Source: Megamonas hypermegale (GTDB lineage: Bacteria > Bacillota > Negativicutes > Selenomonadales > Selenomonadaceae). From it: a stretch of 64,000 nt of DNA. Positions 1-64,000 of this stretch are shown here, in pieces. The notes under the pieces are model-generated. The model made no database searches, was not told where the DNA came from, and was given only the letters and a program-made list of their open reading frames with translations. The stretch spans positions 1,302,001 through 1,366,000 of the forward strand of contig NZ_LT906446.1 in the NCBI RefSeq assembly GCF_900187035.1. Reading direction: 5' to 3'. The first letter of the stretch is position 1, and each line of letters begins with the position of its first letter. Both the position numbers and the translations under genes were made by a program.

Positions 1-53
1 ACAATAATGCATATCACTAACAAAAGCATACCACTACCAGTTAAAAGCGTCAA
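1..53 (-). CDS. possible 5' end of a membrane protein, cut by window edge
   Basis: Directly downstream of rex on the same strand, a TTG codon at 53 opens a frame that reads MTLLTGSGMLLLVICII and runs off the window. The hydrophobic stretch looks like a membrane segment or signal anchor. A stop codon lies a few codons upstream in this frame, so TTG is the only start available, and the ribosome binding site is weak. Only 17 codons are visible, so neither family nor reality of the gene can be confirmed. It could be a chance reading frame. Confidence 0.3.
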   Translation of the reverse strand, partial: MTLLTGSGMLLLVICII

Positions 54-75
54 GTTTTCCCATTAAGAAAACCTG

Positions 76-702
76 CTATTTTCCTGTAATATAATACGAC
101 AATCTACTAAGTCCAACTGATAAATCTTCATTGACTATTTTTACATCATCTGGAACTTTCATTTTTATTGGAGCAAAATTCCAAATGCCTTTTATCTTTG
201 CTTTAATCAATCTATCAGCTACAGATTGGGCAAATTGAGCAGGAACTGCAATAACACCTATATCAATTTTTAATTTTGCAGCTACTTTTGGTAAATCATC
301 TATACTTCTTACTCTTACATGATTTACTGTTTTCCCAATAATACTTGGGTCATTATCAAATAATGCTACTAAATTAAAACCAAGTGCAATAAAATTTTGA
401 TAGTTAGCAAGTGCCACGCCCAAATGACCAATGCCGACTATAGCAATATTCCAATGATTATCAAGCCCTAGAATTTTGCCTACATTAAATTTAAGTTCAT
501 TGACATAATAGCCAACTCCCTTTTTGCCAAACTGCCCAAATAAAGCTAAATCCTTACGAATTTGCTCTGGTGTTAATTCCAAGCGACGGCCTAACTCTTC
601 CGACGATATTATATCCATACCATCATCTTGAGCTAGTCTTAAACATCTATAATATAATGGTAATCTATCGATTGTTGCTTTGGAAATAGTTTGTTCTTTC
701 AA
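76..702 (-). CDS. rex: Redox-sensing transcriptional repressor Rex
   Basis: Rex proteins repress fermentation and NADH-reoxidation genes when NADH is low, binding DNA as a dimer. The 208 residues match the usual family length. Residues 1-80 form the winged-helix DNA-binding domain, with the typical ELGRRLELTPEQIRKDLALF helix. A Rossmann NAD-binding domain follows, with the GIGHLG dinucleotide loop near residues 90-95 and the FDNDP segment near 115-119. The start is TTG at 702, chosen because GAGGAG lies about nine bases upstream and the protein then begins like its relatives. It is the last recognisable gene of the valS-folC-ligase-rex group on this strand, with 37 bp separating it from the ligase gene. 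Confidence 0.95.
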   Translation of the reverse strand: MKEQTISKATIDRLPLYYRCLRLAQDDGMDIISSEELGRRLELTPEQIRKDLALFGQFGKKGVGYYVNELKFNVGKILGLDNHWNIAIVGIGHLGVALANYQNFIALGFNLVALFDNDPSIIGKTVNHVRVRSIDDLPKVAAKLKIDIGVIAVPAQFAQSVADRLIKAKIKGIWNFAPIKMKVPDDVKIVNEDLSVGLSRLSYYITGK

Positions 703-739
703 CTGTATTCACTCCTCTAAGGCTTGATTTATTTTTATA

Positions 740-2035
740 TCACTTATATACTTTTTTACCCAATATCACAGCAACACCTGAAAATAGCCATACTAACATG
801 GACAACTCTGTGTTAAACATGACATAATCTGTTAATCCATTGAGTGCTAATGCACTCATGCCAAGACCAATACCCAACATAACACCTTTATTTAAAGGCT
901 CTATATCTGAAATTTGCGTTTTAAATGCTTTATATATTATACCAAAAAAATATACCATATAACTTACGAAACCGAATAAACCGATTTCTGCCATAAAATT
1001 CAAATACATATTATGTGCATGTACAATTTTTATAAAATCACCCTGCATATAATAATCGTAACTAGGGTATACCATAAAATATGCTCCCCAGCCAATGCCT
1101 AAAAGTGGATGGTCTAAAATCATAGCTATTGTACTTTCCCAAAATGCCAAACGCATTTCTGATGAAGTGTCAAGCTTACTAAATACAGAAGTCAATCGTT
1201 CAACGAGTGCTGCATCACTTACAAGCAATATCACAGCTAAAGCAATGAGTGCCACTAAAATCTTTCGATTGTATAATGCACCGTAAACAGCCATTACTAC
1301 AGCAATGCTAAGGCAAGCACCTCTGGCATAAGTTAATGTTAAACAAAAAGCTGTAATACAGAATAAAATACCAATAGCTATTCTTAAATTTCTATTTTTG
1401 ACTACCACAAATATTCCCATGAGCATTCCCAACATGAAATCTAAATAGCCACCTAATAAATTAGGATTTTGCCAAGTAGAAAATACACGCGTTTTCAAAC
1501 CCGGAAATATTGCATTATCCGTCCAAACCATTGCTTCTTCTGACGTTAAACCAATTCCAAAGAAAGCTTGTAAAAATCCATAGACGATTACAATAGCCAA
1601 AGAAAAGCACATCACATATAACAGCGTTTTAACCTGTTCTAATAATGCTACTCTAACTACATGTTTATCAGTATCTGATGAAACTTTTACTTGTTTAACA
1701 TCTTTAATATTTAAACTTTGTACTACTAAATAATATGTAAGTACATATCTTCCCACTAAATTATAGCAGTTATAAAAACTGAACGCTGGGTCGGGCGAAA
1801 CAAATATGGATAAAAATGATATCACTACAAAAATAGCAATAGGAAAATCAAATGGCGTTCTTTCCCATTCAAAAAAACCTTTTACAGATTTATAAATGTA
1901 AACGAGCCAACCTACTACTAATAAAAGACTGGATATTTCATATGAAAATGGCAACATGAATAATAATGCTGCTACGATATAAAACATCAATCGCTTACAA
2001 TCGTTATTAAATCTATTTTTTTTAAATATATTCAC
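740..2035 (-). CDS. O-antigen ligase / Wzy-type polymerase family membrane protein
   Basis: A 431-residue polytopic membrane protein with roughly ten to twelve hydrophobic segments. It resembles the O-antigen ligase (WaaL/Wzy_C) family, whose members join or polymerise undecaprenyl-linked polysaccharide at the outer face of the inner membrane. Family-like signs are a segment TYARGACLSI near residue 235 and the pattern HAHNMYLNFMAEIGLFG near 340, which fits the periplasmic loop histidine region. The start is GTG at 2035 with AGGTG upstream. It lies between folC and rex on the same strand. A ligase acting on lipid A-core would agree with a diderm cell, but polymerase or teichuronic-type functions cannot be separated by sequence alone. 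Confidence 0.75.
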   Translation of the reverse strand: MNIFKKNRFNNDCKRLMFYIVAALLFMLPFSYEISSLLLVVGWLVYIYKSVKGFFEWERTPFDFPIAIFVVISFLSIFVSPDPAFSFYNCYNLVGRYVLTYYLVVQSLNIKDVKQVKVSSDTDKHVVRVALLEQVKTLLYVMCFSLAIVIVYGFLQAFFGIGLTSEEAMVWTDNAIFPGLKTRVFSTWQNPNLLGGYLDFMLGMLMGIFVVVKNRNLRIAIGILFCITAFCLTLTYARGACLSIAVVMAVYGALYNRKILVALIALAVILLVSDAALVERLTSVFSKLDTSSEMRLAFWESTIAMILDHPLLGIGWGAYFMVYPSYDYYMQGDFIKIVHAHNMYLNFMAEIGLFGFVSYMVYFFGIIYKAFKTQISDIEPLNKGVMLGIGLGMSALALNGLTDYVMFNTELSMLVWLFSGVAVILGKKVYK

Positions 2036-2072
2036 ATTTTCACCTACTGTTTTCTTTCAAGCAGTAATCAAC

Positions 2073-3377
2073 TTATTCCACTTTTTTTAGTTCATTAACT
2101 AAAGCGTATCTCAATTCACCTGTCAAATATAAAGAACCTGTAATGCAAAGTAATTTTTCTTTATTTGCTAAACTTTTAGCCGCATTTAAGGCTTCATACA
2201 TATTATCAAAAAGTTCTACATGATGATTTTTTATTTTTTCAGCAATATATTCTGGTGAAGCTTTGCGTTCAGAATCTGGTGTTGTAATAACAATTTCATC
2301 ATCATCTCTAAGTAAATAATCAAGCATAGCATCTATATCTTTATCCTTTAAGATACCTAAAAGAATAACTCTTTTTCCTTCTGGATAATATTTATCCAAA
2401 TTTTCACGGAATATCTTCATGCCTGCTGGATTATGCGCTCCATCTACGATATAAGATTGTCCATCTATAATAAAAGGTTCAAAACGAGCTGGCCATTTTG
2501 CTACAGCAAGCCCATCAATTATATTCTGTTTATTTATGCGTTCATCACTATTAGTCAAAATTCCCGCTGTCATTATTGCTAATGAACTATTTTCTATTTG
2601 ATGGTCACCTAGCATTTTTAATTTGTAATCAAAATTTATACCTGCAAGTTCTGAAATAAAACGCAAATATTGATATTGACCATCAAAAGTAACATATGAA
2701 GCAGAAAAATCACTATTAGCTATAAAAATATCAGCACTCTTTTCTTCTGCTGTTTGCGAAATAATATCAAGTGCTATTCCTTTAGCTGCTGTTACTACAG
2801 GTACGCCTTCTTTTATAATACCCGCTTTATGCTTAGCAACACCTTCTAAAGTACCACCACATAAAGCAGCATGTTCAAAAGTCACATTTGTTATAACACA
2901 AATTTCTGGTTTTATGACATTTGTAGAATCAAGCAAACCGCCAAGCCCTACTTCAATGACAGCGTATTCTACTTTATTAATAGCAAAATATAAAAAAGCT
3001 GCCGCTGTAATAACTTCAAATTGAGTAGGTGATTCTTCGCCTTCACTGACCATTTTATCAACAAATGTCTTGACAGCACTGATACAATCAGCAAATGCTT
3101 CTTCTGTAATAGGACAACCATCAATCTGTATGCGTTCTGTATATGATACTAGATGAGGTGAAATATACAATCCCGTTTTTATATTAGACATCGTTAAAAT
3201 ACTAGATAACATGGAAGAAACAGAGCCTTTGCCATTTGTTCCTGTCACATGAATTGTCTTATAGTGCAGTTGCGGATTATCTAAATAACCTACCAATTTT
3301 TTAATACGGCTTAAACCGAGCTTAGTACCAAAGGTACTAAGCTCATCCAAATAAGCCAATGATTCCTGATAATTCAT
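2073..3377 (-). CDS. folC: Bifunctional folylpolyglutamate synthase / dihydrofolate synthase
   Basis: FolC adds L-glutamate to dihydropteroate and to reduced folates with ATP, in the cytoplasm. The 434 residues have Mur-ligase architecture: an N-terminal region with the P-loop TGTNGKGSV at about 45-53, a central ATPase domain with EVGLGGLLDSTN near 145-156, and a C-terminal ligase domain with DGAHNPAG near 310. The gene starts 29 bp downstream of the valS stop, the classic Firmicutes valS-folC pair, and so is probably cotranscribed from the valS T-box promoter. Which of the two activities dominates cannot be told from sequence. Confidence 0.95.
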   Translation of the reverse strand: MNYQESLAYLDELSTFGTKLGLSRIKKLVGYLDNPQLHYKTIHVTGTNGKGSVSSMLSSILTMSNIKTGLYISPHLVSYTERIQIDGCPITEEAFADCISAVKTFVDKMVSEGEESPTQFEVITAAAFLYFAINKVEYAVIEVGLGGLLDSTNVIKPEICVITNVTFEHAALCGGTLEGVAKHKAGIIKEGVPVVTAAKGIALDIISQTAEEKSADIFIANSDFSASYVTFDGQYQYLRFISELAGINFDYKLKMLGDHQIENSSLAIMTAGILTNSDERINKQNIIDGLAVAKWPARFEPFIIDGQSYIVDGAHNPAGMKIFRENLDKYYPEGKRVILLGILKDKDIDAMLDYLLRDDDEIVITTPDSERKASPEYIAEKIKNHHVELFDNMYEALNAAKSLANKEKLLCITGSLYLTGELRYALVNELKKVE

Positions 3378-3406
3378 TTCATCTTTAGCCTTTCATCACA
3401 AAATAA

Positions 3407-6061
3407 TTAAAGAGTTGCCAAGTATGCCAAACGCTGTTTTACAGCTTCGCGTTTTTCTTCATAGCCTTTTAATTTTTCTTGTTCTTTAGCAACGATATCA
3501 GCAGGCGCTTTTGCTAAGAAACCTGCATTAGATAATTTCTTTTCAAGACGCATTACTTCTTTATCTAATGTTGCAACTTCTTTATTTAAACGTGCTGTTT
3601 CTTTTTCCACATCAATGAGTCCTGCAAGTGGTAAATATATTTCTACGCCATTTGTTACTGCCGTCATAGCGTTTTGTGGTTTAACATCTTCTTGTTGCCA
3701 AATAGTCACATCAGATGCACTTGCCAAAGCTTTGAAATAATTTTCATTTTGCATAAATACATCTTGTAATGATTTATCTGTGAAATGTAAAATCACTTCT
3801 GTTTTCTTGCTTGGTGCAGCATTTACTTCTGCTCTCATGTTGCGGATTGCTTTAATCGTTTCCATAATAGCAGTCATATGAATTTCACTTGCTTCATCAA
3901 TTTTGCTTTTTTCGCCAGTTGGCCACTGTGCTACCATGATGCTGATACCTTCATGTGGTATATGCTGCCATATTTCTTCTGTGATAAATGGCATGAATGG
4001 GTGTAAAAGACGAAGTGTATGTTCTAATACATAATTCAATACATATTGAGCAACTTTGCGTGGTAATTCGTTTTCTTTATCGTAAAGACGAGCTTTAGAA
4101 AGTTCGATATACCAATCGCAGAATTCATTCCAGATGAAATCGTATAAGGAACGACCAGCTTCGCCTAATTCAAATTTTTCTAAGTTGTTTGTTATGCTCA
4201 TAGCAGTTTTAGCATAACGGCTTAAAATCCATTTATCTGCTAAAGTGAAATCTTCTTCTTTTGGAACGAAGTCTTTATCAAAACCTTCAAGGTTCATGAG
4301 CATGAAACGAGAAGCATTCCATAATTTATTAGCAAAATTACGTGCAGACTCTACGCGTTCCCAATAAAAACGCATATCATTACCTGGTGTATTACCAGTT
4401 ATGAGCATAAAACGAAGTGTATCTGCACCGTATTTATCAATTACTTCTACAGGGTCAATACCATTGCCGAGAGATTTACTCATCTTACGACCTTGGCTAT
4501 CACGTACAAGACCATGAATAAATACATATTTAAATGGAATGTCTTTACCAAATTCCATACCCATCATTACCATACGAGCAACCCAGAAGAATATGATGTC
4601 ATAGCCTGTAACGAGTACACTTGTTGGATAAAATTGTTTTAATTCTTCAGTATCCTGAGGCCAGCCCATTGTTTCAAACGGCCAAAGACCAGAACTAAAC
4701 CATGTATCGAGTACATCTTCATCTTGATGTACATGTTTAGAACCGCAATGTGGGCAAACTTGTACATCTTCGTTTTCAACGATTGTCGCACCGCAATCAT
4801 CACAGTACCAAGCAGGAATACGATGGCCCCACCAAAGTTGACGAGAAATACACCAATCGCGAATATTTTCTAACCAATTGCAATATATTTTAGAAAATCT
4901 TTCTGGAATAAATTTGATTTTGCCAGATTTTACAGCTTCAATAGCTGGAGCAGCTAAAGATTCCATTTTTACAAACCATTGTTTGGAAACGAGTGGTTCA
5001 ACTGTTGCAGAGCAACGAGAGCAATGACCTACAGAATGTTCATGGTCTTCAATGCTGATTAAATAACCTGCTTCTTTTAAATCAGCGACGAGTTGTTTTC
5101 TGCATTCATAGCGGTCAAGTCCTGCGTATTTGCCAGTATTATCTGCCATAGTACCATCATTATTGATTACAACAATCTGTTCCAAATTATGGCGAGTACC
5201 CATATCAAAGTCATTAGGGTCATGCGCAGGTGTTACTTTTACTGCACCTGTACCAAATTGTGGGTCTACATAGCTATCAGCAAAAAGTGGAATACGACGG
5301 CCAACGATTGGCAATATCAAAGTTTTGCCCACTAAATCTTTATAGCGTTCATCATCTGGGTGAACTGCAACACCAGTATCACCAAACATAGTTTCTGGAC
5401 GAGTTGTAGCGATTTCTACAAATTTATCTTCGCCTTCAACTTGATATCTAATATGATATAAATGACCTGGTTCTGTCTGATGTTCTACTTCAATATCACT
5501 GAGTGCAGTGTTGCAATGTGGGCACCAGTTTGTTATGCGTTTGCCTTGATAGATAAGACCTTTTTTATACAATTGTACGAATACTTCACGTACAGCATGA
5601 GAGCAGCCTTCATCCATAGTAAAGCGTTCTCTATCCCAATCACAGGAAGAACCTAAAGTACGAATTTGATATTTAATGCGGTTGCCGTATTTTTCCTTCC
5701 ATGCCCAAGCACGTTCTAAAAATGCTTCACGGCCTATATCATAGCGTGATTTACCTTCTTCACGCAGTGCAGCATCAACTTTTGCCTGTGTTGCAATACC
5801 TGCATGGTCTGTACCTGGCATCCATAAAGTATTATAGCCTTGCATTCTTCTAAAACGAATTAATATATCCTGCAAAGTATTATCCATAGCATGGCCCATA
5901 TGAAGTTGACCTGTTACGTTTGGTGGTGGCATAACTATGCTAAATGGTTTTTTAGTTTTATCCACTTCAGCATGAAATAATTTATGTTCCTCCCAATACT
6001 TATACCATTTTTTTTCGAATGACTGCGGGTCGTAAACCTTTGGAATATTTGTCTCTTCCAT
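3407..6061 (-). CDS. valS: Valine--tRNA ligase
   Basis: Class I aminoacyl-tRNA synthetase that charges tRNA-Val and edits threonyl errors. With the start at 6061 it has 884 residues. ATG at 6061 is preceded by a strong AGGAGG, whereas an upstream in-frame start at 6091 has none. The HIGH-type motif appears as HMGH near residues 54-57 within [15 protein letters not shown], and the KMSKS loop as [11 protein letters not shown] near residue 525. CxxC zinc knuckles are seen in the middle, and a C-terminal coiled-coil tRNA-binding arm covers about the last 65 residues. A T-box leader lies immediately upstream, so expression should respond to uncharged tRNA-Val. folC follows downstream. Confidence 0.98.
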
Positions 6062-6111
6062 TAAAAATCCTCCTAAATAAAATTTATACAAAAATAGTCA
6101 AAATTACTCCA

Positions 6112-6360
6112 ATAAAAAAATCTCCTCCATCCAAAAGGACGAAAGAGATATTTCGCGGTACCACCTAATTTTTTCTGCATAATTTTAACAGAACTTCATT
6201 ACTTAACGCTGTATCTGCGCCCATGCCTAATACTATTTCAGCATGAGAACTCCAAAGCTACTTTCTAGATACTTGGCTGGAAAATTTCTCAGCTAATTAT
6301 TTTCTCTCTGTTCAGTCCGTATATATCTATACTCTCTTCTTCATCGTTTTTACTACATTA
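6112..6360 (-). promoter_or_regulatory. T-box leader of valS
   Basis: The leader carries the hallmark T-box sequence AGGTGGTACCGCG (minus strand, 6154-6166), followed at once by a 13-bp terminator stem with UUUU loop and a T-run (6148 down to 6113). The upstream part begins with GATGAAGAAGAGAGTA-like stem I sequence near 6340, typical of T-boxes. The antiterminator would form when uncharged tRNA pairs its acceptor end with the TGG bulge. Valine specificity is inferred from the downstream gene, since I could not place the specifier triplet with certainty by eye. This accounts for the gene-free stretch between valS and ptsH. Confidence 0.93.
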
Positions 6361-6439
6361 AAAAAATTGTATAAGCTATATTATCATAAAATACGCATAA
6401 AAACAACTGTAATATTTATATATATATTGTGGAAAACGA

Positions 6440-6706
6440 TTACTGATGTTCGCCAAAACGACTGTTTATAAGTTCAATTAAAGCATCAATAGCTTCTTTT
6501 GCATCTTCACCTTCTGCTGTGATAGTTACAGGCGTTCCACAAGTCATACCTACACTTGTTATCGGAATGATATTTTTCCCATCTACGGTTTGTCCTTTAG
6601 CTGTATAAGTGATTTTAGATTTATAACGACGACCCATTTGTGCCATCATTGCTGCTGGACGTGCATGCACTCCCGCTTTGTTGATGATTGTAACTGTAGC
6701 TTCCAT
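6440..6706 (-). CDS. HPr-family phosphocarrier protein lacking the regulatory serine
   Basis: An 88-residue HPr-fold protein. The phosphoryl-accepting histidine is present in NKAGVHARPAA (His14), so it can take phosphate from PEP via enzyme I. The segment equivalent to the HPr-kinase site reads TVDGKNIIPITSVG. Aligned without gaps to the Bacillus HPr segment TVNLKSIMGVMSLG, this puts Asn45 at the Ser46 position. It should therefore not be phosphorylated by HprK. No other PTS gene lies nearby. It may be a second HPr devoted to transport or to a nitrogen-type PTS rather than to catabolite repression. The ribosome binding site AGGAG precedes the ATG at 6706. Confidence 0.9.
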   Translation of the reverse strand: MEATVTIINKAGVHARPAAMMAQMGRRYKSKITYTAKGQTVDGKNIIPITSVGMTCGTPVTITAEGEDAKEAIDALIELINSRFGEHQ

Positions 6707-6790
6707 AAGTTGTTTACTCCTTTTTATAACTTTATAGTTCGAATATTTTTTTAATAACTTAAATTTAATTATATATTTATATTTTTATAA

Positions 6791-6818
6791 TTGCAATAAA
6801 TTATTATACAGGTATAAT
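6791..6818 (+). promoter_or_regulatory. predicted sigma-A promoter of the MATE gene
   Basis: TTGCAA (6791-6796), a 16-bp spacer and TATAAT (6813-6818) stand about 60 bp before the MATE start codon. The match is by consensus only. Confidence 0.6.
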
Positions 6819-6879
6819 AAACAGTGATATATTTCTACTAACAAACACTTAAAACAGCATTTTCTCAGGGGGTTTCTTT

Positions 6880-8223
6880 ATGAAATACGATTTGACAACT
6901 GGTCCTGTTGCAAAAACGATGCTCAAATTTTCCATACCCATGATTTTAGGCGACCTGTTTCAACAACTTTACAATATTTCTGATACTTTAATCGTTGGCT
7001 GGTTCATTGGCACAAATGCACTCGCTGCTGTCGGCGCATCATATACACTTATCATCTTTTTAACATCGGTTATATTGGGTTTATGTATGGGAAGTGGTGC
7101 ATTATTTTCCATTTTTTACGGTGAAAAAAATTTTACCAATCTTAAATCCAGTATTTTTTTATCTTTTATCTTAATTTCAATCATCACCATCATTATCAAT
7201 ATACTCATTTTCGTATATATAGATGAAATCATCGTTTTTATGAGGATACCACAAGAAATATACGATTTAGCTTATACGTATCTTTATATAATCTTTATCG
7301 GTTTTAGTTTTACATTTATCTATAATTATTTTACTTGTTTGCTCCGCGCTATTGGCAATTCCAATACACCTTTATTATTTCTCGGCTTTTCCGCTATCTT
7401 AAACATCATTTTATCACTCGTATTTGTAGCAATCTTTAATATGGGTGTATCAGGTTCTGCTATAGCTACCGTTATTTCCCAAGGTTTATGTGCTCTAGGA
7501 CTCATCTTATACACTGCATTAAAATGTCCTGAATTAATGCCCCAAAAAGAACATATGCATTGGAATTTCTCCATGCTAAAAAATATCGCTAACTCTTCAA
7601 TATTGACATGCACTCAACAATCGGTAATGAATTTTGGGATTTTAATGGTACAAGGCTTAGTAAATAGCTTTGGCCCAACGGTTATGGCTGCATTCACCGT
7701 AGCGGTAAAAATTGATTCACTTGCTTATATGCCTGCACAGGATTTCGGCAATGCCTTTTCAACTTTTATCGGACAAAATTTCGGTGCAAAACAGACGGAA
7801 CGCATACGCCAAGGCATAAAAACAGCACTGAAAATTTCTTTTGTTTTTTGTCTAATAATCTCAATCATCGTCATTATTTTTGCTAAATCTTTAATGACAA
7901 TTTTTGTCGACGCAAATGAAATAGCTATAATTGAAATCGGAGCACAATATTTATATATTGAAGGCAGTTGTTATTTTGGTATTGGTTTCTTATTTTTATT
8001 ATACGGTTTTTATCGCGCTATAAACTTCCCTATGATGTCTGTTATCTTAACGATAATCTCATTAGGTACACGCGTCTTTTTAGCATATTATTTAGCTTCC
8101 ATTCCTTCTATTGGTGTTATTGGTATTTGGTGGTCTATACCAATAGGCTGGGCTTTAGCTGATATCTTCGGTTTTGTTTATTACAAACGAAAAAAACTTC
8201 ATTTAATCGGTAATTTACAATAA
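6880..8223 (+). CDS. MATE family efflux transporter
   Basis: A 447-residue inner-membrane protein with about twelve hydrophobic helices in two six-helix halves. It has the MATE-type N-terminus (GPVAKTMLKFSIPMILGDLFQQLYN region, residues 7-31) and the ADTLIVG-like sequence ISDTLIVGWF. MATE proteins export cationic drugs or metabolites in exchange for Na+ or H+, and substrates cannot be predicted. Length is normal for the family. The start ATG at 6880 follows AGGGGG with suitable spacing. It is transcribed alone from a clear promoter and is followed by a hairpin region before the next transporter gene. Confidence 0.92.
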   Translation: MKYDLTTGPVAKTMLKFSIPMILGDLFQQLYNISDTLIVGWFIGTNALAAVGASYTLIIFLTSVILGLCMGSGALFSIFYGEKNFTNLKSSIFLSFILISIITIIINILIFVYIDEIIVFMRIPQEIYDLAYTYLYIIFIGFSFTFIYNYFTCLLRAIGNSNTPLLFLGFSAILNIILSLVFVAIFNMGVSGSAIATVISQGLCALGLILYTALKCPELMPQKEHMHWNFSMLKNIANSSILTCTQQSVMNFGILMVQGLVNSFGPTVMAAFTVAVKIDSLAYMPAQDFGNAFSTFIGQNFGAKQTERIRQGIKTALKISFVFCLIISIIVIIFAKSLMTIFVDANEIAIIEIGAQYLYIEGSCYFGIGFLFLLYGFYRAINFPMMSVILTIISLGTRVFLAYYLASIPSIGVIGIWWSIPIGWALADIFGFVYYKRKKLHLIGNLQ

Positions 8224-8291
8224 TTTTTAAAAAAATCATTGTAAATTTGTAAATTTTTTTAGTCTTATAATACATTTTATGCTATAATGAT

Positions 8292-8331
8292 AAAGATATT
8301 TTTTGCCATTTTGTGGGCACAAAATATCTTT
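8292..8331 (+). terminator. hairpin between MATE and symporter genes (terminator or leader element)
   Basis: An 11-bp perfect stem AAAGATATTTT / AAAATATCTTT (8292-8302 with 8321-8331), extended inwards by TGCC/GGGC-type pairs. No long T-run follows. A TATAAT-like box lies just upstream at 8283-8288, so the hairpin may belong to the 5' leader of the symporter mRNA rather than end the MATE transcript. Confidence 0.5.
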
Positions 8332-8333
8332 TA

Positions 8334-8362
8334 TTACTTTACCTGTTAAAGTGTTAAAGTAA
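8334..8362 (+). repeat. inverted repeat in the symporter leader
   Basis: TTACTTTA (8334-8341) and TAAAGTAA (8355-8362) form a perfect 8-bp inverted repeat. Its loop and right arm contain a tandem GTTAAAGT. It lies about 35 bp before the start codon and could be an operator or mRNA hairpin. Confidence 0.45.
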
Positions 8363-8395
8363 AATTTATAACAAAATATAAGGAGGTCGTCATTT

Positions 8396-9601
8396 TTGAG
8401 AAAACTCAGCATGAGTGCCAAAGTTTTTATTGGGTTTGGCGTAGGCATTATTCTCGGTCTTGTTTTCCAAAAAAACATTTTATTTGTTCAGCCACTCGGC
8501 GATTTATTTTTAAAACTCATTCAAATGATTGTTATTCCAATGGTCTTTTTATCCATTATCAGTGGTATTGCTAGTATCGGTGATATTGGAAAATTACGTC
8601 GCATTGGAGCAAAAGTTATCGGCTTTTACATTATAACTACCGTTTTATCCGCTATCATCGGTCTTGTTGTTGCGCATATAATGCAACCAGGTGCAAATTT
8701 CCCAACAAGCCAAATCATCAATACTGATGAACCGATTAAAGCTGCAGAACCAATGACAGTAAGTCAAACAATTTTAAGTATGATACCTACTAATCCACTT
8801 GAAGCTCTAGCTACAGGCAATTTAATTCAAGTAATCGTGTTTGCAGTATTTATCGGTATTGCCATTACCATTTTAGGTAATAAAGTTTCTAATGTGAAAC
8901 GAGTAATTGATGAAGCAAATTTAATCATGTTTAAAATCACCGACATTGTAATGAAAGTAACACCTTATGGTGTAGCTGCACTTGTTGCCTGCTCTGTTGG
9001 TCAATACGGTTTATCTATCTTCAATATTTTAGGTAAATTTATTTTGACTCATTACATAGGTGCTTTTTCTGTAGTATTCATTATGTATACATTTATCATC
9101 AAATATATTGCCAAAATTTCTTTAAAAGATTTCTTCACGAAAATTACAGAAGTTTGGCTCGTTGCATTTAGTACTACTAGCAGTTCTGGTACCTTACCAA
9201 TTACATTACGCGTTACAGAAGAAAAATTCAATGTAAAAGATGAGCTTGCTGCATTTTCTTTACCAATCGGTGCTACTATCAATATGAATGGTATTGCTGT
9301 TTATTATGCTGTTACTGTTTTATTCGTTGCACAGGTTTACGGTGTAGATTTAACATTAATGCAACAAGTAATGTTCATCTTTATGACTACATTAATTTCT
9401 ATTGGCACACCAGGTATTCCTAATAGCGGTATCGTTTTAACAATAATGCTCTTAACAACAATGGGTCTTCCTATTGAAATAATGGGTATGATTGTAGGTA
9501 TTTTCCGTTTAATTGATATGATTCATACTGCACTTAATGTTACTGGCGATGTTGTTAGTACGCTTGCTGTAGCACGTATTGAGCATATGTATAAAAAATA
9601 A
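8396..9601 (+). CDS. Dicarboxylate/amino acid:cation symporter (DAACS family)
   Basis: A 401-residue inner-membrane carrier of the glutamate-transporter fold. Hairpin 1 carries the serine-rich SSSGTLP motif (STTSSSGTLPITLRV, about residues 261-275). The TM7 unwound segment reads NMNGIAVY where GltPh has NMDGT. In TM8 the sequence IDMIHTALNVTGD aligns with the archaeal LDMGRTMVNVTGD, so the arginine that binds the acidic side chain is replaced by histidine while the Asp, Thr and Asn are kept. The substrate may therefore not be aspartate or glutamate. The start is TTG at 8396, preceded by AAGGAGG at optimal distance. Two amino-acid permease genes follow closely, suggesting a transport operon. 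Confidence 0.92.
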   Translation: MRKLSMSAKVFIGFGVGIILGLVFQKNILFVQPLGDLFLKLIQMIVIPMVFLSIISGIASIGDIGKLRRIGAKVIGFYIITTVLSAIIGLVVAHIMQPGANFPTSQIINTDEPIKAAEPMTVSQTILSMIPTNPLEALATGNLIQVIVFAVFIGIAITILGNKVSNVKRVIDEANLIMFKITDIVMKVTPYGVAALVACSVGQYGLSIFNILGKFILTHYIGAFSVVFIMYTFIIKYIAKISLKDFFTKITEVWLVAFSTTSSSGTLPITLRVTEEKFNVKDELAAFSLPIGATINMNGIAVYYAVTVLFVAQVYGVDLTLMQQVMFIFMTTLISIGTPGIPNSGIVLTIMLLTTMGLPIEIMGMIVGIFRLIDMIHTALNVTGDVVSTLAVARIEHMYKK

Positions 9602-9621
9602 TCTATAAGGATTTGATTAAC

Positions 9622-10977
9622 ATGAACGACAACAACAATAATAAGATGCAACGTGGGCTAAAAAATCGTCATATACAGATGATTGCCCTCGGTACATCCA
9701 TCGGTACAGGGTTATTTTACGGTTCAGCTCCGACAATTAAATTAGTAGGTCCTGGTATTATTGCCGCTTATGCTTTAGCAGGGATTTTCATTTTCTGCAT
9801 CATGCGCATGGTCGGCGAAATGTCTGTTAAAGAACCTGTATCTGGTTCCTATGTTTATTTTGCAAATAAGTATTTAAGCCGCTTTGCAGGCTATCTTTCT
9901 GGATGGAATTATTGGTTTCAATATTTGCTAGTTTGCTTTGCCGAACTATCTGCTATCGGTATTTATGTAAATTTCTGGTTTCCTGATGTTCCTCAATGGA
10001 TTACAGTTCTTATCTGTATAATTATCATCACAACAATAAATTTAATCAGCGTTAAAACTTTTGGTGAAGCTGAATTTTGGGCATCTTTGATAAAAATAGT
10101 TGCCATCTGTGCAATGATAGTCTTCGGTCTTTACCTTATTTTTACAACTATGGGACCTTTCCCAGATAACTTTAGTAACCTTTGGAAAAATGGCGGTTTC
10201 TTCCCAAATGGTGCTTGGGGATTTGCTCAAGCTTTGACAATCGTAATGTTTTCCTTTGGTGGAACTGAACTTGTCGGCATTGCCGCTGGTGAAGCTGAAA
10301 ATCCTGAAAAAACTTTGCCTCGCGCTATTAACGAAATTTTAGTCCGCATATTGATTTTCTATATCGGCACTATGTTTGTATTAATGACTCTTGCTCCATG
10401 GAATGAAGTTGGTATGAATGGTAGCCCATTTGTACAAATTTTCTCCAATATCGGTATTCCAGCAGCTGCTAATATCTTAAACCTCGTAGTTATTATCGCT
10501 GCCCTTTCTGTATATAACAGTAGCTTATACAGTACATCTCGTATTTTATACAATTTAGCAAAAGACGGAAATGCACCAAAAATCTTTGGTTCTTTATCCC
10601 GCCGTGGTATTCCAATGGTAGGCATTTTAGTATCTTCTGGTCTTTCTCTTTTCCTTGTAATTTTAACTTACATCTTACCAGAAAAAGTTTTCATGTATCT
10701 AATGACTTCCATTGTTGCTGCTTTAATTATTTGTTGGTCTACAATAACCATCACTCATATGAAATTCCGTTTAAAATTCATTAAAGAAAACCGTTTAGAC
10801 GAACTTCATTTTAAAACATTTTTATTCCCATACACTAATTACTTCTGCATATTATTCTTATTAGCTATTGTAGTAATCATGTTCTTAATGGGAAGCGATA
10901 TGATTATTTCCCTTGGTGCTCTAGTTGTTTGGGTAATATTCATCTACATTACTTATATCTTTAAAAAGAAAAAATAA
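9622..10977 (+). CDS. Amino acid permease, AAT family (first of a tandem pair)
   Basis: An APC-superfamily permease of about 451 residues with twelve predicted membrane helices. The N-terminus has the AAT-type signature LKNRHIQMIALGTSIGTGLFYGSA (first helix, around residues 12-35) and GEAENPEKTLPRAINEI in the loop after helix 6. Members import neutral, basic or aromatic amino acids with protons. ATG at 9622 fits the AAGGA box better than a TTG three codons upstream. It lies 20 bp after the symporter gene and 15 bp before a close paralogue. The specific substrate is not predictable by eye. Confidence 0.9.
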   Translation: MNDNNNNKMQRGLKNRHIQMIALGTSIGTGLFYGSAPTIKLVGPGIIAAYALAGIFIFCIMRMVGEMSVKEPVSGSYVYFANKYLSRFAGYLSGWNYWFQYLLVCFAELSAIGIYVNFWFPDVPQWITVLICIIIITTINLISVKTFGEAEFWASLIKIVAICAMIVFGLYLIFTTMGPFPDNFSNLWKNGGFFPNGAWGFAQALTIVMFSFGGTELVGIAAGEAENPEKTLPRAINEILVRILIFYIGTMFVLMTLAPWNEVGMNGSPFVQIFSNIGIPAAANILNLVVIIAALSVYNSSLYSTSRILYNLAKDGNAPKIFGSLSRRGIPMVGILVSSGLSLFLVILTYILPEKVFMYLMTSIVAALIICWSTITITHMKFRLKFIKENRLDELHFKTFLFPYTNYFCILFLLAIVVIMFLMGSDMIISLGALVVWVIFIYITYIFKKKK

Positions 10978-10992
10978 AAAGGTGGTCTTATC

Positions 10993-12345
10993 GTGAAAAA
11001 TGACGAACATAAAATGAAGCGTGGTTTAAAAAGCCGCCATATGCAAATGATTGCTCTCGGTACTTCCGTAGGTACTGGGTTATTTTATGGTTCTGCCGCA
11101 ACTATAGAACTTGTCGGTCCTGGTATCATTGTATCATACCTCTTAGCCGGTGCTTTTATTTTCTTTGTAATGCGTATGCTCGGTGAAATGTCTGTACATG
11201 AACCTGTATCCGGTTCTTTCAGCTATTTTGCCAATAAATATTGGAATGGTTTTGCTGGTTATCTAGCCGGCTGGAATTATTGGTTCTTGTATATGATTGC
11301 TGGTATGGCTGAACTTTCAGCAACAGCGATTTATATAAACTTTTGGCTACCAGATTTTCCTCAATGGCTTACAATTTTAATTTGTATGGTTGTCATAATC
11401 ACTGTTAATTTAATCAGTGTAAGCTTCTATGGTGAAGCTGAATATTGGGCTTCCTTCATTAAAATAACAGCTATTTGCGCTATGATTATCTTCGGTTTTT
11501 ATTTAATCTTCACAGATATGGGCCCATTCCCAGATAATTTCAGCAACCTTTGGAAAAACGGTGGCTTCTTCCCAAATGGTGCATGGGGCTTTGCAGCATC
11601 ACTTGCTGTTGTAATGTTCTCCTTTGGTGGTGTTGACCTCATCGGTATCACAGCTGGTGAAGCTGAAAATCCTGAAAAGACACTGCCTCGTGCTATCAAT
11701 GAAATATTAATTCGTATCTTAATTTTCTACATTGGTACAATGGTAGTTCTCATGACACTTTCTCCTTGGCAAGAAGTTGGTATGCATGGTAGCCCATTCG
11801 TACAGATTTTCTCTAATATCGGTATCCCAGCAGCTGCTAATATCTTGAACTTCGTCGTTCTCGTTGCATCTCTTTCTGCTTACAATGGTATTTTATACGG
11901 TACATCTCGTATGCTTTACGGTTTATCTAAAAATGGTCATGCACCTAAAATCTTCAGCGCACTTTCTCGCCGTGGCGTACCAATGATTGGCATTTTAGTA
12001 TCCGCCATTGTTGGCATCATCTTAGTTGTAATGACTTACTACTTCCCTAAAACTATCTTCATGTACCTCTTAGCAATCGTAGTAGCTGGTCTTATCATCA
12101 GTTGGTTCATCATCACTTTCACACATATGAAATTCAGAATAAAATTCACACGTGAAAACCGCCTTGATGAACTTCATTTCAAATCTCTATGGTATCCATA
12201 TACTAACTATTTCTGTATTTTATTCTTAATCGCAGTTGTAGTCATCATGACTCAAATTCCAGATATGCTCATTTCTATCATAGTTTTACCAATTTGGGTA
12301 GTCTTCATTTATCTCACTTATATCTTTAAAGTAAAAAAACAATAA
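10993..12345 (+). CDS. Amino acid permease, AAT family (second of a tandem pair)
   Basis: A 450-residue twelve-helix permease, clearly a duplicate of the preceding gene. Long blocks are nearly identical, for example GPFPDNFSNLWKNGGFFPNG and the loop GEAENPEKTLPRAINEIL. Differences cluster in helices 3 (MIAGMAELSATAIY against LVCFAELSAIGIY) and 8, which could mean altered substrate choice. The start is GTG at 10993 with AAAGGTGG upstream. It is followed after 15 bp by a VOC-family gene with its own ribosome binding site, so the four genes from the symporter to the VOC protein probably form one transcript ending at the hairpin near 12760. Confidence 0.9.
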   Translation: MKNDEHKMKRGLKSRHMQMIALGTSVGTGLFYGSAATIELVGPGIIVSYLLAGAFIFFVMRMLGEMSVHEPVSGSFSYFANKYWNGFAGYLAGWNYWFLYMIAGMAELSATAIYINFWLPDFPQWLTILICMVVIITVNLISVSFYGEAEYWASFIKITAICAMIIFGFYLIFTDMGPFPDNFSNLWKNGGFFPNGAWGFAASLAVVMFSFGGVDLIGITAGEAENPEKTLPRAINEILIRILIFYIGTMVVLMTLSPWQEVGMHGSPFVQIFSNIGIPAAANILNFVVLVASLSAYNGILYGTSRMLYGLSKNGHAPKIFSALSRRGVPMIGILVSAIVGIILVVMTYYFPKTIFMYLLAIVVAGLIISWFIITFTHMKFRIKFTRENRLDELHFKSLWYPYTNYFCILFLIAVVVIMTQIPDMLISIIVLPIWVVFIYLTYIFKVKKQ

Positions 12346-12360
12346 AAGGAGCAAATTGAT

Positions 12361-12753
12361 ATGAATTTAAATATCATTCATCATATAGCGATTATCGTAT
12401 CTGATTATCAAAAATCACGTCATTTTTATGTTGATTTACTCGGTTTTAAAGTTTTGCGCGAAAATCATCGCCCAGAAAAAAATGATTATAAACTCGATTT
12501 AAAACTCGGTGACTGTGAACTTGAAATTTTCGGCAAACCCGATGCACCAAAGAGAGTCGGACAACCAGAATATCCGTCTGAAGCTTGCGGTCTACGCCAT
12601 TTAGCTTTTAAAGTCGACTGCATTGAAGACACTGTAGCTGAATTAAAAACTCTCGGCATTGAATGTGAACCGATACGACTGGATACATTCACCAACAAAA
12701 AAATGACTTTTTTCAAAGACCCTGACGGTCTACCACTTGAATTACATGAATAA
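12361..12753 (+). CDS. VOC family protein (glyoxalase-like, YaeR/SMU1112c type)
   Basis: A 130-residue single VOC domain built of two beta-alpha-beta-beta-beta units. It shows HHIAIIVSDYQKSRHFYVDLLGF at the N-terminus, ENHRPEKNDYKLDLKLG, ACGLRHLAFKV, and ends with KMTFFKDPDGLPLELHE. This pattern matches the small metal-binding family that includes E. coli YaeR and is sometimes called GloA2. The likely metal ligands are His8, the Glu in LEIFG, His in RHLAF and the C-terminal Glu. True glyoxalase I activity is unproven for this branch. It sits at the end of the amino-acid permease group. Confidence 0.85.
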   Translation: MNLNIIHHIAIIVSDYQKSRHFYVDLLGFKVLRENHRPEKNDYKLDLKLGDCELEIFGKPDAPKRVGQPEYPSEACGLRHLAFKVDCIEDTVAELKTLGIECEPIRLDTFTNKKMTFFKDPDGLPLELHE

Positions 12754-12759
12754 CTCCCT

Positions 12760-12793
12760 AAAAAGATGATACAATATGTATCATCTTTTTTTC
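12760..12793 (+). terminator. rho-independent terminator
   Basis: A perfect 14-bp stem (AAAAAGATGATACA / TGTATCATCTTTTT, three-base loop) followed by T residues lies directly after the VOC gene. Confidence 0.9.
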
Positions 12794-12912
12794 TTACTAC
12801 AATGATTAATTTTAATTTACTTTTAATCATAGTTTAATCTAATTCTTATTGATTGAATACCTACATTCATGCTATGCTATTTTTAGTAAATAATTATCAG
12901 GAGATGAATTAT

Positions 12913-13482
12913 ATGTCAAAGAAAATTAAATTTTTATTACTCACAGCAATGTGCCTAATCTTTTCAACAACTATGGCATTTGCAGCAACACCAGGACAAA
13001 CACTTGATTCCGTAATGCGCATGCACGGCACAATTACAGAAATCAATGATGATATGATTACAATTCAAGATACTCAAAGCAATCAAAGTGTTGCTTTAAT
13101 TGTACGCTGGGATACAGAAATATTAAATGGTAGAAACGGAGAAGATGTAGATTTAAACCGTCTACACGTTGGCGATGAACTCACTGCATACTACAGCCCA
13201 ATATCTACACGCAGTCTTCCACCACAAAGCAAAGCGTATGCTCTCGTAATGGGCAATGGTGAACACGATGCAATTTACATGAAAGTAAACGAAGTAGAAA
13301 AAGTTAAAGACGGCGTAAGAATTTTAAATTCCAATAATGATGTATACGTTACTATTCCAAAAACTGTAGAAGATGATGCTAACGAACTCAAAAAAGGCGA
13401 TGCTATTTTAGTTTGGTACGACTTCATGGCTCTTAGCATGCCAGGACAGGCTACAGCAACTAAAGCTAAAATTTTAGACTAA
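12913..13482 (+). CDS. Secreted protein of unknown function (beta-rich, DUF-like)
   Basis: About 189 residues. The start at 12913 is chosen because CAGGAG lies eight bases upstream and the protein then opens with a clean signal peptide, MSKKIKFLLLTAMCLIFSTT followed by an AFA-A cleavage site near residue 26. The mature part has repeated beta-type segments (MHGTITEINDDMITIQD, LIVRWDTEILN, LHVGDELTAYYS), which look like an OB-like or SH3-like fold, but I recognise no family. An upstream in-frame start near 12853 has no signal-peptide logic. It is monocistronic, with terminators on both sides. Confidence 0.75.
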   Translation: MSKKIKFLLLTAMCLIFSTTMAFAATPGQTLDSVMRMHGTITEINDDMITIQDTQSNQSVALIVRWDTEILNGRNGEDVDLNRLHVGDELTAYYSPISTRSLPPQSKAYALVMGNGEHDAIYMKVNEVEKVKDGVRILNSNNDVYVTIPKTVEDDANELKKGDAILVWYDFMALSMPGQATATKAKILD

Positions 13483-13486
13483 AACA

Positions 13487-13511
13487 AAAGCACCTTTTCG
13501 GTGCTTTTTTT
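13487..13511 (+). terminator. rho-independent terminator
   Basis: AAAGCACC-TTTTC-GGTGC stem followed by TTTTTTT, five bases downstream of the secreted-protein gene. Confidence 0.92.
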
Positions 13512-13591
13512 ATTTAATACAGATTTCTTTTTTGTTATAATATATGAAAAACTACTTTGTATACTATAAATGAAAGAGGGATAAAACTTTA

Positions 13592-15559
13592 ATGCGAACT
13601 GTTTTCTCCAGTTTGAATTACAATTTAGGAAAATTACTAAAGACTTTTTTATTTTTTTGGCTATTATTATGTTTATACCGCTTGATATTTATGGTGGGTA
13701 TGAATGAATATATGTCAAATGGCAGTGATTTTAATTCCATTATTACAGCCATTTTTGGTGGAGCAAAACTCAGTTTACAAACGGCTGGTGGCTTATCATT
13801 ATTCATGTTCATCAGCATAATAATTGAAAGTGTATTTAAGCGATTAAAATATTTTCGTTATATCTGTTCCTTTATAGTCATATTTTTAACAACACTATTA
13901 TTCATCGCTCGTTTTCCATTTTATCAGCAATTTCATAGCGGTTTTAATCAAATGCTATTTACAGCACTTCATGAAGACATTTATGCCTTGTTTATGTCTT
14001 TAGTCGTCGAATTTCAATTACCATTAAAATTGGCTTTCGTCATTTTATTAAGCCTTGCTATAACAGTCGTATTCAACAAATACTTTAGTCATAAATTGAA
14101 TTTTAAATTATTAAACCGCTTGTCTTTTAATATGAAAACCATCTGCCTTATTTTATGTACGTATATCATCGGCACGTTATCTTTATACGGCGGTGGCTGG
14201 AGCTGGCGCACTGGTGTAAACTGGGAAAATGCTGGCATAACTAACGATACATTTTTAAATGAAATTATCTTAGATGATTACCAAGCCATTTACCGTGCTT
14301 ATGCCAATCAAATGCGCATGGAAGCTTGCAACGGTTTAAGTTTTACAACCCAAGATGTTACAAATCTTGCTCATGCTTTAACTGGTAAAGACGGACAAAA
14401 TGATTTATCTATCTACCTTTCTAAACAAGCACAGGGAAATAAAATTGAAAAACCAAAGCATATCTTCGTCATCGTTTCTGAAAGCTATGCAAATTGGCCA
14501 CTACTCGATAAATACAGCGATTTGCATATCGCCGATAATATGAAAAACATCACAAAACAAGATGATACGATATACACTTCGCATATGCTACCGAGTGGTT
14601 CAAGTACAGTAGGAGCATTGATGACCATGGTTACAGGTCTTGCTAATTCTAATTTATATTTGACTACAATGCCTGAAGCTTTAGAAAAACCATATCTTAC
14701 GGCAACTGCTCCACAGCTGAAAAAACTTGGCTATGAAACGAATTTTTGGTACTCTGGCCCTGCTACTTGGGAAAACATTCAAGAATTTTGCTTAGCTCAA
14801 GGCTTTGATAATTTTTATAGCCGTGGCAATATCGATGAAAATGCTAGTGGTAGCGTATGGGGTGCTGATGACGAATATTTATATCAAGCCGTTTTAGATA
14901 ATATTGATGATACGCCATCTTTTAGCATCATCTTGAACACTTCTAATCATTCCCCATTTAATGTCGATTTAAACAGCAAAGGATTTAATTCTGAAAGTGT
15001 AAAAAATGCTTTACCTGCAAATGAACAAAATAATCAAGATTTAATAAAAGAGCTCGGCCATTTTTGGTATGCAGATAAAACAGCTGGTGAATTCATAGCT
15101 AAAGTAAAAGAAAAATATCCTGATAGCTTATTCATATTCATCGGCGACCATGCAGATAGATATAATATCGACAAAGTTCCATCGATGTATGAACGCTATA
15201 CTGTGCCATTTATCATTACAGGCAAAGGCATAGACAAATCCATGTTGCCTCAAGATAGTGCAGGCAGCCATATAGATGTAATCCCTACTGTAATCGAATT
15301 AATTGCACCAAAAGATTTCACGTATTACAGCGTAGGCAAATCCATGTTTGAAAATAAACTCGGCGAAAATTATGGTTTTTGGATAACATCTAATGCTATT
15401 GGCAATACAGATGATTTAATAAATAAACCAGAATTTTTCAATGAACAAATTCTACCAAATGCCAATCAATTAGAAACTTATATCAATTCTGTTCGTGCTA
15501 TTTCTTGGTGGCTGGGCAAATACGGTACGATTATTGATAGCAAATTGTTGCAACAATGA
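13592..15559 (+). CDS. LTA synthase family sulfatase-fold transferase
   Basis: A 655-residue membrane enzyme with about five N-terminal helices (residues 1-205) and an extracytoplasmic alkaline-phosphatase/sulfatase domain. Visible motifs are IFVIVSESY near 290 (metal-binding Glu), LPSGSSTVGALM near 335 where the Thr would be the nucleophile, and IGDHADR near 525 with the Asp-His metal pair. The family includes LtaS, phosphoglycerol transferases of the OpgB type and lipid A phosphoethanolamine transferases. The cell is probably a diderm, so modification of periplasmic glycans or lipid A with phosphoglycerol is as likely as lipoteichoic acid synthesis. ATG at 13592 follows GAAAGAGGG. ychF follows on the same strand. 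Confidence 0.85.
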   Translation: MRTVFSSLNYNLGKLLKTFLFFWLLLCLYRLIFMVGMNEYMSNGSDFNSIITAIFGGAKLSLQTAGGLSLFMFISIIIESVFKRLKYFRYICSFIVIFLTTLLFIARFPFYQQFHSGFNQMLFTALHEDIYALFMSLVVEFQLPLKLAFVILLSLAITVVFNKYFSHKLNFKLLNRLSFNMKTICLILCTYIIGTLSLYGGGWSWRTGVNWENAGITNDTFLNEIILDDYQAIYRAYANQMRMEACNGLSFTTQDVTNLAHALTGKDGQNDLSIYLSKQAQGNKIEKPKHIFVIVSESYANWPLLDKYSDLHIADNMKNITKQDDTIYTSHMLPSGSSTVGALMTMVTGLANSNLYLTTMPEALEKPYLTATAPQLKKLGYETNFWYSGPATWENIQEFCLAQGFDNFYSRGNIDENASGSVWGADDEYLYQAVLDNIDDTPSFSIILNTSNHSPFNVDLNSKGFNSESVKNALPANEQNNQDLIKELGHFWYADKTAGEFIAKVKEKYPDSLFIFIGDHADRYNIDKVPSMYERYTVPFIITGKGIDKSMLPQDSAGSHIDVIPTVIELIAPKDFTYYSVGKSMFENKLGENYGFWITSNAIGNTDDLINKPEFFNEQILPNANQLETYINSVRAISWWLGKYGTIIDSKLLQQ

Positions 15560-15612
15560 TATAATCGGTTATAATTATAAAGTATACTAAAAAAAGATAG
15601 GGTGAATAAATT

Positions 15613-16719
15613 TTGAGTAATTTAGAAGTTGGTATCGTTGGATTACCAAATGTCGGCAAATCCACATTATTTAATGCTATTACAAAAGCAGGTGCAGAAG
15701 CTGCAAACTATCCATTTTGCACAATCGAACCAAATGTAGGCGTTGTTGATGTTCCAGATGAACGCTTAAAAGTTCTGCACGAAATGTATAATTCTAAAAA
15801 AACTACACCAGCAAGTGTAAGCTTCGTTGATATCGCAGGACTTGTAAAAGGTGCTTCACACGGAGAAGGTTTAGGTAATAAATTCTTATCACATATTCGC
15901 CAAGTAGATGCAGTAGCACACGTTGTTCGTTGCTTTGAAAGTGGCGATATCACTCACGTTGAAGGTTCTGTAGACCCAATTCGCGATATCGAAATCATCA
16001 ATACTGAACTCTGCCTTGCTGACCTTGAAACTGTAGAAAAACGCTTAGACCGCGTAGTTCGCACTGCAAAAAGTGGCAGCAAAGAAGCTCGTGCTGAAGA
16101 AGCTGTTCTAGAAAAAGTAAAAAGCGTCATTGAAGATGCCGTTCCTGCTCGTCAAGCTGGTTTAAACGAAGATGAACTCGCTTTAATCAAAGATTTAAAT
16201 CTCTTAACTTTAAAACCAACTTTATATGTGGCAAACGTTGGTGAAGATGAAGCTGCAACAGCTGATACGGAAAATAAATACGTAGCTAAAGTAAAAGAAT
16301 ACGCTGCTAAAGAAAATGCTGTTGTCGTTACTATCTCTGCTAAAGTAGAATCTGAAATCGCTGAACTCGATGAAGACGAAGCTAAAGAATTCTTAGCAGA
16401 TTTAGGTTTAGATGAATCTGGTCTTAACAAACTCATCAAAGCTGCTTTCAGATTGCTTGGTCTCATGACTTTCTTGACTGCTGGTGAAGATGAATGCCGT
16501 GCTTGGACAATTAAAATCGGCACAAAAGCACCACAGGCTGCTGGCAAAATCCATTCCGATATCGAACGTGGCTTTATCCGCGCTGAAATCGTATCTTATG
16601 ATGATTTAGTTGCAGCAGGCAGTGTAGCAGTTGCTCGAGAAAAAGGTCAAGTTCGCGTCGAAGGTAAAGATTACGTTATGCAAGATGGCGATGTAACTCA
16701 TTTCCGCTTTAACGTTTAA
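15613..16719 (+). CDS. ychF: Redox-regulated ribosome-associated ATPase YchF (OBG family)
   Basis: A 368-residue P-loop NTPase of the Obg family that prefers ATP and binds ribosomes. It shows the G1 loop [12 protein letters not shown] at residues 8-19, the switch region with [22 protein letters not shown] in the Walker-B area near 75-95, a helical hairpin domain, and a C-terminal TGS-like domain ([19 protein letters not shown]). Length and ending ([14 protein letters not shown]) are standard. The start is TTG at 15613 with AGGGTGA upstream. It is 53 bp after the LTA-synthase-like gene. YchF orthologues influence oxidative stress response and start-codon fidelity. Confidence 0.97.
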
Positions 16720-16749
16720 TTTTAATCTTTAAAAACTCTTAGTTTAATC

Positions 16750-16803
16750 AATCATTAAATAGTTTGTTTGATATATCTATATTGTTCAAGCTATTTAATG
16801 ATT
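16750..16803 (+). terminator. long hairpin after ychF
   Basis: Arms 16750-16766 and 16787-16803 are 17 bases each with one mismatch. The following T-run is weak (TTTCAC), so termination efficiency is uncertain. Confidence 0.6.
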
Positions 16804-16867
16804 TTCACACCAATATTTACACAATATATAAACAAATAAAAATTTTATTAAAAGAGGTGGATTTATC

Positions 16868-17581
16868 ATGCGTAAGTTTAAAATTTTAGGATTGATGACT
16901 GTTTTTTGTTTGCTCTTGTCTTGTAGTATGGCTTTCGCTCAAGAAGTCAGAACTATTTCCGTTGATGGTACATCTGTGATAAAAACAATGCCAGACCAAG
17001 CTACTATCAATATCAGCATTGAAAACACAGCTAAAGATGCCAAAGAAGCATCTGCTAAAAATGCTATCGTTATGAACAGAATTCAAAAAGATATATTAGC
17101 TTTATCCATAACAAAGGATAAAATAAAAACTACCAACTATAATCTTTACCCTGTTTATAATCGCAAAGACAACGGCACTCAAGAAATCACAGGATACAAC
17201 GTTTCCAATCAAATAACTGTTACTGTAGATAATATTGACCTCGTCAGCACCGTTATTGATACAGCTATCAATGCTGGTGCAAATAGTGTAAATTCAATTG
17301 AATTCGGTTTAAAAGACTCTCAATCATTTAAAGACAAAGCATTAGTCCAAGCAATAAACAATGCTAAGCGCAAAGCAGATATCATTGCTAGTACCTTGGG
17401 TAAAAATGTCACAAATGTCGTAAATGTAAATTCTAATAATAGCTATATTGAAGCAAGAACCTTTAATAGCTTAATGTATGCTAAATCTGCTGATGCTGGC
17501 ATTGGCGGTGTTTCATCACCAATTCAAGCAGGCGATATCAGCGTAAAGGCTAATGTTTCCATTGTATTTGAAATAAATTAA
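16868..17581 (+). CDS. SIMPL domain (DUF541) periplasmic protein, YggE-like
   Basis: A 237-residue secreted protein with a signal peptide ending near AFA-QE at residue 24-25, followed by a SIMPL domain. Recognisable segments are ISVDGTSVIKTMPDQATINISIE at the mature N-terminus, KIKTTNYNLYPVYN near 90 and KRKADIIASTLGKNV near 170. YggE-type proteins form oligomers in the periplasm and have been linked to reduced oxidative stress, but their activity is unknown. The sequence LLSC inside the signal peptide is a poor lipobox, so I favour signal peptidase I. The ATG at 16868 follows AAGAGGTGG. It is flanked by hairpins on both sides and therefore probably monocistronic. Confidence 0.88.
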   Translation: MRKFKILGLMTVFCLLLSCSMAFAQEVRTISVDGTSVIKTMPDQATINISIENTAKDAKEASAKNAIVMNRIQKDILALSITKDKIKTTNYNLYPVYNRKDNGTQEITGYNVSNQITVTVDNIDLVSTVIDTAINAGANSVNSIEFGLKDSQSFKDKALVQAINNAKRKADIIASTLGKNVTNVVNVNSNNSYIEARTFNSLMYAKSADAGIGGVSSPIQAGDISVKANVSIVFEIN

Positions 17582-17591
17582 TATAAAAATT

Positions 17592-17634
17592 AAAGACGTT
17601 AGCTATCATCAATATTTTTAGCTAACGTCTTTTT
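17592..17634 (+). terminator. rho-independent terminator
   Basis: AAAGACGTTAGCTA pairs with TAGCTAACGTCTTT, followed by TTT, just after the SIMPL gene. Confidence 0.9.
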
Positions 17635-17685
17635 ATCGCTTTCATATTCATATTTAATCAATACTAATATTTTTACAGGTGTTTT

Positions 17686-18111
17686 ATGATATCTTATAAA
17701 TTCTTTAATCAATTACCCAAAGAAGCCATGTACATTCGTGAAACCGTCTTCATCAAAGAACAAGGCTTTCACAATGAGTTTGATGATATCGACGCAAAAG
17801 CCATTCATTTAATCATCTACATCGATGATAATGCTGTAGGCAATGTAAGAACTTTCGTCGATGAAAAAGAGCCTTTTACTTATATCATAGGCAGATTAGC
17901 TGTCTTAAAAGATTATCGCAAGCTTCATTTAGGGCAGAAATTAATCCAATTAATCGAAACTAAAATAAAAAAATTAGGCGGTAAGAAAGCTATATTATCA
18001 GCGCAATGCCAAGCACAAAAATTTTACGAAAAGCTCGGTTATATCGCTAGCGGTGATGTATATCTTGATGAACATTGCCCTCACATCCATATGGAAAAAA
18101 TTTTATTATAA
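17686..18111 (+). CDS. GNAT family N-acetyltransferase
   Basis: A 141-residue GNAT-fold acetyltransferase using acetyl-CoA. It has the family core GRLAVLKDYRKLHLGQKLIQ (motif A, residues 69-88), where the RKLHLGQ stretch corresponds to the pyrophosphate-binding loop, and AQKFYEKLGYIASG near 110-123. The beginning (AMYIRETVFIKEQGF) resembles ElaA/YjcF-type members that act on small molecules or peptides. The substrate is unknown. It starts at ATG 17686 after CAGGTG and is followed 17 bp later by the PepSY gene on the same strand. Confidence 0.88.
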   Translation: MISYKFFNQLPKEAMYIRETVFIKEQGFHNEFDDIDAKAIHLIIYIDDNAVGNVRTFVDEKEPFTYIIGRLAVLKDYRKLHLGQKLIQLIETKIKKLGGKKAILSAQCQAQKFYEKLGYIASGDVYLDEHCPHIHMEKILL

Positions 18112-18128
18112 AAAAGGAGAGGATTTTT

Positions 18129-18734
18129 ATGAAAAAAGTCATTGCTGTTATCTGCATTTTAGTAATCGGTTTTATCGGTGGTTTTTATTTATCTAATTCA
18201 TCACTGTTTAACTCATCTAACAATCAAAAACCATCTACAGCTTCTAATACTCCATCAACTACGACTTCAAATAAACCAGCAACAAACAATGGTAATATTA
18301 CAGAAGACGATGCTAAAACCATCGCATTACATGACGCTAAGGTCAGCCCTAATGGCATTTACAATATGCGCTCTCATGCAGAAAATTATTACGGCGTTGA
18401 TATTTATGATGTAGAATTTGATACAGAAGATAAACAATTCAACTACAATATTGACAAACAAAACGGCGATATTTACTCCATGGATTATGAAGTAGATGAC
18501 CGCTATTTACGCAATCTTCCAGACAATCCTATTTCTGAACAAGAAGCTATTGATTTAGTAGTGCAAAATATCTCTGGTGCACAAGCAAGCGATATTAAAC
18601 TTCGCCGTGACCACGACGACCACTATACAGAATATGAAGGTCAAGCTATTATAAACAACATACGATATGAATTTACCATAAATGCTGATAAAGGCATAAT
18701 CAAAGAATGGGATGTAGACTATAAAACACACTAA
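18129..18734 (+). CDS. PepSY domain-containing membrane-anchored protein
   Basis: About 201 residues. The start ATG at 18129 has AAAGGAGAGG upstream and gives an N-terminal anchor or signal peptide (MKKVIAVICILVIGFIGGFY). A Ser/Thr/Asn-rich linker follows, then two PepSY-like repeats, each with an EDDAKTIAL or EQEAIDLV helix and a YDVEFDTEDKQFNYNIDKQNG or YEFTINADKGIIKEWDVDY strand pair. PepSY domains are thought to inhibit proteases outside the cytoplasm. An in-frame start farther upstream overlaps the acetyltransferase gene and lacks a signal sequence, so it is unlikely. Confidence 0.85.
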   Translation: MKKVIAVICILVIGFIGGFYLSNSSLFNSSNNQKPSTASNTPSTTTSNKPATNNGNITEDDAKTIALHDAKVSPNGIYNMRSHAENYYGVDIYDVEFDTEDKQFNYNIDKQNGDIYSMDYEVDDRYLRNLPDNPISEQEAIDLVVQNISGAQASDIKLRRDHDDHYTEYEGQAIINNIRYEFTINADKGIIKEWDVDYKTH

Positions 18735-18750
18735 AAGGATTTAATTTTAC

Positions 18751-19374
18751 ATGACAATTTTATGGATTTTTTTTGAAGTAGCTGGTACTATTGCCTTTGC
18801 TATATCAGGTGCATTAGTGGGAATTTCTCGCCGTATGGATATTTTTGGTATTTTAGTATTAGCACTCAGTACAGCTATCGGTGGCGGTATTATCCGCGAT
18901 GTTCTCGTCGGCAATATTCCGCCTAATTCTTTTAAATCACCACTATATATAGCCTTAACAGCTTTAACCACCCTAATTATCTTTATAATATACCGCCAAA
19001 AATTATTAAATTACCGTTCTAAACAAAAAATACGCAAATATTATTTAGTAGCTGATACATTAGGCTTAGCATCATTCACAGTAACAGGAACGACTATTGG
19101 TTTTAGCACATATCCTCAATATCCGCTTTTATCTATAACATTAGGACTTGTTACAGCCATTGGCGGTGGCATTATCCGCGATATCTTAGCCCAGCGTATA
19201 CCATCTGTCTTACAAGAAGAAATTTACGCTCTACCAGCAATACTTGGCGCATGTGTATATCTTTTAATAGCTAATTTCAATTTATTTTTAGCTGTGCCAA
19301 TTTCATTTTTAGCTGTGTTCATCATTCGTATTATTGGTATTTACTACCGATTAAATTTACCTAAAGTCAATTAA
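18751..19374 (+). CDS. Trimeric intracellular cation (TRIC) channel family protein
   Basis: A 207-residue protein with seven predicted helices made of two homologous three-helix halves plus one. The duplicated motif is seen as STAIGGGIIRDVLVGNIPP near 43-61 and VTAIGGGIIRDILAQRIPS near 131-149. This matches the UPF0126/YicG family, the prokaryotic relatives of TRIC K+ channels. Glycine-rich kinks form the pore in the solved bacterial members. ATG at 18751 follows AAAGGA. It is 16 bp after the PepSY gene and 13 bp before another secreted-protein gene, indicating a small operon. Confidence 0.9.
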   Translation: MTILWIFFEVAGTIAFAISGALVGISRRMDIFGILVLALSTAIGGGIIRDVLVGNIPPNSFKSPLYIALTALTTLIIFIIYRQKLLNYRSKQKIRKYYLVADTLGLASFTVTGTTIGFSTYPQYPLLSITLGLVTAIGGGIIRDILAQRIPSVLQEEIYALPAILGACVYLLIANFNLFLAVPISFLAVFIIRIIGIYYRLNLPKVN

Positions 19375-19387
19375 GAAAGAGTCTATC

Positions 19388-19945
19388 ATGCTGAAAAAAA
19401 TTTTATTATCTACATTTTTGACAATATCACTTATTCTTTTTAATTTTTCAGAGCCAACTTATGCTGAAAAAATTGATAATGTGCAACCTGGCAATGCTTA
19501 TCTCGCTGAAGATAGCATTTTATCTTTTAAACTACTAGATAAATTAGATAGCAATACCGCCAAAAAGTTTGATACAATTAGATTTGTTTTAGTCAAAGAC
19601 ATCACTGTAAAAAATAAAATTGTAATCCCTAAAGACACTGTTTTATCAGCAGTCATCACTAAAACCCATAGTAGCCGTATTCTTGGCCAAAGTGGTATAA
19701 TTCGCCTTAAAATAAATGATTACAAAATAAATGATACCCATACACTTCATTTTAAAGATGATTTAAAATTTAAAGGTGGTCATAATTACGCTAACGCAGC
19801 TGCTAGTATTATCATTCCATTTTCAGGATTACTATTTAAAGGAAAAGAAGTTCAATATCCACCCGGTACTGTAATCGAATATAAATTAAATGACAATCTC
19901 GATTTAGGCATAAACGAAGCGCAATTACTATCTATTCTGCCTTAA
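19388..19945 (+). CDS. Secreted protein of unknown function
   Basis: A 185-residue protein with a signal peptide (MLKKILLSTFLTISLILFNF, cleavage likely after TYA near residue 26). The mature chain alternates short beta segments such as FVLVKDITVKNKIVIPKDTVLSAVITKT, which resemble domains found in conjugation-type or organic-solvent-tolerance proteins (a TrbI/SH3-like barrel). I do not recognise a family with confidence. It is the last gene of the plus-strand run and converges on the xth gene, with a shared bidirectional terminator between them. Confidence 0.7.
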   Translation: MLKKILLSTFLTISLILFNFSEPTYAEKIDNVQPGNAYLAEDSILSFKLLDKLDSNTAKKFDTIRFVLVKDITVKNKIVIPKDTVLSAVITKTHSSRILGQSGIIRLKINDYKINDTHTLHFKDDLKFKGGHNYANAAASIIIPFSGLLFKGKEVQYPPGTVIEYKLNDNLDLGINEAQLLSILP

Positions 19946-19947
19946 AC

Positions 19948-19993
19948 AAAAAGCCCAGTAACGAATAAATTTCTCATCATTACTGGGCTTTAT
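19948..19993. terminator. bidirectional rho-independent terminator
   Basis: AAAGCCCAGTAA (19950-19961) pairs with TTACTGGGCTTT (19980-19991). A/T runs on both sides serve the convergent genes. Confidence 0.88.
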
Positions 19994-20752
19994 TTATAAA
20001 TCAAGTTGTAAACTCACTGGACAATGGTCACTGCCAAAATATTCATTGTGAATACCCGCTTGCTTTATCTTATCTTGCAAACTATTGGATACGATAAAAT
20101 AATCAATTCTCCATCCCGCATTGTTTTCACGTGCTTTGCGCATATATGACCACCAACTGTATATACCCGTTTTATCTGGATATAAATAACGGAAACTATC
20201 TGTAAAACCAGCCGCAAGTAGTTCAGTCAGTTTATTGCGTTCTTCATCAGTAAAACCGGCACTCCGACGATTTGTCTTAGGATTTTTTAAATCGATTTCC
20301 GTATGTGCAACATTTAAATCACCACAAATTACCACAGGTTTTTGTTCATTCAATTTAGTTACATAAGCACGAAAATCATCTTCCCAAACCATGCGATAAT
20401 CAAGGCGTTCTAATTCTCGTTTAGAATTTGGCGTATATACACATACCATATAATATTTTTCAAATTCTAATGTTATTACACGTCCTTCATGGTCATGTTC
20501 ATCAATTCCTAAACCATAAGACTCTGAAATAGGTTTTTGTTTAGTGAATATTGCCGTTCCTGAATAACCTTTTTTATCAGCACTGTTCCAATACTGATAA
20601 TAACCAGGCAAATCCAATTGCAATTGATGCGGTTGCATCTTCGTTTCTTGCAGGCAAAAAACATCTGCATCTAAATCATTAAAGGTATCCATAAAACCTT
20701 TATTCATGCACGCTCTAAGTCCATTTACATTCCATGAAACCAATTTAAGCAT
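19994..20752 (-). CDS. xth: Exodeoxyribonuclease III family AP endonuclease
   Basis: A 252-residue endonuclease/exonuclease/phosphatase-fold enzyme for base-excision repair at abasic sites. Motifs visible are [10 protein letters not shown] at the N-terminus, CLQETKMQ (metal-binding Glu), [14 protein letters not shown] (Asp/Asn pair), [20 protein letters not shown] (substrate loop) and the terminal SDHCPVSL with the catalytic Asp-His. It begins 1 bp after rsmA stops, with GGAG inside the end of rsmA. It is therefore translationally linked to the metG-to-rsmA gene series upstream. Confidence 0.96.
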
Positions 20753-20753
20753 T

Positions 20754-21614
20754 TTATTTCTCCATAGACATTTTACTTAAAATATTGCTAATAGCTGCAA
20801 ATTCTTCCATAGTCAAAGTTTCGCCACGGCGTGTTGTTTCGATGCCCGCTTGTGCTAAAACATCAGCGATTATATTTTTATCCACGCCTATTGATTTTAA
20901 AGCGTTGTTTAAAGTCTTACGGCGCTGACCAAAAGCTGCTTTAACTACACGGAAGAACATCTTTTCATCAATTAAATCAACTGCTGGCTCTTGTCTAACT
21001 TTACAATCCACTACTACAGAATCAACTTCTGGTGGTGGCATGAAAGAACGCGGTGGAACATGTAACGCTATTTCTGGAACAGTATAATACTGTACTGCAA
21101 CCGAAAGTGCTCCATATGTCTTGCCACCTGGAGTTGCCGCCATTCTTTCCGCAACTTCTTTTTGCACCATTACAACGATATCCGTAATCGGTAAATGTTT
21201 TTCTAAAAGTTCCATGATAATCGGTGTTGTAATATAATATGGCAAATTCGCTACAACTTTAAAAGGTTCTTCACCCATTATTTCCAAGATATTAACTTTT
21301 AAAATATCGCCTTGTATTACACGTACATTATCATATGACTCCAAAGTATGTGCTAAAATTTCTGGCAAGCGTTTATCTAATTCTACGCAAGTCACATCAG
21401 CACCAGCTTCACAAAGTGCCTGTGTCAAAGTGCCGATACCTGGTCCAATTTCTAAAACTCTATCGCCCGGCTTGATATCTGCCACATCAACAATTCCCTG
21501 TACAATACCCGCATCGATTAAAAAATTCTGTCCTAAGCGTTTGCTCATATGTAGACCAAAACGCTGTAAAATATATCTTGTAACTTTCTTATCCGCAATA
21601 GTCGGTGCTTTCAT
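20754..21614 (-). CDS. rsmA: 16S rRNA (adenine1518-N6/adenine1519-N6)-dimethyltransferase
   Basis: KsgA/RsmA dimethylates two adjacent adenines in the 3' hairpin of 16S rRNA late in small-subunit assembly. The sequence shows [10 protein letters not shown], the SAM-binding [13 protein letters not shown], the [10 protein letters not shown] catalytic motif (N-L-P-Y), and a C-terminal helical domain with [12 protein letters not shown]. With ATG at 21614 it has 286 residues. AGGAGG precedes it, and an adjacent TTG at 21617 is less likely. It is adjacent to rnmV in the order common to Firmicutes. Confidence 0.97.
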
Positions 21615-21629
21615 CAATTTCCTCCTAAT

Positions 21630-22175
21630 TCAATTATCTTCTTTATCCAACTGCGCCAAAGCTTTTTCAAATTCATCTCTAGTCACGCCATAATTATTTA
21701 AACGACGCAAAAAAGTCTTAGCATTGGCAAAGCCAATACCTAAGATTTCGCCCACTTTAGCACGGCGCAAACTAGCGCTTTGTGAACCATTTAAACCATT
21801 TAAAATTAAATCCTTAGCACTAAATTCATTTGAAGGTTCAATTTCTGCTGTACGAACCTTTGCTAATGCTTTTCTTATAGCTTCAGGTTTTGCCTGTTCA
21901 ACCCCGATATCATCATTAGCTGTAGCTTCTTGAGCAGGAATGAATGCATGCTTAGCATTCGGAAAGCGTCTTACCAAATACGAACGAATTCTTTCCCCTG
22001 CTGAATCCGGGTCTGTTAAGATAATAATGCCTCTTTTTTCATAAGCTGCTTTTATATTCTTTATCGTTCGTGGCAAAAGATTAAAACCTTCCGTTATAAT
22101 GCAATCAGCTTCTACAGCTTTATTGATTGCTACAACGTCCATTTTCCCTTCAACTACTAGTACTTCTTTTATCAT
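21630..22175 (-). CDS. rnmV: Ribonuclease M5
   Basis: RNase M5 matures the 5S rRNA precursor. The 181 residues have an N-terminal TOPRIM domain with VVEGKMDVVAINKAV (catalytic Glu near residue 9) and ILTDPDSAGERIR (DxD near 55-57), and a C-terminal RNA/uL18-binding domain. It is followed by rsmA after 12 bp. The upstream gap to the yabE-like gene, usually short in related genomes, is here filled by the IStron-like element, so transcription of rnmV probably relies on readthrough or a promoter inside or next to that element. Confidence 0.95.
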   Translation of the reverse strand: MIKEVLVVEGKMDVVAINKAVEADCIITEGFNLLPRTIKNIKAAYEKRGIIILTDPDSAGERIRSYLVRRFPNAKHAFIPAQEATANDDIGVEQAKPEAIRKALAKVRTAEIEPSNEFSAKDLILNGLNGSQSASLRRAKVGEILGIGFANAKTFLRRLNNYGVTRDEFEKALAQLDKEDN

Positions 22176-22221
22176 AAAAAACCTTCTTATCTTTAATTTT
22201 TTTCAACATTCGTCTAGTATC

Positions 22222-22331
22222 TGAACCTCCCACGATTAAAGTCGCAGGGTTCTCGGTCAAGTATTCTAACGAATACAGTATCTCCGAGCTATCCCCATAG
22301 TTCCTACGGTTCTTGTATATGTTATTCAAGA
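22222..22331 (-). ncRNA. putative omega-RNA (TnpB guide RNA scaffold) / IS605 right end
   Basis: Downstream of the TnpB stop, the minus strand reads AAGAACCGTAGGAACTATGG, then GGATAGCTCGGAGATACTGT, and finishes with an imperfect stem CCCTGCGAC...TCGTGGG and GAGGTTCA. In layout this matches the scaffold that TnpB proteins use as guide RNA, ending at the transposon boundary. The would-be guide is the flanking DNA at about 22202-22221. The TnpB partner here is dead, so any function would need a TnpB encoded elsewhere. The assignment rests on remembered family patterns. Confidence 0.65.
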
Positions 22332-22590
22332 TTAAGCTATGTTTAATATTCTTAATCCTTCATCTCTAATATTTATAGCTGCATTTACATCTCTATCGTG
22401 ATGTGTTTTACATTCAGGACAGTTCCACTCTCTAACATTTAAATCTTTTACTTCAATATTTTTATACCCACAATATCCCACGTATTATTTCCATACTATC
22501 ATCTAATATAATCATGACATATGTATAGCAATATAGCAAGTGTTTATATATTAACTGCCTATTTTAAATAACATATACAAGAACTGTAGG
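22303..22590. repeat. 24-bp inverted repeat enclosing the TnpB remnant
   Basis: CCTACGGTTCTTGTATATG... (22303-22326) is the reverse complement of 22567-22590 with a single mismatch. The arms lie on either side of the TnpB relic. In RNA they would make a long stem that loops the relic out and brings the ribozyme core next to the 3' splice site. Confidence 0.85.
22332..22484 (-). pseudogene. tnpB: TnpB (IS605 OrfB) C-terminal remnant
   Basis: About 50 codons encode the TnpB carboxy end: [20 protein letters not shown] followed by [19 protein letters not shown] and a stop TAA at 22332-22334. This includes the second CxxC half of the zinc ribbon and the RuvC-III Asp in RDVNAAINI. The first CxxC half is broken (V-G-Y-C in place of C-x-x-C), and an in-frame stop lies at 22485-22487. 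Everything N-terminal, including the other RuvC residues, is missing. It cannot be an active nuclease. Confidence 0.88.
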
Positions 22591-23055
22591 TTCTGCTTTA
22601 GTCGTATTATGAGGTCTCGTTCATATAGAAACGCTACTTTCTATACAGTTCTCTTATGAACTTCCGTTACTTTCGTAACGGCACAGACTATATCTTATCC
22701 CTCAGCTTTACCTGTTAGAGTCTGTCCACTTCCTCAGTCAATAGCTTACTGAGTACTTCCCTCAAGAGGAATAATCGTTGAACGTTCTCCTATTCGGAGC
22801 TTCGCTGCTGATTGTCCATTTTTCAACACTTAGGATTTAACCTTATGCTATATATCTGATTTTTTCTGCTTTCGCCACATTCACGTTTAACTTTATTTCA
22901 TGTTTACGTTGTAGTTCAGATATCTTTAGGGCTTTCCAGCAATTCAAACAGTATTGGATAGATCTTAGTCTATCTCTACGTACATATTTCTATATACGCT
23001 GACTATTTTGTTCGCCTAACTCATGATTAAAATCACAAGTGTGCGGTTCACAATA
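22591..23055 (-). ncRNA. group I self-splicing intron core (5' part of IStron)
   Basis: Conserved core strings are present in the expected order on the minus strand: the P/Q-region GGACAATCAGCAGCGAAGCT (complement of 22798-22817), the R element GTTCAACGATTA (22772-22783), the S element AAGATATAGTCTG (22684-22696) that completes P7, and a P9 hairpin CCGTTAC-GAAA-GTAACGG (22664-22681) with a GNRA tetraloop. The internal guide GTCAG (22999-23003) pairs with the 5' exon TTGAT with a terminal U-G pair at the splice site, and the pairing extends into AATA/TATT. Catalytic ability is inferred. The R-S pairing includes one G-U wobble. Confidence 0.85.
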
Positions 23056-23093
23056 ATCAAAAATAAAGATTAAAGTGAAGAAAAATAATCTAT

Positions 23094-23122
23094 AAAAAAA
23101 GCCTGTATCCCTTGATACAGAC
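23094..23122 (-). terminator. rho-independent terminator of the yabE-like gene
   Basis: On the minus strand, GTCTGTATC-AAGG-GATACAGGC is followed by TTTTTTT, seven bases after the yabE-like stop codon. It lies between that gene and the IStron-like element. Confidence 0.92.
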
Positions 23123-23129
23123 TCATTTA

Positions 23130-24119
23130 TTAATCTAAAATATAAACTTCTACACCACGACGACCAAAATTTATGGCTTGTGTATAATCTTCCATACACA
23201 AATCAATTGTATAGCCATTTACAGCTCCGCCAGTATCAGCGGCAATTGCTTCGCCATAACCAGGAATATACAAGCGGGTACCAAGTGGAATTACTCTAGG
23301 GTCAACTGCCGCTACACCATAGCGTGCTGGAATACCCAAAGCAGTATAGCCACTACCACCACCATCATATGGCAAATATGCACTAGCTTCCATGTACAAT
23401 ACTTGTGAATAAGAACGGAACCCTACACTTTTTTGTGCTACTGGTTCAGCAATACCTTCACGCACAACTTGGTCTCTTACTCTAACAAGTTGCGTTGTCT
23501 GCATTACTTCTTCGTCTACTTTTACACCATTGTGATATTTTTCTCTTACTAACAAACGATTAAGACCGTTTCTGCCTGCTTGTTCTACTTCTTCAATTCC
23601 TTTAATCAATGAACTATCTGGTTCTTTTATTACATTATATGGTTGAACTTCATCTTTTAATACTAATCTAGTTGATACATTTAATACTTTGATTGTGGAG
23701 TTAGTATTTATCTGAGCATTCTTATTCTGGTCTACAAAATACTTATCTTCATCTAAATTTAAAGAAGACATCAATTCTCCCACTGTTTTTTTAGCTGTTT
23801 TAATAGTTTTTGTATTCCCATCAATTTCAATATTTACAGGAACAGCGCGATTTACGGTAATAACAGAATTATCCCTCACATCACCTGTCGATACACTGTA
23901 ATCATCATTTTCCTGTAAGTTAATACCTGCTTGTTTTAATATACTTTGTGGATTGTTATAAACTGTACTGATTACCTTTTGATTACCATCAGCTACAACT
24001 GTAATATTCTTATTCGTACTAGCAAAACCAGTTAAAGTTGCCATTACAAAACACAAAACAAAACCAATTGTAACTTTACGCTTTGTAGCGTCATGGCTAA
24101 ATAGGTTTCTTAAATCCAT
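23130..24119 (-). CDS. YabE-like cell wall protein: DUF348 repeats, G5 and 3D domains
   Basis: A secreted or anchored protein of 329 residues. A signal/anchor helix at about 17-35 is followed by two ubiquitin-like DUF348 repeats (VVADGNQKVISTVYNNPQSI and IDGNTKTIKTAKKTVGEL regions). Next come a G5 domain (about 150-225, including REKYHNGVKVDEEVM) and a C-terminal 3D domain with ASAYLPYDGGGSGYTALGIP and AADTGGAVNGYTIDLCM. The three conserved aspartates of 3D domains, shared with lytic transglycosylase MltA, are present. ATG at 24119 follows AAGGAGG. Position between tatD and rnmV matches Bacillus yabE. Confidence 0.92.
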   Translation of the reverse strand: MDLRNLFSHDATKRKVTIGFVLCFVMATLTGFASTNKNITVVADGNQKVISTVYNNPQSILKQAGINLQENDDYSVSTGDVRDNSVITVNRAVPVNIEIDGNTKTIKTAKKTVGELMSSLNLDEDKYFVDQNKNAQINTNSTIKVLNVSTRLVLKDEVQPYNVIKEPDSSLIKGIEEVEQAGRNGLNRLLVREKYHNGVKVDEEVMQTTQLVRVRDQVVREGIAEPVAQKSVGFRSYSQVLYMEASAYLPYDGGGSGYTALGIPARYGVAAVDPRVIPLGTRLYIPGYGEAIAADTGGAVNGYTIDLCMEDYTQAINFGRRGVEVYILD

Positions 24120-24143
24120 CAAACTCCTCCTTTTCGGAAACCT

Positions 24144-24172
24144 ATTATACCAATATTTTACACTTTTGTCAA
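24144..24172 (-). promoter_or_regulatory. consensus sigma-A promoter of the yabE-like gene
   Basis: On the minus strand TTGACA (24167-24172), exactly 17 bp, then TATAAT (24144-24149). This perfect consensus promoter starts transcription only about 18 bases before the start codon. Confidence 0.9.
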
Positions 24173-24338
24173 ATTTTTACATAAATATGTAACATTTTTA
24201 TCTGTAAAATTGTAAACATATTTTTCCTAAAAGCCCAATAAAATCAAGCTTTTCCAGCTATATTTCTTTAAATTATTTTCTGTAATGTACAAATGTATTT
24301 CTCGTTATAAAAGACACAGTCATATGTAAAAAATATAC

Positions 24339-24380
24339 AAAAAACCTTGCTTAGATATAAACACTAAGCAAGGTTTTTTT
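24339..24380. terminator. terminator after tatD
   Basis: AAAACCTTGCTTAG pairs with CTAAGCAAGGTTTT, with A and T runs at the two sides, next to the tatD stop codon. It separates metG-tatD from the yabE-like unit. Confidence 0.9.
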
Positions 24381-24381
24381 A

Positions 24382-25146
24382 TCAATCTAAATTAAATACG
24401 TTTATAGCGTTTTGTGTCGTTTGAGATGCTACCTCTTCAAAAGAAATGCCTCTGACTTCTGCTACTTTTTCTGCTATATATTTTACATAAGCAGGCTCAT
24501 TACGTCTGCCACGTTTTGGCACTGGTGCAAGATATGGGCTATCCGTTTCTAAAAGCAATCTTTCAAGTGGAATTTTAGCGATGATTTCTGGTAATTTCGC
24601 CGCATTTTTAAATGTAAGCGGGCCATCTACACCCAAAAACCAACCCATTTTTAATAATTCTTTTGCCATTTCATAGCTACCTGAAAAACAGTGAATTGAA
24701 CCTGTAAGCCCTCTGCCTTCTTTTTTCAATATTGCCATGGTATCGCCATGAGCATCGCGGTCATGGATACTAACTGGCATATGCATTTGACGAGCAACAT
24801 CGAGTTGACGAATGAAAATTTCTTGCTGTTTTTCGCGAGAAGCATTTTCATAATAATAGTCAAGACCGATTTCACCTAGCACTTTTACTTTTGGATGAGT
24901 CATCCACTGTGCCAAAGTATCATAATCGCCTGGCATTAAGCTGAGAGCTTCTTGGGGATGAACACCCGCTCCAGCATAAACGCCATCATATTTTTCTGCT
25001 AATTTTATAGCATTACTTGATGAAACCATCGTATCGCCCATGGTTATAATGCGAGTAACACCGTATTCTTTAGCACGAACGACCATTTCATCGCGGTCTT
25101 CATCATATTTTACATCATCTATATGTGCATGTGTATCTACAAGCAT
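24382..25146 (-). CDS. tatD: TatD family metal-dependent hydrolase
   Basis: A 254-residue TIM-barrel hydrolase of the amidohydrolase superfamily. TatD proteins act as Mg-dependent 3'-5' DNA exonucleases in vitro. Metal ligands are visible as DTHAHID at residues 4-10, GEIGLDYYY with the conserved Glu near 92, SIHDRDAH near 127, HCFSGS near 152 and LETDSPYLAP near 200. ATG at 25146 is 1 bp from the metG stop, so the two genes are almost certainly cotranscribed. Standard length. Confidence 0.95.
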   Translation of the reverse strand: MLVDTHAHIDDVKYDEDRDEMVVRAKEYGVTRIITMGDTMVSSSNAIKLAEKYDGVYAGAGVHPQEALSLMPGDYDTLAQWMTHPKVKVLGEIGLDYYYENASREKQQEIFIRQLDVARQMHMPVSIHDRDAHGDTMAILKKEGRGLTGSIHCFSGSYEMAKELLKMGWFLGVDGPLTFKNAAKLPEIIAKIPLERLLLETDSPYLAPVPKRGRRNEPAYVKYIAEKVAEVRGISFEEVASQTTQNAINVFNLD

Positions 25147-25147
25147 T

Positions 25148-27091
25148 TTATTTCACCTTACTGCCAACAGGCATAGAAGTTTCTACAACCTGTAACTGGT
25201 CACCTTTTGAAGCTGCAAGCAACATGCCTTGAGACATTACACCGCGCAATTTAGCAGGTTTCAAATTAGCAACTAAGATTACATGTTTGCCAATTAAATC
25301 TTCTGGTTTGTAGAATTTAGCAATACCAGATACGACTGTTCTTTCTTCATCACCTAAAGAAACTTGAAGTTTTAAAAGTTTTTCTGTTTTTGGCACTGGT
25401 TCTGCTGCTATTATTTCTGCTACACGTAAATCAACTTTAGCAAAATCATCAATAGCAATCATATCGCCATCTTCTTTAGCTGGTGCTTCTTTTTCTTTTT
25501 TAGCTTTAGCTTCTTTTTTAGGCTGTTCTTTTACTTTCTGTTCTGGTTTTTCTTCTTCAATTTCAATACGTGGGAATAATTGTTCTGGTTTGTTGATTTT
25601 AGTTCCAACTACAGTTTTACCCCATGTTTCAATATCACTTATGCGAACATCAGCAAAATCTTGTGCAATATTGAGCTGACTCCACATCTTGCCAGCAGTA
25701 GTTGGCATGAATGGTTCAATCATTACACTTATTATGCGTAAGCTTTCTGCTAAATCGTATAATACACGATTAAGTTCTGCTTTTTTGCTTTCATCTTTGC
25801 CAAGTACCCAAGGAGTTGTTTCATCAATGTATTTATTGCTACGGCTGATAAAGGACCATACGAGTTTAATGCTATCGCTAAGCTTCATATTATCCATGTA
25901 ATTTTTGTAATCAGCAACAGTTTTCATAGCATCATCTATTAAAGCTTGGTCAACAGGACGAATTTCACCTGGCTGTTCAATAATGCCACCATTATATTTA
26001 TTAATCATACTCAAAGTACGATGTAAAAGATTTCCGAGGTCATTTGCTAAATCAGAGTTAATTCTCTGAATTAAAGCATCGCGTGAGAAGTTACCATCTT
26101 GACCTAAGTTAATTTCACGAAGTAAGAAATAGCGAATTGCATCTGCACCAAATTCATCAATTAAACCGATTGGGTCAATTACATTGCCTTTGGATTTACT
26201 CATTTTATCGCCATCAACTACGAGCCAACCATGACCGTATACTTTTTTAGGAAGCGGTAAATCAAGTGCCATTAAGATTATAGGCCAAATAATTGTATGG
26301 AAACGAACGATTTCTTTACCTACAAGATGTAAATCAGCTGGCCAGAATTTCTTGAATTTTTCTGGGTCATCTAAATAGCCGATTGGTGTCAAGTAGTTTG
26401 TAAGTGCATCAAACCATACATAAATGACATGTTTAGAGTCGATTGGTACAGGAATACCCCAATCAAAAGAAGTACGAGAAATGCATAAATCATCAAGTCC
26501 CTGTTTAATGAAGTTAATCATTTCATTGCGACGAGATACTGGCTGAATGAAATCAGGATGTTCTTCAATATATTGAAGTAAACGGTCAGCATATTTAGAA
26601 ATCTTAAAGAAATAAGCTTCTTCAGCTACTTCTTTTACTTCACGACCGCAATCTGGGCATTTGCCATCTACGAGTTGGCGTTCAAGCCAAAAGCTTTCGC
26701 ATGGAGTGCAGTATAAGCCTTTGTATTCACCTTTATAAATATCGCCTTTTTCATAAATGCGACGGAAAACTTCCTGTACTACTTTTTCATGGCGTTTTTG
26801 TGTGGTACGAATAAAATCATCATTAGATATATTTAAGCGTTTCCACAAATTCTGGAAACCTGCTACAATCTTATCTACATACTCAATAGGTGTAACACCT
26901 TGTTCTTCTGCTTTCTGTTCAATTTTCTGTCCATGTTCATCAGAACCTGTCAAGAAAAATACATCAAAATCAGATAAACGTTTATAACGTGCAATACTAT
27001 CAGCAATAGTTGTACAATAAGCATGACCGATATGCAATTTTGCACTAGGATAATAAATAGGCGTAGTTATATAAAATGATTGCTTAGCCAA
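25148..27091 (-). CDS. metG: Methionine--tRNA ligase with C-terminal tRNA-binding domain
   Basis: A 647-residue class I synthetase. It has the HIGH motif as PSAKLHIGHAYCT near residues 15-27, a zinc knuckle CTPCESFWLERQLVDGKCPDCG near 128-149, and the KMSKS loop as GDKMSKSKGNVIDP near 295. The anticodon-binding domain is followed by a Lys/Glu-rich linker (about 500-535) and a C-terminal OB-fold Trbp111-like dimerisation domain (VDLRVAEIIAAEPVPKTEKL onward). The start is TTG at 27091 after GGGAGG, which gives the family-typical MAKQSFYITTPIYYPS beginning. First gene of the metG-tatD transcript. Confidence 0.97.
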   Translation of the reverse strand: MAKQSFYITTPIYYPSAKLHIGHAYCTTIADSIARYKRLSDFDVFFLTGSDEHGQKIEQKAEEQGVTPIEYVDKIVAGFQNLWKRLNISNDDFIRTTQKRHEKVVQEVFRRIYEKGDIYKGEYKGLYCTPCESFWLERQLVDGKCPDCGREVKEVAEEAYFFKISKYADRLLQYIEEHPDFIQPVSRRNEMINFIKQGLDDLCISRTSFDWGIPVPIDSKHVIYVWFDALTNYLTPIGYLDDPEKFKKFWPADLHLVGKEIVRFHTIIWPIILMALDLPLPKKVYGHGWLVVDGDKMSKSKGNVIDPIGLIDEFGADAIRYFLLREINLGQDGNFSRDALIQRINSDLANDLGNLLHRTLSMINKYNGGIIEQPGEIRPVDQALIDDAMKTVADYKNYMDNMKLSDSIKLVWSFISRSNKYIDETTPWVLGKDESKKAELNRVLYDLAESLRIISVMIEPFMPTTAGKMWSQLNIAQDFADVRISDIETWGKTVVGTKINKPEQLFPRIEIEEEKPEQKVKEQPKKEAKAKKEKEAPAKEDGDMIAIDDFAKVDLRVAEIIAAEPVPKTEKLLKLQVSLGDEERTVVSGIAKFYKPEDLIGKHVILVANLKPAKLRGVMSQGMLLAASKGDQLQVVETSMPVGSKVK

Positions 27092-27284
27092 AAATAATTC
27101 CTCCCTTAATAAATCTTTTATCTATTATAAAACAAAAAAGTGTGTTGTTACAATATAATATGATAGTATGCAAAAATCTTTCAATAATTTATATTAATTT
27201 TAAGCACTTAAAATATAAAAATAAATTCATTTTAGTTTCGTATGAAATATCTTTATAACATTGATTAAAATAACATAATATATA

Positions 27285-27314
27285 TTGACATATATAAGTA
27301 TATTATGATAGAAT
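27285..27314 (+). promoter_or_regulatory. promoter of the rplU operon
   Basis: TTGACA at 27285-27290, an 18-bp spacer and TAGAAT at 27309-27314. Confidence 0.75.
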
Positions 27315-27317
27315 TTC

Positions 27318-27424
27318 AAGATGTAAACCTTAGAAAATAAGGTTTACCAACCGCACAAAAAGGTTTTAATAATCGCAAGATTAACCGTATTTGGCGAGTA
27401 TTTTAAGAGGTAGGTGTAAATTTA
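27318..27424 (+). promoter_or_regulatory. 5' leader of rplU, likely L21 autoregulatory leader
   Basis: About 100 bases of leader precede rplU. A strong hairpin GTAAACCTTA...TAAGGTTTAC (about 27323-27347) is followed by smaller complementary segments (TTAATAATC/GATTAA). Firmicutes rplU mRNAs often carry an L21 leader structure, and the position fits, but I cannot match the consensus by eye. The remaining 27092-27284 is AT-rich spacer with nothing recognised. Confidence 0.5.
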
Positions 27425-27736
27425 ATGTACGCTATTTTCCAGACAGGTGGCAAACAATACCGCGTTAGCGAAGGTGATGTTATCACTGTAGAAAAAATCG
27501 AAGCTAACGAAGGCGACGTTGTAACTTTTGACCAAGTTTTAACAGTTGTTAATGATGCAGATGTTAAAGTTGGTACTCCAGTTGTTGAAGGAGCTAAAAT
27601 CACAGCTAAAGTTGAAAAACAGGATAAAGCTAAAAAAATCCTCGTTTTCAAATACAAAGCTAAATCCAACTATCGTCGTCGTCAGGGTCATCGTCAGCCA
27701 TTTACTAAATTAACTATTGAAAAAATCGAAGCATAA
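27425..27736 (+). CDS. rplU: 50S ribosomal protein bL21
   Basis: A 103-residue large-subunit protein binding 23S rRNA. The N-terminus [20 protein letters not shown] and the C-terminal [18 protein letters not shown] are diagnostic. GAGGTAGG lies upstream of the ATG. The stop codon of rplU overlaps the start of the following prp gene by one base (TAATG arrangement), so the rplU-prp-rpmA genes are translated as a tight operon. Confidence 0.99.
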
Positions 27737-28056
27737 TGATTAAAATATCTGTAATGCGTCAAGATGACGATAAAATCATCGGTCTTTCAGTTGAAGGACA
27801 TGCAGGGGCAGGCGCATATGGTCAAGATATTGTATGTGCAGCGGTTTCTGCATTGGCTCAGTCAGTTATTTTAGGTTTGGCACAACATTTACATCGTGAT
27901 GTAGATTACGATGTAAAGCCCGGATATTTAAGTATAGCATTAAAGGCGGCTCCCGATGAGCTGACTGAAGCGGTATTTGCTGTTGCTATACTTGGTTTTG
28001 CGGAAATAGAGAAATCTAATCCGAAAAATGTACGACTTCTAAATATCAGGAGGTGA
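27736..28056 (+). CDS. prp: Ribosomal-processing cysteine protease Prp
   Basis: A 106-residue cysteine protease that removes the N-terminal extension of L27 in Firmicutes and relatives. The catalytic pair is visible: His in [15 protein letters not shown] (about residue 22) and Cys in [10 protein letters not shown] (about residue 34). It is encoded between rplU and rpmA, as usual. Its substrate site is indeed present in the adjacent L27. The gene start overlaps the rplU stop, and its stop lies just before the rpmA start. Confidence 0.96.
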
Positions 28057-28061
28057 AATCA

Positions 28062-28340
28062 ATGTTCAATTTTGATTTACAGCTTTTCGCTCATAAAAAA
28101 GGTGTTAGTAGCACTCGTAACGGTCGTGATAGTGAATCTAAACGTCTTGGCGTTAAAGAACACGCTGGCACAGTCGTTACAGCAGGCAGCATTTTAGTTC
28201 GTCAGAGAGGTACTCATTTCCATCCAGGTGCTAACGTAGGCATCGGTAAAGATGATACTTTATTCGCTAAAATCGCTGGACGCGTTGCTTTCGAACGTAA
28301 AGGTCGTTACAACCGTCAAATCAGTGTTTACGCTGAATAA
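28062..28340 (+). CDS. rpmA: 50S ribosomal protein bL27 precursor with cleavable N-terminus
   Basis: A 92-residue protein whose mature N-terminus reaches the peptidyl-transferase centre. It begins [21 protein letters not shown]. The nine-residue extension ends in the LQLF/A junction that Prp cleaves, so the mature protein starts AHKKG. ATG at 28062 is chosen over an upstream GTG at 28053 because AGGAGG sits immediately before it and because the extension then matches known length. Followed by a strong terminator. Confidence 0.98.
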
Positions 28341-28352
28341 TAAAGAAATTAG

Positions 28353-28383
28353 GCTCATATTCAATGAATATGAGCTTTTTTTT
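28353..28383 (+). terminator. terminator of the rplU-prp-rpmA operon
   Basis: GCTCATATTCA pairs perfectly with TGAATATGAGC, followed by eight T residues. Confidence 0.95.
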
Positions 28384-28384
28384 A

Positions 28385-28413
28385 TTGCTTTTTTCATATA
28401 AATAAAGTATAAT
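28385..28413 (+). promoter_or_regulatory. promoter of a putative small RNA
   Basis: TTGCTT (28385-28390), 17-bp spacer, TATAAT (28408-28413). It overlaps the tail of the rpmA terminator. Confidence 0.65.
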
Positions 28414-28419
28414 ATCTAT

Positions 28420-28508
28420 GAATAGAGCAAAGAGTTATCTTAGACTAACCAACAAGCTCCTAATGAACACTACACCCAAAAACCCCTTCTTTTTGGGTGT
28501 TTTTTTTT
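28420..28508 (+). ncRNA. putative small RNA, about 85 nt
   Basis: Between a good promoter and a strong terminator (ACACCCAAAAA / TTTTTGGGTGT, 28472-28500, followed by T8) lies an intercistronic segment with no convincing gene. The terminator loop holds CCCCTTC, a C-rich sequence complementary to ribosome binding sites, as in several Firmicutes regulatory RNAs. A short reading frame starting at 28419 runs through the terminator and lacks a ribosome binding site, so I favour RNA. Family not recognised. Confidence 0.5.
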
Positions 28509-28517
28509 ACGAATATC

Positions 28518-28545
28518 GTCAACTTATATTTTATCCTAAGTTGAC
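28518..28545 (+). promoter_or_regulatory. palindromic operator, probable BirA (biotin repressor) site
   Basis: GTCAACTTA (28518-28526) and TAAGTTGAC (28537-28545) form a perfect inverted repeat with a 10-base spacer. The right half overlaps the -35 box of the promoter before a bioY-containing operon. Counting from the inner AAC to GTT, the separation is 16 bases, close to that in known biotin operators (GTTAAC halves). The half-site is GTCAAC instead of GTTAAC, so BirA assignment is an inference. Confidence 0.65.
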
Positions 28546-28569
28546 TAAAAATATTATATTGCATATAAT
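28541..28569 (+). promoter_or_regulatory. promoter of the bioY cluster
   Basis: TTGACT (28541-28546), exactly 17 bp, TATAAT (28564-28569). Its -35 box lies within the palindromic operator, a layout suited to repression. Confidence 0.85.
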
Positions 28570-28594
28570 ATGAACAGAAAAGGCAGGTATACAT

Positions 28595-29128
28595 ATGATA
28601 CAACTGATACAAACTCTAGCAAACTGCGATAAAAGCTTTTTTTCTGGTTGGATTTTAGCTCATGCTAAAATTTTACTTCAAGATAAAGCAATTCATTACA
28701 ATAATAATTTAGTCAACGCTACTAAACAAAGAGCTTCATTTTTAGTCACAGGAACAGATGAAAACAACGCTGTGCAACAAAGTTTAAAAGTGTTACTACT
28801 TTTGCCTAAAACGAAAGCAAATACAATTTCGCAAAAAACAGAAAAAATTGGTTCTTATTTATTTAAACAAAAATTTTCTACAGCTCAAATAAACGATTAT
28901 ATAAATTTATCTGGCGATAAAAACATCATTCATCAAGGCGAAAATCCAATCGTACCTGGCTTGATGATGGTTTTATACTTATATGAAAAATTCAAAGACC
29001 AAACTAAATGGGATATAAGATTCCTCTATCCTGTACACGCTGATGAAGAAGTATTTTTTTATCAGCAAAATACTACTATAAATGCTTATGTCAATGATAT
29101 ATTAGTTTTTACAATAAAATTTAAATAG
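28595..29128 (+). CDS. MaoC/hot-dog dehydratase-like protein in the biotin cluster
   Basis: A 177-residue protein. The C-terminal half contains INLSGDKNIIHQG followed by PIVPGLMMVLYLYEKF. This matches the hydratase-2 signature (S-G-D-x-N-x-x-H, with Asp and His catalytic) of MaoC-type (R)-enoyl-CoA hydratases, followed by the P-G-L-M-M helix. The N-terminal 85 residues look like a degenerate second hot-dog or linker and match nothing I know. It is first in a four-gene unit with bioY, a thiolase and an acyl-CoA ligase, so a role in making or degrading an acyl-CoA or pimelate-like precursor is plausible. GGCAGG precedes the ATG. Confidence 0.6.
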   Translation: MIQLIQTLANCDKSFFSGWILAHAKILLQDKAIHYNNNLVNATKQRASFLVTGTDENNAVQQSLKVLLLLPKTKANTISQKTEKIGSYLFKQKFSTAQINDYINLSGDKNIIHQGENPIVPGLMMVLYLYEKFKDQTKWDIRFLYPVHADEEVFFYQQNTTINAYVNDILVFTIKFK

Positions 29129-29141
29129 ATAGGTGATTTCA

Positions 29142-29687
29142 ATGTCAAATAATTCTTCAATGAACAAAACTTTAGAGATGACGCGACTGGCTCTGCTCGT
29201 TGCCATGAACTGCGTTTCAGCTTATATCATCATACCATTGCCGTTTTCTCTATCGCCAATAGCACTGCAAACATTGATTGTAAATTTAGTCGGATTTTTG
29301 CTTCCGCCAAAACAAGCTTTCATTACCATGCTCATTTATATTTTAGTCGGTCTTATCGGTATTCCTGTATTCACTGGTGGCACAGGTGGCCCAGCTAAAT
29401 TATTTGGCCCTACTGGTGGATATATCTTCGGTTTTATGATAGCTGTTACAATTATCGCTTGGCTCAAAGGCAATACATATAATTTTAAACGTTTTGCTTT
29501 AATCGGCATCTGTATCGGTATTCCTGTAATTTATATTATCGGCGCATTACAATTAAAATTCTTAACTGATATGAATTGGGAAGCTGTATTTTTAACAGGT
29601 GTTTTACCATTTATTCCTCTTGATATTGTAAAATGTCTCGTTGCTGCCATTTTAGCTAAACCAATTCTAAAAATCTTCAACAGGTGA
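29142..29687 (+). CDS. bioY: Biotin transporter BioY
   Basis: A 181-residue membrane protein, the substrate-binding S component of ECF-type biotin uptake. Family signs are LALLVAMNCVSAYIIIPLPFSLSPIALQ at the N-terminus, the LLPPKQAF loop, and GGPAKLFGPTGGYIFGF near 90-106, which is the conserved biotin-pocket segment. ATG at 29142 is preferred over an upstream GTG because AGGTGA lies at proper distance. It overlaps nothing but is 13 bp from the upstream gene, and its stop is within 10 bp of the thiolase start. Regulated with its neighbours by the upstream operator. Confidence 0.95.
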   Translation: MSNNSSMNKTLEMTRLALLVAMNCVSAYIIIPLPFSLSPIALQTLIVNLVGFLLPPKQAFITMLIYILVGLIGIPVFTGGTGGPAKLFGPTGGYIFGFMIAVTIIAWLKGNTYNFKRFALIGICIGIPVIYIIGALQLKFLTDMNWEAVFLTGVLPFIPLDIVKCLVAAILAKPILKIFNR

Positions 29688-29692
29688 TAAAT

Positions 29693-30826
29693 ATGAACAA
29701 CGTATATATCCTAGGTGGTTTACGCAGTTATATCGGAATTTGTAACGGCATTTACAAACACATTCCAGCAGAAATTCTCGGCGCTCAAGTCCTAAAAAAA
29801 ATTGTACAAAAATATAAATTAAATACGATTGATTATATTATCGGCGGAAATGGTGTCGGAGCTGGTGGCAATATTACCCGTTTGATGGCACTAGAAGCAG
29901 GTATGGATAATTCTATACCTGCTTTTACTGTAGATATGCAATGTTGTAGTGGACTAGCGAGTATTTCAGTCGGTGCGGATAAAATAAAAGCTGGCAATGC
30001 TGATTTAATAATCGCTGGCGGTTTTGAAAGCAATTCTACACAACCACGGCGCAGTTACAATCCCAATCATCCAGATTATAAAGATGATACGTATTATTCC
30101 AGTGCTAAATTCATGCCCCATATTCACAGGGAAAATATCATGTTAGAAGGTGCCGAACTCACAGCACAAAAAGAGCATATAACTAAAGAAGAAATGGATT
30201 TTTGGGTATTGCGCAGCCATAAATTAGCACTTGAAGCGCGCATTAATAATTATTTTAAAGATATAACTGTAAGCATAAATAATTCTAAAAAAGATGACGG
30301 CATTCGCCCACGCATGAGTCAAAAATTATTAGATAAAGTTCCTAAAATATTGCCGAATGGAAAATTCATCACAGCTGCTAATGCTTGCTTAATCAATGAC
30401 GGTGCAGCTTTTGTCGTTCTCTGTTCAGAAAAATATCTAAATGAGCATCATTTAAAACCCATGGCTAAAATCATAAATTCTTGTGATTGTGGCGTTGAAC
30501 CTATGTTAAGCCCTAAAGGTGCTATCGCTTCTTTAAATAAAATATTGCAAAAAAACGATTTAAAACCGAATGATATCGATATTTTTGAAATCAATGAGGC
30601 TTTTGCTGTAATAGATGTTTTATTTGCCCGCAACTTTAAAAACTGCATCGACAGATATAATATTTTCGGCGGTGCATTGGCATACGGTCATCCTTATGGT
30701 GCTTCTGGCGCAATCATTCTGCTTCATTTGTTGACAGCTTTAAATCTGCGCAATGGTAAATTAGGCTGTGCTACTATTGCTGGTGCTGGCGGACTTGGCA
30801 GTAGTATGCTCATTGAAAGGATTTAG
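29693..30826 (+). CDS. Thiolase-family enzyme lacking the second catalytic cysteine (YhfS-like)
   Basis: A 377-residue thiolase-fold protein. The nucleophilic Cys is in DMQCCSGLAS (Cys84). The NEAFA segment (EINEAFAVID) and the HPYGASGA histidine loop are present. At the C-terminus, GCATIAGAGGLGSSMLIE aligns without gaps with the Zoogloea thiolase segment GLATLCIGGGMGVAMCIE. This shows Ala where the acid/base Cys378 should be. It may run only one half-reaction or a different condensation. B. subtilis yhfS, next to a bioY and an acyl-CoA ligase gene, is the likely functional counterpart. Start ATG 29693 after CAGGTG. Confidence 0.85.
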   Translation: MNNVYILGGLRSYIGICNGIYKHIPAEILGAQVLKKIVQKYKLNTIDYIIGGNGVGAGGNITRLMALEAGMDNSIPAFTVDMQCCSGLASISVGADKIKAGNADLIIAGGFESNSTQPRRSYNPNHPDYKDDTYYSSAKFMPHIHRENIMLEGAELTAQKEHITKEEMDFWVLRSHKLALEARINNYFKDITVSINNSKKDDGIRPRMSQKLLDKVPKILPNGKFITAANACLINDGAAFVVLCSEKYLNEHHLKPMAKIINSCDCGVEPMLSPKGAIASLNKILQKNDLKPNDIDIFEINEAFAVIDVLFARNFKNCIDRYNIFGGALAYGHPYGASGAIILLHLLTALNLRNGKLGCATIAGAGGLGSSMLIERI

Positions 30827-30828
30827 CT

Positions 30829-32052
30829 ATGAATTATTTAGATTTAATTTTACAACAACAGCAAGATAAAATAGCAATAATTACAGACGATAATCAATAT
30901 ACGTATGGCGAATTAGCACAAAAAGCTAAAAATATCCGCCAAACAATCGTTCTTACAGCTAAAAGACGCCCTATTTTTATTCATGAAGATAAAATCATTG
31001 ACCAATTGATATCGTTTTTAGCGTACAGTGGCACAAATCACATACCGATAATCGCCACTGATGCCAGCAAAAATCAAGAATTCATCATAAAAGACATTCC
31101 AGAAAATGCTTGTATGGGTGTGATGACTTCTGGTTCTACTGGTAAAAGTAAATTATTTTGGCGCAATTATAATAGCTGGGCAGATTTTTTCCCTATTCAA
31201 AACAAAATTTTTAATATCAATAAAGATACTGTCATTTTTTGTCAAGGTAGCCTTGCTTTTACAGGTAATTTAAATATATATTTAGGCGTTTTTGCCTGTA
31301 GCGGAACTGTCATCGCTACAGAGAAATTTCGTCCTAAGAATTGGCTTGATTTGATGACAAAATATAAAGTAAACACCATATATTTAATACCTACTAAATT
31401 ATTGCTTTTGCCTAAAATTGCTACGCTTCCTAATACGCAAATAAAACAAATTATCTCCGGTTCTCAAAGCATGAACAAGCAAGATGCTATAAAACTAAAA
31501 CAGATTTATCCTAAAACTACCATCACACTATATTACGGTGCTAGTGAATTAAACTACATCACATATATCAACGATATTGATATGACAGAAGATAGAACAT
31601 CTGTAGGCAAACCTTTCACCGATGTAAAAATTACTATAAAAAATGAAGAAATCTTCGTAAATACGCCGTACCATGTAGAAGGTATATCTCTTCCTTTTTC
31701 GCTAAAAGACAAAGGCTATATTGATACAAACGGCTCACTTCATTTTCTCGGGCGTAAAGACGATATTTGCAATATCAATGGATTGAAGATATCTACGAGC
31801 AAAATAGAAAATGCTCTAATAAAAGTGTTTCAAACTAATGAATTAATTGTTATACCTTCACATAAAAATGACTCTGATACATTAAAAGCTTTTATTGCTG
31901 GTGAAAAACAATTTACTAAACAAGAAATTTTAAAATCATTAAAACCATATTTAACAGATTTTGAAATGCCTAAACAATTTATCTATCTAAAAACTCTGCC
32001 TAAAAACGAAAGTGGTAAAATAGATAAATTAAAGCTACAATCATTAATGTAA
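30829..32052 (+). CDS. AMP-binding acyl-CoA ligase (YhfT-like)
   Basis: A 407-residue member of the adenylate-forming superfamily. The phosphate loop is MTSGSTGKSKLFW (about 98-110), the adenine-binding segment is LYYGASELNY near 240, and the hinge region is GYIDTNGSLHFLGRKDDICNING near 300. The catalytic lysine region PKNESGKIDKLKLQS closes the protein. It is shorter than typical acyl-CoA ligases by roughly 80-100 residues at the N-terminus. Its start follows the thiolase stop by two bases. With BioY, thiolase and MaoC-like protein it resembles the BirA-controlled yhfUTS set of Bacillus, whose role in biotin precursor supply is suspected but not settled. Confidence 0.85.
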   Translation: MNYLDLILQQQQDKIAIITDDNQYTYGELAQKAKNIRQTIVLTAKRRPIFIHEDKIIDQLISFLAYSGTNHIPIIATDASKNQEFIIKDIPENACMGVMTSGSTGKSKLFWRNYNSWADFFPIQNKIFNINKDTVIFCQGSLAFTGNLNIYLGVFACSGTVIATEKFRPKNWLDLMTKYKVNTIYLIPTKLLLLPKIATLPNTQIKQIISGSQSMNKQDAIKLKQIYPKTTITLYYGASELNYITYINDIDMTEDRTSVGKPFTDVKITIKNEEIFVNTPYHVEGISLPFSLKDKGYIDTNGSLHFLGRKDDICNINGLKISTSKIENALIKVFQTNELIVIPSHKNDSDTLKAFIAGEKQFTKQEILKSLKPYLTDFEMPKQFIYLKTLPKNESGKIDKLKLQSLM

Positions 32053-32167
32053 GAAAAATATATACTTTTTGTAAAAAATTCAAGGATAAATACTGCTAAA
32101 TTAATAGTAAATTATATTTCCCATAAAAATAAACGCAACAAATTGTGTAAATATGTAAACTTTTTTC

Positions 32168-32196
32168 TTGACTACAACCTAGATAAGAGTTACAAT
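32168..32196 (+). promoter_or_regulatory. promoter of ilvE
   Basis: TTGACT (32168-32173), 17 bp, TACAAT (32191-32196), about 30 bp before the ilvE start codon. Confidence 0.8.
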
Positions 32197-32228
32197 TAAA
32201 ACACTATTAATTTAGGGAGATGTAATTT

Positions 32229-33296
32229 ATGGTTAAATTTGTAGAAGCTAAAACATTGAAAGATAAAGTAGATGTTTCTACTATTGGTTTTGGTACTCAT
32301 TTCACTGATTATATGTTTGAAATGACTTATGATGAAGGTCAAGGATGGCATGATGCCCAAATTATTCCTTATGAAGATATAAAAGTTAGCCCTGCTAATG
32401 CTACACTTCACTATGGTCAAGCTATTTTCGAAGGTATGAAAGCATTCCGTCAAGGCAAAGATGTTGTTATTTTCCGTACAAAAGACCATTTAAATCGTTT
32501 AAATAATTCTGCTAGAATTTTGGATATTCCACCAATTGATGTTGATTTAGTATATGATGCACTTCATCAATTAATCACAATTGAAAAAGATTGGGTTCCT
32601 GCTCAGAGAGGACAAAGCTTATACATACGTCCATTTATCTTTGCTGACGACCCATACCTCGGTGTAAACGTAGCTAAAAGATATAAATTCTACATCATTC
32701 TTTCTCCTGTTGCTGCTTATTATGCACATGGTTTTGCTCCTGTAAAAATCATGGTTGAAGACCATTATGTTCGCGCAACAAAAGGTGGTCTTGGTGAAGC
32801 TAAAACTCCTGCTAACTATGCAGCAAGCCTCCATGCAGGTCTTGAAGCTCATAAACATGGTTTTGACCAAGTATTATGGCTCGATGGTATACAGCATAAA
32901 TACATCGGTGAAGTTGGTTCTATGAACATCTTATTTAAAATCGATGGCAAAATCGTAACTCCAGCTCTTGATGGTACAATCTTAAACGGTGTAACAAGAA
33001 GAACTGTTCTTGCTGTTGCTAGAGATTGGGGCATGGATGTAGAAGAACGTGCAATCTCCATTGATGAACTCGTTGAAGATTATAAAAACGGCAAACTTGA
33101 AGAAGTATTCGGTTCTGGTACTGCTGCTGTTATTTCTCCAGTTGGCGTACTTGGCTATAAAGGCGAAGAAATGGTTATCGGTGATGGTAAAGTTGGCCCA
33201 TTCGCTCAGAAAATGTTCAACTACATCACTGGTTTACAAAGTGGCTTAGAAAAAGACGTTCACGGCTTTATCGATAAAGTAACTAGTGTTGATTAA
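32229..33296 (+). CDS. ilvE: Branched-chain amino acid aminotransferase
   Basis: A 355-residue fold-type IV PLP enzyme that interconverts Leu/Ile/Val and their 2-oxo acids with 2-oxoglutarate. It shows LHYGQAIFEGMKAFR (residues 59-73), the long BCAT-II form RPFIFADDPYLGV near 138, and the PLP-lysine context HKYIGEVGSMNILF near 220. NGVTRRTVLAVARDWG and FGSGTAAVISPVG follow, the latter binding the phosphate. It has its own promoter, and GGGAG precedes the ATG. It stands alone, and no T-box or other leader is seen in the short 5' region. Confidence 0.97.
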   Translation: MVKFVEAKTLKDKVDVSTIGFGTHFTDYMFEMTYDEGQGWHDAQIIPYEDIKVSPANATLHYGQAIFEGMKAFRQGKDVVIFRTKDHLNRLNNSARILDIPPIDVDLVYDALHQLITIEKDWVPAQRGQSLYIRPFIFADDPYLGVNVAKRYKFYIILSPVAAYYAHGFAPVKIMVEDHYVRATKGGLGEAKTPANYAASLHAGLEAHKHGFDQVLWLDGIQHKYIGEVGSMNILFKIDGKIVTPALDGTILNGVTRRTVLAVARDWGMDVEERAISIDELVEDYKNGKLEEVFGSGTAAVISPVGVLGYKGEEMVIGDGKVGPFAQKMFNYITGLQSGLEKDVHGFIDKVTSVD

Positions 33297-33528
33297 TTTT
33301 AATAAACTAGCCTTAATATAAAAAAGTAGCTTTTCGTTATAAATCTTATAGCGAAAAGCTATTTTAATTTAGGTAAATAGTGTATAATAAAAGTTCTGGT
33401 ATTTAGACAAAAATATAAATTGAATGATATAATATATGAAAGAGTTTGCTAAAAGCTTTGTAATGGTACTATATTTTTGTTAAAATATATGTATTTGAGG
33501 ACTAAATACATGATAAGGGGGCGTTATT

Positions 33529-33993
33529 GTGCCTGTTAAAATAACTATGGAAGATTTAAAACGTAAACTTGCTGGTCCGCAGTACAAATTGACACCACAA
33601 AGAAAAACTGTCCTTCAAATTTTTCTTGATAGACCAGGTCAACATCTCAGTGCTGAAGATGTACATTTTATTTTAAAAGAAAATAAATTTGAAATTGGTC
33701 TTGCTACTGTATATCGCAGTTTAGAATTATTAACTGAACTAAATATCTTAAACTATCTAGACTTTGGCGATGGTTGCCGTCGCTACGAATTAAACGAAGC
33801 TAGTCCAAATGAACATCAACATCATCATTTAATCTGTCTTGACTGTGGCAAAGTAATGGAATTTGCAGATGACCTTCTCGGTGATTTAGAAGCAACAATC
33901 TCCCAAAAATGTGATTTTCATATCATTGACCATCAATTAAAATTCTTTGGTTACTGCAAAGAATGTCAAAAAAAGCGTGAACAAGAATCGTGA
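33529..33993 (+). CDS. fur: Fur family transcriptional regulator
   Basis: A 154-residue metalloregulator: N-terminal winged helix (KLTPQRKTVLQIF and LATVYRSLELL recognition helix, about residues 20-75), then a dimerisation/metal domain with NEHQHHHLICLDCG and YCKECQKK. Both CxxC zinc pairs and the His-rich sensor loop are present. Whether it senses iron, peroxide (PerR) or zinc (Zur) cannot be fixed by eye, though the HQHHH loop fits Fur. The start is GTG at 33529 after AAGGGGG. Its stop overlaps the start of hemZ by four bases, coupling the two. Confidence 0.9.
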   Translation: MPVKITMEDLKRKLAGPQYKLTPQRKTVLQIFLDRPGQHLSAEDVHFILKENKFEIGLATVYRSLELLTELNILNYLDFGDGCRRYELNEASPNEHQHHHLICLDCGKVMEFADDLLGDLEATISQKCDFHIIDHQLKFFGYCKECQKKREQES

Positions 33994-35474
33994 TAATTAA
34001 ATCTTTTTATTTAAATAGTACGCGTGAAATTATCGTAAAAATCGTTAAAGAAATTTTAGTATTGTTTAAAGTAAATATAGATGAAAATGCTACTTATGCC
34101 GATTATGACAGACTAGAAATCATCAATGAAGTATCCGAAGAAAATAGGTCTGTTAAAACCACCTTAATACTTCATAAAGATGATAAAACACTCTCATTTA
34201 ATCGCATAAGCTATTTGCATGCCGATGAAAGTGTAAAAGCTGGCATAAATCGCTTAATAAAACTCAATTTATACCATATTTTCTGTGAAGATTTACGAAA
34301 GAAAACAGCACCTTGGGGTATTCTCCATGGTGTAAGACCGACAAAAATTGTACATCGTTTCATGGAAAACGGTTTAAATCGTGAAGAATTAATCAAACGC
34401 TTAAAAGATGATTATGAAGTAACTGCACCAAAAGCCAATCTCATCACAGATATAGCTTATTTGCAATTACCGTTTTTAGAAAAAGCACGCGACCCGCGCT
34501 TGATAAGCGTATATGTAGGCATACCATTTTGCCCATCTCGCTGTCTATACTGCTCTTTTCCTTCAAGCATCTTGCCAAGCGATGAAGTTACAGCTAAATA
34601 CTTAAAAACACTCAGATATGAAATTGAACAAATTAAAGCTTTAATTGACAAATACGATTTCAAAGTACAAACCATCTATGTTGGTGGTGGAACGCCAACC
34701 AGCTTAAACGAAAATGATTTTGATGATTTATTAGCACTCGTTGCAAAATCTTTTAAAAGTGATTATTTAGAAGAATTCACTGTTGAAGCAGGCAGACCTG
34801 ATTCTATAAATTTAGAAAAAGCAAAGTCTATTGTAAAATACGGCGCTGATAGAGTCAGCGTCAATCCTCAGACAATGCAGGATAGAACCTTGCGCTTAAT
34901 CGGACGAAGACATTGTGCCGATGATATCATTCGCGCATTTAAAGATGTGCGCAAAGCAGGTATTAAGCATATTAATACTGATTTAATAATCGGTCTTCCT
35001 GGTGAAAATGAAGCCGATGCTACAGATACTATCAAAAAAGTCATTGATTTACAGCCAGATGATATAACACTACATGCGCTCGCTTTGAAAAAAGGTTCTG
35101 AGTTAAAACTTATCAGGGACAATATCGTTTTACCTGATGACGAAACCGTTCAAAATATGTCAGCTATTATGACGAAAGCTGTTGCTGATTATGGACTTAT
35201 CCCTTATTATATTTATCGTCAAGGATATATGAGCGGCCAACTTGAAAATGTAGGTTGCAGCCGAAAAGGCAGTGAAGGCATCTACAACATTCAGATTATG
35301 GGCGAACGTCAAACGATTTTAGGCGTCGGCGGTGCAGCCACTAGTAAAATTGTTTATCCAGGCAAAAGATTGCAAACTTCTTTCAATGCAAAAGATTTAT
35401 ATACTTATTTAAATAGTATAGATAAATATATTGACCGCCGTAAAACTCTTTTAAAAGATGCTTATGGCGAATGA
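33990..35474 (+). CDS. hemZ: Coproporphyrinogen dehydrogenase HemZ (radical SAM)
   Basis: A 494-residue HemN-related radical SAM enzyme. The [4Fe-4S]-binding CxxxCxxC is visible in FCPSRCLYCSFPSS near residue 180. GGGTPTSL near 230 corresponds to the SAM-binding motif 2 and EAGRPDSI to motif 3. The N-terminal 160 residues form the domain typical of HemZ and distinct from HemN. It catalyses, or is proposed to catalyse, oxygen-independent coproporphyrinogen III decarboxylation. Translational coupling to fur (GTGA overlap) suggests iron-linked expression. It is followed by hisS after 18 bp. Confidence 0.92.
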   Translation: MIIKSFYLNSTREIIVKIVKEILVLFKVNIDENATYADYDRLEIINEVSEENRSVKTTLILHKDDKTLSFNRISYLHADESVKAGINRLIKLNLYHIFCEDLRKKTAPWGILHGVRPTKIVHRFMENGLNREELIKRLKDDYEVTAPKANLITDIAYLQLPFLEKARDPRLISVYVGIPFCPSRCLYCSFPSSILPSDEVTAKYLKTLRYEIEQIKALIDKYDFKVQTIYVGGGTPTSLNENDFDDLLALVAKSFKSDYLEEFTVEAGRPDSINLEKAKSIVKYGADRVSVNPQTMQDRTLRLIGRRHCADDIIRAFKDVRKAGIKHINTDLIIGLPGENEADATDTIKKVIDLQPDDITLHALALKKGSELKLIRDNIVLPDDETVQNMSAIMTKAVADYGLIPYYIYRQGYMSGQLENVGCSRKGSEGIYNIQIMGERQTILGVGGAATSKIVYPGKRLQTSFNAKDLYTYLNSIDKYIDRRKTLLKDAYGE

Positions 35475-35492
35475 ACTTGAGGTGATTTTTTT

Positions 35493-36758
35493 ATGTTAAC
35501 GAAGGCTCCTCGTGGAACCCGAGATATACTTCCTGATAAAGTGGGAAATTGGCTTTATCTCGAAAACTTAATTAGAAAATTATGCGGTCAATTTGGTTAC
35601 CGCGAAATCAGAACTCCTATATTTGAACACACAGAATTATTTCAGCGTGGTATAGGTGAAACGACTGATGTCGTTGAAAAAGAAATGTATACTTTTACAG
35701 ATAGAGGTAATCGTAGCATTACACTTCGCCCTGAAAATACTGCTGCTGCTGTTCGTTCTTATCTTGAAAATAAACTGTATGCTGATACTAATTTATGTAA
35801 ATTATTTTATATCGGTTCTATGTTCAGATATGACCGTCCACAAGCAGGTCGCTATCGCGAATTTCATCAATTCGGCGTTGAAGCTCTAGGTGAAGCAAAT
35901 CCAGCTGTAGATGCAGAAATAATTTCTTTAGCAGTACAATTCTTGCAAGATTTAGGTCTTAAAGATATTAAATTATTATTAAACTCTGTAGGCTGTCCTA
36001 AATGCCGCCCAGTTTATCGCCAAAAATTACAAGAATTCTTTAAACCTGTAATCGGCGAAATGTGCGAAGACTGCCAATCCCGCTATGATAGAAATCCAAT
36101 GCGTCTATTAGACTGCAAAAATGAAAAATGTAAAGAACTCGCTCAAGGCGCTCCAGCTATAACAGATTGCCTCTGCGATGAATGTAATGAACATTTCCAT
36201 AAAGTTCAAGATTTCTTGACTGCTGCTGGCATTGAATTTGAACTTGACCCAAGTCTTGTTCGCGGTCTTGATTATTATACAAAAACTGCATTTGAACTCA
36301 AATATATACCACTCGGTGCTCAAAGTGCTGTACTCGGCGGTGGACGCTATGATGGTCTTATTGAAGAATGCGGCGGTAAACCAACACCAGCTGTAGGTTT
36401 TGCAACAGGACTTGAACGTGTTTTATTAGCACTTGAAATGCAAAATTTATTACCAGAAACAGTTTATGGTACAGATATTTTCATCGTAGCACTCGGTGAC
36501 TCTGTACAAGCAAAAGCATTTGAAATTTTAACTAATTTGCGCAAAGATGGTTTTGAAGCTAGTATGGACTTTGCAGGTCGTAGCATGAAAGCTCAAATGA
36601 AACAAGCAAATAAATCTAATGCAAAATTTACTGTTATTTTAGGCGAAGATGAGTTAAAATCTAATAGTGCAGTTGTTAAAGATATGCAAAACAGCACACA
36701 AGAAACTGTTTCACTTGATGATTTATTTGCTACATTAAAAGCAAAATGTCATAAATAA
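35493..36758 (+). CDS. hisS: Histidine--tRNA ligase
   Basis: A 421-residue class II synthetase. It begins with APRGTRDILPDK, shows motif 2 as MFRYDRPQAGRYREFHQFGVE near 110-130, the histidine-binding LVRGLDYYTKTAFE near 255, and motif 3 in AVGFATGLERVLLAL near 305. A Cys-rich insertion (CPKCRPVYR and CEDCQSRY, about 170-225) is typical for Firmicutes HisRS. ATG at 35493 follows GAGGTG. It precedes aspS by 68 bp, the usual hisS-aspS pair, but no T-box precedes it here. Confidence 0.98.
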   Translation: MLTKAPRGTRDILPDKVGNWLYLENLIRKLCGQFGYREIRTPIFEHTELFQRGIGETTDVVEKEMYTFTDRGNRSITLRPENTAAAVRSYLENKLYADTNLCKLFYIGSMFRYDRPQAGRYREFHQFGVEALGEANPAVDAEIISLAVQFLQDLGLKDIKLLLNSVGCPKCRPVYRQKLQEFFKPVIGEMCEDCQSRYDRNPMRLLDCKNEKCKELAQGAPAITDCLCDECNEHFHKVQDFLTAAGIEFELDPSLVRGLDYYTKTAFELKYIPLGAQSAVLGGGRYDGLIEECGGKPTPAVGFATGLERVLLALEMQNLLPETVYGTDIFIVALGDSVQAKAFEILTNLRKDGFEASMDFAGRSMKAQMKQANKSNAKFTVILGEDELKSNSAVVKDMQNSTQETVSLDDLFATLKAKCHK

Positions 36759-36826
36759 GCAGTCTCTTCTCTTTTAGATATGAGATAATCATACAAACAA
36801 AAAATTATTGAGGTGGAATTTTACAA

Positions 36827-38629
36827 ATGGAAACAATGGAAGGTATGACTAGAACGCACCATTGTGGTGAGCTACGTGCTCAAAATGAAGGTCAAGAAGT
36901 CGTAGTATGCGGTTGGGTATCTCACCGCCGTGACCATGGTGGACTTATTTTTATTGATTTACGTGATAGAAGCGGTCTTGTTCAGCTCGTTTTTGCTGAA
37001 GATAGAATCGGTGCTGACCAATTCCCTAAAGCAGAATCTCTTCGTTCTGAATTCGTAGTTGCTGTTCGCGGTAAAGTTAGCTTGCGCGATAAAGAAACTA
37101 TCAATCCTAATATGGATACAGGCGAAATCGAAATCTATGCTGAAGAATTACGTATTTTAAATAAAGCAATGACTCCGCCATTTTACATTCAAGATGGCAT
37201 TGATGTTGATGAAAACGTTCGTTTAAAATATCGTTATTTAGACTTACGCCGTCCAGAAATGCAAAAAAACATCATGCTCCGTCATCGTGTTGCAAAATTA
37301 ATGCGTGATTACATGGACAAACATGGCTTTTTAGAAATCGAAACACCTATGCTTACAAAAAGCACACCAGAAGGTGCTCGCGATTACCTCGTACCTAGCC
37401 GTGTAAATCCTGGTAAATTCTATGCTTTACCACAGTCTCCACAGATTTTCAAACAGCTCTTAATGGTTGCAGGCTATGAAAAATATTTCCAGATTGTTCG
37501 CTGCTTCCGTGATGAAGACTTACGTGCAGACCGTCAGCCTGAATTTACACAGCTCGATATTGAAATGTCTTTCGTTGACCAAGAATATATCTTGACATTG
37601 ATGGAAGGCTTAATGCAGACAATCTTTGCAACAATCGGCGAAGAAGTAAAAACTCCATTCTTGCGTATGACTTGGGACGAAGCTATGGAAAGATATGGTT
37701 CCGATAAACCAGATATCCGCTTCGGCATGGAACTCATGGACATCTCCGAATACGTAAAAGGCTCTGACTTTAAAGTATTTAAATCCGTTTTAGACAACGG
37801 TGGACAAGTAAAAGCTATCAAAGTTGATGGATATGCAAATATTCCTCGTCGTGAACTCGATGGACTCGTAGAATACGCTCAAAGATATGGCGCAAAAGGT
37901 CTTGCTTGGATTCAATACACTGAAAAAGAAATTAAATCCCCATTCAAGAAATTCTACAGCGAAGAAACATTCCAGAAAATCAAAGAAGCAACAAATGCTC
38001 AAACTGGTGACTTATTACTCGTAGTTGCTGATAAACCACTCGTAGTTGCTCAAGCTCTCGGCGAATTACGTTTGGAAATGGGCCGTCGTCGTGGTCTCAT
38101 CAACGAAAACGAATATAAATTCCTCTGGGTTGTTGACTTCCCTATGTTTGAATACGATGAAGAAAACAAACGCTGGAAAGCTATGCACCATCCATTCACA
38201 GCTCCACGTGATGAAGATGTTCAATACTTACTCTCCGACCCAGGCCGCGTAAAAGCAAAAGCATACGATATGGTATTAAACGGCGTAGAAGTCGGCGGTG
38301 GTAGCTTGCGTATCTACAATAGCGATACACAAGAAAAAGTATTTGAAGCTATCGGTCTTACTCCAGAACAAGCTCATGAAAAATTCGGCTTCATGCTTGA
38401 TGCATTCAAATATGGTACTCCTCCACATGGTGGCTTAGCATTCGGTCTTGACCGTTTAATCATGCTCATGGCAAAACGTGGCTCTATCCGCGACGTTATC
38501 CCATTCCCTAAAACACAAAGTGCTAGCTGCTTAATGACTCAAGCACCATCTGAAGTTGACTCTAAACAGCTCCGTGAACTCTCCATTCGCACTGCTGTAG
38601 CTCCAAAGAAAAAAGCAGAAACTAAATAA
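36827..38629 (+). CDS. aspS: Aspartate--tRNA ligase
   Basis: A 600-residue class IIb synthetase of the bacterial type. An N-terminal OB-fold anticodon domain (VVCGWVSHRRDHGGLIFIDL) is followed by motif 2 (FRDEDLRADRQPEFTQLDIE near 223-242). A GAD insertion lies at about 290-420, and motif 3 is GGLAFGLDRLIMLM near 535. Whether it charges only tRNA-Asp or also tRNA-Asn depends on gatCAB, not seen here. GAGGTGGAA is upstream of the ATG at 36827. A strong terminator follows the gene. Confidence 0.98.
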   Translation: METMEGMTRTHHCGELRAQNEGQEVVVCGWVSHRRDHGGLIFIDLRDRSGLVQLVFAEDRIGADQFPKAESLRSEFVVAVRGKVSLRDKETINPNMDTGEIEIYAEELRILNKAMTPPFYIQDGIDVDENVRLKYRYLDLRRPEMQKNIMLRHRVAKLMRDYMDKHGFLEIETPMLTKSTPEGARDYLVPSRVNPGKFYALPQSPQIFKQLLMVAGYEKYFQIVRCFRDEDLRADRQPEFTQLDIEMSFVDQEYILTLMEGLMQTIFATIGEEVKTPFLRMTWDEAMERYGSDKPDIRFGMELMDISEYVKGSDFKVFKSVLDNGGQVKAIKVDGYANIPRRELDGLVEYAQRYGAKGLAWIQYTEKEIKSPFKKFYSEETFQKIKEATNAQTGDLLLVVADKPLVVAQALGELRLEMGRRRGLINENEYKFLWVVDFPMFEYDEENKRWKAMHHPFTAPRDEDVQYLLSDPGRVKAKAYDMVLNGVEVGGGSLRIYNSDTQEKVFEAIGLTPEQAHEKFGFMLDAFKYGTPPHGGLAFGLDRLIMLMAKRGSIRDVIPFPKTQSASCLMTQAPSEVDSKQLRELSIRTAVAPKKKAETK

Positions 38630-38644
38630 TCTATTTTCATAAAT

Positions 38645-38683
38645 AAAAAACAGACTTTGATTTTATACAAAGTCTGTTTTTTT
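38645..38683 (+). terminator. terminator after aspS
   Basis: AAAACAGACTTTG pairs with CAAAGTCTGTTTT, followed by TTT. Confidence 0.93.
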
Positions 38684-38704
38684 ATGACATAAGGAGATGA
38701 CTTA

Positions 38705-39241
38705 ATGACCACAAAAGAAAATATCATTGAAGCATTTTGGAAAATATACGCTCATAAACCACTTGAAAAAATTACTATACAAGAACTTATGGATAAAGCA
38801 GGTTACCATCGCAGTGTTTTTTACGTATATTTTAAAGATATATATGATTTACTAGAACAAGAAGAAAATGATATTATTGATAAATTAAATGAAATACTAC
38901 CATATATTTTTTACAGTATAAAAAATAATCATATTTTACCCAATATAGATACAAAAATATATAATTTATTTAAAGAAAACTTCCCTAAAGTAAATATTTT
39001 ATTTGGAATCCACGGTGATTTGTCCTTTATTTTTAAAGTAAAAAAACTATTTGCCAAAATTTTATGCGATATAATGCAACTGCCAACAAATGACTATAAA
39101 ACTAATCTTGCAATTGAATTCTTTATTAACGGTCATTTCAGTGCCTTATTATATCTATATAAACATAGCAATAAAATAAATCTAGTAGACTACTTAAAAA
39201 TAATTATCCCTATTTTTAACACCTTATTTAAACAAAAATAA
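38705..39241 (+). CDS. TetR/AcrR family transcriptional regulator
   Basis: A 178-residue regulator with a TetR N-terminal helix-turn-helix: ITIQELMDKAGYHRSVFYVYFKDIYDLL (residues 23-50), where the YHRSVFYVYF recognition helix is clear. The C-terminal ligand domain is divergent and AT-rich in coding. AAGGAG precedes the ATG. It converges on an ABC-2 exporter operon that ends about 80 bp away. Regulators of this class commonly control such exporters (for example CecR and YbhGFSR in E. coli), so control of the neighbouring operon is a reasonable guess. Confidence 0.87.
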   Translation: MTTKENIIEAFWKIYAHKPLEKITIQELMDKAGYHRSVFYVYFKDIYDLLEQEENDIIDKLNEILPYIFYSIKNNHILPNIDTKIYNLFKENFPKVNILFGIHGDLSFIFKVKKLFAKILCDIMQLPTNDYKTNLAIEFFINGHFSALLYLYKHSNKINLVDYLKIIIPIFNTLFKQK

Positions 39242-39322
39242 TAAATATTATCATATTAATATATCAAAAACAGTTAAAGTTTAAGCTTTTATTATTTATT
39301 TTATAAAATTAGTTAATGTATT

Positions 39323-40444
39323 TTAAACAAGCGATTTCTTAAACTTCCAAATGCTTATACTTAACATGATTATAGAAAATACAATTAAAAATACCGTAGG
39401 CTGATATAAATATTCTATACCGTTTCCTTTTAAAAAAATACCCCTTGTAATTTGTACAAAATGAGTCATGGGTATTATCATACTAAAATAATAAAAAAAA
39501 TCAGGCATTGCTATGCGTGGAAACATAAAACCAGATAATAAAATACTAGGAAGCATTACAAAAAAAGATAATTGCATAGCCTGCATTTGATTTTGCGCTA
39601 TGGTTGAAATAAAAATTCCCAACGCTAAACATGCTATCATAAAAATCGTACTTAAAATATAAAGTAAAATAATACTGCCTTTAAACGGCACATTGAAAAA
39701 TACTACTCCAATAATCGTAGCTATTGTTATTTGCACATATCCCACACAAATATACGGTATAATTTTACCAATTATTAATTCTAAAGGGCGTAGCGGTGTT
39801 ATTAAAAGCTGTTCTAAAGTACCCTCTTCTCGTTCACGCACAATAGATATACTAGCCGCCATAACAAGAGTCATAGTCAATACAATACCTATAATTCCTG
39901 GAATAATATAATATGCACTAATAAAATCAGGATTATACCATGGACGAATACGCAAATCATATACACCACTTACTATATTTTCCTTATTAGAAATTTTCTC
40001 TAATTGAAACTGTTGTAATTTTTGCTGGATAGCAAGCTGTGCTGTACTAATTGCTGATGTTGCTGCCATATTATCACTAGCGTCTACAATAAGCTGAATT
40101 TGCGCCGACTCTCCATGTTTAATATCACGTACCATATCTGGCGGAAATATAATCCCCACTACAGCTTGTCCTGAATTTATTTTATCATTAACTTCTGCCA
40201 TACTATTTGCCCTATATTTTATATCATAATAATTTGTAGCAACAAATATATCAAGAAGTTCACGACTTTCCTCTTGTCTACATTGGTCAAAAACAACTGT
40301 CGGTATATGTTTTACATCCGTATCAATAGCAAGACCAAATATAATAATCTGTACAATCGGTAACATTATCAGCAAACGCAACATTATCACATCTCGCCGT
40401 AACTGAATAAATTCTTTATATAACATAGCTTTTAATCTGTTCAT
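39323..40444 (-). CDS. ABC-2 type transporter permease
   Basis: A 373-residue permease of the YhhJ/YbhR type. One N-terminal helix (LRLLIMLPIVQIIIFGLAI) is followed by a large extracytoplasmic domain (about 45-170) and five C-terminal helices. The coupling segment SIVREREEGTLEQLLITPLR near 208-227 is diagnostic. It forms the membrane channel for the two ATPases encoded just upstream. Only one permease gene is present, so it probably works as a homodimer. Its start overlaps the preceding ATPase stop by four bases. Last gene of the operon. Confidence 0.92.
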   Translation of the reverse strand: MNRLKAMLYKEFIQLRRDVIMLRLLIMLPIVQIIIFGLAIDTDVKHIPTVVFDQCRQEESRELLDIFVATNYYDIKYRANSMAEVNDKINSGQAVVGIIFPPDMVRDIKHGESAQIQLIVDASDNMAATSAISTAQLAIQQKLQQFQLEKISNKENIVSGVYDLRIRPWYNPDFISAYYIIPGIIGIVLTMTLVMAASISIVREREEGTLEQLLITPLRPLELIIGKIIPYICVGYVQITIATIIGVVFFNVPFKGSIILLYILSTIFMIACLALGIFISTIAQNQMQAMQLSFFVMLPSILLSGFMFPRIAMPDFFYYFSMIIPMTHFVQITRGIFLKGNGIEYLYQPTVFLIVFSIIMLSISIWKFKKSLV

Positions 40445-41184
40445 ACCATATCCACCGCCTTTTGCCTTACCAAATAAGCAAAAACTTCATTTAATGAAAC
40501 ATTTTGCTTAGGTACAATTTGCTTTATTTGCATCGGAGTAGCATCTATCAAAAGCCTTCCCTGATGTAAAAAACCAATACGATGACAAAGTGCTGCTTCT
40601 TCCATAAAATGAGTTGTTACAATAATTGTCACACCTTTTTGCGCTAAAGATTGTATAATCTGCCAAAAATTTTTTCTAGCTCTAGGGTCAGCACCACTGG
40701 TCGCTTCATCTAAAAATAATAATTTAGGTTTATGAATAATAGCACAACCTAAAGCCAAGCGTTGACGCCAACCTCCTGTAAGATTTTTTACAAATATATT
40801 TTGTTGTTTCACTACACCTGCCAGTTCAATTATTTCTTCAATACGCGTTGCTAATATTTCTTTATCAACACCATATAAACCAGCATAAAATTTTATATTC
40901 TCTAAAACTGTTAAATCAGGATAAAGTGAAAATTTTTGTGACATATAACCTATCTTACTTTTAATTTTCGTCAAATCATGAATATCGTAACCTAAAATCC
41001 TAATTTTACCATTTGATGGTGGTACCACTCCACAAAGCATACGAATAGTTGTACTTTTACCCGAACCATTAGAACCAAGCAAACCATATATGCAGCCATA
41101 TTCTATTTTTAATGATAAATTATCTACAGCGATAAAATTGCCAAAATTTTTTGTAAGATTTTTTGTATAAACTGCATAATCCAT
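40441..41184 (-). CDS. ABC transporter ATP-binding protein (second ATPase of exporter)
   Basis: A 247-residue nucleotide-binding subunit: Walker A GLLGSNGSGKSTTI near 33-46, Q-loop IGYMSQKFSLYPDLTV, signature LTGGWRQRLALGCAI, Walker B KLLFLDEATSGADP, and H-loop VTTHFMEEAALC. The signature LTGGWRQR is the variant seen in the C-terminal half of YbhF/RbbA-type double ATPases. It overlaps the permease gene and lies 3 bp after the other ATPase. The two separate ATPases together equal the fused YbhF of E. coli. Confidence 0.93.
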   Translation of the reverse strand: MDYAVYTKNLTKNFGNFIAVDNLSLKIEYGCIYGLLGSNGSGKSTTIRMLCGVVPPSNGKIRILGYDIHDLTKIKSKIGYMSQKFSLYPDLTVLENIKFYAGLYGVDKEILATRIEEIIELAGVVKQQNIFVKNLTGGWRQRLALGCAIIHKPKLLFLDEATSGADPRARKNFWQIIQSLAQKGVTIIVTTHFMEEAALCHRIGFLHQGRLLIDATPMQIKQIVPKQNVSLNEVFAYLVRQKAVDMV

Positions 41185-41187
41185 GAT

Positions 41188-41895
41188 TTATTCGCCCTTT
41201 TCTGTTAATTTAAAATAAATGTCTTCTAAATTAAAACCTTTATTTTGCTTTTGCAAATCAGCTAAACTACTATTTATTAAAATTCTACCATTATTCATTA
41301 AAATAATTTCTCTACAATAATTTACTTCATCAAAATACGGTGTAGTTATAATCACTGTCGTACCTTGCTCATTTACCTGTTGAAATAACTCCCATAACTC
41401 CTGACGCGACACCGGGTCAACACCTGTTGAAGGCTCATCTAAAAGCAAAAATTTCGGTTCATGCACAAGTGCTGCTGCTAATGCTAATTTTTGTTTCATT
41501 CCACCAGATAATTTTCCTGCTAAGCGTTTTTTAAACTGATATAGCCCAACAAATTTTAAAATTCGTGCACAGTTTTCCTTTGCCTCATCTTTATTCATCC
41601 CATACAATGTTGCAGATAAAATCATATTTTCATCAACGCTCAAATTTTTATACCAACTAAATTGTTGTGCCATATAACCAAAATATTTTTTTTGCGTTTT
41701 AGGTAACTGTCCATTAATTAAAACCTGCCCCCTATCAGGTATAATTAACCCTATTATACTTTTTAATAACGTTGTCTTACCAGCTCCATCGCCACCTGCT
41801 ATTATCATCATAGCTTTATCTGCTATTTTTAATGAACAATTAGATAAAGCCCTTACTTGTCCAAAATTTTTGCTAATATTATTTATTTCAATCAC
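41188..41895 (-). CDS. ABC transporter ATP-binding protein (first ATPase of exporter)
   Basis: A 235-residue subunit with Walker A AGGDGAGKTTLL near 33-44, Q-loop FGYMAQQFSWYKNLSV, signature LSGGMKQKLALAAAL, Walker B FLLLDEPSTGVDP and the switch segment ITTPYFDEVNYC. In that segment the usual switch histidine is replaced by Pro (TTPY instead of TTHY), hinting that this half may be a reduced-activity site paired with the other ATPase. Its start overlaps the HlyD-type gene by eight bases. Confidence 0.92.
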   Translation of the reverse strand: MIEINNISKNFGQVRALSNCSLKIADKAMMIIAGGDGAGKTTLLKSIIGLIIPDRGQVLINGQLPKTQKKYFGYMAQQFSWYKNLSVDENMILSATLYGMNKDEAKENCARILKFVGLYQFKKRLAGKLSGGMKQKLALAAALVHEPKFLLLDEPSTGVDPVSRQELWELFQQVNEQGTTVIITTPYFDEVNYCREIILMNNGRILINSSLADLQKQNKGFNLEDIYFKLTEKGE

Positions 41896-42871
41896 AGAAA
41901 ATCACATCCGCTGGCATACCTGCTTTTATTTTACTATCAATATTTTCAATTTTAATTTTTACAGCAAAAACCATATTTGCGCGTTCTTCCTTAGTAATAC
42001 TTTCTCGTGGTGTAAACTCAGCTTCATCACTTATCTCAATAATTTTACCTGTAAATTTTTCTTGTGGAAAAGCATCCACCATGAGCTCAACTTTTTGTCC
42101 AATATATACCTTGCCTAAATCCATTGTAGAAATATACACTTTAATCCAACAATCTTTTAAATCAGCTATTGTTATAACACTTTCTCCTGCATTTATATAT
42201 TCATTGTTTTCAAAATTTTTGCTAATAATAACACCACTTACTGGACTATATAAATTCATATTATTTACTAAATCTTCATTTGCCTTAGCTGCTGCAATCA
42301 AACGCTGTACTTCCGCTACCTGCGCTACTATTTGGTCTTTACGTGTTCCTTCCATCACTAAATCATAATTGGCTTGTGCTGACAAATAATCTTCTTTTGC
42401 TACATTATTAGCCTCATGAGCATTATCAAGTTCCTGACGACTAATACCACCTACAGCATATAGTTGTTCATTACGATTTAAATCTGCCCTTGTCTTATCA
42501 TAAACAGCTTTTGTTTTATCAATCTGAGATTTTGCCATAAAAATTTCTTGTTCTCGTGCTCCTCTTTGCATATCGGCTAAAGTTGCTTGAGCTACCTGTA
42601 CTGCTTGCCAAGCACTTTCATTTTGCCTTTGTAAATCTTCTCTATCTATTTGACAAACAAGAACACCTTCTGTCAAAAAATCTCCTTCTTGATATGATAA
42701 ATTGCGTATATAACCAGCAATCCGTGGCGTTACATCATATTTAGTCACTTCTACTGTACCACTAGCTGTTAATTTGTTTTCTTCATTAAATTCATAATAA
42801 CAATACAAAGCACTTACCACTATTATTATTAAAACAATTAATATACATACAGTAATTTTTCGCTTATTCAT
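41888..42871 (-). CDS. HlyD/membrane fusion family exporter subunit
   Basis: A 327-residue periplasmic adaptor: one N-terminal helix (residues 6-26), a lipoyl/barrel-sandwich half (VEVTKYDVTPRIAGYI), a long alpha hairpin rich in Gln/Ala/Glu (about 80-195), the second lipoyl half (LYSPVSGVIISKNFENNEYI) and a beta-barrel domain (SIDLGKVYIGQ-like). Adaptors of this YbhG/YhiI type link an inner-membrane ABC exporter to an outer-membrane channel, which supports a diderm envelope. First gene of the four-gene exporter operon. Confidence 0.92.
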   Translation of the reverse strand: MNKRKITVCILIVLIIIVVSALYCYYEFNEENKLTASGTVEVTKYDVTPRIAGYIRNLSYQEGDFLTEGVLVCQIDREDLQRQNESAWQAVQVAQATLADMQRGAREQEIFMAKSQIDKTKAVYDKTRADLNRNEQLYAVGGISRQELDNAHEANNVAKEDYLSAQANYDLVMEGTRKDQIVAQVAEVQRLIAAAKANEDLVNNMNLYSPVSGVIISKNFENNEYINAGESVITIADLKDCWIKVYISTMDLGKVYIGQKVELMVDAFPQEKFTGKIIEISDEAEFTPRESITKEERANMVFAVKIKIENIDSKIKAGMPADVIFCD

Positions 42872-42992
42872 AAATTCACCTACTTTCTACTCTTAACACA
42901 GAACAACCTAAACTGACATATTTATTATAACAATTCTAATAATAAAATTTTTAACCCTTTTATATAAAACTACATTTTTAAAAATTTTGTAT

Positions 42993-43030
42993 AAAAAAAG
43001 ATGTTACACTTACTCGTGTAACATCTTTTA
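42993..43030. terminator. terminator downstream of pdxK
   Basis: AAAAGATGTTACAC pairs with GTGTAACATCTTTT, with A and T runs on each side. It ends the pdxK transcript on the minus strand. Confidence 0.88.
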
Positions 43031-43036
43031 TCTTAT

Positions 43037-43837
43037 TTATCTAGTTTTCCAATGAGCTAATGCACCTGTAAATTCATTGATTTTAAATGAATTTGCCACT
43101 GCTTTATCTATAAAGTTTTGTGCTGCTTTAAATGCTTCATTAACGCTCAAACCTTTTGCAAGTCCTGCCGTTATAGCAGCTGAGAATGTGCAACCTGCTC
43201 CGCTATTGTATATATTCTTCTGCTTCAATTTACGCTCAATAGTAAAATCTTTACCATCGAATAATACATCAACCATATAATCGCCTTCTACGCGGCTACC
43301 TGATTTTATGATGATATTCTTAGCACCTAATTTATTGATTTTAATACAAGCTTCTTTGATATCTTCTACCGTTTCTACTTTTTCCATATCAGCGATATAT
43401 GCCGCTTCTACTGTATTCGGTGTTACTACATCAGCAAACGGTATTAATTTTGCCTTAATCGCTTTTGCTGCTTCTGGCACCATTATAGCATCTATGCCTT
43501 TACATACCATAACCGGGTCAATAACAACATTTTTGAAATTATATTTTTTTATAGCTTCTTCTACTGTATCAACTAATTTAGCTGAGCTCAACATACCTGT
43601 TTTCATAGCATTTATACCAATGCCATCACCTACAGTTGCTAATTGTCTTTTAACCGTATCCAATTCAATTGGAAAGATATCATGTGCCCAATCTTTTGGA
43701 TTTTGTGCCACGATAACGGTAAGGACAACCATACCATATACGCCCATCTCTTCAAATGTTTTTAAATCGGCTTCCATACCTGCTCCACCTGAAGTATCAG
43801 AACCTGCTATTGTTAGTGCTTTATAATTTTCTGCCAT
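43037..43837 (-). CDS. pdxK: Pyridoxine/pyridoxal/pyridoxamine kinase, ThiD-like
   Basis: A 266-residue ribokinase-fold enzyme phosphorylating vitamin B6 forms at the 5' position. It has [21 protein letters not shown] at the N-terminus and [18 protein letters not shown]. The PdxK-type [18 protein letters not shown] is followed by [11 protein letters not shown] and the catalytic loop [19 protein letters not shown] with its Cys. These features agree better with Bacillus PdxK than with hydroxymethylpyrimidine kinase. Start ATG at 43837 follows TGAGG. A 21-residue upstream extension has no ribosome binding site. It is monocistronic. Confidence 0.88.
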
Positions 43838-43924
43838 CAAATCAACCTCATTTGCAAAATATTTGTTTAAAATTATAATTTCCACTATTATAAAAGTCAA
43901 TCAAATAAGTAAAAAATCCATTAA

Positions 43925-43938
43925 TTGTATCGATACAA
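43925..43938. promoter_or_regulatory. perfect palindrome upstream of pdxK, possible operator
   Basis: TTGTATCGATACAA is a 14-base perfect palindrome about 90 bases before the pdxK start codon. It is close to GntR-type operator form, but no regulator is visible nearby. Confidence 0.35.
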
Positions 43939-43972
43939 AAAAAGATAGTTAAATACAAATTTAACTATCTTC
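43937..43972 (-). terminator. terminator of the P-loop/Gls24 gene
   Basis: AAGATAGTTAAAT pairs with ATTTAACTATCTT. On the minus strand a TTTTTTG run follows. Confidence 0.88.
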
Positions 43973-43990
43973 AATATACTCAATATTTAT

Positions 43991-44821
43991 TTATGCAAAG
44001 CGCAATCCTTTTACAATAATATTTATATCATGAACAATCATACCCGTCATATATTCTATTACTTCTTTAATTTTCTTTTGAATAGCACGAATTAATGTCG
44101 GTATATGATTACCATATTTCAACACAACTTGAAAAGAAAGTTTTATACCTTTGTCTTCTCCATCTTCCCAAATATGTGTTAGATGAATATGACTCGGTTT
44201 AAAATCAAATGTTTTATCTTTAGCAATGTATTTTATAATCTCTACAATAGTAGTATCATCAATTATCAAACGTCCATAATAACTGAATATAGGGCGTACG
44301 ATAGATTTTTCACCTAAACGACGTCGTTTTGTACTCGATTTTTTGAAAAAAGACTGTATTGGGTCTACTAAATAACCAGAAAAATGTGATTTAAGTTCTA
44401 TCGTTGGTACTGGAATTATATGTTTACCCTCTTTATTGCGATAAAATTGCGCCTTTGCCATTTCTGCTTTTGTAGCTATATCAGCAATATTTATGATTTT
44501 GCTAATAGGTGGCAATTCAAGCGCTTTATCAATTCTATGCACCATGTTTTCTGATGTACCTAAAATTAAAATTCGCTCTGGCTTTACTGTTTTTATTGCT
44601 TCTTTTACTTCTTCAGCATGACCAGGAACAACAAAAACGGCTCTCCTTATCGCCATTATTTTACTTGCTTCTCGTTTAGCAGAATGTCCCGCTATTATTT
44701 TATTATTTTTAATTAAAATACCATCATCTATAATAGCATCAGCTTTATTTTGGCGCGCGACCATTAAAGCTCGATGTGATTTTCCTGTGCCACTAGGACC
44801 GACTAAGGCTATAACATCCAT
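43991..44821 (-). CDS. P-loop protein fused to an Asp23/Gls24-like domain
   Basis: A 276-residue two-domain protein. Residues 1-135 have a P-loop, MDVIALVGPSGTGKSHRALM, and a possible Walker B strand ERILILGTSE, resembling a small nucleotide-binding domain. Residues 175-276 look like Asp23/Gls24: RLIIDDTTIVEIIKYIAKDK, LSFQVVLKYGNHIPTLIRAIQK, EYMTGMIVHDINIIVKGLRF. Asp23 proteins sit at the membrane and are linked to envelope stress, and the fusion would give nucleotide control over such a domain. No partner protein is encoded next to it other than spoVS. Its exact function is unknown. Confidence 0.75.
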   Translation of the reverse strand: MDVIALVGPSGTGKSHRALMVARQNKADAIIDDGILIKNNKIIAGHSAKREASKIMAIRRAVFVVPGHAEEVKEAIKTVKPERILILGTSENMVHRIDKALELPPISKIINIADIATKAEMAKAQFYRNKEGKHIIPVPTIELKSHFSGYLVDPIQSFFKKSSTKRRRLGEKSIVRPIFSYYGRLIIDDTTIVEIIKYIAKDKTFDFKPSHIHLTHIWEDGEDKGIKLSFQVVLKYGNHIPTLIRAIQKKIKEVIEYMTGMIVHDINIIVKGLRFA

Positions 44822-44917
44822 ACAGACTAACTCCTTTACAAATATTTTTTGAATTTTTCGTTATTTATATTAAATCTAATCTGCTTATATAAATTCCTAA
44901 TAATTACAATAGCTACT

Positions 44918-44945
44918 CCCATTCGGCAGATATCTGCCGAATGGG
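44918..44945. repeat. 28-bp perfect palindrome downstream of spoVS
   Basis: CCCATTCGGCAGAT and its exact reverse complement are joined without spacer (centre GATATC). It sits 20 bp after the spoVS stop and is unusually GC-rich for this DNA. No T-run follows on either strand, so it is not a typical terminator. Confidence 0.85.
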
Positions 44946-44964
44946 AAACCACATGTAATTGTCC

Positions 44965-45225
44965 TTATCTTGGTTCAACAATAAGTTTTATTGCTGTACG
45001 CTCTTGTCCATCAATCTGAATATCAGCAAAAGCTGGTATACAAATCAAATCTATACCATGTGGAGCAACAAAGCCGCGAGCAATCGCTACAGCTTTAATA
45101 GCTTGGTTAAGTGCACCTGCTCCGATAGCCTGCAATTCAGCAGTTCCAGATTCTCTCAATACTCCTGCTAATGCACCTGCAACAGAATTTGGATTGGATT
45201 TTGTTGATACTTTTAAAACTTCCAT
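44965..45225 (-). CDS. spoVS: Stage V sporulation protein S (SpoVS)
   Basis: An 86-residue Alba-like nucleic-acid-binding protein. It reads MEVLKVSTKSNPNSVAGALA and then GTAELQAIGAGALNQAIKAV, almost the universal SpoVS sequence. Start ATG at 45225 follows AGGGTG, and six extra upstream codons are not needed. In Bacillus it acts in sporulation gene control, yet it is kept in many non-sporulating relatives, so its basic role is likely wider. The order rny-ymdB-spoVS on this strand is the same as in Bacillus, with one added gene. Confidence 0.97.
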   Translation of the reverse strand: MEVLKVSTKSNPNSVAGALAGVLRESGTAELQAIGAGALNQAIKAVAIARGFVAPHGIDLICIPAFADIQIDGQERTAIKLIVEPR

Positions 45226-45314
45226 GATTAGCACACCCTTCAAAGACTTAAAGAATTAGGAATTACTATTTATTTCGCCAAAAGTATCAAAAATCCTCTT
45301 TTTAATGATTACAA

Positions 45315-46100
45315 CTATACATCATTTTCATTAAACAAAATTCGCTCTATAGACACTGCTTTATTTGTTTTATCATCTACTTCTAAGACAACAGCACTGA
45401 ATACATTTGGACCAGATGCCATTTCGAAACGTACTGGTCTACATGTAATGAATTTATCAATAGCGTTATTTACATTTACACCTAAACTAGAATTATATGG
45501 TCCTACCATGCCCAAATCACTGATATACGCCGTTCCTTTTGGTAAAAGACGATTATCTGCTGTTTGTACATGCGTATGAGTACCTACTACACAAGTTACT
45601 TTGCCGTCAAGATAAAAACCCATAGCAATTTTTTCCGAAGTTGCTTCTGCATGTATATCCACAAGAATAATATCACATCTATCTTTTATTTCTTTCAATA
45701 TTTCATCTACTTTTTGAAAAGGGCAATCCATCGGTGGCATAAAAGTTCTACCGGAAACATTAATTACGCCAACGGTCTTTGCTTTAAATGGATAAAGGCA
45801 AAATCCTTTGCCTGGTGCACCTTCTGGATAATTAGCAGGACGAATTAAAAATGGCTCATCATCAATAAATGATGTGATTTCTCTTTGGTCCCAAATATGA
45901 TTACCAGATGTTACTATATCTGCTCCAGCAGCATACACTTCATCTAATGTTTTTCGACTGATGCCTCTGCCCCCAGCCATATTTTCACCATTTACTACAA
46001 CTACATCTATATTATGTTCCTTGCGAAGCTGTGGTATATACTTACGAAATGTCTCCCTACCAGGACGACCACATACATCACCAACTATTAAAAATTTCAA
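45315..46100 (-). CDS. ymdB: YmdB family metallophosphoesterase
   Basis: A 261-residue phosphodiesterase that hydrolyses 2',3'-cyclic and some cyclic dinucleotide substrates in relatives. The metal-binding set is complete: FLIVGDVCGRPGR, VNGENMAGGRG, SGNHIWDQRE, VDIHAEATSEK and GTHTHVQTADN. The start is TTG at 46100, because GGAGG lies seven bases upstream and the chain then begins LKFLIVGD, as in the family. An upstream start would overlap the preceding gene and give a non-homologous N-terminus. Located between rny and spoVS, matching the usual Firmicutes order. Confidence 0.95.
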   Translation of the reverse strand: MKFLIVGDVCGRPGRETFRKYIPQLRKEHNIDVVVVNGENMAGGRGISRKTLDEVYAAGADIVTSGNHIWDQREITSFIDDEPFLIRPANYPEGAPGKGFCLYPFKAKTVGVINVSGRTFMPPMDCPFQKVDEILKEIKDRCDIILVDIHAEATSEKIAMGFYLDGKVTCVVGTHTHVQTADNRLLPKGTAYISDLGMVGPYNSSLGVNVNNAIDKFITCRPVRFEMASGPNVFSAVVLEVDDKTNKAVSIERILFNENDV

Positions 46101-46113
46101 AACTAAACCTCCA

Positions 46114-46659
46114 TTATTTGTTATAAACAATTACCCTGCCATTTTCTCTAATACCTACCATTTTTTCTTCAACAGGATTTATTTTCAAACTTCCCAGCAT
46201 GGTATCTATGAGTTCTAATTGCGTTAAAACACTCGTATTAACTAATGGTACATAATCTAATTCATTAATTAACTTCTTACCAAATTTATCTTTAATTATT
46301 TCATTGAGTAATCTTAATTCTCCATGTGAGAAAGTCTTTACATCTCTAATGATATTTATAAATGTTGCTTTTTCCTTTACTTCTAATACAACATCATTTT
46401 TTTCTGGTATCAAATCTTCTAAATACTGATATGTCAAGATACTATCTTGTATAAATTCTTTTATTTGCTTTAATTCCGTATTACTTAAAATTTCATTAAT
46501 TGTATAACTGATATAAACTTCTTCATTTTCAGGCTCAACAGATATCTCACTTATTTCTGGATAACATAATAAAATAGAAGTCAACAAATTTATACAATCC
46601 ATATTTGGTTTTTTTTGTTGTTTTATTTTCATCTTCATATTATTTTTGGTTAACCTCAC
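46114..46659 (-). CDS. Hypothetical protein between rny and ymdB
   Basis: A 181-residue cytoplasmic protein that I do not recognise. It is rich in acidic residues and helix formers, with KNDVVLEVKEKATFINIIRD at mid-chain and IRENGRVIVYNK at the end. There is no signal peptide or membrane segment. The first codon is GTG at 46659. An ATG at 46638 is also possible because no clear ribosome binding site decides. It is co-directional with ymdB, 13 bp upstream of its TTG, and so is probably in the same transcript. Its insertion in an otherwise conserved rny-ymdB-spoVS block is unusual. Confidence 0.65.
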   Translation of the reverse strand: MRLTKNNMKMKIKQQKKPNMDCINLLTSILLCYPEISEISVEPENEEVYISYTINEILSNTELKQIKEFIQDSILTYQYLEDLIPEKNDVVLEVKEKATFINIIRDVKTFSHGELRLLNEIIKDKFGKKLINELDYVPLVNTSVLTQLELIDTMLGSLKINPVEEKMVGIRENGRVIVYNK

Positions 46660-46763
46660 TAATCTTTCAGCAAAGTCCTGTTTCTATTATTTTATAGCTT
46701 ATATGCTAACAATGCAAACAGCAAAATAAAAATTTTTATCTAATAACCAACTTAAATACATGA

Positions 46764-46808
46764 TAAAAAAACAGTTGTTATTCATTTTCACTCAAATAAC
46801 AACTGTTT
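46764..46808 (-). terminator. terminator downstream of rny
   Basis: On the minus strand AAACAGTTGTTATT pairs with AATAACAACTGTTT, followed by TTTTTATCATG. It separates rny from the hypothetical gene. Confidence 0.88.
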
Positions 46809-46815
46809 GTTTCAT

Positions 46816-48360
46816 TTATTTTGCGTAATCAACAACACGAGTTTCTCTGATTACAGTTACTTTAATCTGACCTGGATATTCCAGTTCAGCTTCAATTTTC
46901 TTAGTTATATCATGCGCTAAAGCTATAGTAGAAAGGTCATCCATCTTATCTGGTTTTACCATAATGCGAATTTCTCTACCTGCTTGAATAGCAAAAGAAC
47001 GTTCAACGCCTTCAAAGGATTCAGCAATTTCTTCTAAACGTTTCAAACGTTTTAAGTAAGATTCCAGGCTTTCGCGTCTTGCACCTGGACGAGCAGCTGA
47101 AACAGCATCAGCAGCAGCAACAAGTACAGCTTCTACTGTTTTTGCTTCTTCATCACCATGATGAGCTGCTATTGCATTTACTACATCAGCTGATTCACGA
47201 TATTTCTTCGCTAAATCAGCACCGATTGTGACATGCGGTCCTTCAACTTCATGGTCAATTGCTTTACCGATATCATGTAAAAGGCCACTGCGTTTTGCAA
47301 GTGCTACATCAACGCCTAATTCTGCCGCCATAACACCAGCTAAATGAGCAACTTCAACTGAATGATTAAGTACATTTTGACCATAACTTGTACGGTACTT
47401 CAAACGGCCTAATAATTTTACCAATTCTTGATGTAAACCATGTACACCAGTTTCAAAGCAAGCTTGTTCACCAGCTTCTTTAATACGCTGGTCAACCTCT
47501 TTACGAGCTTTTTCTACCATTTCTTCAATGCGTGCTGGATGAATACGTCCATCTGCAATGAGTTTTTCTAATGCAATGCGAGCAATTTCACGACGAACTG
47601 GGTCAAAACCAGATAAAATAACAGCTTCTGGTGTATCATCAATGATTAAATCAATGCCTGTAAGTGTTTCAAGAGCACGAATATTTCTGCCCTCACGACC
47701 AATTATACGACCCTTCATTTCATCATTTGGCAATGCTACTACAGAAACAGTCGTTTCTGCTACGTGGTCAGCCGCACATCTTTGAATCGCTTGTGAAATG
47801 ATATTTCGTGCGCGTTTTTCTGCTTCATCTTTTGCTTGCTGTTCATATTCTTTAATCATAACAGCTTTATCATGTTTGATTTCAATTTCTGCATCAGCTA
47901 AAAGCATTGAACGAGCATCTTCACTTGTAAGACCAGATATACGTTCTAATTCTTCCATTTGCTTAGCATGCAATGCTTCAATACGTGCTTGCGATTTATC
48001 TATTTCGCTTTCTTTACGATTTAAACTTTCTTCTTTTCTTTCTAAAGAATCGATTTTACGGTCTAAATTTTCTTCTTTCTGCATTAAACGACGTTCCTGA
48101 CGGGAAAGTTCATTTCTGCGGTCTTTTGTATCACGATCGAGCTCTTGACGCATTTTGTGTATTTCTTCTTTTGCTTCAAGAGTAGCTTCTTTTTTCTTGG
48201 TTTCAATCTGTTTTTCTGCTTCGCTTATTATTCGCTTTGCTTCAATTTCAGCAGAACCAATTTGTGCTTCTGCACTTCGTTTTCTCAGCCAATACCCTAC
48301 GCCCAAGCCGACAACAAGTGCAAGTATTATCGCTAATATTAATTCAACGATAATCTTCAC
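46816..48360 (-). CDS. rny: Ribonuclease Y
   Basis: A 514-residue membrane-anchored endoribonuclease that starts decay of many mRNAs. It shows an N-terminal helix (residues 3-25), a long charged coiled coil to about 200, a KH domain with [19 protein letters not shown] near 215-233, and an HD domain with [13 protein letters not shown] and [10 protein letters not shown] near 330-375. Length is standard. The start is at 48360 with AGGGGGGTG just upstream. A promoter and a short hairpin precede it (see 48502-48565). The order rny-ymdB-spoVS is conserved. Confidence 0.97.
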
Positions 48361-48501
48361 CCCCCTTTACTTTGAATTTTTTGATAATATTTTTTAATCA
48401 GTTTAGATTAGAAACTTTTGTACAAAATGTACATAAAATAAATCTGCCGAAGTTTCCACAGCAAATACATTTTAGCGTTAATTATCTCATGACAAAATAA
48501 A

Positions 48502-48517
48502 AAAGCCCGAAGACTTT
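48502..48517 (-). terminator. UUCG-tetraloop terminator in the rny leader
   Basis: On the minus strand AAAGTC-TTCG-GGCTTT followed by TTTT. A C(UUCG)G loop is very stable. It lies only about 15-20 bases after the predicted transcription start for rny, so it may act as an attenuator. Confidence 0.6.
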
Positions 48518-48536
48518 GTTCACGCTCATAAAAGAT

Positions 48537-48565
48537 ATTTTAAAGGTTTTTAGAAATAGTGTCAA
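48537..48565 (-). promoter_or_regulatory. predicted promoter of rny
   Basis: On the minus strand TTGACA (48560-48565), 17 bp, TAAAAT (48537-48542). Confidence 0.7.
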
Positions 48566-48589
48566 GCTAATAAGTCTACTGTTATCTAT

Positions 48590-48628
48590 AAAAAAAGCTA
48601 TCGTTTTTTTATAAACAATAGCTTTTAT
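48590..48628 (-). terminator. terminator of the YbjN-like gene
   Basis: AAAAGCTATTG...CGATAGCTTTTTTT on the minus strand, with one wobble pair, directly after the gene at 48633. Confidence 0.8.
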
Positions 48629-48632
48629 TTTC

Positions 48633-49097
48633 TTAACTCCAAAGAAGTTTCATCCAATTTGGATATTCTTGTTCTAAATGACTATTTATAGCACTTAAAA
48701 GCTCAATAACCAAATCACCATCAAGTTCATTTTTACTACCTGGTATATACATGTCTAAATACAATGCATCATCCATGCCTAAATAATACTTGATAGCTTT
48801 GTAAGTTATATTCATTTCATTAACACAACGTACGAATTCATCTTTATTTTTTATAAAACTAACATCAGGTATAACCTGTACTCTAACTACGGTATATATA
48901 CTATCATCAATTACTACCACTGCAGGCAATTTCTGTCCAAACACTTTTACATATGTATGAAAAGTAACTCTACCATTATTATTATTCGTTTGCGCATTAT
49001 TATCTTCTACTATTTCATTTTTTATTTCTTCTACTCTAAAATAAGTAATACCTTTTTCAGCCAAATACTGTTTAAAACTATCTGCTTTTAAATTCAT
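48633..49097 (-). CDS. YbjN-like domain protein of unknown function
   Basis: A 154-residue cytoplasmic protein. Its fold pattern is a short helix (DSFKQYLAEKGITYFRVEE), an Asn-rich loop, several strands (VTFHTYVKVFGQKLPAVVVID), then VNEMNITYKAIKYYLGMDDALYLDMYIP and a final helix. This resembles YbjN/type III chaperone-like proteins. Start ATG at 49097 after AAGGTG. It is divergent from relA with about 190 bp between them, and it is transcribed alone. Function is unknown. Confidence 0.65.
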   Translation of the reverse strand: MNLKADSFKQYLAEKGITYFRVEEIKNEIVEDNNAQTNNNNGRVTFHTYVKVFGQKLPAVVVIDDSIYTVVRVQVIPDVSFIKNKDEFVRCVNEMNITYKAIKYYLGMDDALYLDMYIPGSKNELDGDLVIELLSAINSHLEQEYPNWMKLLWS

Positions 49098-49284
49098 TCT
49101 TATCACACCTTTTACTTGTAAATAATTTGTTTATCTTGCTAAAATATCTATTTTGCTTGATTATGTTATACATATATATTATCATGGTTTTATAATTTCT
49201 TTATTATATAGCTAAAATCCTTCTAAGATATTTGTTGTTGATATTTGTACTATATTGTTTTATAAATGTTTGGAGTTGAAAAAA

Positions 49285-51510
49285 ATGACTGATAAAAATG
49301 TCGATATTTCTATTAATGATATTATTGATGCTGTAAAATCTTATAATTCCAATGCCAATTTCGACTTAATTTTAAAAGCCTACAATCTAGCAAATGAAGC
49401 TCACGCCAACCAAACTCGTGTATCTGGCGAAAAATACATAACACATCCATTACATGTTGCTATGATTTTAACTGAATTGCACATTGATGATGTAACAATT
49501 GCCGCAGCTTTATTACATGATGTAGTAGAAGATACCATTTATACCATAGACCAAATGAAAGAACTCTTTGGTGAAGAAGTAGCTATGCTCATTGACGGCG
49601 TTACTAAACTGAGCAAAATGAAATACAAGTCTAAAGAAGACCAACAGCTTGAAACGTATCGCAAGATGTTTTTGGCAATGGCAAAAGATATCCGTGTCAT
49701 CATGATAAAACTCGCTGACCGTTTGCACAATATGCGTACTTTAAAATATATGCGTGAAGAAAAACAAAAACGCATTGCTAAAGAAACACTAGAAGTTTAC
49801 GCGCCACTTGCTAATCGCTTAGGTATTTCTAATATAAAATGTGAACTTGAAGATTTATGTTTGCGCTATTTAGAACCAGAAACTTATTATGATTTAGTAG
49901 ATAAAGTACAACAAAAACGTGCAGAACGTCAAGCTTTTATCAATGAATCCATCGCTAAAATTCAAAAAGAATTTGATAAAGTTCATTTGAAAGGCGAAAT
50001 CAAAGGCCGTGCTAAACATTTCTATAGTATTTATCGCAAGATGAAAAACAGCCATAAAGATTTTTCCGATATATTCGACTTACTCGCTGTACGTGTACTC
50101 GTTAAGACAATACCTGATTGCTACACTGTATTGGGTATCATCCACGCTATGTGGAAACCATTGCCTGGCAGATTTAAAGATTATATCGCTGTGCCAAAAA
50201 CAAACGGTTACCAATCTCTGCATACAACGGTAATCACAGACAATGCTATTCCACTTGAAATTCAAATTCGTACATTTGCCATGCACGCCGTTTCTGAATA
50301 CGGTATCGCCGCTCACTGGAAATACAAAGAAGCTGGCAACAAGAGTATCGGCGCTAATAGCAATTACGATAAAAAGCTTTCTTGGCTTCGCCAAATGATA
50401 ACTTTACAAGATGAATTTTCTGACCCACGCGAATACTTTGAAGCCTTAAAAATTGATATTTTCTCTGATGAAGTATTTGTTTACACCCCACGCGGTGATG
50501 TTATCAATTTACCAAAAGGTTCTAATCCAATCGACTTTGCTTATCACATTCATACAGATATCGGCAATCACTGCGTTGGCGCTAAAGTAAATGGTAAAAT
50601 CGTACCACTTGAATATAAATTACAAAATGGCGATGTTGTATCTGTAATAACTAATAAACAAAACAATGGTCCTAGTCCTGACTGGCTCAACATCGTTGCT
50701 TCATCTCAAACGAGAACGAAAATCCGCCAGTGGTTCAAAAAACAACGCCGTGAAGAAAATATCGCTCGTGGAATGGAATTGCTTGAAAACGAAGCAAAAC
50801 ATCTTGGCTATAATTTCAAAGATTTAACAAAAAATGACCGCTTACTTCAAGTAGCTAAAAAAATGAATATCCAATCCATAGATGATATGCTCGCAGGCAT
50901 TGGCTATGGCGGTATCACTATAAATAGCATCATGACTAAGCTGATTGCTTTCCATAAAAAGGATTTGCAAGAAGTTACACCGCCAGATATCACTCAGATG
51001 CTAGAAAAAATCAAACCAAAAAATCCAAAGAAAAAATCTAACCAAGGTATTTTAGTCGAAGGAGAAGATGGTTTTCTTGTACATCTTGCCAAATGCTGTA
51101 ACCCTATTCCTGGCGACCAGATTATCGGTTATATAACACGCGGTAAAGGCGTTTCTGTTCACCGTGCCGATTGTCCAAACGTCTTGCGCGAAGGCAATGA
51201 TATGATGCGTATAATCGATGTAAGCTGGGACATCAGCACCGACCAATTATCTTATCCTGTATCAATAGAACTCGGCTGTTATGACCGCCAAGGCATTTTA
51301 ACAGAAATCTTATCTCGCATATCTGATGCTAAAATCAATATAGATAATATTGTATCACGTAGCATTCCAAGCAATAAAACAGCCGTCATGACGATAACAT
51401 TCCATACGAAAAATACAGCACGCACTGAACAATTAATGAACACATTGCGACGCGTCAAAGACGTGTACAGCGTACGACGCACACTCAGCAGTTCTTCAAA
51501 TAAAGATTAA
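49285..51510 (+). CDS. relA: (p)ppGpp synthetase/hydrolase, RelA/SpoT family
   Basis: A 741-residue long RSH enzyme for the stringent response. The HD hydrolase domain is intact: HPLHVAMILTELHIDD and ALLHDVVEDT near 55-85. The synthetase domain follows with RLKDY-type GRFKDYIAVPKTNGYQSLHT near 300. Next come the TGS domain (FVYTPRGDVINLPKGSNPIDFAYHIHT), a zinc-finger/CC domain (LVHLAKCCNPIPGD) and a C-terminal ACT domain (VSIELGCYDRQGILTEILSR). Both activities are therefore expected. The start ATG at 49285 follows GGAG, and an upstream TTG lacks one. An MBL hydrolase gene follows after 15 bp. Confidence 0.96.
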   Translation: MTDKNVDISINDIIDAVKSYNSNANFDLILKAYNLANEAHANQTRVSGEKYITHPLHVAMILTELHIDDVTIAAALLHDVVEDTIYTIDQMKELFGEEVAMLIDGVTKLSKMKYKSKEDQQLETYRKMFLAMAKDIRVIMIKLADRLHNMRTLKYMREEKQKRIAKETLEVYAPLANRLGISNIKCELEDLCLRYLEPETYYDLVDKVQQKRAERQAFINESIAKIQKEFDKVHLKGEIKGRAKHFYSIYRKMKNSHKDFSDIFDLLAVRVLVKTIPDCYTVLGIIHAMWKPLPGRFKDYIAVPKTNGYQSLHTTVITDNAIPLEIQIRTFAMHAVSEYGIAAHWKYKEAGNKSIGANSNYDKKLSWLRQMITLQDEFSDPREYFEALKIDIFSDEVFVYTPRGDVINLPKGSNPIDFAYHIHTDIGNHCVGAKVNGKIVPLEYKLQNGDVVSVITNKQNNGPSPDWLNIVASSQTRTKIRQWFKKQRREENIARGMELLENEAKHLGYNFKDLTKNDRLLQVAKKMNIQSIDDMLAGIGYGGITINSIMTKLIAFHKKDLQEVTPPDITQMLEKIKPKNPKKKSNQGILVEGEDGFLVHLAKCCNPIPGDQIIGYITRGKGVSVHRADCPNVLREGNDMMRIIDVSWDISTDQLSYPVSIELGCYDRQGILTEILSRISDAKINIDNIVSRSIPSNKTAVMTITFHTKNTARTEQLMNTLRRVKDVYSVRRTLSSSSNKD

Positions 51511-51525
51511 GGAGAGAAAATCAAC

Positions 51526-52152
51526 TTGAAAATAATATCTTTAACTGTAGGGCCTATTATGGAAAATTGCTATATCATTTATGATGAACAATCGCTTGAA
51601 GGCATTATCGTCGACCCAGGCGATGAAGCTGACCGCATTTTAAAAGCCGTACAAAAATTAAATCTCACTATAAAATACATCGTAAACACACACGGCCATG
51701 CTGACCATATCGGCGCTAATAAACAGCTAGGCGAAGCGCTTCATGCAAAACTTGCCATCCATGCTGATGATGTCGCTATGCTCACTGACCCACAGCTCAA
51801 CCTTTCCATATCTGGTTACATGGGTAGAGTAATCATCTCTCAACCAGCCGATATTCTGCTTCATGAAAACGATATCATCTCTTTTGGCAACTGCCAATTT
51901 AAAGTAATTCATACACCAGGTCATACGCCTGGCGGAATTTGCCTCGTTGGTGAAAATATCGTCGTTAGCGGTGACTCACTGTTTGCTGGTTCTATCGGCA
52001 GAACAGATTTTCCAACAGGTTCTATGACGGATTTAGTTTCTAGCTTAAAAACAAAAATCCTCACACTAGACCCTAAAATGCATGTATTCCCAGGTCATGG
52101 TGGCCCTAGCGTCATTGAATGGGAAAAACAAAACAATCCATATCTTGCATAA
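51526..52152 (+). CDS. MBL fold metallo-hydrolase, glyoxalase II-like
   Basis: A 208-residue metallo-beta-lactamase-fold hydrolase. Two zinc sites are given by NTHGHADHIGAN (HxHxDH, near 56-67), HTPGHTPGG (near 131), the bridging Asp in SGDSLFAGSIGR and PGHGGPS near the end. It resembles Bacillus YqgX, a bacillithiol- or thioester-related glyoxalase II. The start is TTG at 51526, with AAGGAGAG upstream. It is cotranscribed with relA and followed by a terminator, so it ends that unit. Confidence 0.9.
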   Translation: MKIISLTVGPIMENCYIIYDEQSLEGIIVDPGDEADRILKAVQKLNLTIKYIVNTHGHADHIGANKQLGEALHAKLAIHADDVAMLTDPQLNLSISGYMGRVIISQPADILLHENDIISFGNCQFKVIHTPGHTPGGICLVGENIVVSGDSLFAGSIGRTDFPTGSMTDLVSSLKTKILTLDPKMHVFPGHGGPSVIEWEKQNNPYLA

Positions 52153-52160
52153 TTCAAATA

Positions 52161-52187
52161 AAAGACAGGTATTTATTACCTGTCTTT
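52161..52187 (+). terminator. rho-independent terminator
   Basis: AAAGACAGGT pairs with ACCTGTCTTT across a seven-base loop. It is partly followed by AT-rich DNA, and the next gene begins 24 bp on, so readthrough is possible. Confidence 0.75.
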
Positions 52188-52210
52188 AAATTACACTGAA
52201 GGAAATTATT

Positions 52211-52579
52211 ATGAATGATATTTTCAAACCGCAAATTTTAGATATTAAAACGAGCGCTCAAGCCATTGAAGAAATGACAAAAATCGACTGCACTTCTGCC
52301 GGTATTGCTATAATGAAAGACAAAGCTCTCTTTAAAGTCATTAAGCTTACAGATGTTAATAGCAAAGCTGCTAATATTTTAAAGCAGACTTTTTTAAGCA
52401 AAGGCGGTGAAGTTGCCATATCTCGCCACTGTGCCGATTTAAGCCACGATACAAGCGATGTAATCATCATGGCAACTGTTCATCAATATAAAAAAGCAAT
52501 ACCCGTTTTGAAAATGCAGCCATGGAAATTAAAAAACATTGCTGCCATTTTACAAGAAATAATCACAGAGAAAGGATGA
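52211..52579 (+). CDS. Small protein resembling the N-terminal domain of some dihydropteroate synthases
   Basis: A 122-residue protein. Segments VNSKAANILKQTFLSKGGEVAISRHCADLS, DVIIMATVHQYKKAI and LKMQPWKLKNIAAIL resemble the extra N-terminal domain present before the TIM barrel in dihydropteroate synthases of some anaerobic Firmicutes. Here it stands alone, with no barrel following. This is pattern memory, not a search result. It lies before a HAD phosphatase gene with no overlap, and its own ribosome binding site (GAAGGA) is clear. Function of the free domain is unknown. Confidence 0.55.
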   Translation: MNDIFKPQILDIKTSAQAIEEMTKIDCTSAGIAIMKDKALFKVIKLTDVNSKAANILKQTFLSKGGEVAISRHCADLSHDTSDVIIMATVHQYKKAIPVLKMQPWKLKNIAAILQEIITEKG

Positions 52580-52584
52580 TTTCT

Positions 52585-53271
52585 ATGGAAAATTTAAATA
52601 AAGCAACAAAAGATATACAGTATAAAGCCGTCATCTTCGACTTAGATGGAACACTCATAAATTCACTCAATGATTTAGCCGATAGCGTAAATAAAGTGCT
52701 TGCTTCTTATAACTTGCCAACTTATGATATTGAAAGCTATAAATACCGCGTAGGCAACGGCATACGAAAACTAATGGAACGCTCTTTACCTGCCGATAAA
52801 CAAGATTTACTCGATGAAGCACTCGAAAAATTCAAAGCTATTTATGCTAAGCACAATCTCGATAAAACACGTCCATACGCAGATATCATACAGTTACTCC
52901 AAACATTAAAAGATAAAGATATAAAACTCGGTGTTTGTACTAATAAACACGATGAAGCCGCTAAAGCAATCATCAAAACTTTATTTGATGAAAATACCTT
53001 TAGCCAAATCATCGGTGATAAAGCAGGATTAAAACGCAAACCAGACCCAGGCAAAGTCCTTGCCATCGCTAAAAATTGGGATATAGCACCGCAAGAAATA
53101 GCATATCTCGGTGACTCCGGTGTAGATATGCAGACAGCTGTAAATGCTGATATGCTTGCTGTAGGCGTATTATGGGGCTTTAGAACATCTGACGAATTAA
53201 AAGAAAATGGTGCTGATGTTTTAATCAATTCTCCACTGGAACTATTAACAGCAGTAAATTTTTATAAATAA
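52585..53271 (+). CDS. HAD family hydrolase, phosphoglycolate phosphatase-like
   Basis: A 228-residue HAD superfamily phosphatase of subclass I: motif I VIFDLDGTLINSLNDL near 16-31 with the nucleophile Asp, cap helices, motif II LGVCTNKHDE, motif III KRKPDPGK and motif IV YLGDSGVDMQTAV. It resembles Gph/phosphoglycolate phosphatases and pyrophosphatase PpaX, and the exact substrate is unclear. Start ATG at 52585 after AAAGGA. It lies 5 bp after the small DHPS-like gene and 27 bp before rlmD, so all three are probably cotranscribed. Confidence 0.88.
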   Translation: MENLNKATKDIQYKAVIFDLDGTLINSLNDLADSVNKVLASYNLPTYDIESYKYRVGNGIRKLMERSLPADKQDLLDEALEKFKAIYAKHNLDKTRPYADIIQLLQTLKDKDIKLGVCTNKHDEAAKAIIKTLFDENTFSQIIGDKAGLKRKPDPGKVLAIAKNWDIAPQEIAYLGDSGVDMQTAVNADMLAVGVLWGFRTSDELKENGADVLINSPLELLTAVNFYK

Positions 53272-53298
53272 GCTATAACAGAAAGGATTTTTTACTTA

Positions 53299-54672
53299 AT
53301 GAAAACAAAAATTCCTGTTCAATTAGGGCAGAAATATGAAATAAAAATAACCGGTATGGGACAAAGTGGTGAAGGCGTTGGTCGCTATGAAAATTTCACT
53401 GTATTTGTACCTTATGCACTTCCAGGTGAAACAGTCGAAGCTAAAATCACTTTAGTCAAAAAAAATTATGCTACAGGTGAAATCGTCTCTATAATCGAAA
53501 AAGCATCTGACCGAATTAAACCAATTTGTTCCGTTTATGATGATTGCGGTGCTTGCCAGCTTCAACATTATTCCTACGATGCTCAACTTCATGCTAAACA
53601 ACAAAAAGTCATCGACATGATGGAACACATCGCTATAAAAAAAGACATCATAATTCACCCAACAATGCCTTCTGTAAATGAATGGCATTATCGCAATAAA
53701 ATGCAATTTCCTATCGGTCGCACAAAAAAAGATGGTATCATTGTAGGCTGTTATGCTCATAGTTCACATAATATCATTAACACTGAAATGTGCCATATTC
53801 AAAAACACACTAATAATGTAATTGCCAATGCAGTTCGTGAAATGGCAACAAAATTTAAACTAAGTGTTTACGATGAAAAAACTCATTATGGACTTTTGCG
53901 CCATGTTGTCGGCCGCACAAATCGCGATGAAACACAAGCTATGGTCGTACTCGTCACAGCTCAACCTAAAATTCCTCGCGTTCGTGAAATCGTAAATTTC
54001 TTGCGCAGTAAAATTCCTAATCTCACTAGCATTGTCCAAAACATCAATACAGGCAGAAATAACATCATCATGGGCAAAGAATGCAAAATCTTATGGGGTT
54101 CTTCTCATATAACTGATAGACTAGGCAGTTTGAAATTTAAGATTTCCGCATTATCTTTCTTCCAAGTAAACACTGAACAAGCTGAAAAATTATATGAATG
54201 TGCTTTAAAATACGCAAATCTCACTGGTAAAGAAACAGTTATCGACGGTTATTGCGGTACCGGAACAATCTCCTTATTCTTAGCTCAAAAAGCCAAAAAA
54301 GTATACGGTATGGAAATCGTACCGGAAGCAATCCGCGATGCTATCGCTAATGCACGCGATAACAACATAAAAAATGCTGAATTTTTAACAGGCGATGCTG
54401 CAAAACTCATGCCTCAACTTTATCGCAAAGGATTGCGCCCTGATGTAATCGTAACAGACCCACCACGTGCTGGTTGTGCTCCTGAAGTATTAAAAACCTT
54501 TGCGGCAATGCAACCAAAACGCATTGTTTATGTATCTTGTAACCCAGCTTCACTTGCTCGCGACATCGCTATCTTAGATGAACTCGGTTACAAAGCATTG
54601 GAAATCCAACCTGTAGATATGTTCCCACAAACAGGACATGTTGAGACAGTTGTTCTTTTAAATAAAAAATAA
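53299..54672 (+). CDS. rlmD: 23S rRNA (uracil1939-C5)-methyltransferase family protein
   Basis: A 457-residue RumA-type RNA methyltransferase. It has an N-terminal TRAM domain (IKITGMGQSGEGVGRYENFTVFVPYAL), iron-sulfur Cys residues in CSVYDDCGACQLQH near 77-90, the SAM motif DGYCGTGTISLFLA near 318, TDPPRAGC near 395 and the catalytic Cys in YVSCNPASLARD near 418. Firmicutes carry several paralogues (RlmD, RlmCD), so the exact uracil modified is uncertain. ATG at 53299. A very long hairpin ends the gene. Confidence 0.92.
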   Translation: MKTKIPVQLGQKYEIKITGMGQSGEGVGRYENFTVFVPYALPGETVEAKITLVKKNYATGEIVSIIEKASDRIKPICSVYDDCGACQLQHYSYDAQLHAKQQKVIDMMEHIAIKKDIIIHPTMPSVNEWHYRNKMQFPIGRTKKDGIIVGCYAHSSHNIINTEMCHIQKHTNNVIANAVREMATKFKLSVYDEKTHYGLLRHVVGRTNRDETQAMVVLVTAQPKIPRVREIVNFLRSKIPNLTSIVQNINTGRNNIIMGKECKILWGSSHITDRLGSLKFKISALSFFQVNTEQAEKLYECALKYANLTGKETVIDGYCGTGTISLFLAQKAKKVYGMEIVPEAIRDAIANARDNNIKNAEFLTGDAAKLMPQLYRKGLRPDVIVTDPPRAGCAPEVLKTFAAMQPKRIVYVSCNPASLARDIAILDELGYKALEIQPVDMFPQTGHVETVVLLNKK

Positions 54673-54736
54673 ATATATCTATATAAAAAGAGTTTGGATT
54701 AACCAAACTCTTTTTATATAGATATATTTATTTTTT
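54671..54736. terminator. 59-nt perfect-arm hairpin (bidirectional terminator)
   Basis: Arms 54671-54697 and 54703-54729 are perfectly complementary over 27 bases with a five-base loop (ATTAA), followed by ATTTTTTTA. The stem starts at the rlmD stop codon and is unusually long for a terminator. Confidence 0.9.
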
Positions 54737-54985
54737 TACTATTTAATTCTACTCTTAATGATATATTAAAATAGCAAAACGTTTTTATGCTATATCTTGA
54801 CACTATATATAATTTATATATAATTTATATATGCAAATTATATATAAATTTATATTTATTTCTATAACCATAATTTATTAATAAATATATATTTAATATA
54901 TATTTAAAAAGGACTAAAAAAAATACATAAATATATTTACAAGCTTTTTTTGACTTTCTTACAGACAACTATACTATAAAATATA
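54737..54985. other. very AT-rich spacer before the restriction-modification genes
   Basis: This stretch is nearly all A and T with nested short palindromes such as ATTTATATAT...ATATATAAAT (about 54820-54860). It holds no gene that I can support. A TTGACT near 54951 with TATAAA 19 bp later, and TATAAT further down near 54981, may be the promoter of the following genes. Confidence 0.6.
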
Positions 54986-55008
54986 ATCGACAAAAGGTGA
55001 ATATAAAC

Positions 55009-56934
55009 ATGCTTAGATATAATATAATAGAAACTATTGGAAAGGAGTTTTTAACTAGCAATACAGAAACAGGTGAATATAGTTATGTTTACGCTGCTGG
55101 TGGAAAAACTCAATTAGAAAAAAAAGTTGGTCATCCTGTTTCCCACTTTAAATTAGATATCCGGTTTGAATATGATGATATTGTGGTTTTAGTTGAAACA
55201 AAACAACATTTTATTCTTAATGATGAAAAACAACTAAAAGATTATTTAGAAGAAGAAAAGGCACTTCATCCAACTAAAAAAGTAATCTGTATCTTAGCTA
55301 ATACAACAAATGATAAAATCAAAGTTTGGAAATCATTTATTGATAATGAACACTTATTAATCAATGAAACAGTATTAGATAAAATGTCCCATTATGTTAA
55401 ACTATTTAAAATAAATAAATCTAATGATAGAGAAACTGTACTGAAAAATACTTATTCTTTAAATGAATTACTGCACAAAAAAGATATAGATGAACATCTT
55501 CGTAGCCAATTTGTAGGAACCTGTTTATTATATATTAAGGATATTATAAAGAAAAAAGGTATTGTTTTAATCACAAAAGAATTCGTAAATTCTTTAAAAG
55601 AAATATGGATTTTAATGACTCCTAAAGGTATCCGAGGCGCAATTGAAGGTGTATTATCAGACTTACTAGATGGTTCTGACAATAAAGCTAAAAAGATTGA
55701 ATTACTTCAAAAAAATATTTTAGAAAATCAAAAAGTTAGAGCTTTAAAAACCGATGATTGGACTGAAATTCTTGAAACAATCATTTTAAAAATATATAGA
55801 TACATTGATACAGATAGTTCAGAAGGGCAAGACATTTTAAATATGTTTTTTATTGCCTTTAACAAATACACTGGAAAAGCAGACAAAAATCAAGCTTTTA
55901 CACCCGACCATATCACAGAATTTATGTGCAGAATTACAGGTGTAGACCGCACAAAACGTATATTAGATGCAACATGTGGAAGCGGTTCTTTTTTAGTACA
56001 AGCAATGGTAAAAGAGCTAGCTGATTGTAGACGAGGAAAAACAGAAGACGAAGCATTATCTCTTATGAAAAAAGTAAAAGAAGAACATATTTACGGTATT
56101 GAAATAGAAGAAAAAGCGTATGGTCTTTCAACGACAAATATGTTAATTCATGGCGATGGAAACAGTAATATAAAATTTGGTAATTGTTTTTATTGTAAAC
56201 AATTTATTATAAAAGCAAATCCAGATATTATTCTTATGAATCCACCTTATAATGCAAAGCCAATTGGTATTCCCGAAAAATATAAAATTGATTGGGGAAA
56301 ATCAAAAAATGGCAAAGAAGATCCAACAAAAGGACTAGTTTTTGTTCATTTCCTTTCAGATGTAATTAAAGAAATTAATGATAAAAGAGAAAAAGATGGA
56401 TTACCTCATAAAACTGTAAAAATGGCTGTTTTATTACCAGTTGCAACAGCAATTGGTAATAAAACTATTATTCAATCACAAAAAGTTTCTATGCTAAAAA
56501 ACAATACATTAGAAGCTGTTTTTACACTTCCAAATGATATTTTTTATCCTGGAGCATCTGCATCAGCTTGTTGTATGGTATTTACATTAGGTGAACCACA
56601 TATAAAAGCAGATGGAACCGTGAAAGAAACATTTTTTGGTTATTATAAAGAAGATGGATTTAAAAAGAAAAAAAATCTTGGACGTGTAGAACAATTTGAT
56701 GAAAATGGTAACAGTAAATGGAAAGCGATTGAGAACGAATGGCTAAAATTATTTAGAAATCATAAGGTAGTAGATGGTTTATCTGCCACCGCAGAAGTTT
56801 CTGGTAAAGATGAATGGCTTTGCGAAGCATATATGAAAACAGATTATTCTACTCTTTGTCAAGAAGATTTTCAACAGACACTTAATAATTATCTTGCATA
56901 TTTAATAAGAGAGGGCAAAATTTATGAATCTTGA
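55009..56934 (+). CDS. BcgI-like restriction-modification subunit: nuclease fused to N6-adenine methyltransferase
   Basis: A 641-residue protein. The N-terminal 130 residues carry a PD-(D/E)xK-like pattern, LDIRFEYDD...VETK, with Asp50, Glu63 and Lys65, similar to type I HsdR-N and BcgI-A nuclease domains. The rest is an HsdM-type methyltransferase: motif I DATCGSGSF at 320-328 and motif IV NPPY at 411-414, with an upstream FTPDHI helix. Length is close to what I recall for BcgI-A (637). Start ATG at 55009 follows AAAAGGTGA. It overlaps the specificity gene by 11 bases. Catalysis of excision on both sides of its site is inferred. Confidence 0.8.
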   Translation: MLRYNIIETIGKEFLTSNTETGEYSYVYAAGGKTQLEKKVGHPVSHFKLDIRFEYDDIVVLVETKQHFILNDEKQLKDYLEEEKALHPTKKVICILANTTNDKIKVWKSFIDNEHLLINETVLDKMSHYVKLFKINKSNDRETVLKNTYSLNELLHKKDIDEHLRSQFVGTCLLYIKDIIKKKGIVLITKEFVNSLKEIWILMTPKGIRGAIEGVLSDLLDGSDNKAKKIELLQKNILENQKVRALKTDDWTEILETIILKIYRYIDTDSSEGQDILNMFFIAFNKYTGKADKNQAFTPDHITEFMCRITGVDRTKRILDATCGSGSFLVQAMVKELADCRRGKTEDEALSLMKKVKEEHIYGIEIEEKAYGLSTTNMLIHGDGNSNIKFGNCFYCKQFIIKANPDIILMNPPYNAKPIGIPEKYKIDWGKSKNGKEDPTKGLVFVHFLSDVIKEINDKREKDGLPHKTVKMAVLLPVATAIGNKTIIQSQKVSMLKNNTLEAVFTLPNDIFYPGASASACCMVFTLGEPHIKADGTVKETFFGYYKEDGFKKKKNLGRVEQFDENGNSKWKAIENEWLKLFRNHKVVDGLSATAEVSGKDEWLCEAYMKTDYSTLCQEDFQQTLNNYLAYLIREGKIYES

Positions 56935-58045
56935 ATTTAAAAAATGGCATCAATATCAAATAAACGATTTATTTGATGTTGTTTACGGTGTTAATTTAGA
57001 ATTAAATGCTTGTATTGAAACCACAAAAAAAGATCCTGATTCTGTAAACTTTGTGTCCCGTTCAAAAGATAATAATGGGGTTACAGCATATGTAAAACTA
57101 ATAGAAGGTTTAAAACCACAAGATGCAGGAATTATTACTGTTGCTAGTGGTGGGAGTAGTGTGTTATCTACATTTGTACAAAATGAACCGTTCTATAGCG
57201 GGCGAGATTTATATCTGTTAATCCCTAAAAGCAAATACAAAAAAAATATGTCAATGGAAGTCAAACTATATATATGTACTATCATAATGAAAAATAAGTA
57301 TCGTTATAGCTTTGGCAGGCAAGCAAATAAAACCTTGCCATATATTGAGTTAAAGTTACCAACTAAAAACCATGAACCTGATTGGAATTTTATGGAAAAT
57401 TATATAAAATCATTACATCATAAACCTTTGACAACAAAGAATCATAATTATGATGTATTACCATTAATATATGATGATTGGAAAGAATTTATTTTAAATG
57501 ATATTTTTGAATTAAGAGGTGGTTTTTATAACAAAAAACCTGAACATTCTATAGAAGGTAAAATCCCATTTTTAGCATCTACTGAATCTAATAATGGAGT
57601 AACTGAATTTTATTCTTTAGAAGATATTAAAAGTTGGGATAAAATCGGAAATGAAGATAATACATTAGAAAAAAAATTATATCAAGGAAATTGTATTGCT
57701 GTAACTGTAAATGGCTCGGTATGTAATGCTTTCTATCAAAAAGAACAGTTTACTTGTAGTCATGATATTACAGCTTTCTATATTAAACAATATGAGATGA
57801 GTCCTTCCCTTGCAATATTTCTATGTACTATTATCATGAAAGATAAATATCGATGGTCTTATGGTAGAAAACCCCATGATATAAAAAAATTTGGAAAATC
57901 AATAATTAAACTCCCAATTAAACATAATTTAGATGGAACACCCTTTATTGATAACACTTATACATATTCTAAGAAAGGATATGTTCCAAATTGGAAATTT
58001 ATGGAAGATTATATTAAATCATTGCCATATGGTGATAGAATATAA
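56924..58045 (+). CDS. Restriction-modification specificity subunit with two target-recognition domains
   Basis: A 373-residue type I S-like protein. Each half contains the same order of elements: WHQYQINDLFDVVYGVN and WKEFILNDIFELRGGFY at the starts, SKDNNGVTAYVKL and STESNNGVTEFYSL, then CTIIMKNKYRYSFGRQ and CTIIMKDKYRWSYGRK. Both end in WNFMENYIKSL or WKFMEDYIKSL. Two target-recognition domains imply a bipartite DNA site. The recognised sequence cannot be predicted. It overlaps the methyltransferase/nuclease gene, so the two proteins are made together. No separate HsdR gene follows. Confidence 0.88.
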   Translation: MNLEFKKWHQYQINDLFDVVYGVNLELNACIETTKKDPDSVNFVSRSKDNNGVTAYVKLIEGLKPQDAGIITVASGGSSVLSTFVQNEPFYSGRDLYLLIPKSKYKKNMSMEVKLYICTIIMKNKYRYSFGRQANKTLPYIELKLPTKNHEPDWNFMENYIKSLHHKPLTTKNHNYDVLPLIYDDWKEFILNDIFELRGGFYNKKPEHSIEGKIPFLASTESNNGVTEFYSLEDIKSWDKIGNEDNTLEKKLYQGNCIAVTVNGSVCNAFYQKEQFTCSHDITAFYIKQYEMSPSLAIFLCTIIMKDKYRWSYGRKPHDIKKFGKSIIKLPIKHNLDGTPFIDNTYTYSKKGYVPNWKFMEDYIKSLPYGDRI

Positions 58046-58158
58046 GTATTTTATATTTATTACTTTATATAAAAATAGACATATATTATTTTTATATAAT
58101 TTTTAAATTTAAATCTTTAAAAATCTTAACTATTAAATAAAAATTAAGGAGCAATTTA

Positions 58159-59142
58159 ATGAAAATCTATGCCTTTGAAGTACGCGATGATGAAATCGAC
58201 TTTTTCTCTGCCATTTCTAAAAAATTAAATGTAGAAATAAGTTGCAGTAAAGAAATGCTTACACCAGATAATATTGATTTAGTAGACGGTTATACAGGTG
58301 TTACCATTTTAGGACAATATAAATATGACGCTAAAATGCTCGACGCTTTAAAAGCACATGGTATTTTATATTTAGCTACACGCACTATCGGTTACAATCA
58401 CATAGATGTCGAATACGCTAAAAAAATCGGCATTCATGTCTGCAACGTTTCTTATGAACCAAATAGCGTGGCTGAATACACAATAATGATGATATTGCTT
58501 TGCTTGCGCCATTATAAAGCTTCTTTATGGAGAACGAACGTAAACGATTTTTCACTAGAAGGATTGCAAGGTCGTCAAATCAAAGACTTAACAGTCGGCA
58601 TTTTAGGCACAGGCAGAATTGGCAAAATGGTATTACAGTATTTAGCAAGCTTTGGCTGTAAACTTCTCGCTTACAATTTAAGCCAAAATGAAGATGTGAA
58701 AAAAATCGCTGAATATGTAGATTTAGATACGATTTATAAAGAATGCGATATCATTTCACTGCATTTGCCACTGACAAAAGATACTTATCATTTAATCAAT
58801 AAAGACAGCATTGCCAAAATGAAACAAAATGTAGTAATCATCAATTGCGCACGTGGCGGACTCATGAAAATGGAAGACTTAATCGAAGGCATTGAAAATA
58901 AAAAAATCGGTGCATTAGGTCTTGACTGTATGGAATACGAAGAAGGTATCGTTCATCAAGATTTGAAAACCGATATAATCTCCAACCGTGAAATGGCTTA
59001 TCTACGCCAATTTCCTAATGTTGTTCATACACCACATATGGCTTTTTACACTGATGCGGCTGTGCGCAGTATGGTATATGGTAGCGTTGAAGGCATTTGC
59101 GCAATGCACCAAAATAAACAAATTCCTAATCAATTAAGTTAA
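58159..59142 (+). CDS. D-2-hydroxyacid dehydrogenase (D-lactate dehydrogenase / VanH type)
   Basis: A 327-residue NAD-dependent dehydrogenase. It shows the catalytic domain start with RTIGYNHIDVEYA, the Rossmann loop TVGILGTGRIGKMV near 150, the active Arg in INCARGGLM, the Glu in LDCMEYEEG and the His in HTPHMAFYTD. These agree with D-lactate dehydrogenases and VanH-like enzymes that reduce pyruvate or 2-oxo acids. Which 2-oxo acid it favours is not clear. AAGGAG precedes the ATG. It lies after the restriction-modification genes with 113 bp of AT-rich spacer. Confidence 0.9.
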   Translation: MKIYAFEVRDDEIDFFSAISKKLNVEISCSKEMLTPDNIDLVDGYTGVTILGQYKYDAKMLDALKAHGILYLATRTIGYNHIDVEYAKKIGIHVCNVSYEPNSVAEYTIMMILLCLRHYKASLWRTNVNDFSLEGLQGRQIKDLTVGILGTGRIGKMVLQYLASFGCKLLAYNLSQNEDVKKIAEYVDLDTIYKECDIISLHLPLTKDTYHLINKDSIAKMKQNVVIINCARGGLMKMEDLIEGIENKKIGALGLDCMEYEEGIVHQDLKTDIISNREMAYLRQFPNVVHTPHMAFYTDAAVRSMVYGSVEGICAMHQNKQIPNQLS

Positions 59143-59210
59143 GCTATAATCGCCGTCAATTTATTCATGGTATAATATTTTTAAAGATATTATTCCTTGG
59201 AGGTGTTATC

Positions 59211-59711
59211 ATGCAAGATATTTTAAACCGTACAAGTGTACGCAAATTTCAAACTAAAAAAATAGAACCTGAAGTATTAAAACAGATTTTACAAGCAGGT
59301 TTTAGTGCGCCTAGTGCTAAAAATACTCAACCATGGGAATTTTTAATCGTGCAAAATCCTCAAACGCTTGAAAAAATGTCATCGTTCACGCCTTATGCCA
59401 TGCCAATAAAAAATGCACCTTTAGGCATGCTCGTCTGTGCAAATATAAATTGCAATCCATTCATAGATTATTGCGAACAAGATTGTGCCGCAGCTACCGA
59501 AAATATGCTGATTGCAGCTAAAAAACTCGGCGTTGGCAGTTGCTGGATAGGTGTTTATCCTAATGCAGAACGCATTGAACCTATTCGTCAATATTTCTCT
59601 TTGCCTGAAAACATAGTGCCTTTATGGATGATTGCCTTTGGTTATCCTGCTGAAACACCAAAAGTAAAAAATAAATGGAACGAAAATAAAATTCACTACG
59701 AAAAATTTTAA
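59211..59711 (+). CDS. Nitroreductase family protein
   Basis: A 166-residue FMN-dependent oxidoreductase of the compact nitroreductase family. N-terminal RTSVRKFQTKKIEPEVLKQIL, FSAPSAKNTQPWEFLIVQ (FMN phosphate-binding), DCAAATENMLIAAKKLGVGSCWIG and PLWMIAFGYPAETP are typical. Short members like this act with NAD(P)H on quinones or nitro compounds. The natural substrate is unknown. GGAGGTG precedes the ATG at 59211. It ends at a strong terminator shared with the converging uracil permease gene. Confidence 0.9.
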   Translation: MQDILNRTSVRKFQTKKIEPEVLKQILQAGFSAPSAKNTQPWEFLIVQNPQTLEKMSSFTPYAMPIKNAPLGMLVCANINCNPFIDYCEQDCAAATENMLIAAKKLGVGSCWIGVYPNAERIEPIRQYFSLPENIVPLWMIAFGYPAETPKVKNKWNENKIHYEKF

Positions 59712-59713
59712 TG

Positions 59714-59755
59714 AAAAAGACCTTTAATAGTGTATTGCTACTAAAGGTCTTTTTT
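59714..59755. terminator. bidirectional terminator between nitroreductase and uracil permease
   Basis: AAAAAGACCTTTA and TAAAGGTCTTTTT pair, with inner partial pairing, between two converging genes. Confidence 0.9.
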
Positions 59756-59762
59756 CCGTTTC

Positions 59763-61034
59763 TTATTCTTTATTATCTATGCCTAATTTAGCAAAAATAT
59801 AAAATACAATACTTATAACCATACCGCAGACAACAGCAAGCCCCATGCCCTTGAGCTGAACAGGACCAACATTTATTGCGGCACCGCTGAGACCACTAAT
59901 CATGGTAACAGCTGTCAAAATCATATTCTTTGTCTTTGTATAATCAACTTTCTTTTCAATCAACATACGAATACCAGAACAAGCGATTACACCAAACAAT
60001 AATACACTAATACCACCCATTACTGGAGATGGAATGGAATGAATGAGTGCTGCTACTTTACCGATAAAAGAAAATACAATAGCAAAAACAGCTGCACCGC
60101 CAATTACCCATATACTGTACACGCGAGTAATAGCCATAACGCCCATATTTTCACCGTATGTAGTATTCGGTGTAGAACCAACGAAACCAGAAATTACATT
60201 TGATATACCATCAGCAAACAATGAGCGATTAAGTCCCGGATTTTTAATTAAATCGCGGTTTACGATACTGCTTGTAACGACTACATGACCGATATGTTCT
60301 GCAAATACAACGAATAAAGCTGGCATGATAATCATAATAGCATGGAAATTAAAGCTCGGTTCATAAAATGTTGGAACTTGTATCCATGGTGCATTTTCCA
60401 CAGCGGATAAATCTACAATACCCAAACATAAAGCCATGATATAGCCCGCTACTACGCCAATTAATACAGGGATTACGCTTAAAAAGCCACGACCAATTAC
60501 AGAAGCGAGTATCGCAACGCCCAATGTAAACACTGATGTAATCATAGCAAGTTCATTCGGTATGCCTTGCGTTTCCATGGTATTACTAACAAAGCCAGAC
60601 ATATCTAATGCCAGTGGCGCAAGCTCTAAACCGATGACAGCTACAACAGCCCCCATAGCGGCTGGCGGTAAAATGACATCAATCCAACTCGTTCCAACTT
60701 TACCTACAACGAAAGATAAAATGATAAACGATATACCAAAAGCAATAAAACCGCCCTGTGCATCGCCATAACTCATGCCACTTGTTGCCAGTACTGCTAA
60801 TACAGGAGAAATAAATGCAAAGCTAGAGCCCAAATATGCAGGCAATTTACCTTTACAGATAATTAAGTATAAGAGCGTACCAATACCATTCATAAATAAA
60901 GCTGTAGCTGGATTTACATGCAATAAAAACGGCACTAATACTGTTGAACCAAACATCGCAAATAAATGCTGTAAACTGAGTGGTACAGCTTGCAAAAGAG
61001 GAACTTTCTCTTCTACATCATAAAATTTTTTCAT
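59763..61034 (-). CDS. uraA: Uracil permease (NCS2 family)
   Basis: A 423-residue inner-membrane uracil:proton symporter with fourteen helices. It begins VPLLQAVPLSLQHLFAMFGSTVLVPFLL and has the half-helix segment LGSSFAFISPVLA, FAEHIGHVV (substrate-binding Glu in TM8) and GSTPNTTYGENMGVMA near 285-300 (TM10 with the second Glu). These favour uracil over xanthine transport. It starts with ATG at 61034 and is divergent from the guanine deaminase gene across 128 bp. No pyrimidine attenuator is recognised in that space. Confidence 0.93.
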   Translation of the reverse strand: MKKFYDVEEKVPLLQAVPLSLQHLFAMFGSTVLVPFLLHVNPATALFMNGIGTLLYLIICKGKLPAYLGSSFAFISPVLAVLATSGMSYGDAQGGFIAFGISFIILSFVVGKVGTSWIDVILPPAAMGAVVAVIGLELAPLALDMSGFVSNTMETQGIPNELAMITSVFTLGVAILASVIGRGFLSVIPVLIGVVAGYIMALCLGIVDLSAVENAPWIQVPTFYEPSFNFHAIMIIMPALFVVFAEHIGHVVVTSSIVNRDLIKNPGLNRSLFADGISNVISGFVGSTPNTTYGENMGVMAITRVYSIWVIGGAAVFAIVFSFIGKVAALIHSIPSPVMGGISVLLFGVIACSGIRMLIEKKVDYTKTKNMILTAVTMISGLSGAAINVGPVQLKGMGLAVVCGMVISIVFYIFAKLGIDNKE

Positions 61035-61162
61035 AACTGCCTCTCTTTCTAAAACTAATAAAAGATAAATTATAAACCCGCATTATTATAATAGTATCCA
61101 TCACTATATGTCAACGCATTGTGTTATAATATCTATGCAAAATTACAATAGGAGAATTATTT

Positions 61163-61636
61163 ATGTATAATCAAGAATTTATGTTAAAAGCAACTTCTGA
61201 AGCCAATAATAATTTACAAACAAATGAAGGTGGCCCTTTCGGTGCCGTTGTAGTTAAAGATGATAAAATCGTCGGCAAAGGACATAATCGCGTACTAATC
61301 AATCACGATCCAACTTGCCATGCAGAAATCGAAGCCATTCGCGATGCTTGCAAAAAATTAAATACGCACGATTTAACAGATTGCACGCTGTATACTTCTT
61401 GCTATCCTTGCCCAATGTGTTTATCTGCTATAATTTGGGCAAATATCAAAAAAGTTTATTATGGCAACACTGCTAAAGACGCTGCTGATATAGGTTTCCG
61501 TGATGATTTCATTTACAACTTCATTGAAGGCAAATGTTCAGATGCTTCTGTTTTGGATTTAGTACCTCAAGACCGTGATATGACCATAAAAACATTTGAA
61601 GCTTTCGCTCAAAAACAAGATAAAACAATCTATTAA
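61163..61636 (+). CDS. guaD: Guanine deaminase (nucleoside/cytidine deaminase fold)
   Basis: A 157-residue zinc deaminase. The catalytic HAEIEAIRDAC (His, Glu) near 53 and the CYPCPMCLSAI zinc ligands near 83 are complete. GGPFGAVVVKDDKIVGKGHNRV at the N-terminus and the C-terminal extension to 157 residues match Bacillus GuaD, which converts guanine to xanthine. AGGAG precedes the ATG. TATAAT at about 61125 marks its promoter. It is divergent from uracil permease, a plausible nucleobase salvage pairing. Confidence 0.9.
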   Translation: MYNQEFMLKATSEANNNLQTNEGGPFGAVVVKDDKIVGKGHNRVLINHDPTCHAEIEAIRDACKKLNTHDLTDCTLYTSCYPCPMCLSAIIWANIKKVYYGNTAKDAADIGFRDDFIYNFIEGKCSDASVLDLVPQDRDMTIKTFEAFAQKQDKTIY

Positions 61637-61650
61637 AAATTTATATCCAC

Positions 61651-61694
61651 AAAAAAAGATGATAAGCGCTTTATATATGCCTATCATCTTTTTT
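61651..61694. terminator. terminator between guaD and the thioesterase gene
   Basis: AAAAAGATGATAAG pairs with CTATCATCTTTTT, leaving a loop of about a dozen bases, between the converging genes. Confidence 0.85.
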
Positions 61695-61696
61695 AT

Positions 61697-62083
61697 TTAC
61701 TTATTCAATTTTGCCATGAATTTTTCATTATTTATGATAAAACGTTCATGCGTTCCTTTGCCAATTATCTTATCATCATCTTTTGCTTGCACTTCAAAAG
61801 TAAGTTTTCTGCCTTCAATTTTGATAAGTGTTGCTGTTGCGACGATTTCATCACCTATGGCACTCGGTCTATCATGTGTTATGTTAAGACTTATTCCTAC
61901 AGTGCCACAGCCTTCATCTAAATATGCATTAATGCAACTGCAAGAAGCTTCTTCCATTAAAGCACACATACACGGCGTAGCAAAAACATCAAGTGTACCA
62001 CTTTTCATGGCTTTAGCTGTATTTTGTTCATTGACAATTGTTTTAGCCACACCAATAATACCTGTTTTTAATTCTTTTATCAT
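61697..62083 (-). CDS. Hot-dog thioesterase, FlK-like family
   Basis: A 128-residue single hot-dog domain. Features: VFATPCMCALMEEASCSCINAYLDEG, with the ATP.. and Glu helix typical of this family, TVGISLNITHDRPSAIGDEIVATATL in the strand region, and GKGTHERFIIN at the end. This is the fluoroacetyl-CoA thioesterase-like group, whose natural acyl-CoA substrates are mostly unknown. Start ATG at 62083 is chosen over one two codons earlier because AAGG is better spaced. It is followed on the minus strand by the guaD terminator, and it lies after rnc but beyond its terminator. Confidence 0.85.
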   Translation of the reverse strand: MIKELKTGIIGVAKTIVNEQNTAKAMKSGTLDVFATPCMCALMEEASCSCINAYLDEGCGTVGISLNITHDRPSAIGDEIVATATLIKIEGRKLTFEVQAKDDDKIIGKGTHERFIINNEKFMAKLNK

Positions 62084-62110
62084 AATCATTACCTTATTTC
62101 TTTTTTATAC

Positions 62111-62143
62111 AAAAATAACAGGAAGATTTCTCCTCCTGTTATC
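62111..62143 (-). terminator. terminator downstream of rnc
   Basis: On the minus strand ATAACAGGA...TCCTGTTAT then TTTTTG, seven bases past the rnc stop. Confidence 0.85.
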
Positions 62144-62149
62144 TATTTA

Positions 62150-62860
62150 TTATTTTTCTATACCATATTTTTTTAATGCTGCAAAAGCGGCATGCTGTTC
62201 TGCTTCTTTTTTCGTTGTACCTTTACCTACTCCGTCAATTTTACCATTTACTTCTACAGCAAATTCAAATATCTTAGCGTGGTCTGGGCCTTCTTCGGAT
62301 AATAATTTATATTCCACATGTTGACCTTTACCTTGTACAACTTCTTGTAAAATAGTCTTATAATCTTTTAAATTATAACCATGTTCTACAGCAATAAATT
62401 CTTCATTTAATTTATCTAAAACGTAATTGTATGCCGTGTTCCAACCTTGGTCTAAATAAATAGCGCCAATAATTGATTCAAAAGCATCAGCTAAAATCGA
62501 AGAACGATTTTCTCCGCCAGTTAATCTTTCACCTTTACCAAGCAATAAGTACTCACCTACATGAAGTTTTCTCGCTAATTTAGCAAGACTTGCTTCACAT
62601 ACGACAGAAGCTCTAGCTTTTGTAAGTTCTCCTTCTGGCATTTGATTGAAATGATTGTATAAATACGTACTAGAAGCTAATTCCAATACAGCATCACCTA
62701 AAAATTCCAATCGTTCATTATGAAAAATTATGCCTTTATATTCATTAGCATACGATGTATGTGTCAAAGCTTGATTTAATAAAGTAATATCTTTAAATTT
62801 TACACCTAAAGCAGTTTCTAATACAGATAAATTTACTTTACGTTTTTGTGATATTTCCAT
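62150..62860 (-). CDS. rnc: Ribonuclease III
   Basis: A 236-residue double-strand-specific endoribonuclease for rRNA and other processing. The signature NERLEFLGDAVLELASS (residues 43-59) carries the catalytic Glu and Asp. ILADAFESIIGAIYLDQG holds the second metal-binding Asp and Glu. A C-terminal double-stranded-RNA-binding domain (DYKTILQEVVQGKGQ to GKGTTKKEAEQHAAFAALK) is complete. ATG at 62860. It directly follows fabF by 10 bp on the same strand, so the two genes are cotranscribed. Confidence 0.97.
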   Translation of the reverse strand: MEISQKRKVNLSVLETALGVKFKDITLLNQALTHTSYANEYKGIIFHNERLEFLGDAVLELASSTYLYNHFNQMPEGELTKARASVVCEASLAKLARKLHVGEYLLLGKGERLTGGENRSSILADAFESIIGAIYLDQGWNTAYNYVLDKLNEEFIAVEHGYNLKDYKTILQEVVQGKGQHVEYKLLSEEGPDHAKIFEFAVEVNGKIDGVGKGTTKKEAEQHAAFAALKKYGIEK

Positions 62861-62870
62861 TGAAAAAACC

Positions 62871-64000
62871 TTATTTAATCTTCTTCAAAAGAATAGTTGC
62901 ATTATGACCACCAAAACCTAATGAATTGGAAATAGCAACATTTACATCTTGTTTTCTAGCTACATTAGGTACATAATCCAAATCTAATTCTTCATCAGGA
63001 GTTTCATAGTTAATTGTTGGTGGAATAATACCATTTTTTATTGTTAAAGCTGTAGCAATACATTCAATACCACCAGCTGCACCAAGAAGATGTCCAATCA
63101 TGGATTTATTTGAACTGATTGCTAATTTATAAGCATGGTCGCCAAAAGCACGTTTAATGGCATTAGTTTCTGTTTTTTCATTAAGCTGAGTAGATGTACC
63201 GTGAGCATTAATATAATCAACATCAGTCATTTCAAGACCTGCATCTTTTACTACATTTACAAAGCAACGAGCTGGCTGTTTTGCATCTGGGTCAGGGCTT
63301 GTCATATGATAAGCATCAGAAGTCATTGCATAACCTGCAAGTTCTGCATAAATTTCAGCACCACGTGCTACAGCATGTTCATAGCTTTCTAAAACAACGA
63401 CACCAGAACCTTCACCCATGATAAAACCGCTACGATTTTTATCAAATGGACGAGAAGCTTTCTGTGGATTATCGTTCATATCTGTGCAAAGTGCTTTCAT
63501 AGAAGCAAAGCCTGCTACTGGAAGAGGAGAAATACAAGCTTCTGTACCACCTGCTACCATAACATCAGCTTCACCACGCTGAATTACACGCATTGCATCA
63601 CCAATAGCATTTGTACCAGTTGCACAAGCTGTTACAGGGCAAATGCTTGGACCTTGTAAGCCAAAAGTAATGGAAGTCATTCCAGCAGCCATGTTACTAA
63701 TCATCATAGGAACACAGAAAGGGCTAACGCGGGAAGGACCTTTTTCAAAAATAACTTTGTATTGGTCATGAAGTGTTTCAATACCACCAATACCACTACC
63801 AATGAATACACCAATGCGTTCTTTATCTTCTTTTGATAAATCCATTTTCGCATCTTCAAAAGCAAGTTTTGTAGCAGCAATAGCAAATTGAGTATATCTA
63901 TCCATGCGTCTTGCTTCTTTTTTATCAATGAAATCAGCCGCTTTAAAGTCTTTTACTTCTGCTGCAATCTGAGCTTTAAAATCACTGGCATCAAAATGAG
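62871..64000 (-). CDS. fabF: Beta-ketoacyl-ACP synthase II, 5' end beyond the window
   Basis: FabF condenses malonyl-ACP with growing acyl-ACP. The frame remains open from its stop at 62871 to the window edge: beyond the Met at 63905 it continues upstream as [20 protein letters not shown] and so on. About the first 30 residues of a normal 410-residue FabF are missing. The catalytic Cys is in [17 protein letters not shown]. The two active-site His are in [15 protein letters not shown] and [16 protein letters not shown]. Upstream partners such as acpP cannot be seen. rnc follows immediately. Confidence 0.96.

What the first reader, a model, noticed from the sequence alone, without database searches (positions are those of the whole stretch)
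55009..58045. Two-gene restriction-modification system with BcgI-like architecture
A nuclease-like N-terminus (Asp50, Glu63-x-Lys65) fused to an N6-adenine methyltransferase is encoded with an overlapping two-TRD specificity protein, and no HsdR is present. Subunit sizes (641 and 373) are close to those I recall for BcgI A and B (637 and 341). Such type IIB enzymes cut on both sides of a bipartite site. A long hairpin and very AT-rich DNA border the module, hinting at horizontal gain.
Basis: partly seen in the sequence, partly recalled or inferred. Interest (0 to 1): 0.65.

Follow-up and report, generated by a model that had tools for sequence, protein, structure and literature searches.

The report
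BcgI-like type IIB restriction-modification system
Two overlapping genes encode a DNA-cutting and DNA-marking enzyme plus its targeting partner, a BcgI-like restriction system of a known kind whose relatives turn up in bacteria of many phyla with different targeting parts.

Summary
ORF 55009-56934 (641 aa) joins a nuclease-like domain, a helical connector and an N6-adenine methyltransferase. ORF 56924-58045 (373 aa) overlaps it by 11 nt and has two target recognition domains (TRDs). D50, E63 and K65 are kept in 86, 87 and 87 of 87 aligned rows. The model shows a PD-(D/E)XK-like strand order and aligns loosely, from residue 1, with the type IIB enzyme BsaXI. No HsdR is at the locus; the genome's two HSDR_N genes sit in complete type I operons. 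The BcgI-like reading is supported in architecture; cleavage on both sides could not be tested. One genome scan gave 254 relatives, 80 kept, RM identity 50-84%, in 12 labelled groups of the tree. Of 214 locus pairs with RM at least 75% alike, 160 share neither TRD in place at 60% identity; 49 of 66 S proteins have a TRD with such a relative at the other position. Single-chain fusions recur (8 of 88 loci). TRD movement is already described (PMC3077401). The hairpin looks like a terminator. Verdict: new member of a known kind.

The parts
55009..56934 (+). RM subunit (641 aa): nuclease-like domain (about residues 1-110), connector helices, N6-adenine methyltransferase (N6_Mtase match 284-549) and C-terminal tail
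55156..55203 (+). nuclease motif D50 ... E63-T-K65
   Evidence: sequence; kept in 86, 87 and 87 of 87 rows
55966..56250 (+). methyltransferase core, residues 320-414, from DATCGSGSF (cofactor site) to NPPY (catalytic motif)
   Evidence: motif roles recalled
56924..58045 (+). S subunit (373 aa) with two TRDs
56924..57421 (+). TRD1 with its short conserved helix (residues 1-166)
57458..58027 (+). TRD2 with its short conserved helix (residues 179-368)
54797..54824 (+). promoter-like site TTGACA-16-TATAAT, 12 of 12 matches; 26 promoter-like hits were found in the region against a mean of 28 in shuffles, so only a candidate
54664..54736 (.). 34-bp perfect inverted repeat, probable terminator at the end of the upstream RNA methyltransferase-like gene

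Best explanation
A two-gene type IIB (BcgI-like, also called multimeric type IIG) restriction-modification system. The 641-aa chain carries the nuclease and the N6-adenine methyltransferase; the 373-aa chain reads a bipartite DNA site through two different TRDs, so the site is probably asymmetric. Inferred mechanism: two RM chains sit on one S chain (RM2S), each methylating one adenine in one half-site; unmodified sites are cut outside the recognition sequence on both sides after several complexes meet, which excises a short fragment. Shown here: domain content, motif conservation, homology and gene arrangement. Inferred: stoichiometry, methylated base, cleavage on both sides, need for two sites.
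For: PADLOC: REase_MTase_IIG 3.6e-45 and Specificity_II 5.6e-35. Pfam N6_Mtase and Methylase_S. D50/E63/K65 kept in 86/87/87 of 87 rows, E20 and E23 in 85 (2 gaps each), Q75 in 86; BsaXI loses cleavage when E73, D90, E105 or K107 is changed (PMC11997821, passages), the same E...D...ExK order. The model (mean pLDDT 83) puts the motif on strands 51-55 and 58-65, followed by helix 70-86 and strand 91-98. VIA alignment with BsaXI 8w2p spans residues 1-586, Z 23.3 (rmsd 22.4 over 481, so domains are placed differently), and with DrdV 1-608, Z 20.2, rmsd 7.3 over 452. Homology to the phi-42 system: RM 29% over 275-631 (E 1e-35), S 24% over 1-365 (E 3e-21). Conserved coupling: S starts 10 nt before the RM end coordinate in 40 of 76 tabulated loci, 38 of 74 without the window's own two copies. 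Purifying selection against the Blautia homologue: dN 0.098, dS 1.70 (near saturation); nuclease part pN 0.146 against pS 0.759.
Against: The nuclease domain has no Pfam match and no convincing profile link to that of phi-42. PDB sequence matches cover only the connector and methyltransferase part. S alone found no S subunit among solved structures; its profile did (1ydx 9e-11, 1yf2 3e-4). The conserved helices of S are about 10 residues in the model (154-163, 357-366) against 42 aa for CR1 in BsaXI (PMC9159934, passages), so assembly may differ. No activity data.
Confidence: 0.9

Rival explanations
1. A type IIG-like enzyme that cuts on one side only, or nicks, despite the BcgI-like layout.
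For: The nuclease domain could not be tied to that of a published BcgI-like enzyme by profiles; the model also aligns end to end with DrdV (recalled as type IIG); single-TRD fused relatives exist.
Against: A two-TRD separate S predicts two RM chains in opposite orientation, one per half-site, as described for BcgI and BsaXI (PMC3874165 and PMC11997821, passages).
Confidence: 0.1
2. An epigenetic methyltransferase with an inactive nuclease.
For: No activity shown; some relatives have broken reading frames.
Against: Motif residues kept in 86-87 of 87 rows and fewer nonsynonymous than synonymous changes in the nuclease part.
Confidence: 0.07
3. A type I M/S pair that borrows an HsdR encoded elsewhere.
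For: Two HSDR_N genes occur in the genome.
Against: Each has its own M and S next to it (929/519/402 aa and 782/492/496 aa); the RM chain has a nuclease-like domain of its own; most relatives keep the same two-gene unit.
Confidence: 0.02

Closest known systems
BcgI (type IIB archetype)
   Different: BcgI's sequence was not compared; here S is longer than the recalled 341 aa; sequence specificity unknown
RM system of Staphylococcus phage phi-42 (X94423), taken to be Sau42I
   Same: two overlapping genes of 639 and 337 aa; methyltransferase and S homologous
   Different: only 24-29% identity; the motif region reads PEF...EDK there against LDIR...ETK here
BsaXI (type IIB, structures 8w0p, 8w2p, 8w2q)
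   Same: nuclease-connector-methyltransferase order; same E...D...ExK order of residues needed for cleavage
   Different: BsaXI RM is 916 aa with knob and paddle elements; its S has long conserved helices, here about 10 residues
Type I HsdM/HsdS
   Same: methyltransferase core and TRD fold
   Different: no HsdR at the locus and a nuclease-like domain on the M chain

Membership tests
Type IIB, BcgI-like | nuclease and N6-adenine methyltransferase in one chain | tested here: met
   nuclease by motif and model, not by activity
Type IIB, BcgI-like | separate S chain with two TRDs | tested here: met
Type IIB, BcgI-like | no HsdR at the locus | tested here: met
   HSDR_N genes are in other, complete operons
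Type IIB, BcgI-like | homology of methyltransferase and S to a published BcgI-like enzyme | tested here: met
   phi-42 system, both chains; BsaXI, RM chain by profile, S by fold at rank 8
Type IIB, BcgI-like | homology of the nuclease domain to a published BcgI-like enzyme | tested here: inconclusive
   profile comparison with phi-42 weak; structural alignment with BsaXI starts at residue 1 but rmsd is large
Type IIB, BcgI-like | RM2S assembly | not testable with these tools
   needs purified protein
Type IIB, BcgI-like | double-strand cuts on both sides of a bipartite site | not testable with these tools
   needs an assay
Type IIB, BcgI-like | m6A in both half-sites | not testable with these tools
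   needs a methylome
Type I | HsdR in the operon | tested here: not met
Type IIG, single chain | recognition domain fused to the RM chain | tested here: not met
   S is a separate ORF here; fused in 8 of 88 loci examined, window included

The most novel reading that the evidence does not exclude
This is one copy of a mobile type IIB chassis shared by bacteria of many phyla, many of them from gut samples: a strongly conserved RM chain that travels widely while its S chain is continually rebuilt from a common pool of TRDs, which at times also change position, and which in several lineages has collapsed into a single-chain enzyme with one TRD. One conserved engine with a countable TRD set would allow half-site specificities to be read off methylomes and predicted for the rest.
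Probability: 0.5. Interest if true: 0.45.

Novelty: new member of a known kind. Interest (0 to 1): 0.28.

Why it matters
As a single locus it is an ordinary, probably working restriction system. The family around it is the more useful part: one RM chassis at 50-84% identity across many phyla, carrying many TRDs, is a natural set for decoding which TRD reads which half-site and for finding new enzymes that excise short fixed-length tags.

Tried and rejected
Horizontal gain proven by hairpin and AT-rich borders: rejected as proof, since the hairpin fits a terminator. What does point to gain or rearrangement is synteny: in the one other genome held of the genus (G001) the upstream gene is 94% identical and, in the 10 kb compared, DNA similarity ends at its last codon, while pieces of the right flank lie at 0.64, 1.40 and 1.43 Mb and a 122-bp one at 1.23 Mb. 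No empty site was found; only two genomes of the genus are held.

Phase-variable S cassette (extra S genes near the module): looked for in the 114 loci held with the TRDs; more than one S-like ORF was seen only in L017, L027, L062 and L088, where they look like split S genes. Flanks of many loci are short, so this is a partial search.

Free shuffling of TRDs between positions: rejected in its strong form. At 60% identity and RM below 80%, 58 of 205 TRD pairs are cross-position against a mean of 102 if order were random (0 of 1000 shuffles as low); at 50% 195 of 475 against 237, at 70% 13 of 81 against 40. TRDs mostly keep their place. A first count there of 206 of 260 locus pairs sharing no TRD was too high because loci with partial S were included; the corrected count is 160 of 214.

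Free transfer between phyla: the tree labels are clustered (16 changes against a shuffled mean of 23.6, as low in 0 of 200), so there is vertical or within-group signal too.

N-terminal domain as a free-standing protein: two short hits were considered. G063's lies at a contig end; the G193 region was listed and not pursued.

The nuclease domain alone gave no Pfam match for the window protein and only sub-cut-off matches for three relatives. No NCBIfam match reached its cut-off. Predicting the recognition sequence was not attempted, for lack of TRDs of known specificity.

Full report
Observation. The larger has an N6_Mtase domain (residues 284-549) and the smaller two Methylase_S stretches. The best PADLOC models are a type IIG restriction enzyme-methyltransferase and a type II specificity subunit; type I methyltransferase and specificity models also match, more weakly.

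Nuclease. In 87 rows (the window plus 86 relatives with at least 40% identity over at least 550 aligned residues; shorter or more broken relatives dropped) D50 and R52 are kept in 86 (1 gap each), E63, T64 and K65 in 87, Q75 in 86 (1 Pro), and E20 and E23 in 85 (2 gaps each). Some rows are near-copies (82 different sequences of 85 in the tree). The AlphaFold model of the RM chain (42 sequences, mean pLDDT 83, pTM 0.74) has a helix, strands 51-55 and 58-65, helix 70-86 and strand 91-98, the order I expect of a PD-(D/E)XK nuclease (recalled). In BsaXI, alanine at E73, D90, E105 or K107 abolishes cleavage (PMC11997821, passages), the same order of residues. The model aligns with BsaXI 8w2p from residue 1 to 586 (Z 23.3, rmsd 22.4 over 481 residues) and with DrdV from 1 to 608 (Z 20.2, rmsd 7.3 over 452). 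The eleven higher-ranked matches start at residue 134 or later, and the tool warns that parts outside 137-612 are barely tested. The nuclease of the phi-42 system could not be linked by profiles, and the window's nuclease domain has no Pfam match.

S subunit. The model (32 sequences, mean pLDDT 89.6, pTM 0.61) shows two similar mixed alpha/beta halves, each ending in a helix of 10 residues. Foldseek's best matches are type I S subunits 1yf2 and 1ydx, with BsaXI S at rank 8; the profile matches 1ydx and 1yf2 by sequence, the single sequence none. TRD1 and TRD2 are 29% identical, so an asymmetric site is likely but not shown.

Genome context. The genome (one contig, 2.23 Mb) has two HSDR_N matches, each in an operon with its own HsdM and HsdS: 929/519/402 aa and 782/492/496 aa, with Methylase_S matches in both. 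The S protein has no other match in the genome at E 0.001. In the other genome of the genus the best RM match is E 9e-9 at 30% identity, and similarity breaks at the end of the upstream gene.

Relatives. One scan of genome contigs gave 254 relatives among 391 pattern matches, 80 kept, 50-84% identical (the best is Blautia schinkii at 84%); one of viral contigs gave 7. Plasmids hold homologues at 53% (Ligilactobacillus salivarius) and 49% (Macrococcoides caseolyticum). Titles name Clostridia, Bacilli, Elusimicrobia, Spirochaetes, Kiritimatiellae, Bacteroidales, Melainabacteria, Alphaproteobacteria, Caviibacterium, Rodentibacter, Corynebacterium, Helicobacter, Planctomycetes and Synergistetes; many are metagenome bins, so some assignments may be wrong. 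In a quick tree of 85 rows the 12 labelled groups need 16 changes (11 is the least possible) and Bacillota alone 12 (7 forced by well supported branches); labels are nevertheless clustered (shuffled mean 23.6). This suggests transfer but, as the tool says, does not prove it.

S diversity. Of 88 loci with an RM chain of at least 40% identity over 500 residues (window included, near-copies included), 65 have a separate S that a script split into two TRDs, 3 more have a long S that it failed to split, 7 have a short or partial S, 5 have none near the RM end (two of these, L089 and L112, carry an S behind a broken RM frame), 7 have one TRD or a partial stretch fused to RM, and 1 has two TRDs fused to RM. 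Some missing or partial cases lie at contig ends. For the 66 S with two split TRDs (RM aligned for 65), 214 locus pairs have RM at least 75% identical: in 10 both TRDs are at least 60% alike in place, in 44 one, in 160 none; 49 of 66 have a TRD with a relative of at least 60% at the other position. The window's TRD2 is 69% identical to the first TRD of L053 and its TRD1 59% to the second TRD of L039. TRDs still keep their position more often than random order would give.

Comparison with print. Movement of TRDs between positions was described for type I S subunits and a type IIG S subunit in Helicobacter pylori, including genes reduced to one TRD (PMC3077401, abstract and passages), and in BsaXI a permuted S and a single-TRD S remain active (PMC9159934, abstract and passages). 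BcgI-like systems as RM2S enzymes cutting on both sides are reviewed in PMC3874165 (passages); single-chain IIB enzymes in PMC4027205 (passages); the need to bridge two sites, for nine of ten enzymes tested, in PMC1892151 (abstract and passages). So neither the system nor the TRD traffic is new in kind. A listing of 10 of 67 papers for type IIB, BcgI-like and horizontal gene transfer (two of three terms) showed no survey of this family in its titles; that is one search of open-licence papers only.

Conclusion. A new member of the BcgI-like type IIB kind, probably functional, possibly acquired, with specificity unknown.

Noticed in passing
window 22664-23003 (-): Group I intron (Rfam RF00028, 66.7 bits) in an apparently intergenic stretch between a 3D-domain-like protein gene and an RNase M5-like gene (names recalled from the sequences); ARAGORN found no tRNA in the window.
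   Followed up: partly
window 6132-6353 (-): T-box leader (RF00230, 125.6 bits).
   Followed up: no
G000:C1:362734-365105: A further HsdM-like frame (658 aa) beside a weak Methylase_S match (489-aa frame), with no HSDR_N match near it.
   Followed up: no
L022, L063, L073, L076, L079, L084, L094: RM chain fused to a single TRD or partial S (806-837 aa; L073 runs on to 934 aa). Six of the seven are in the RM tree (L022 was left out) and lie in several clades, suggesting repeated origin of one-TRD single-chain enzymes.
   Followed up: partly
L027 (Lactobacillus iners plasmid) and L017: S-like genes split into two half-size ORFs.
   Followed up: no
L062, L089/L112, L095: RM frames with internal stops in relatives: one each in L062 and in the identical L089/L112, many in L095.
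   Followed up: no
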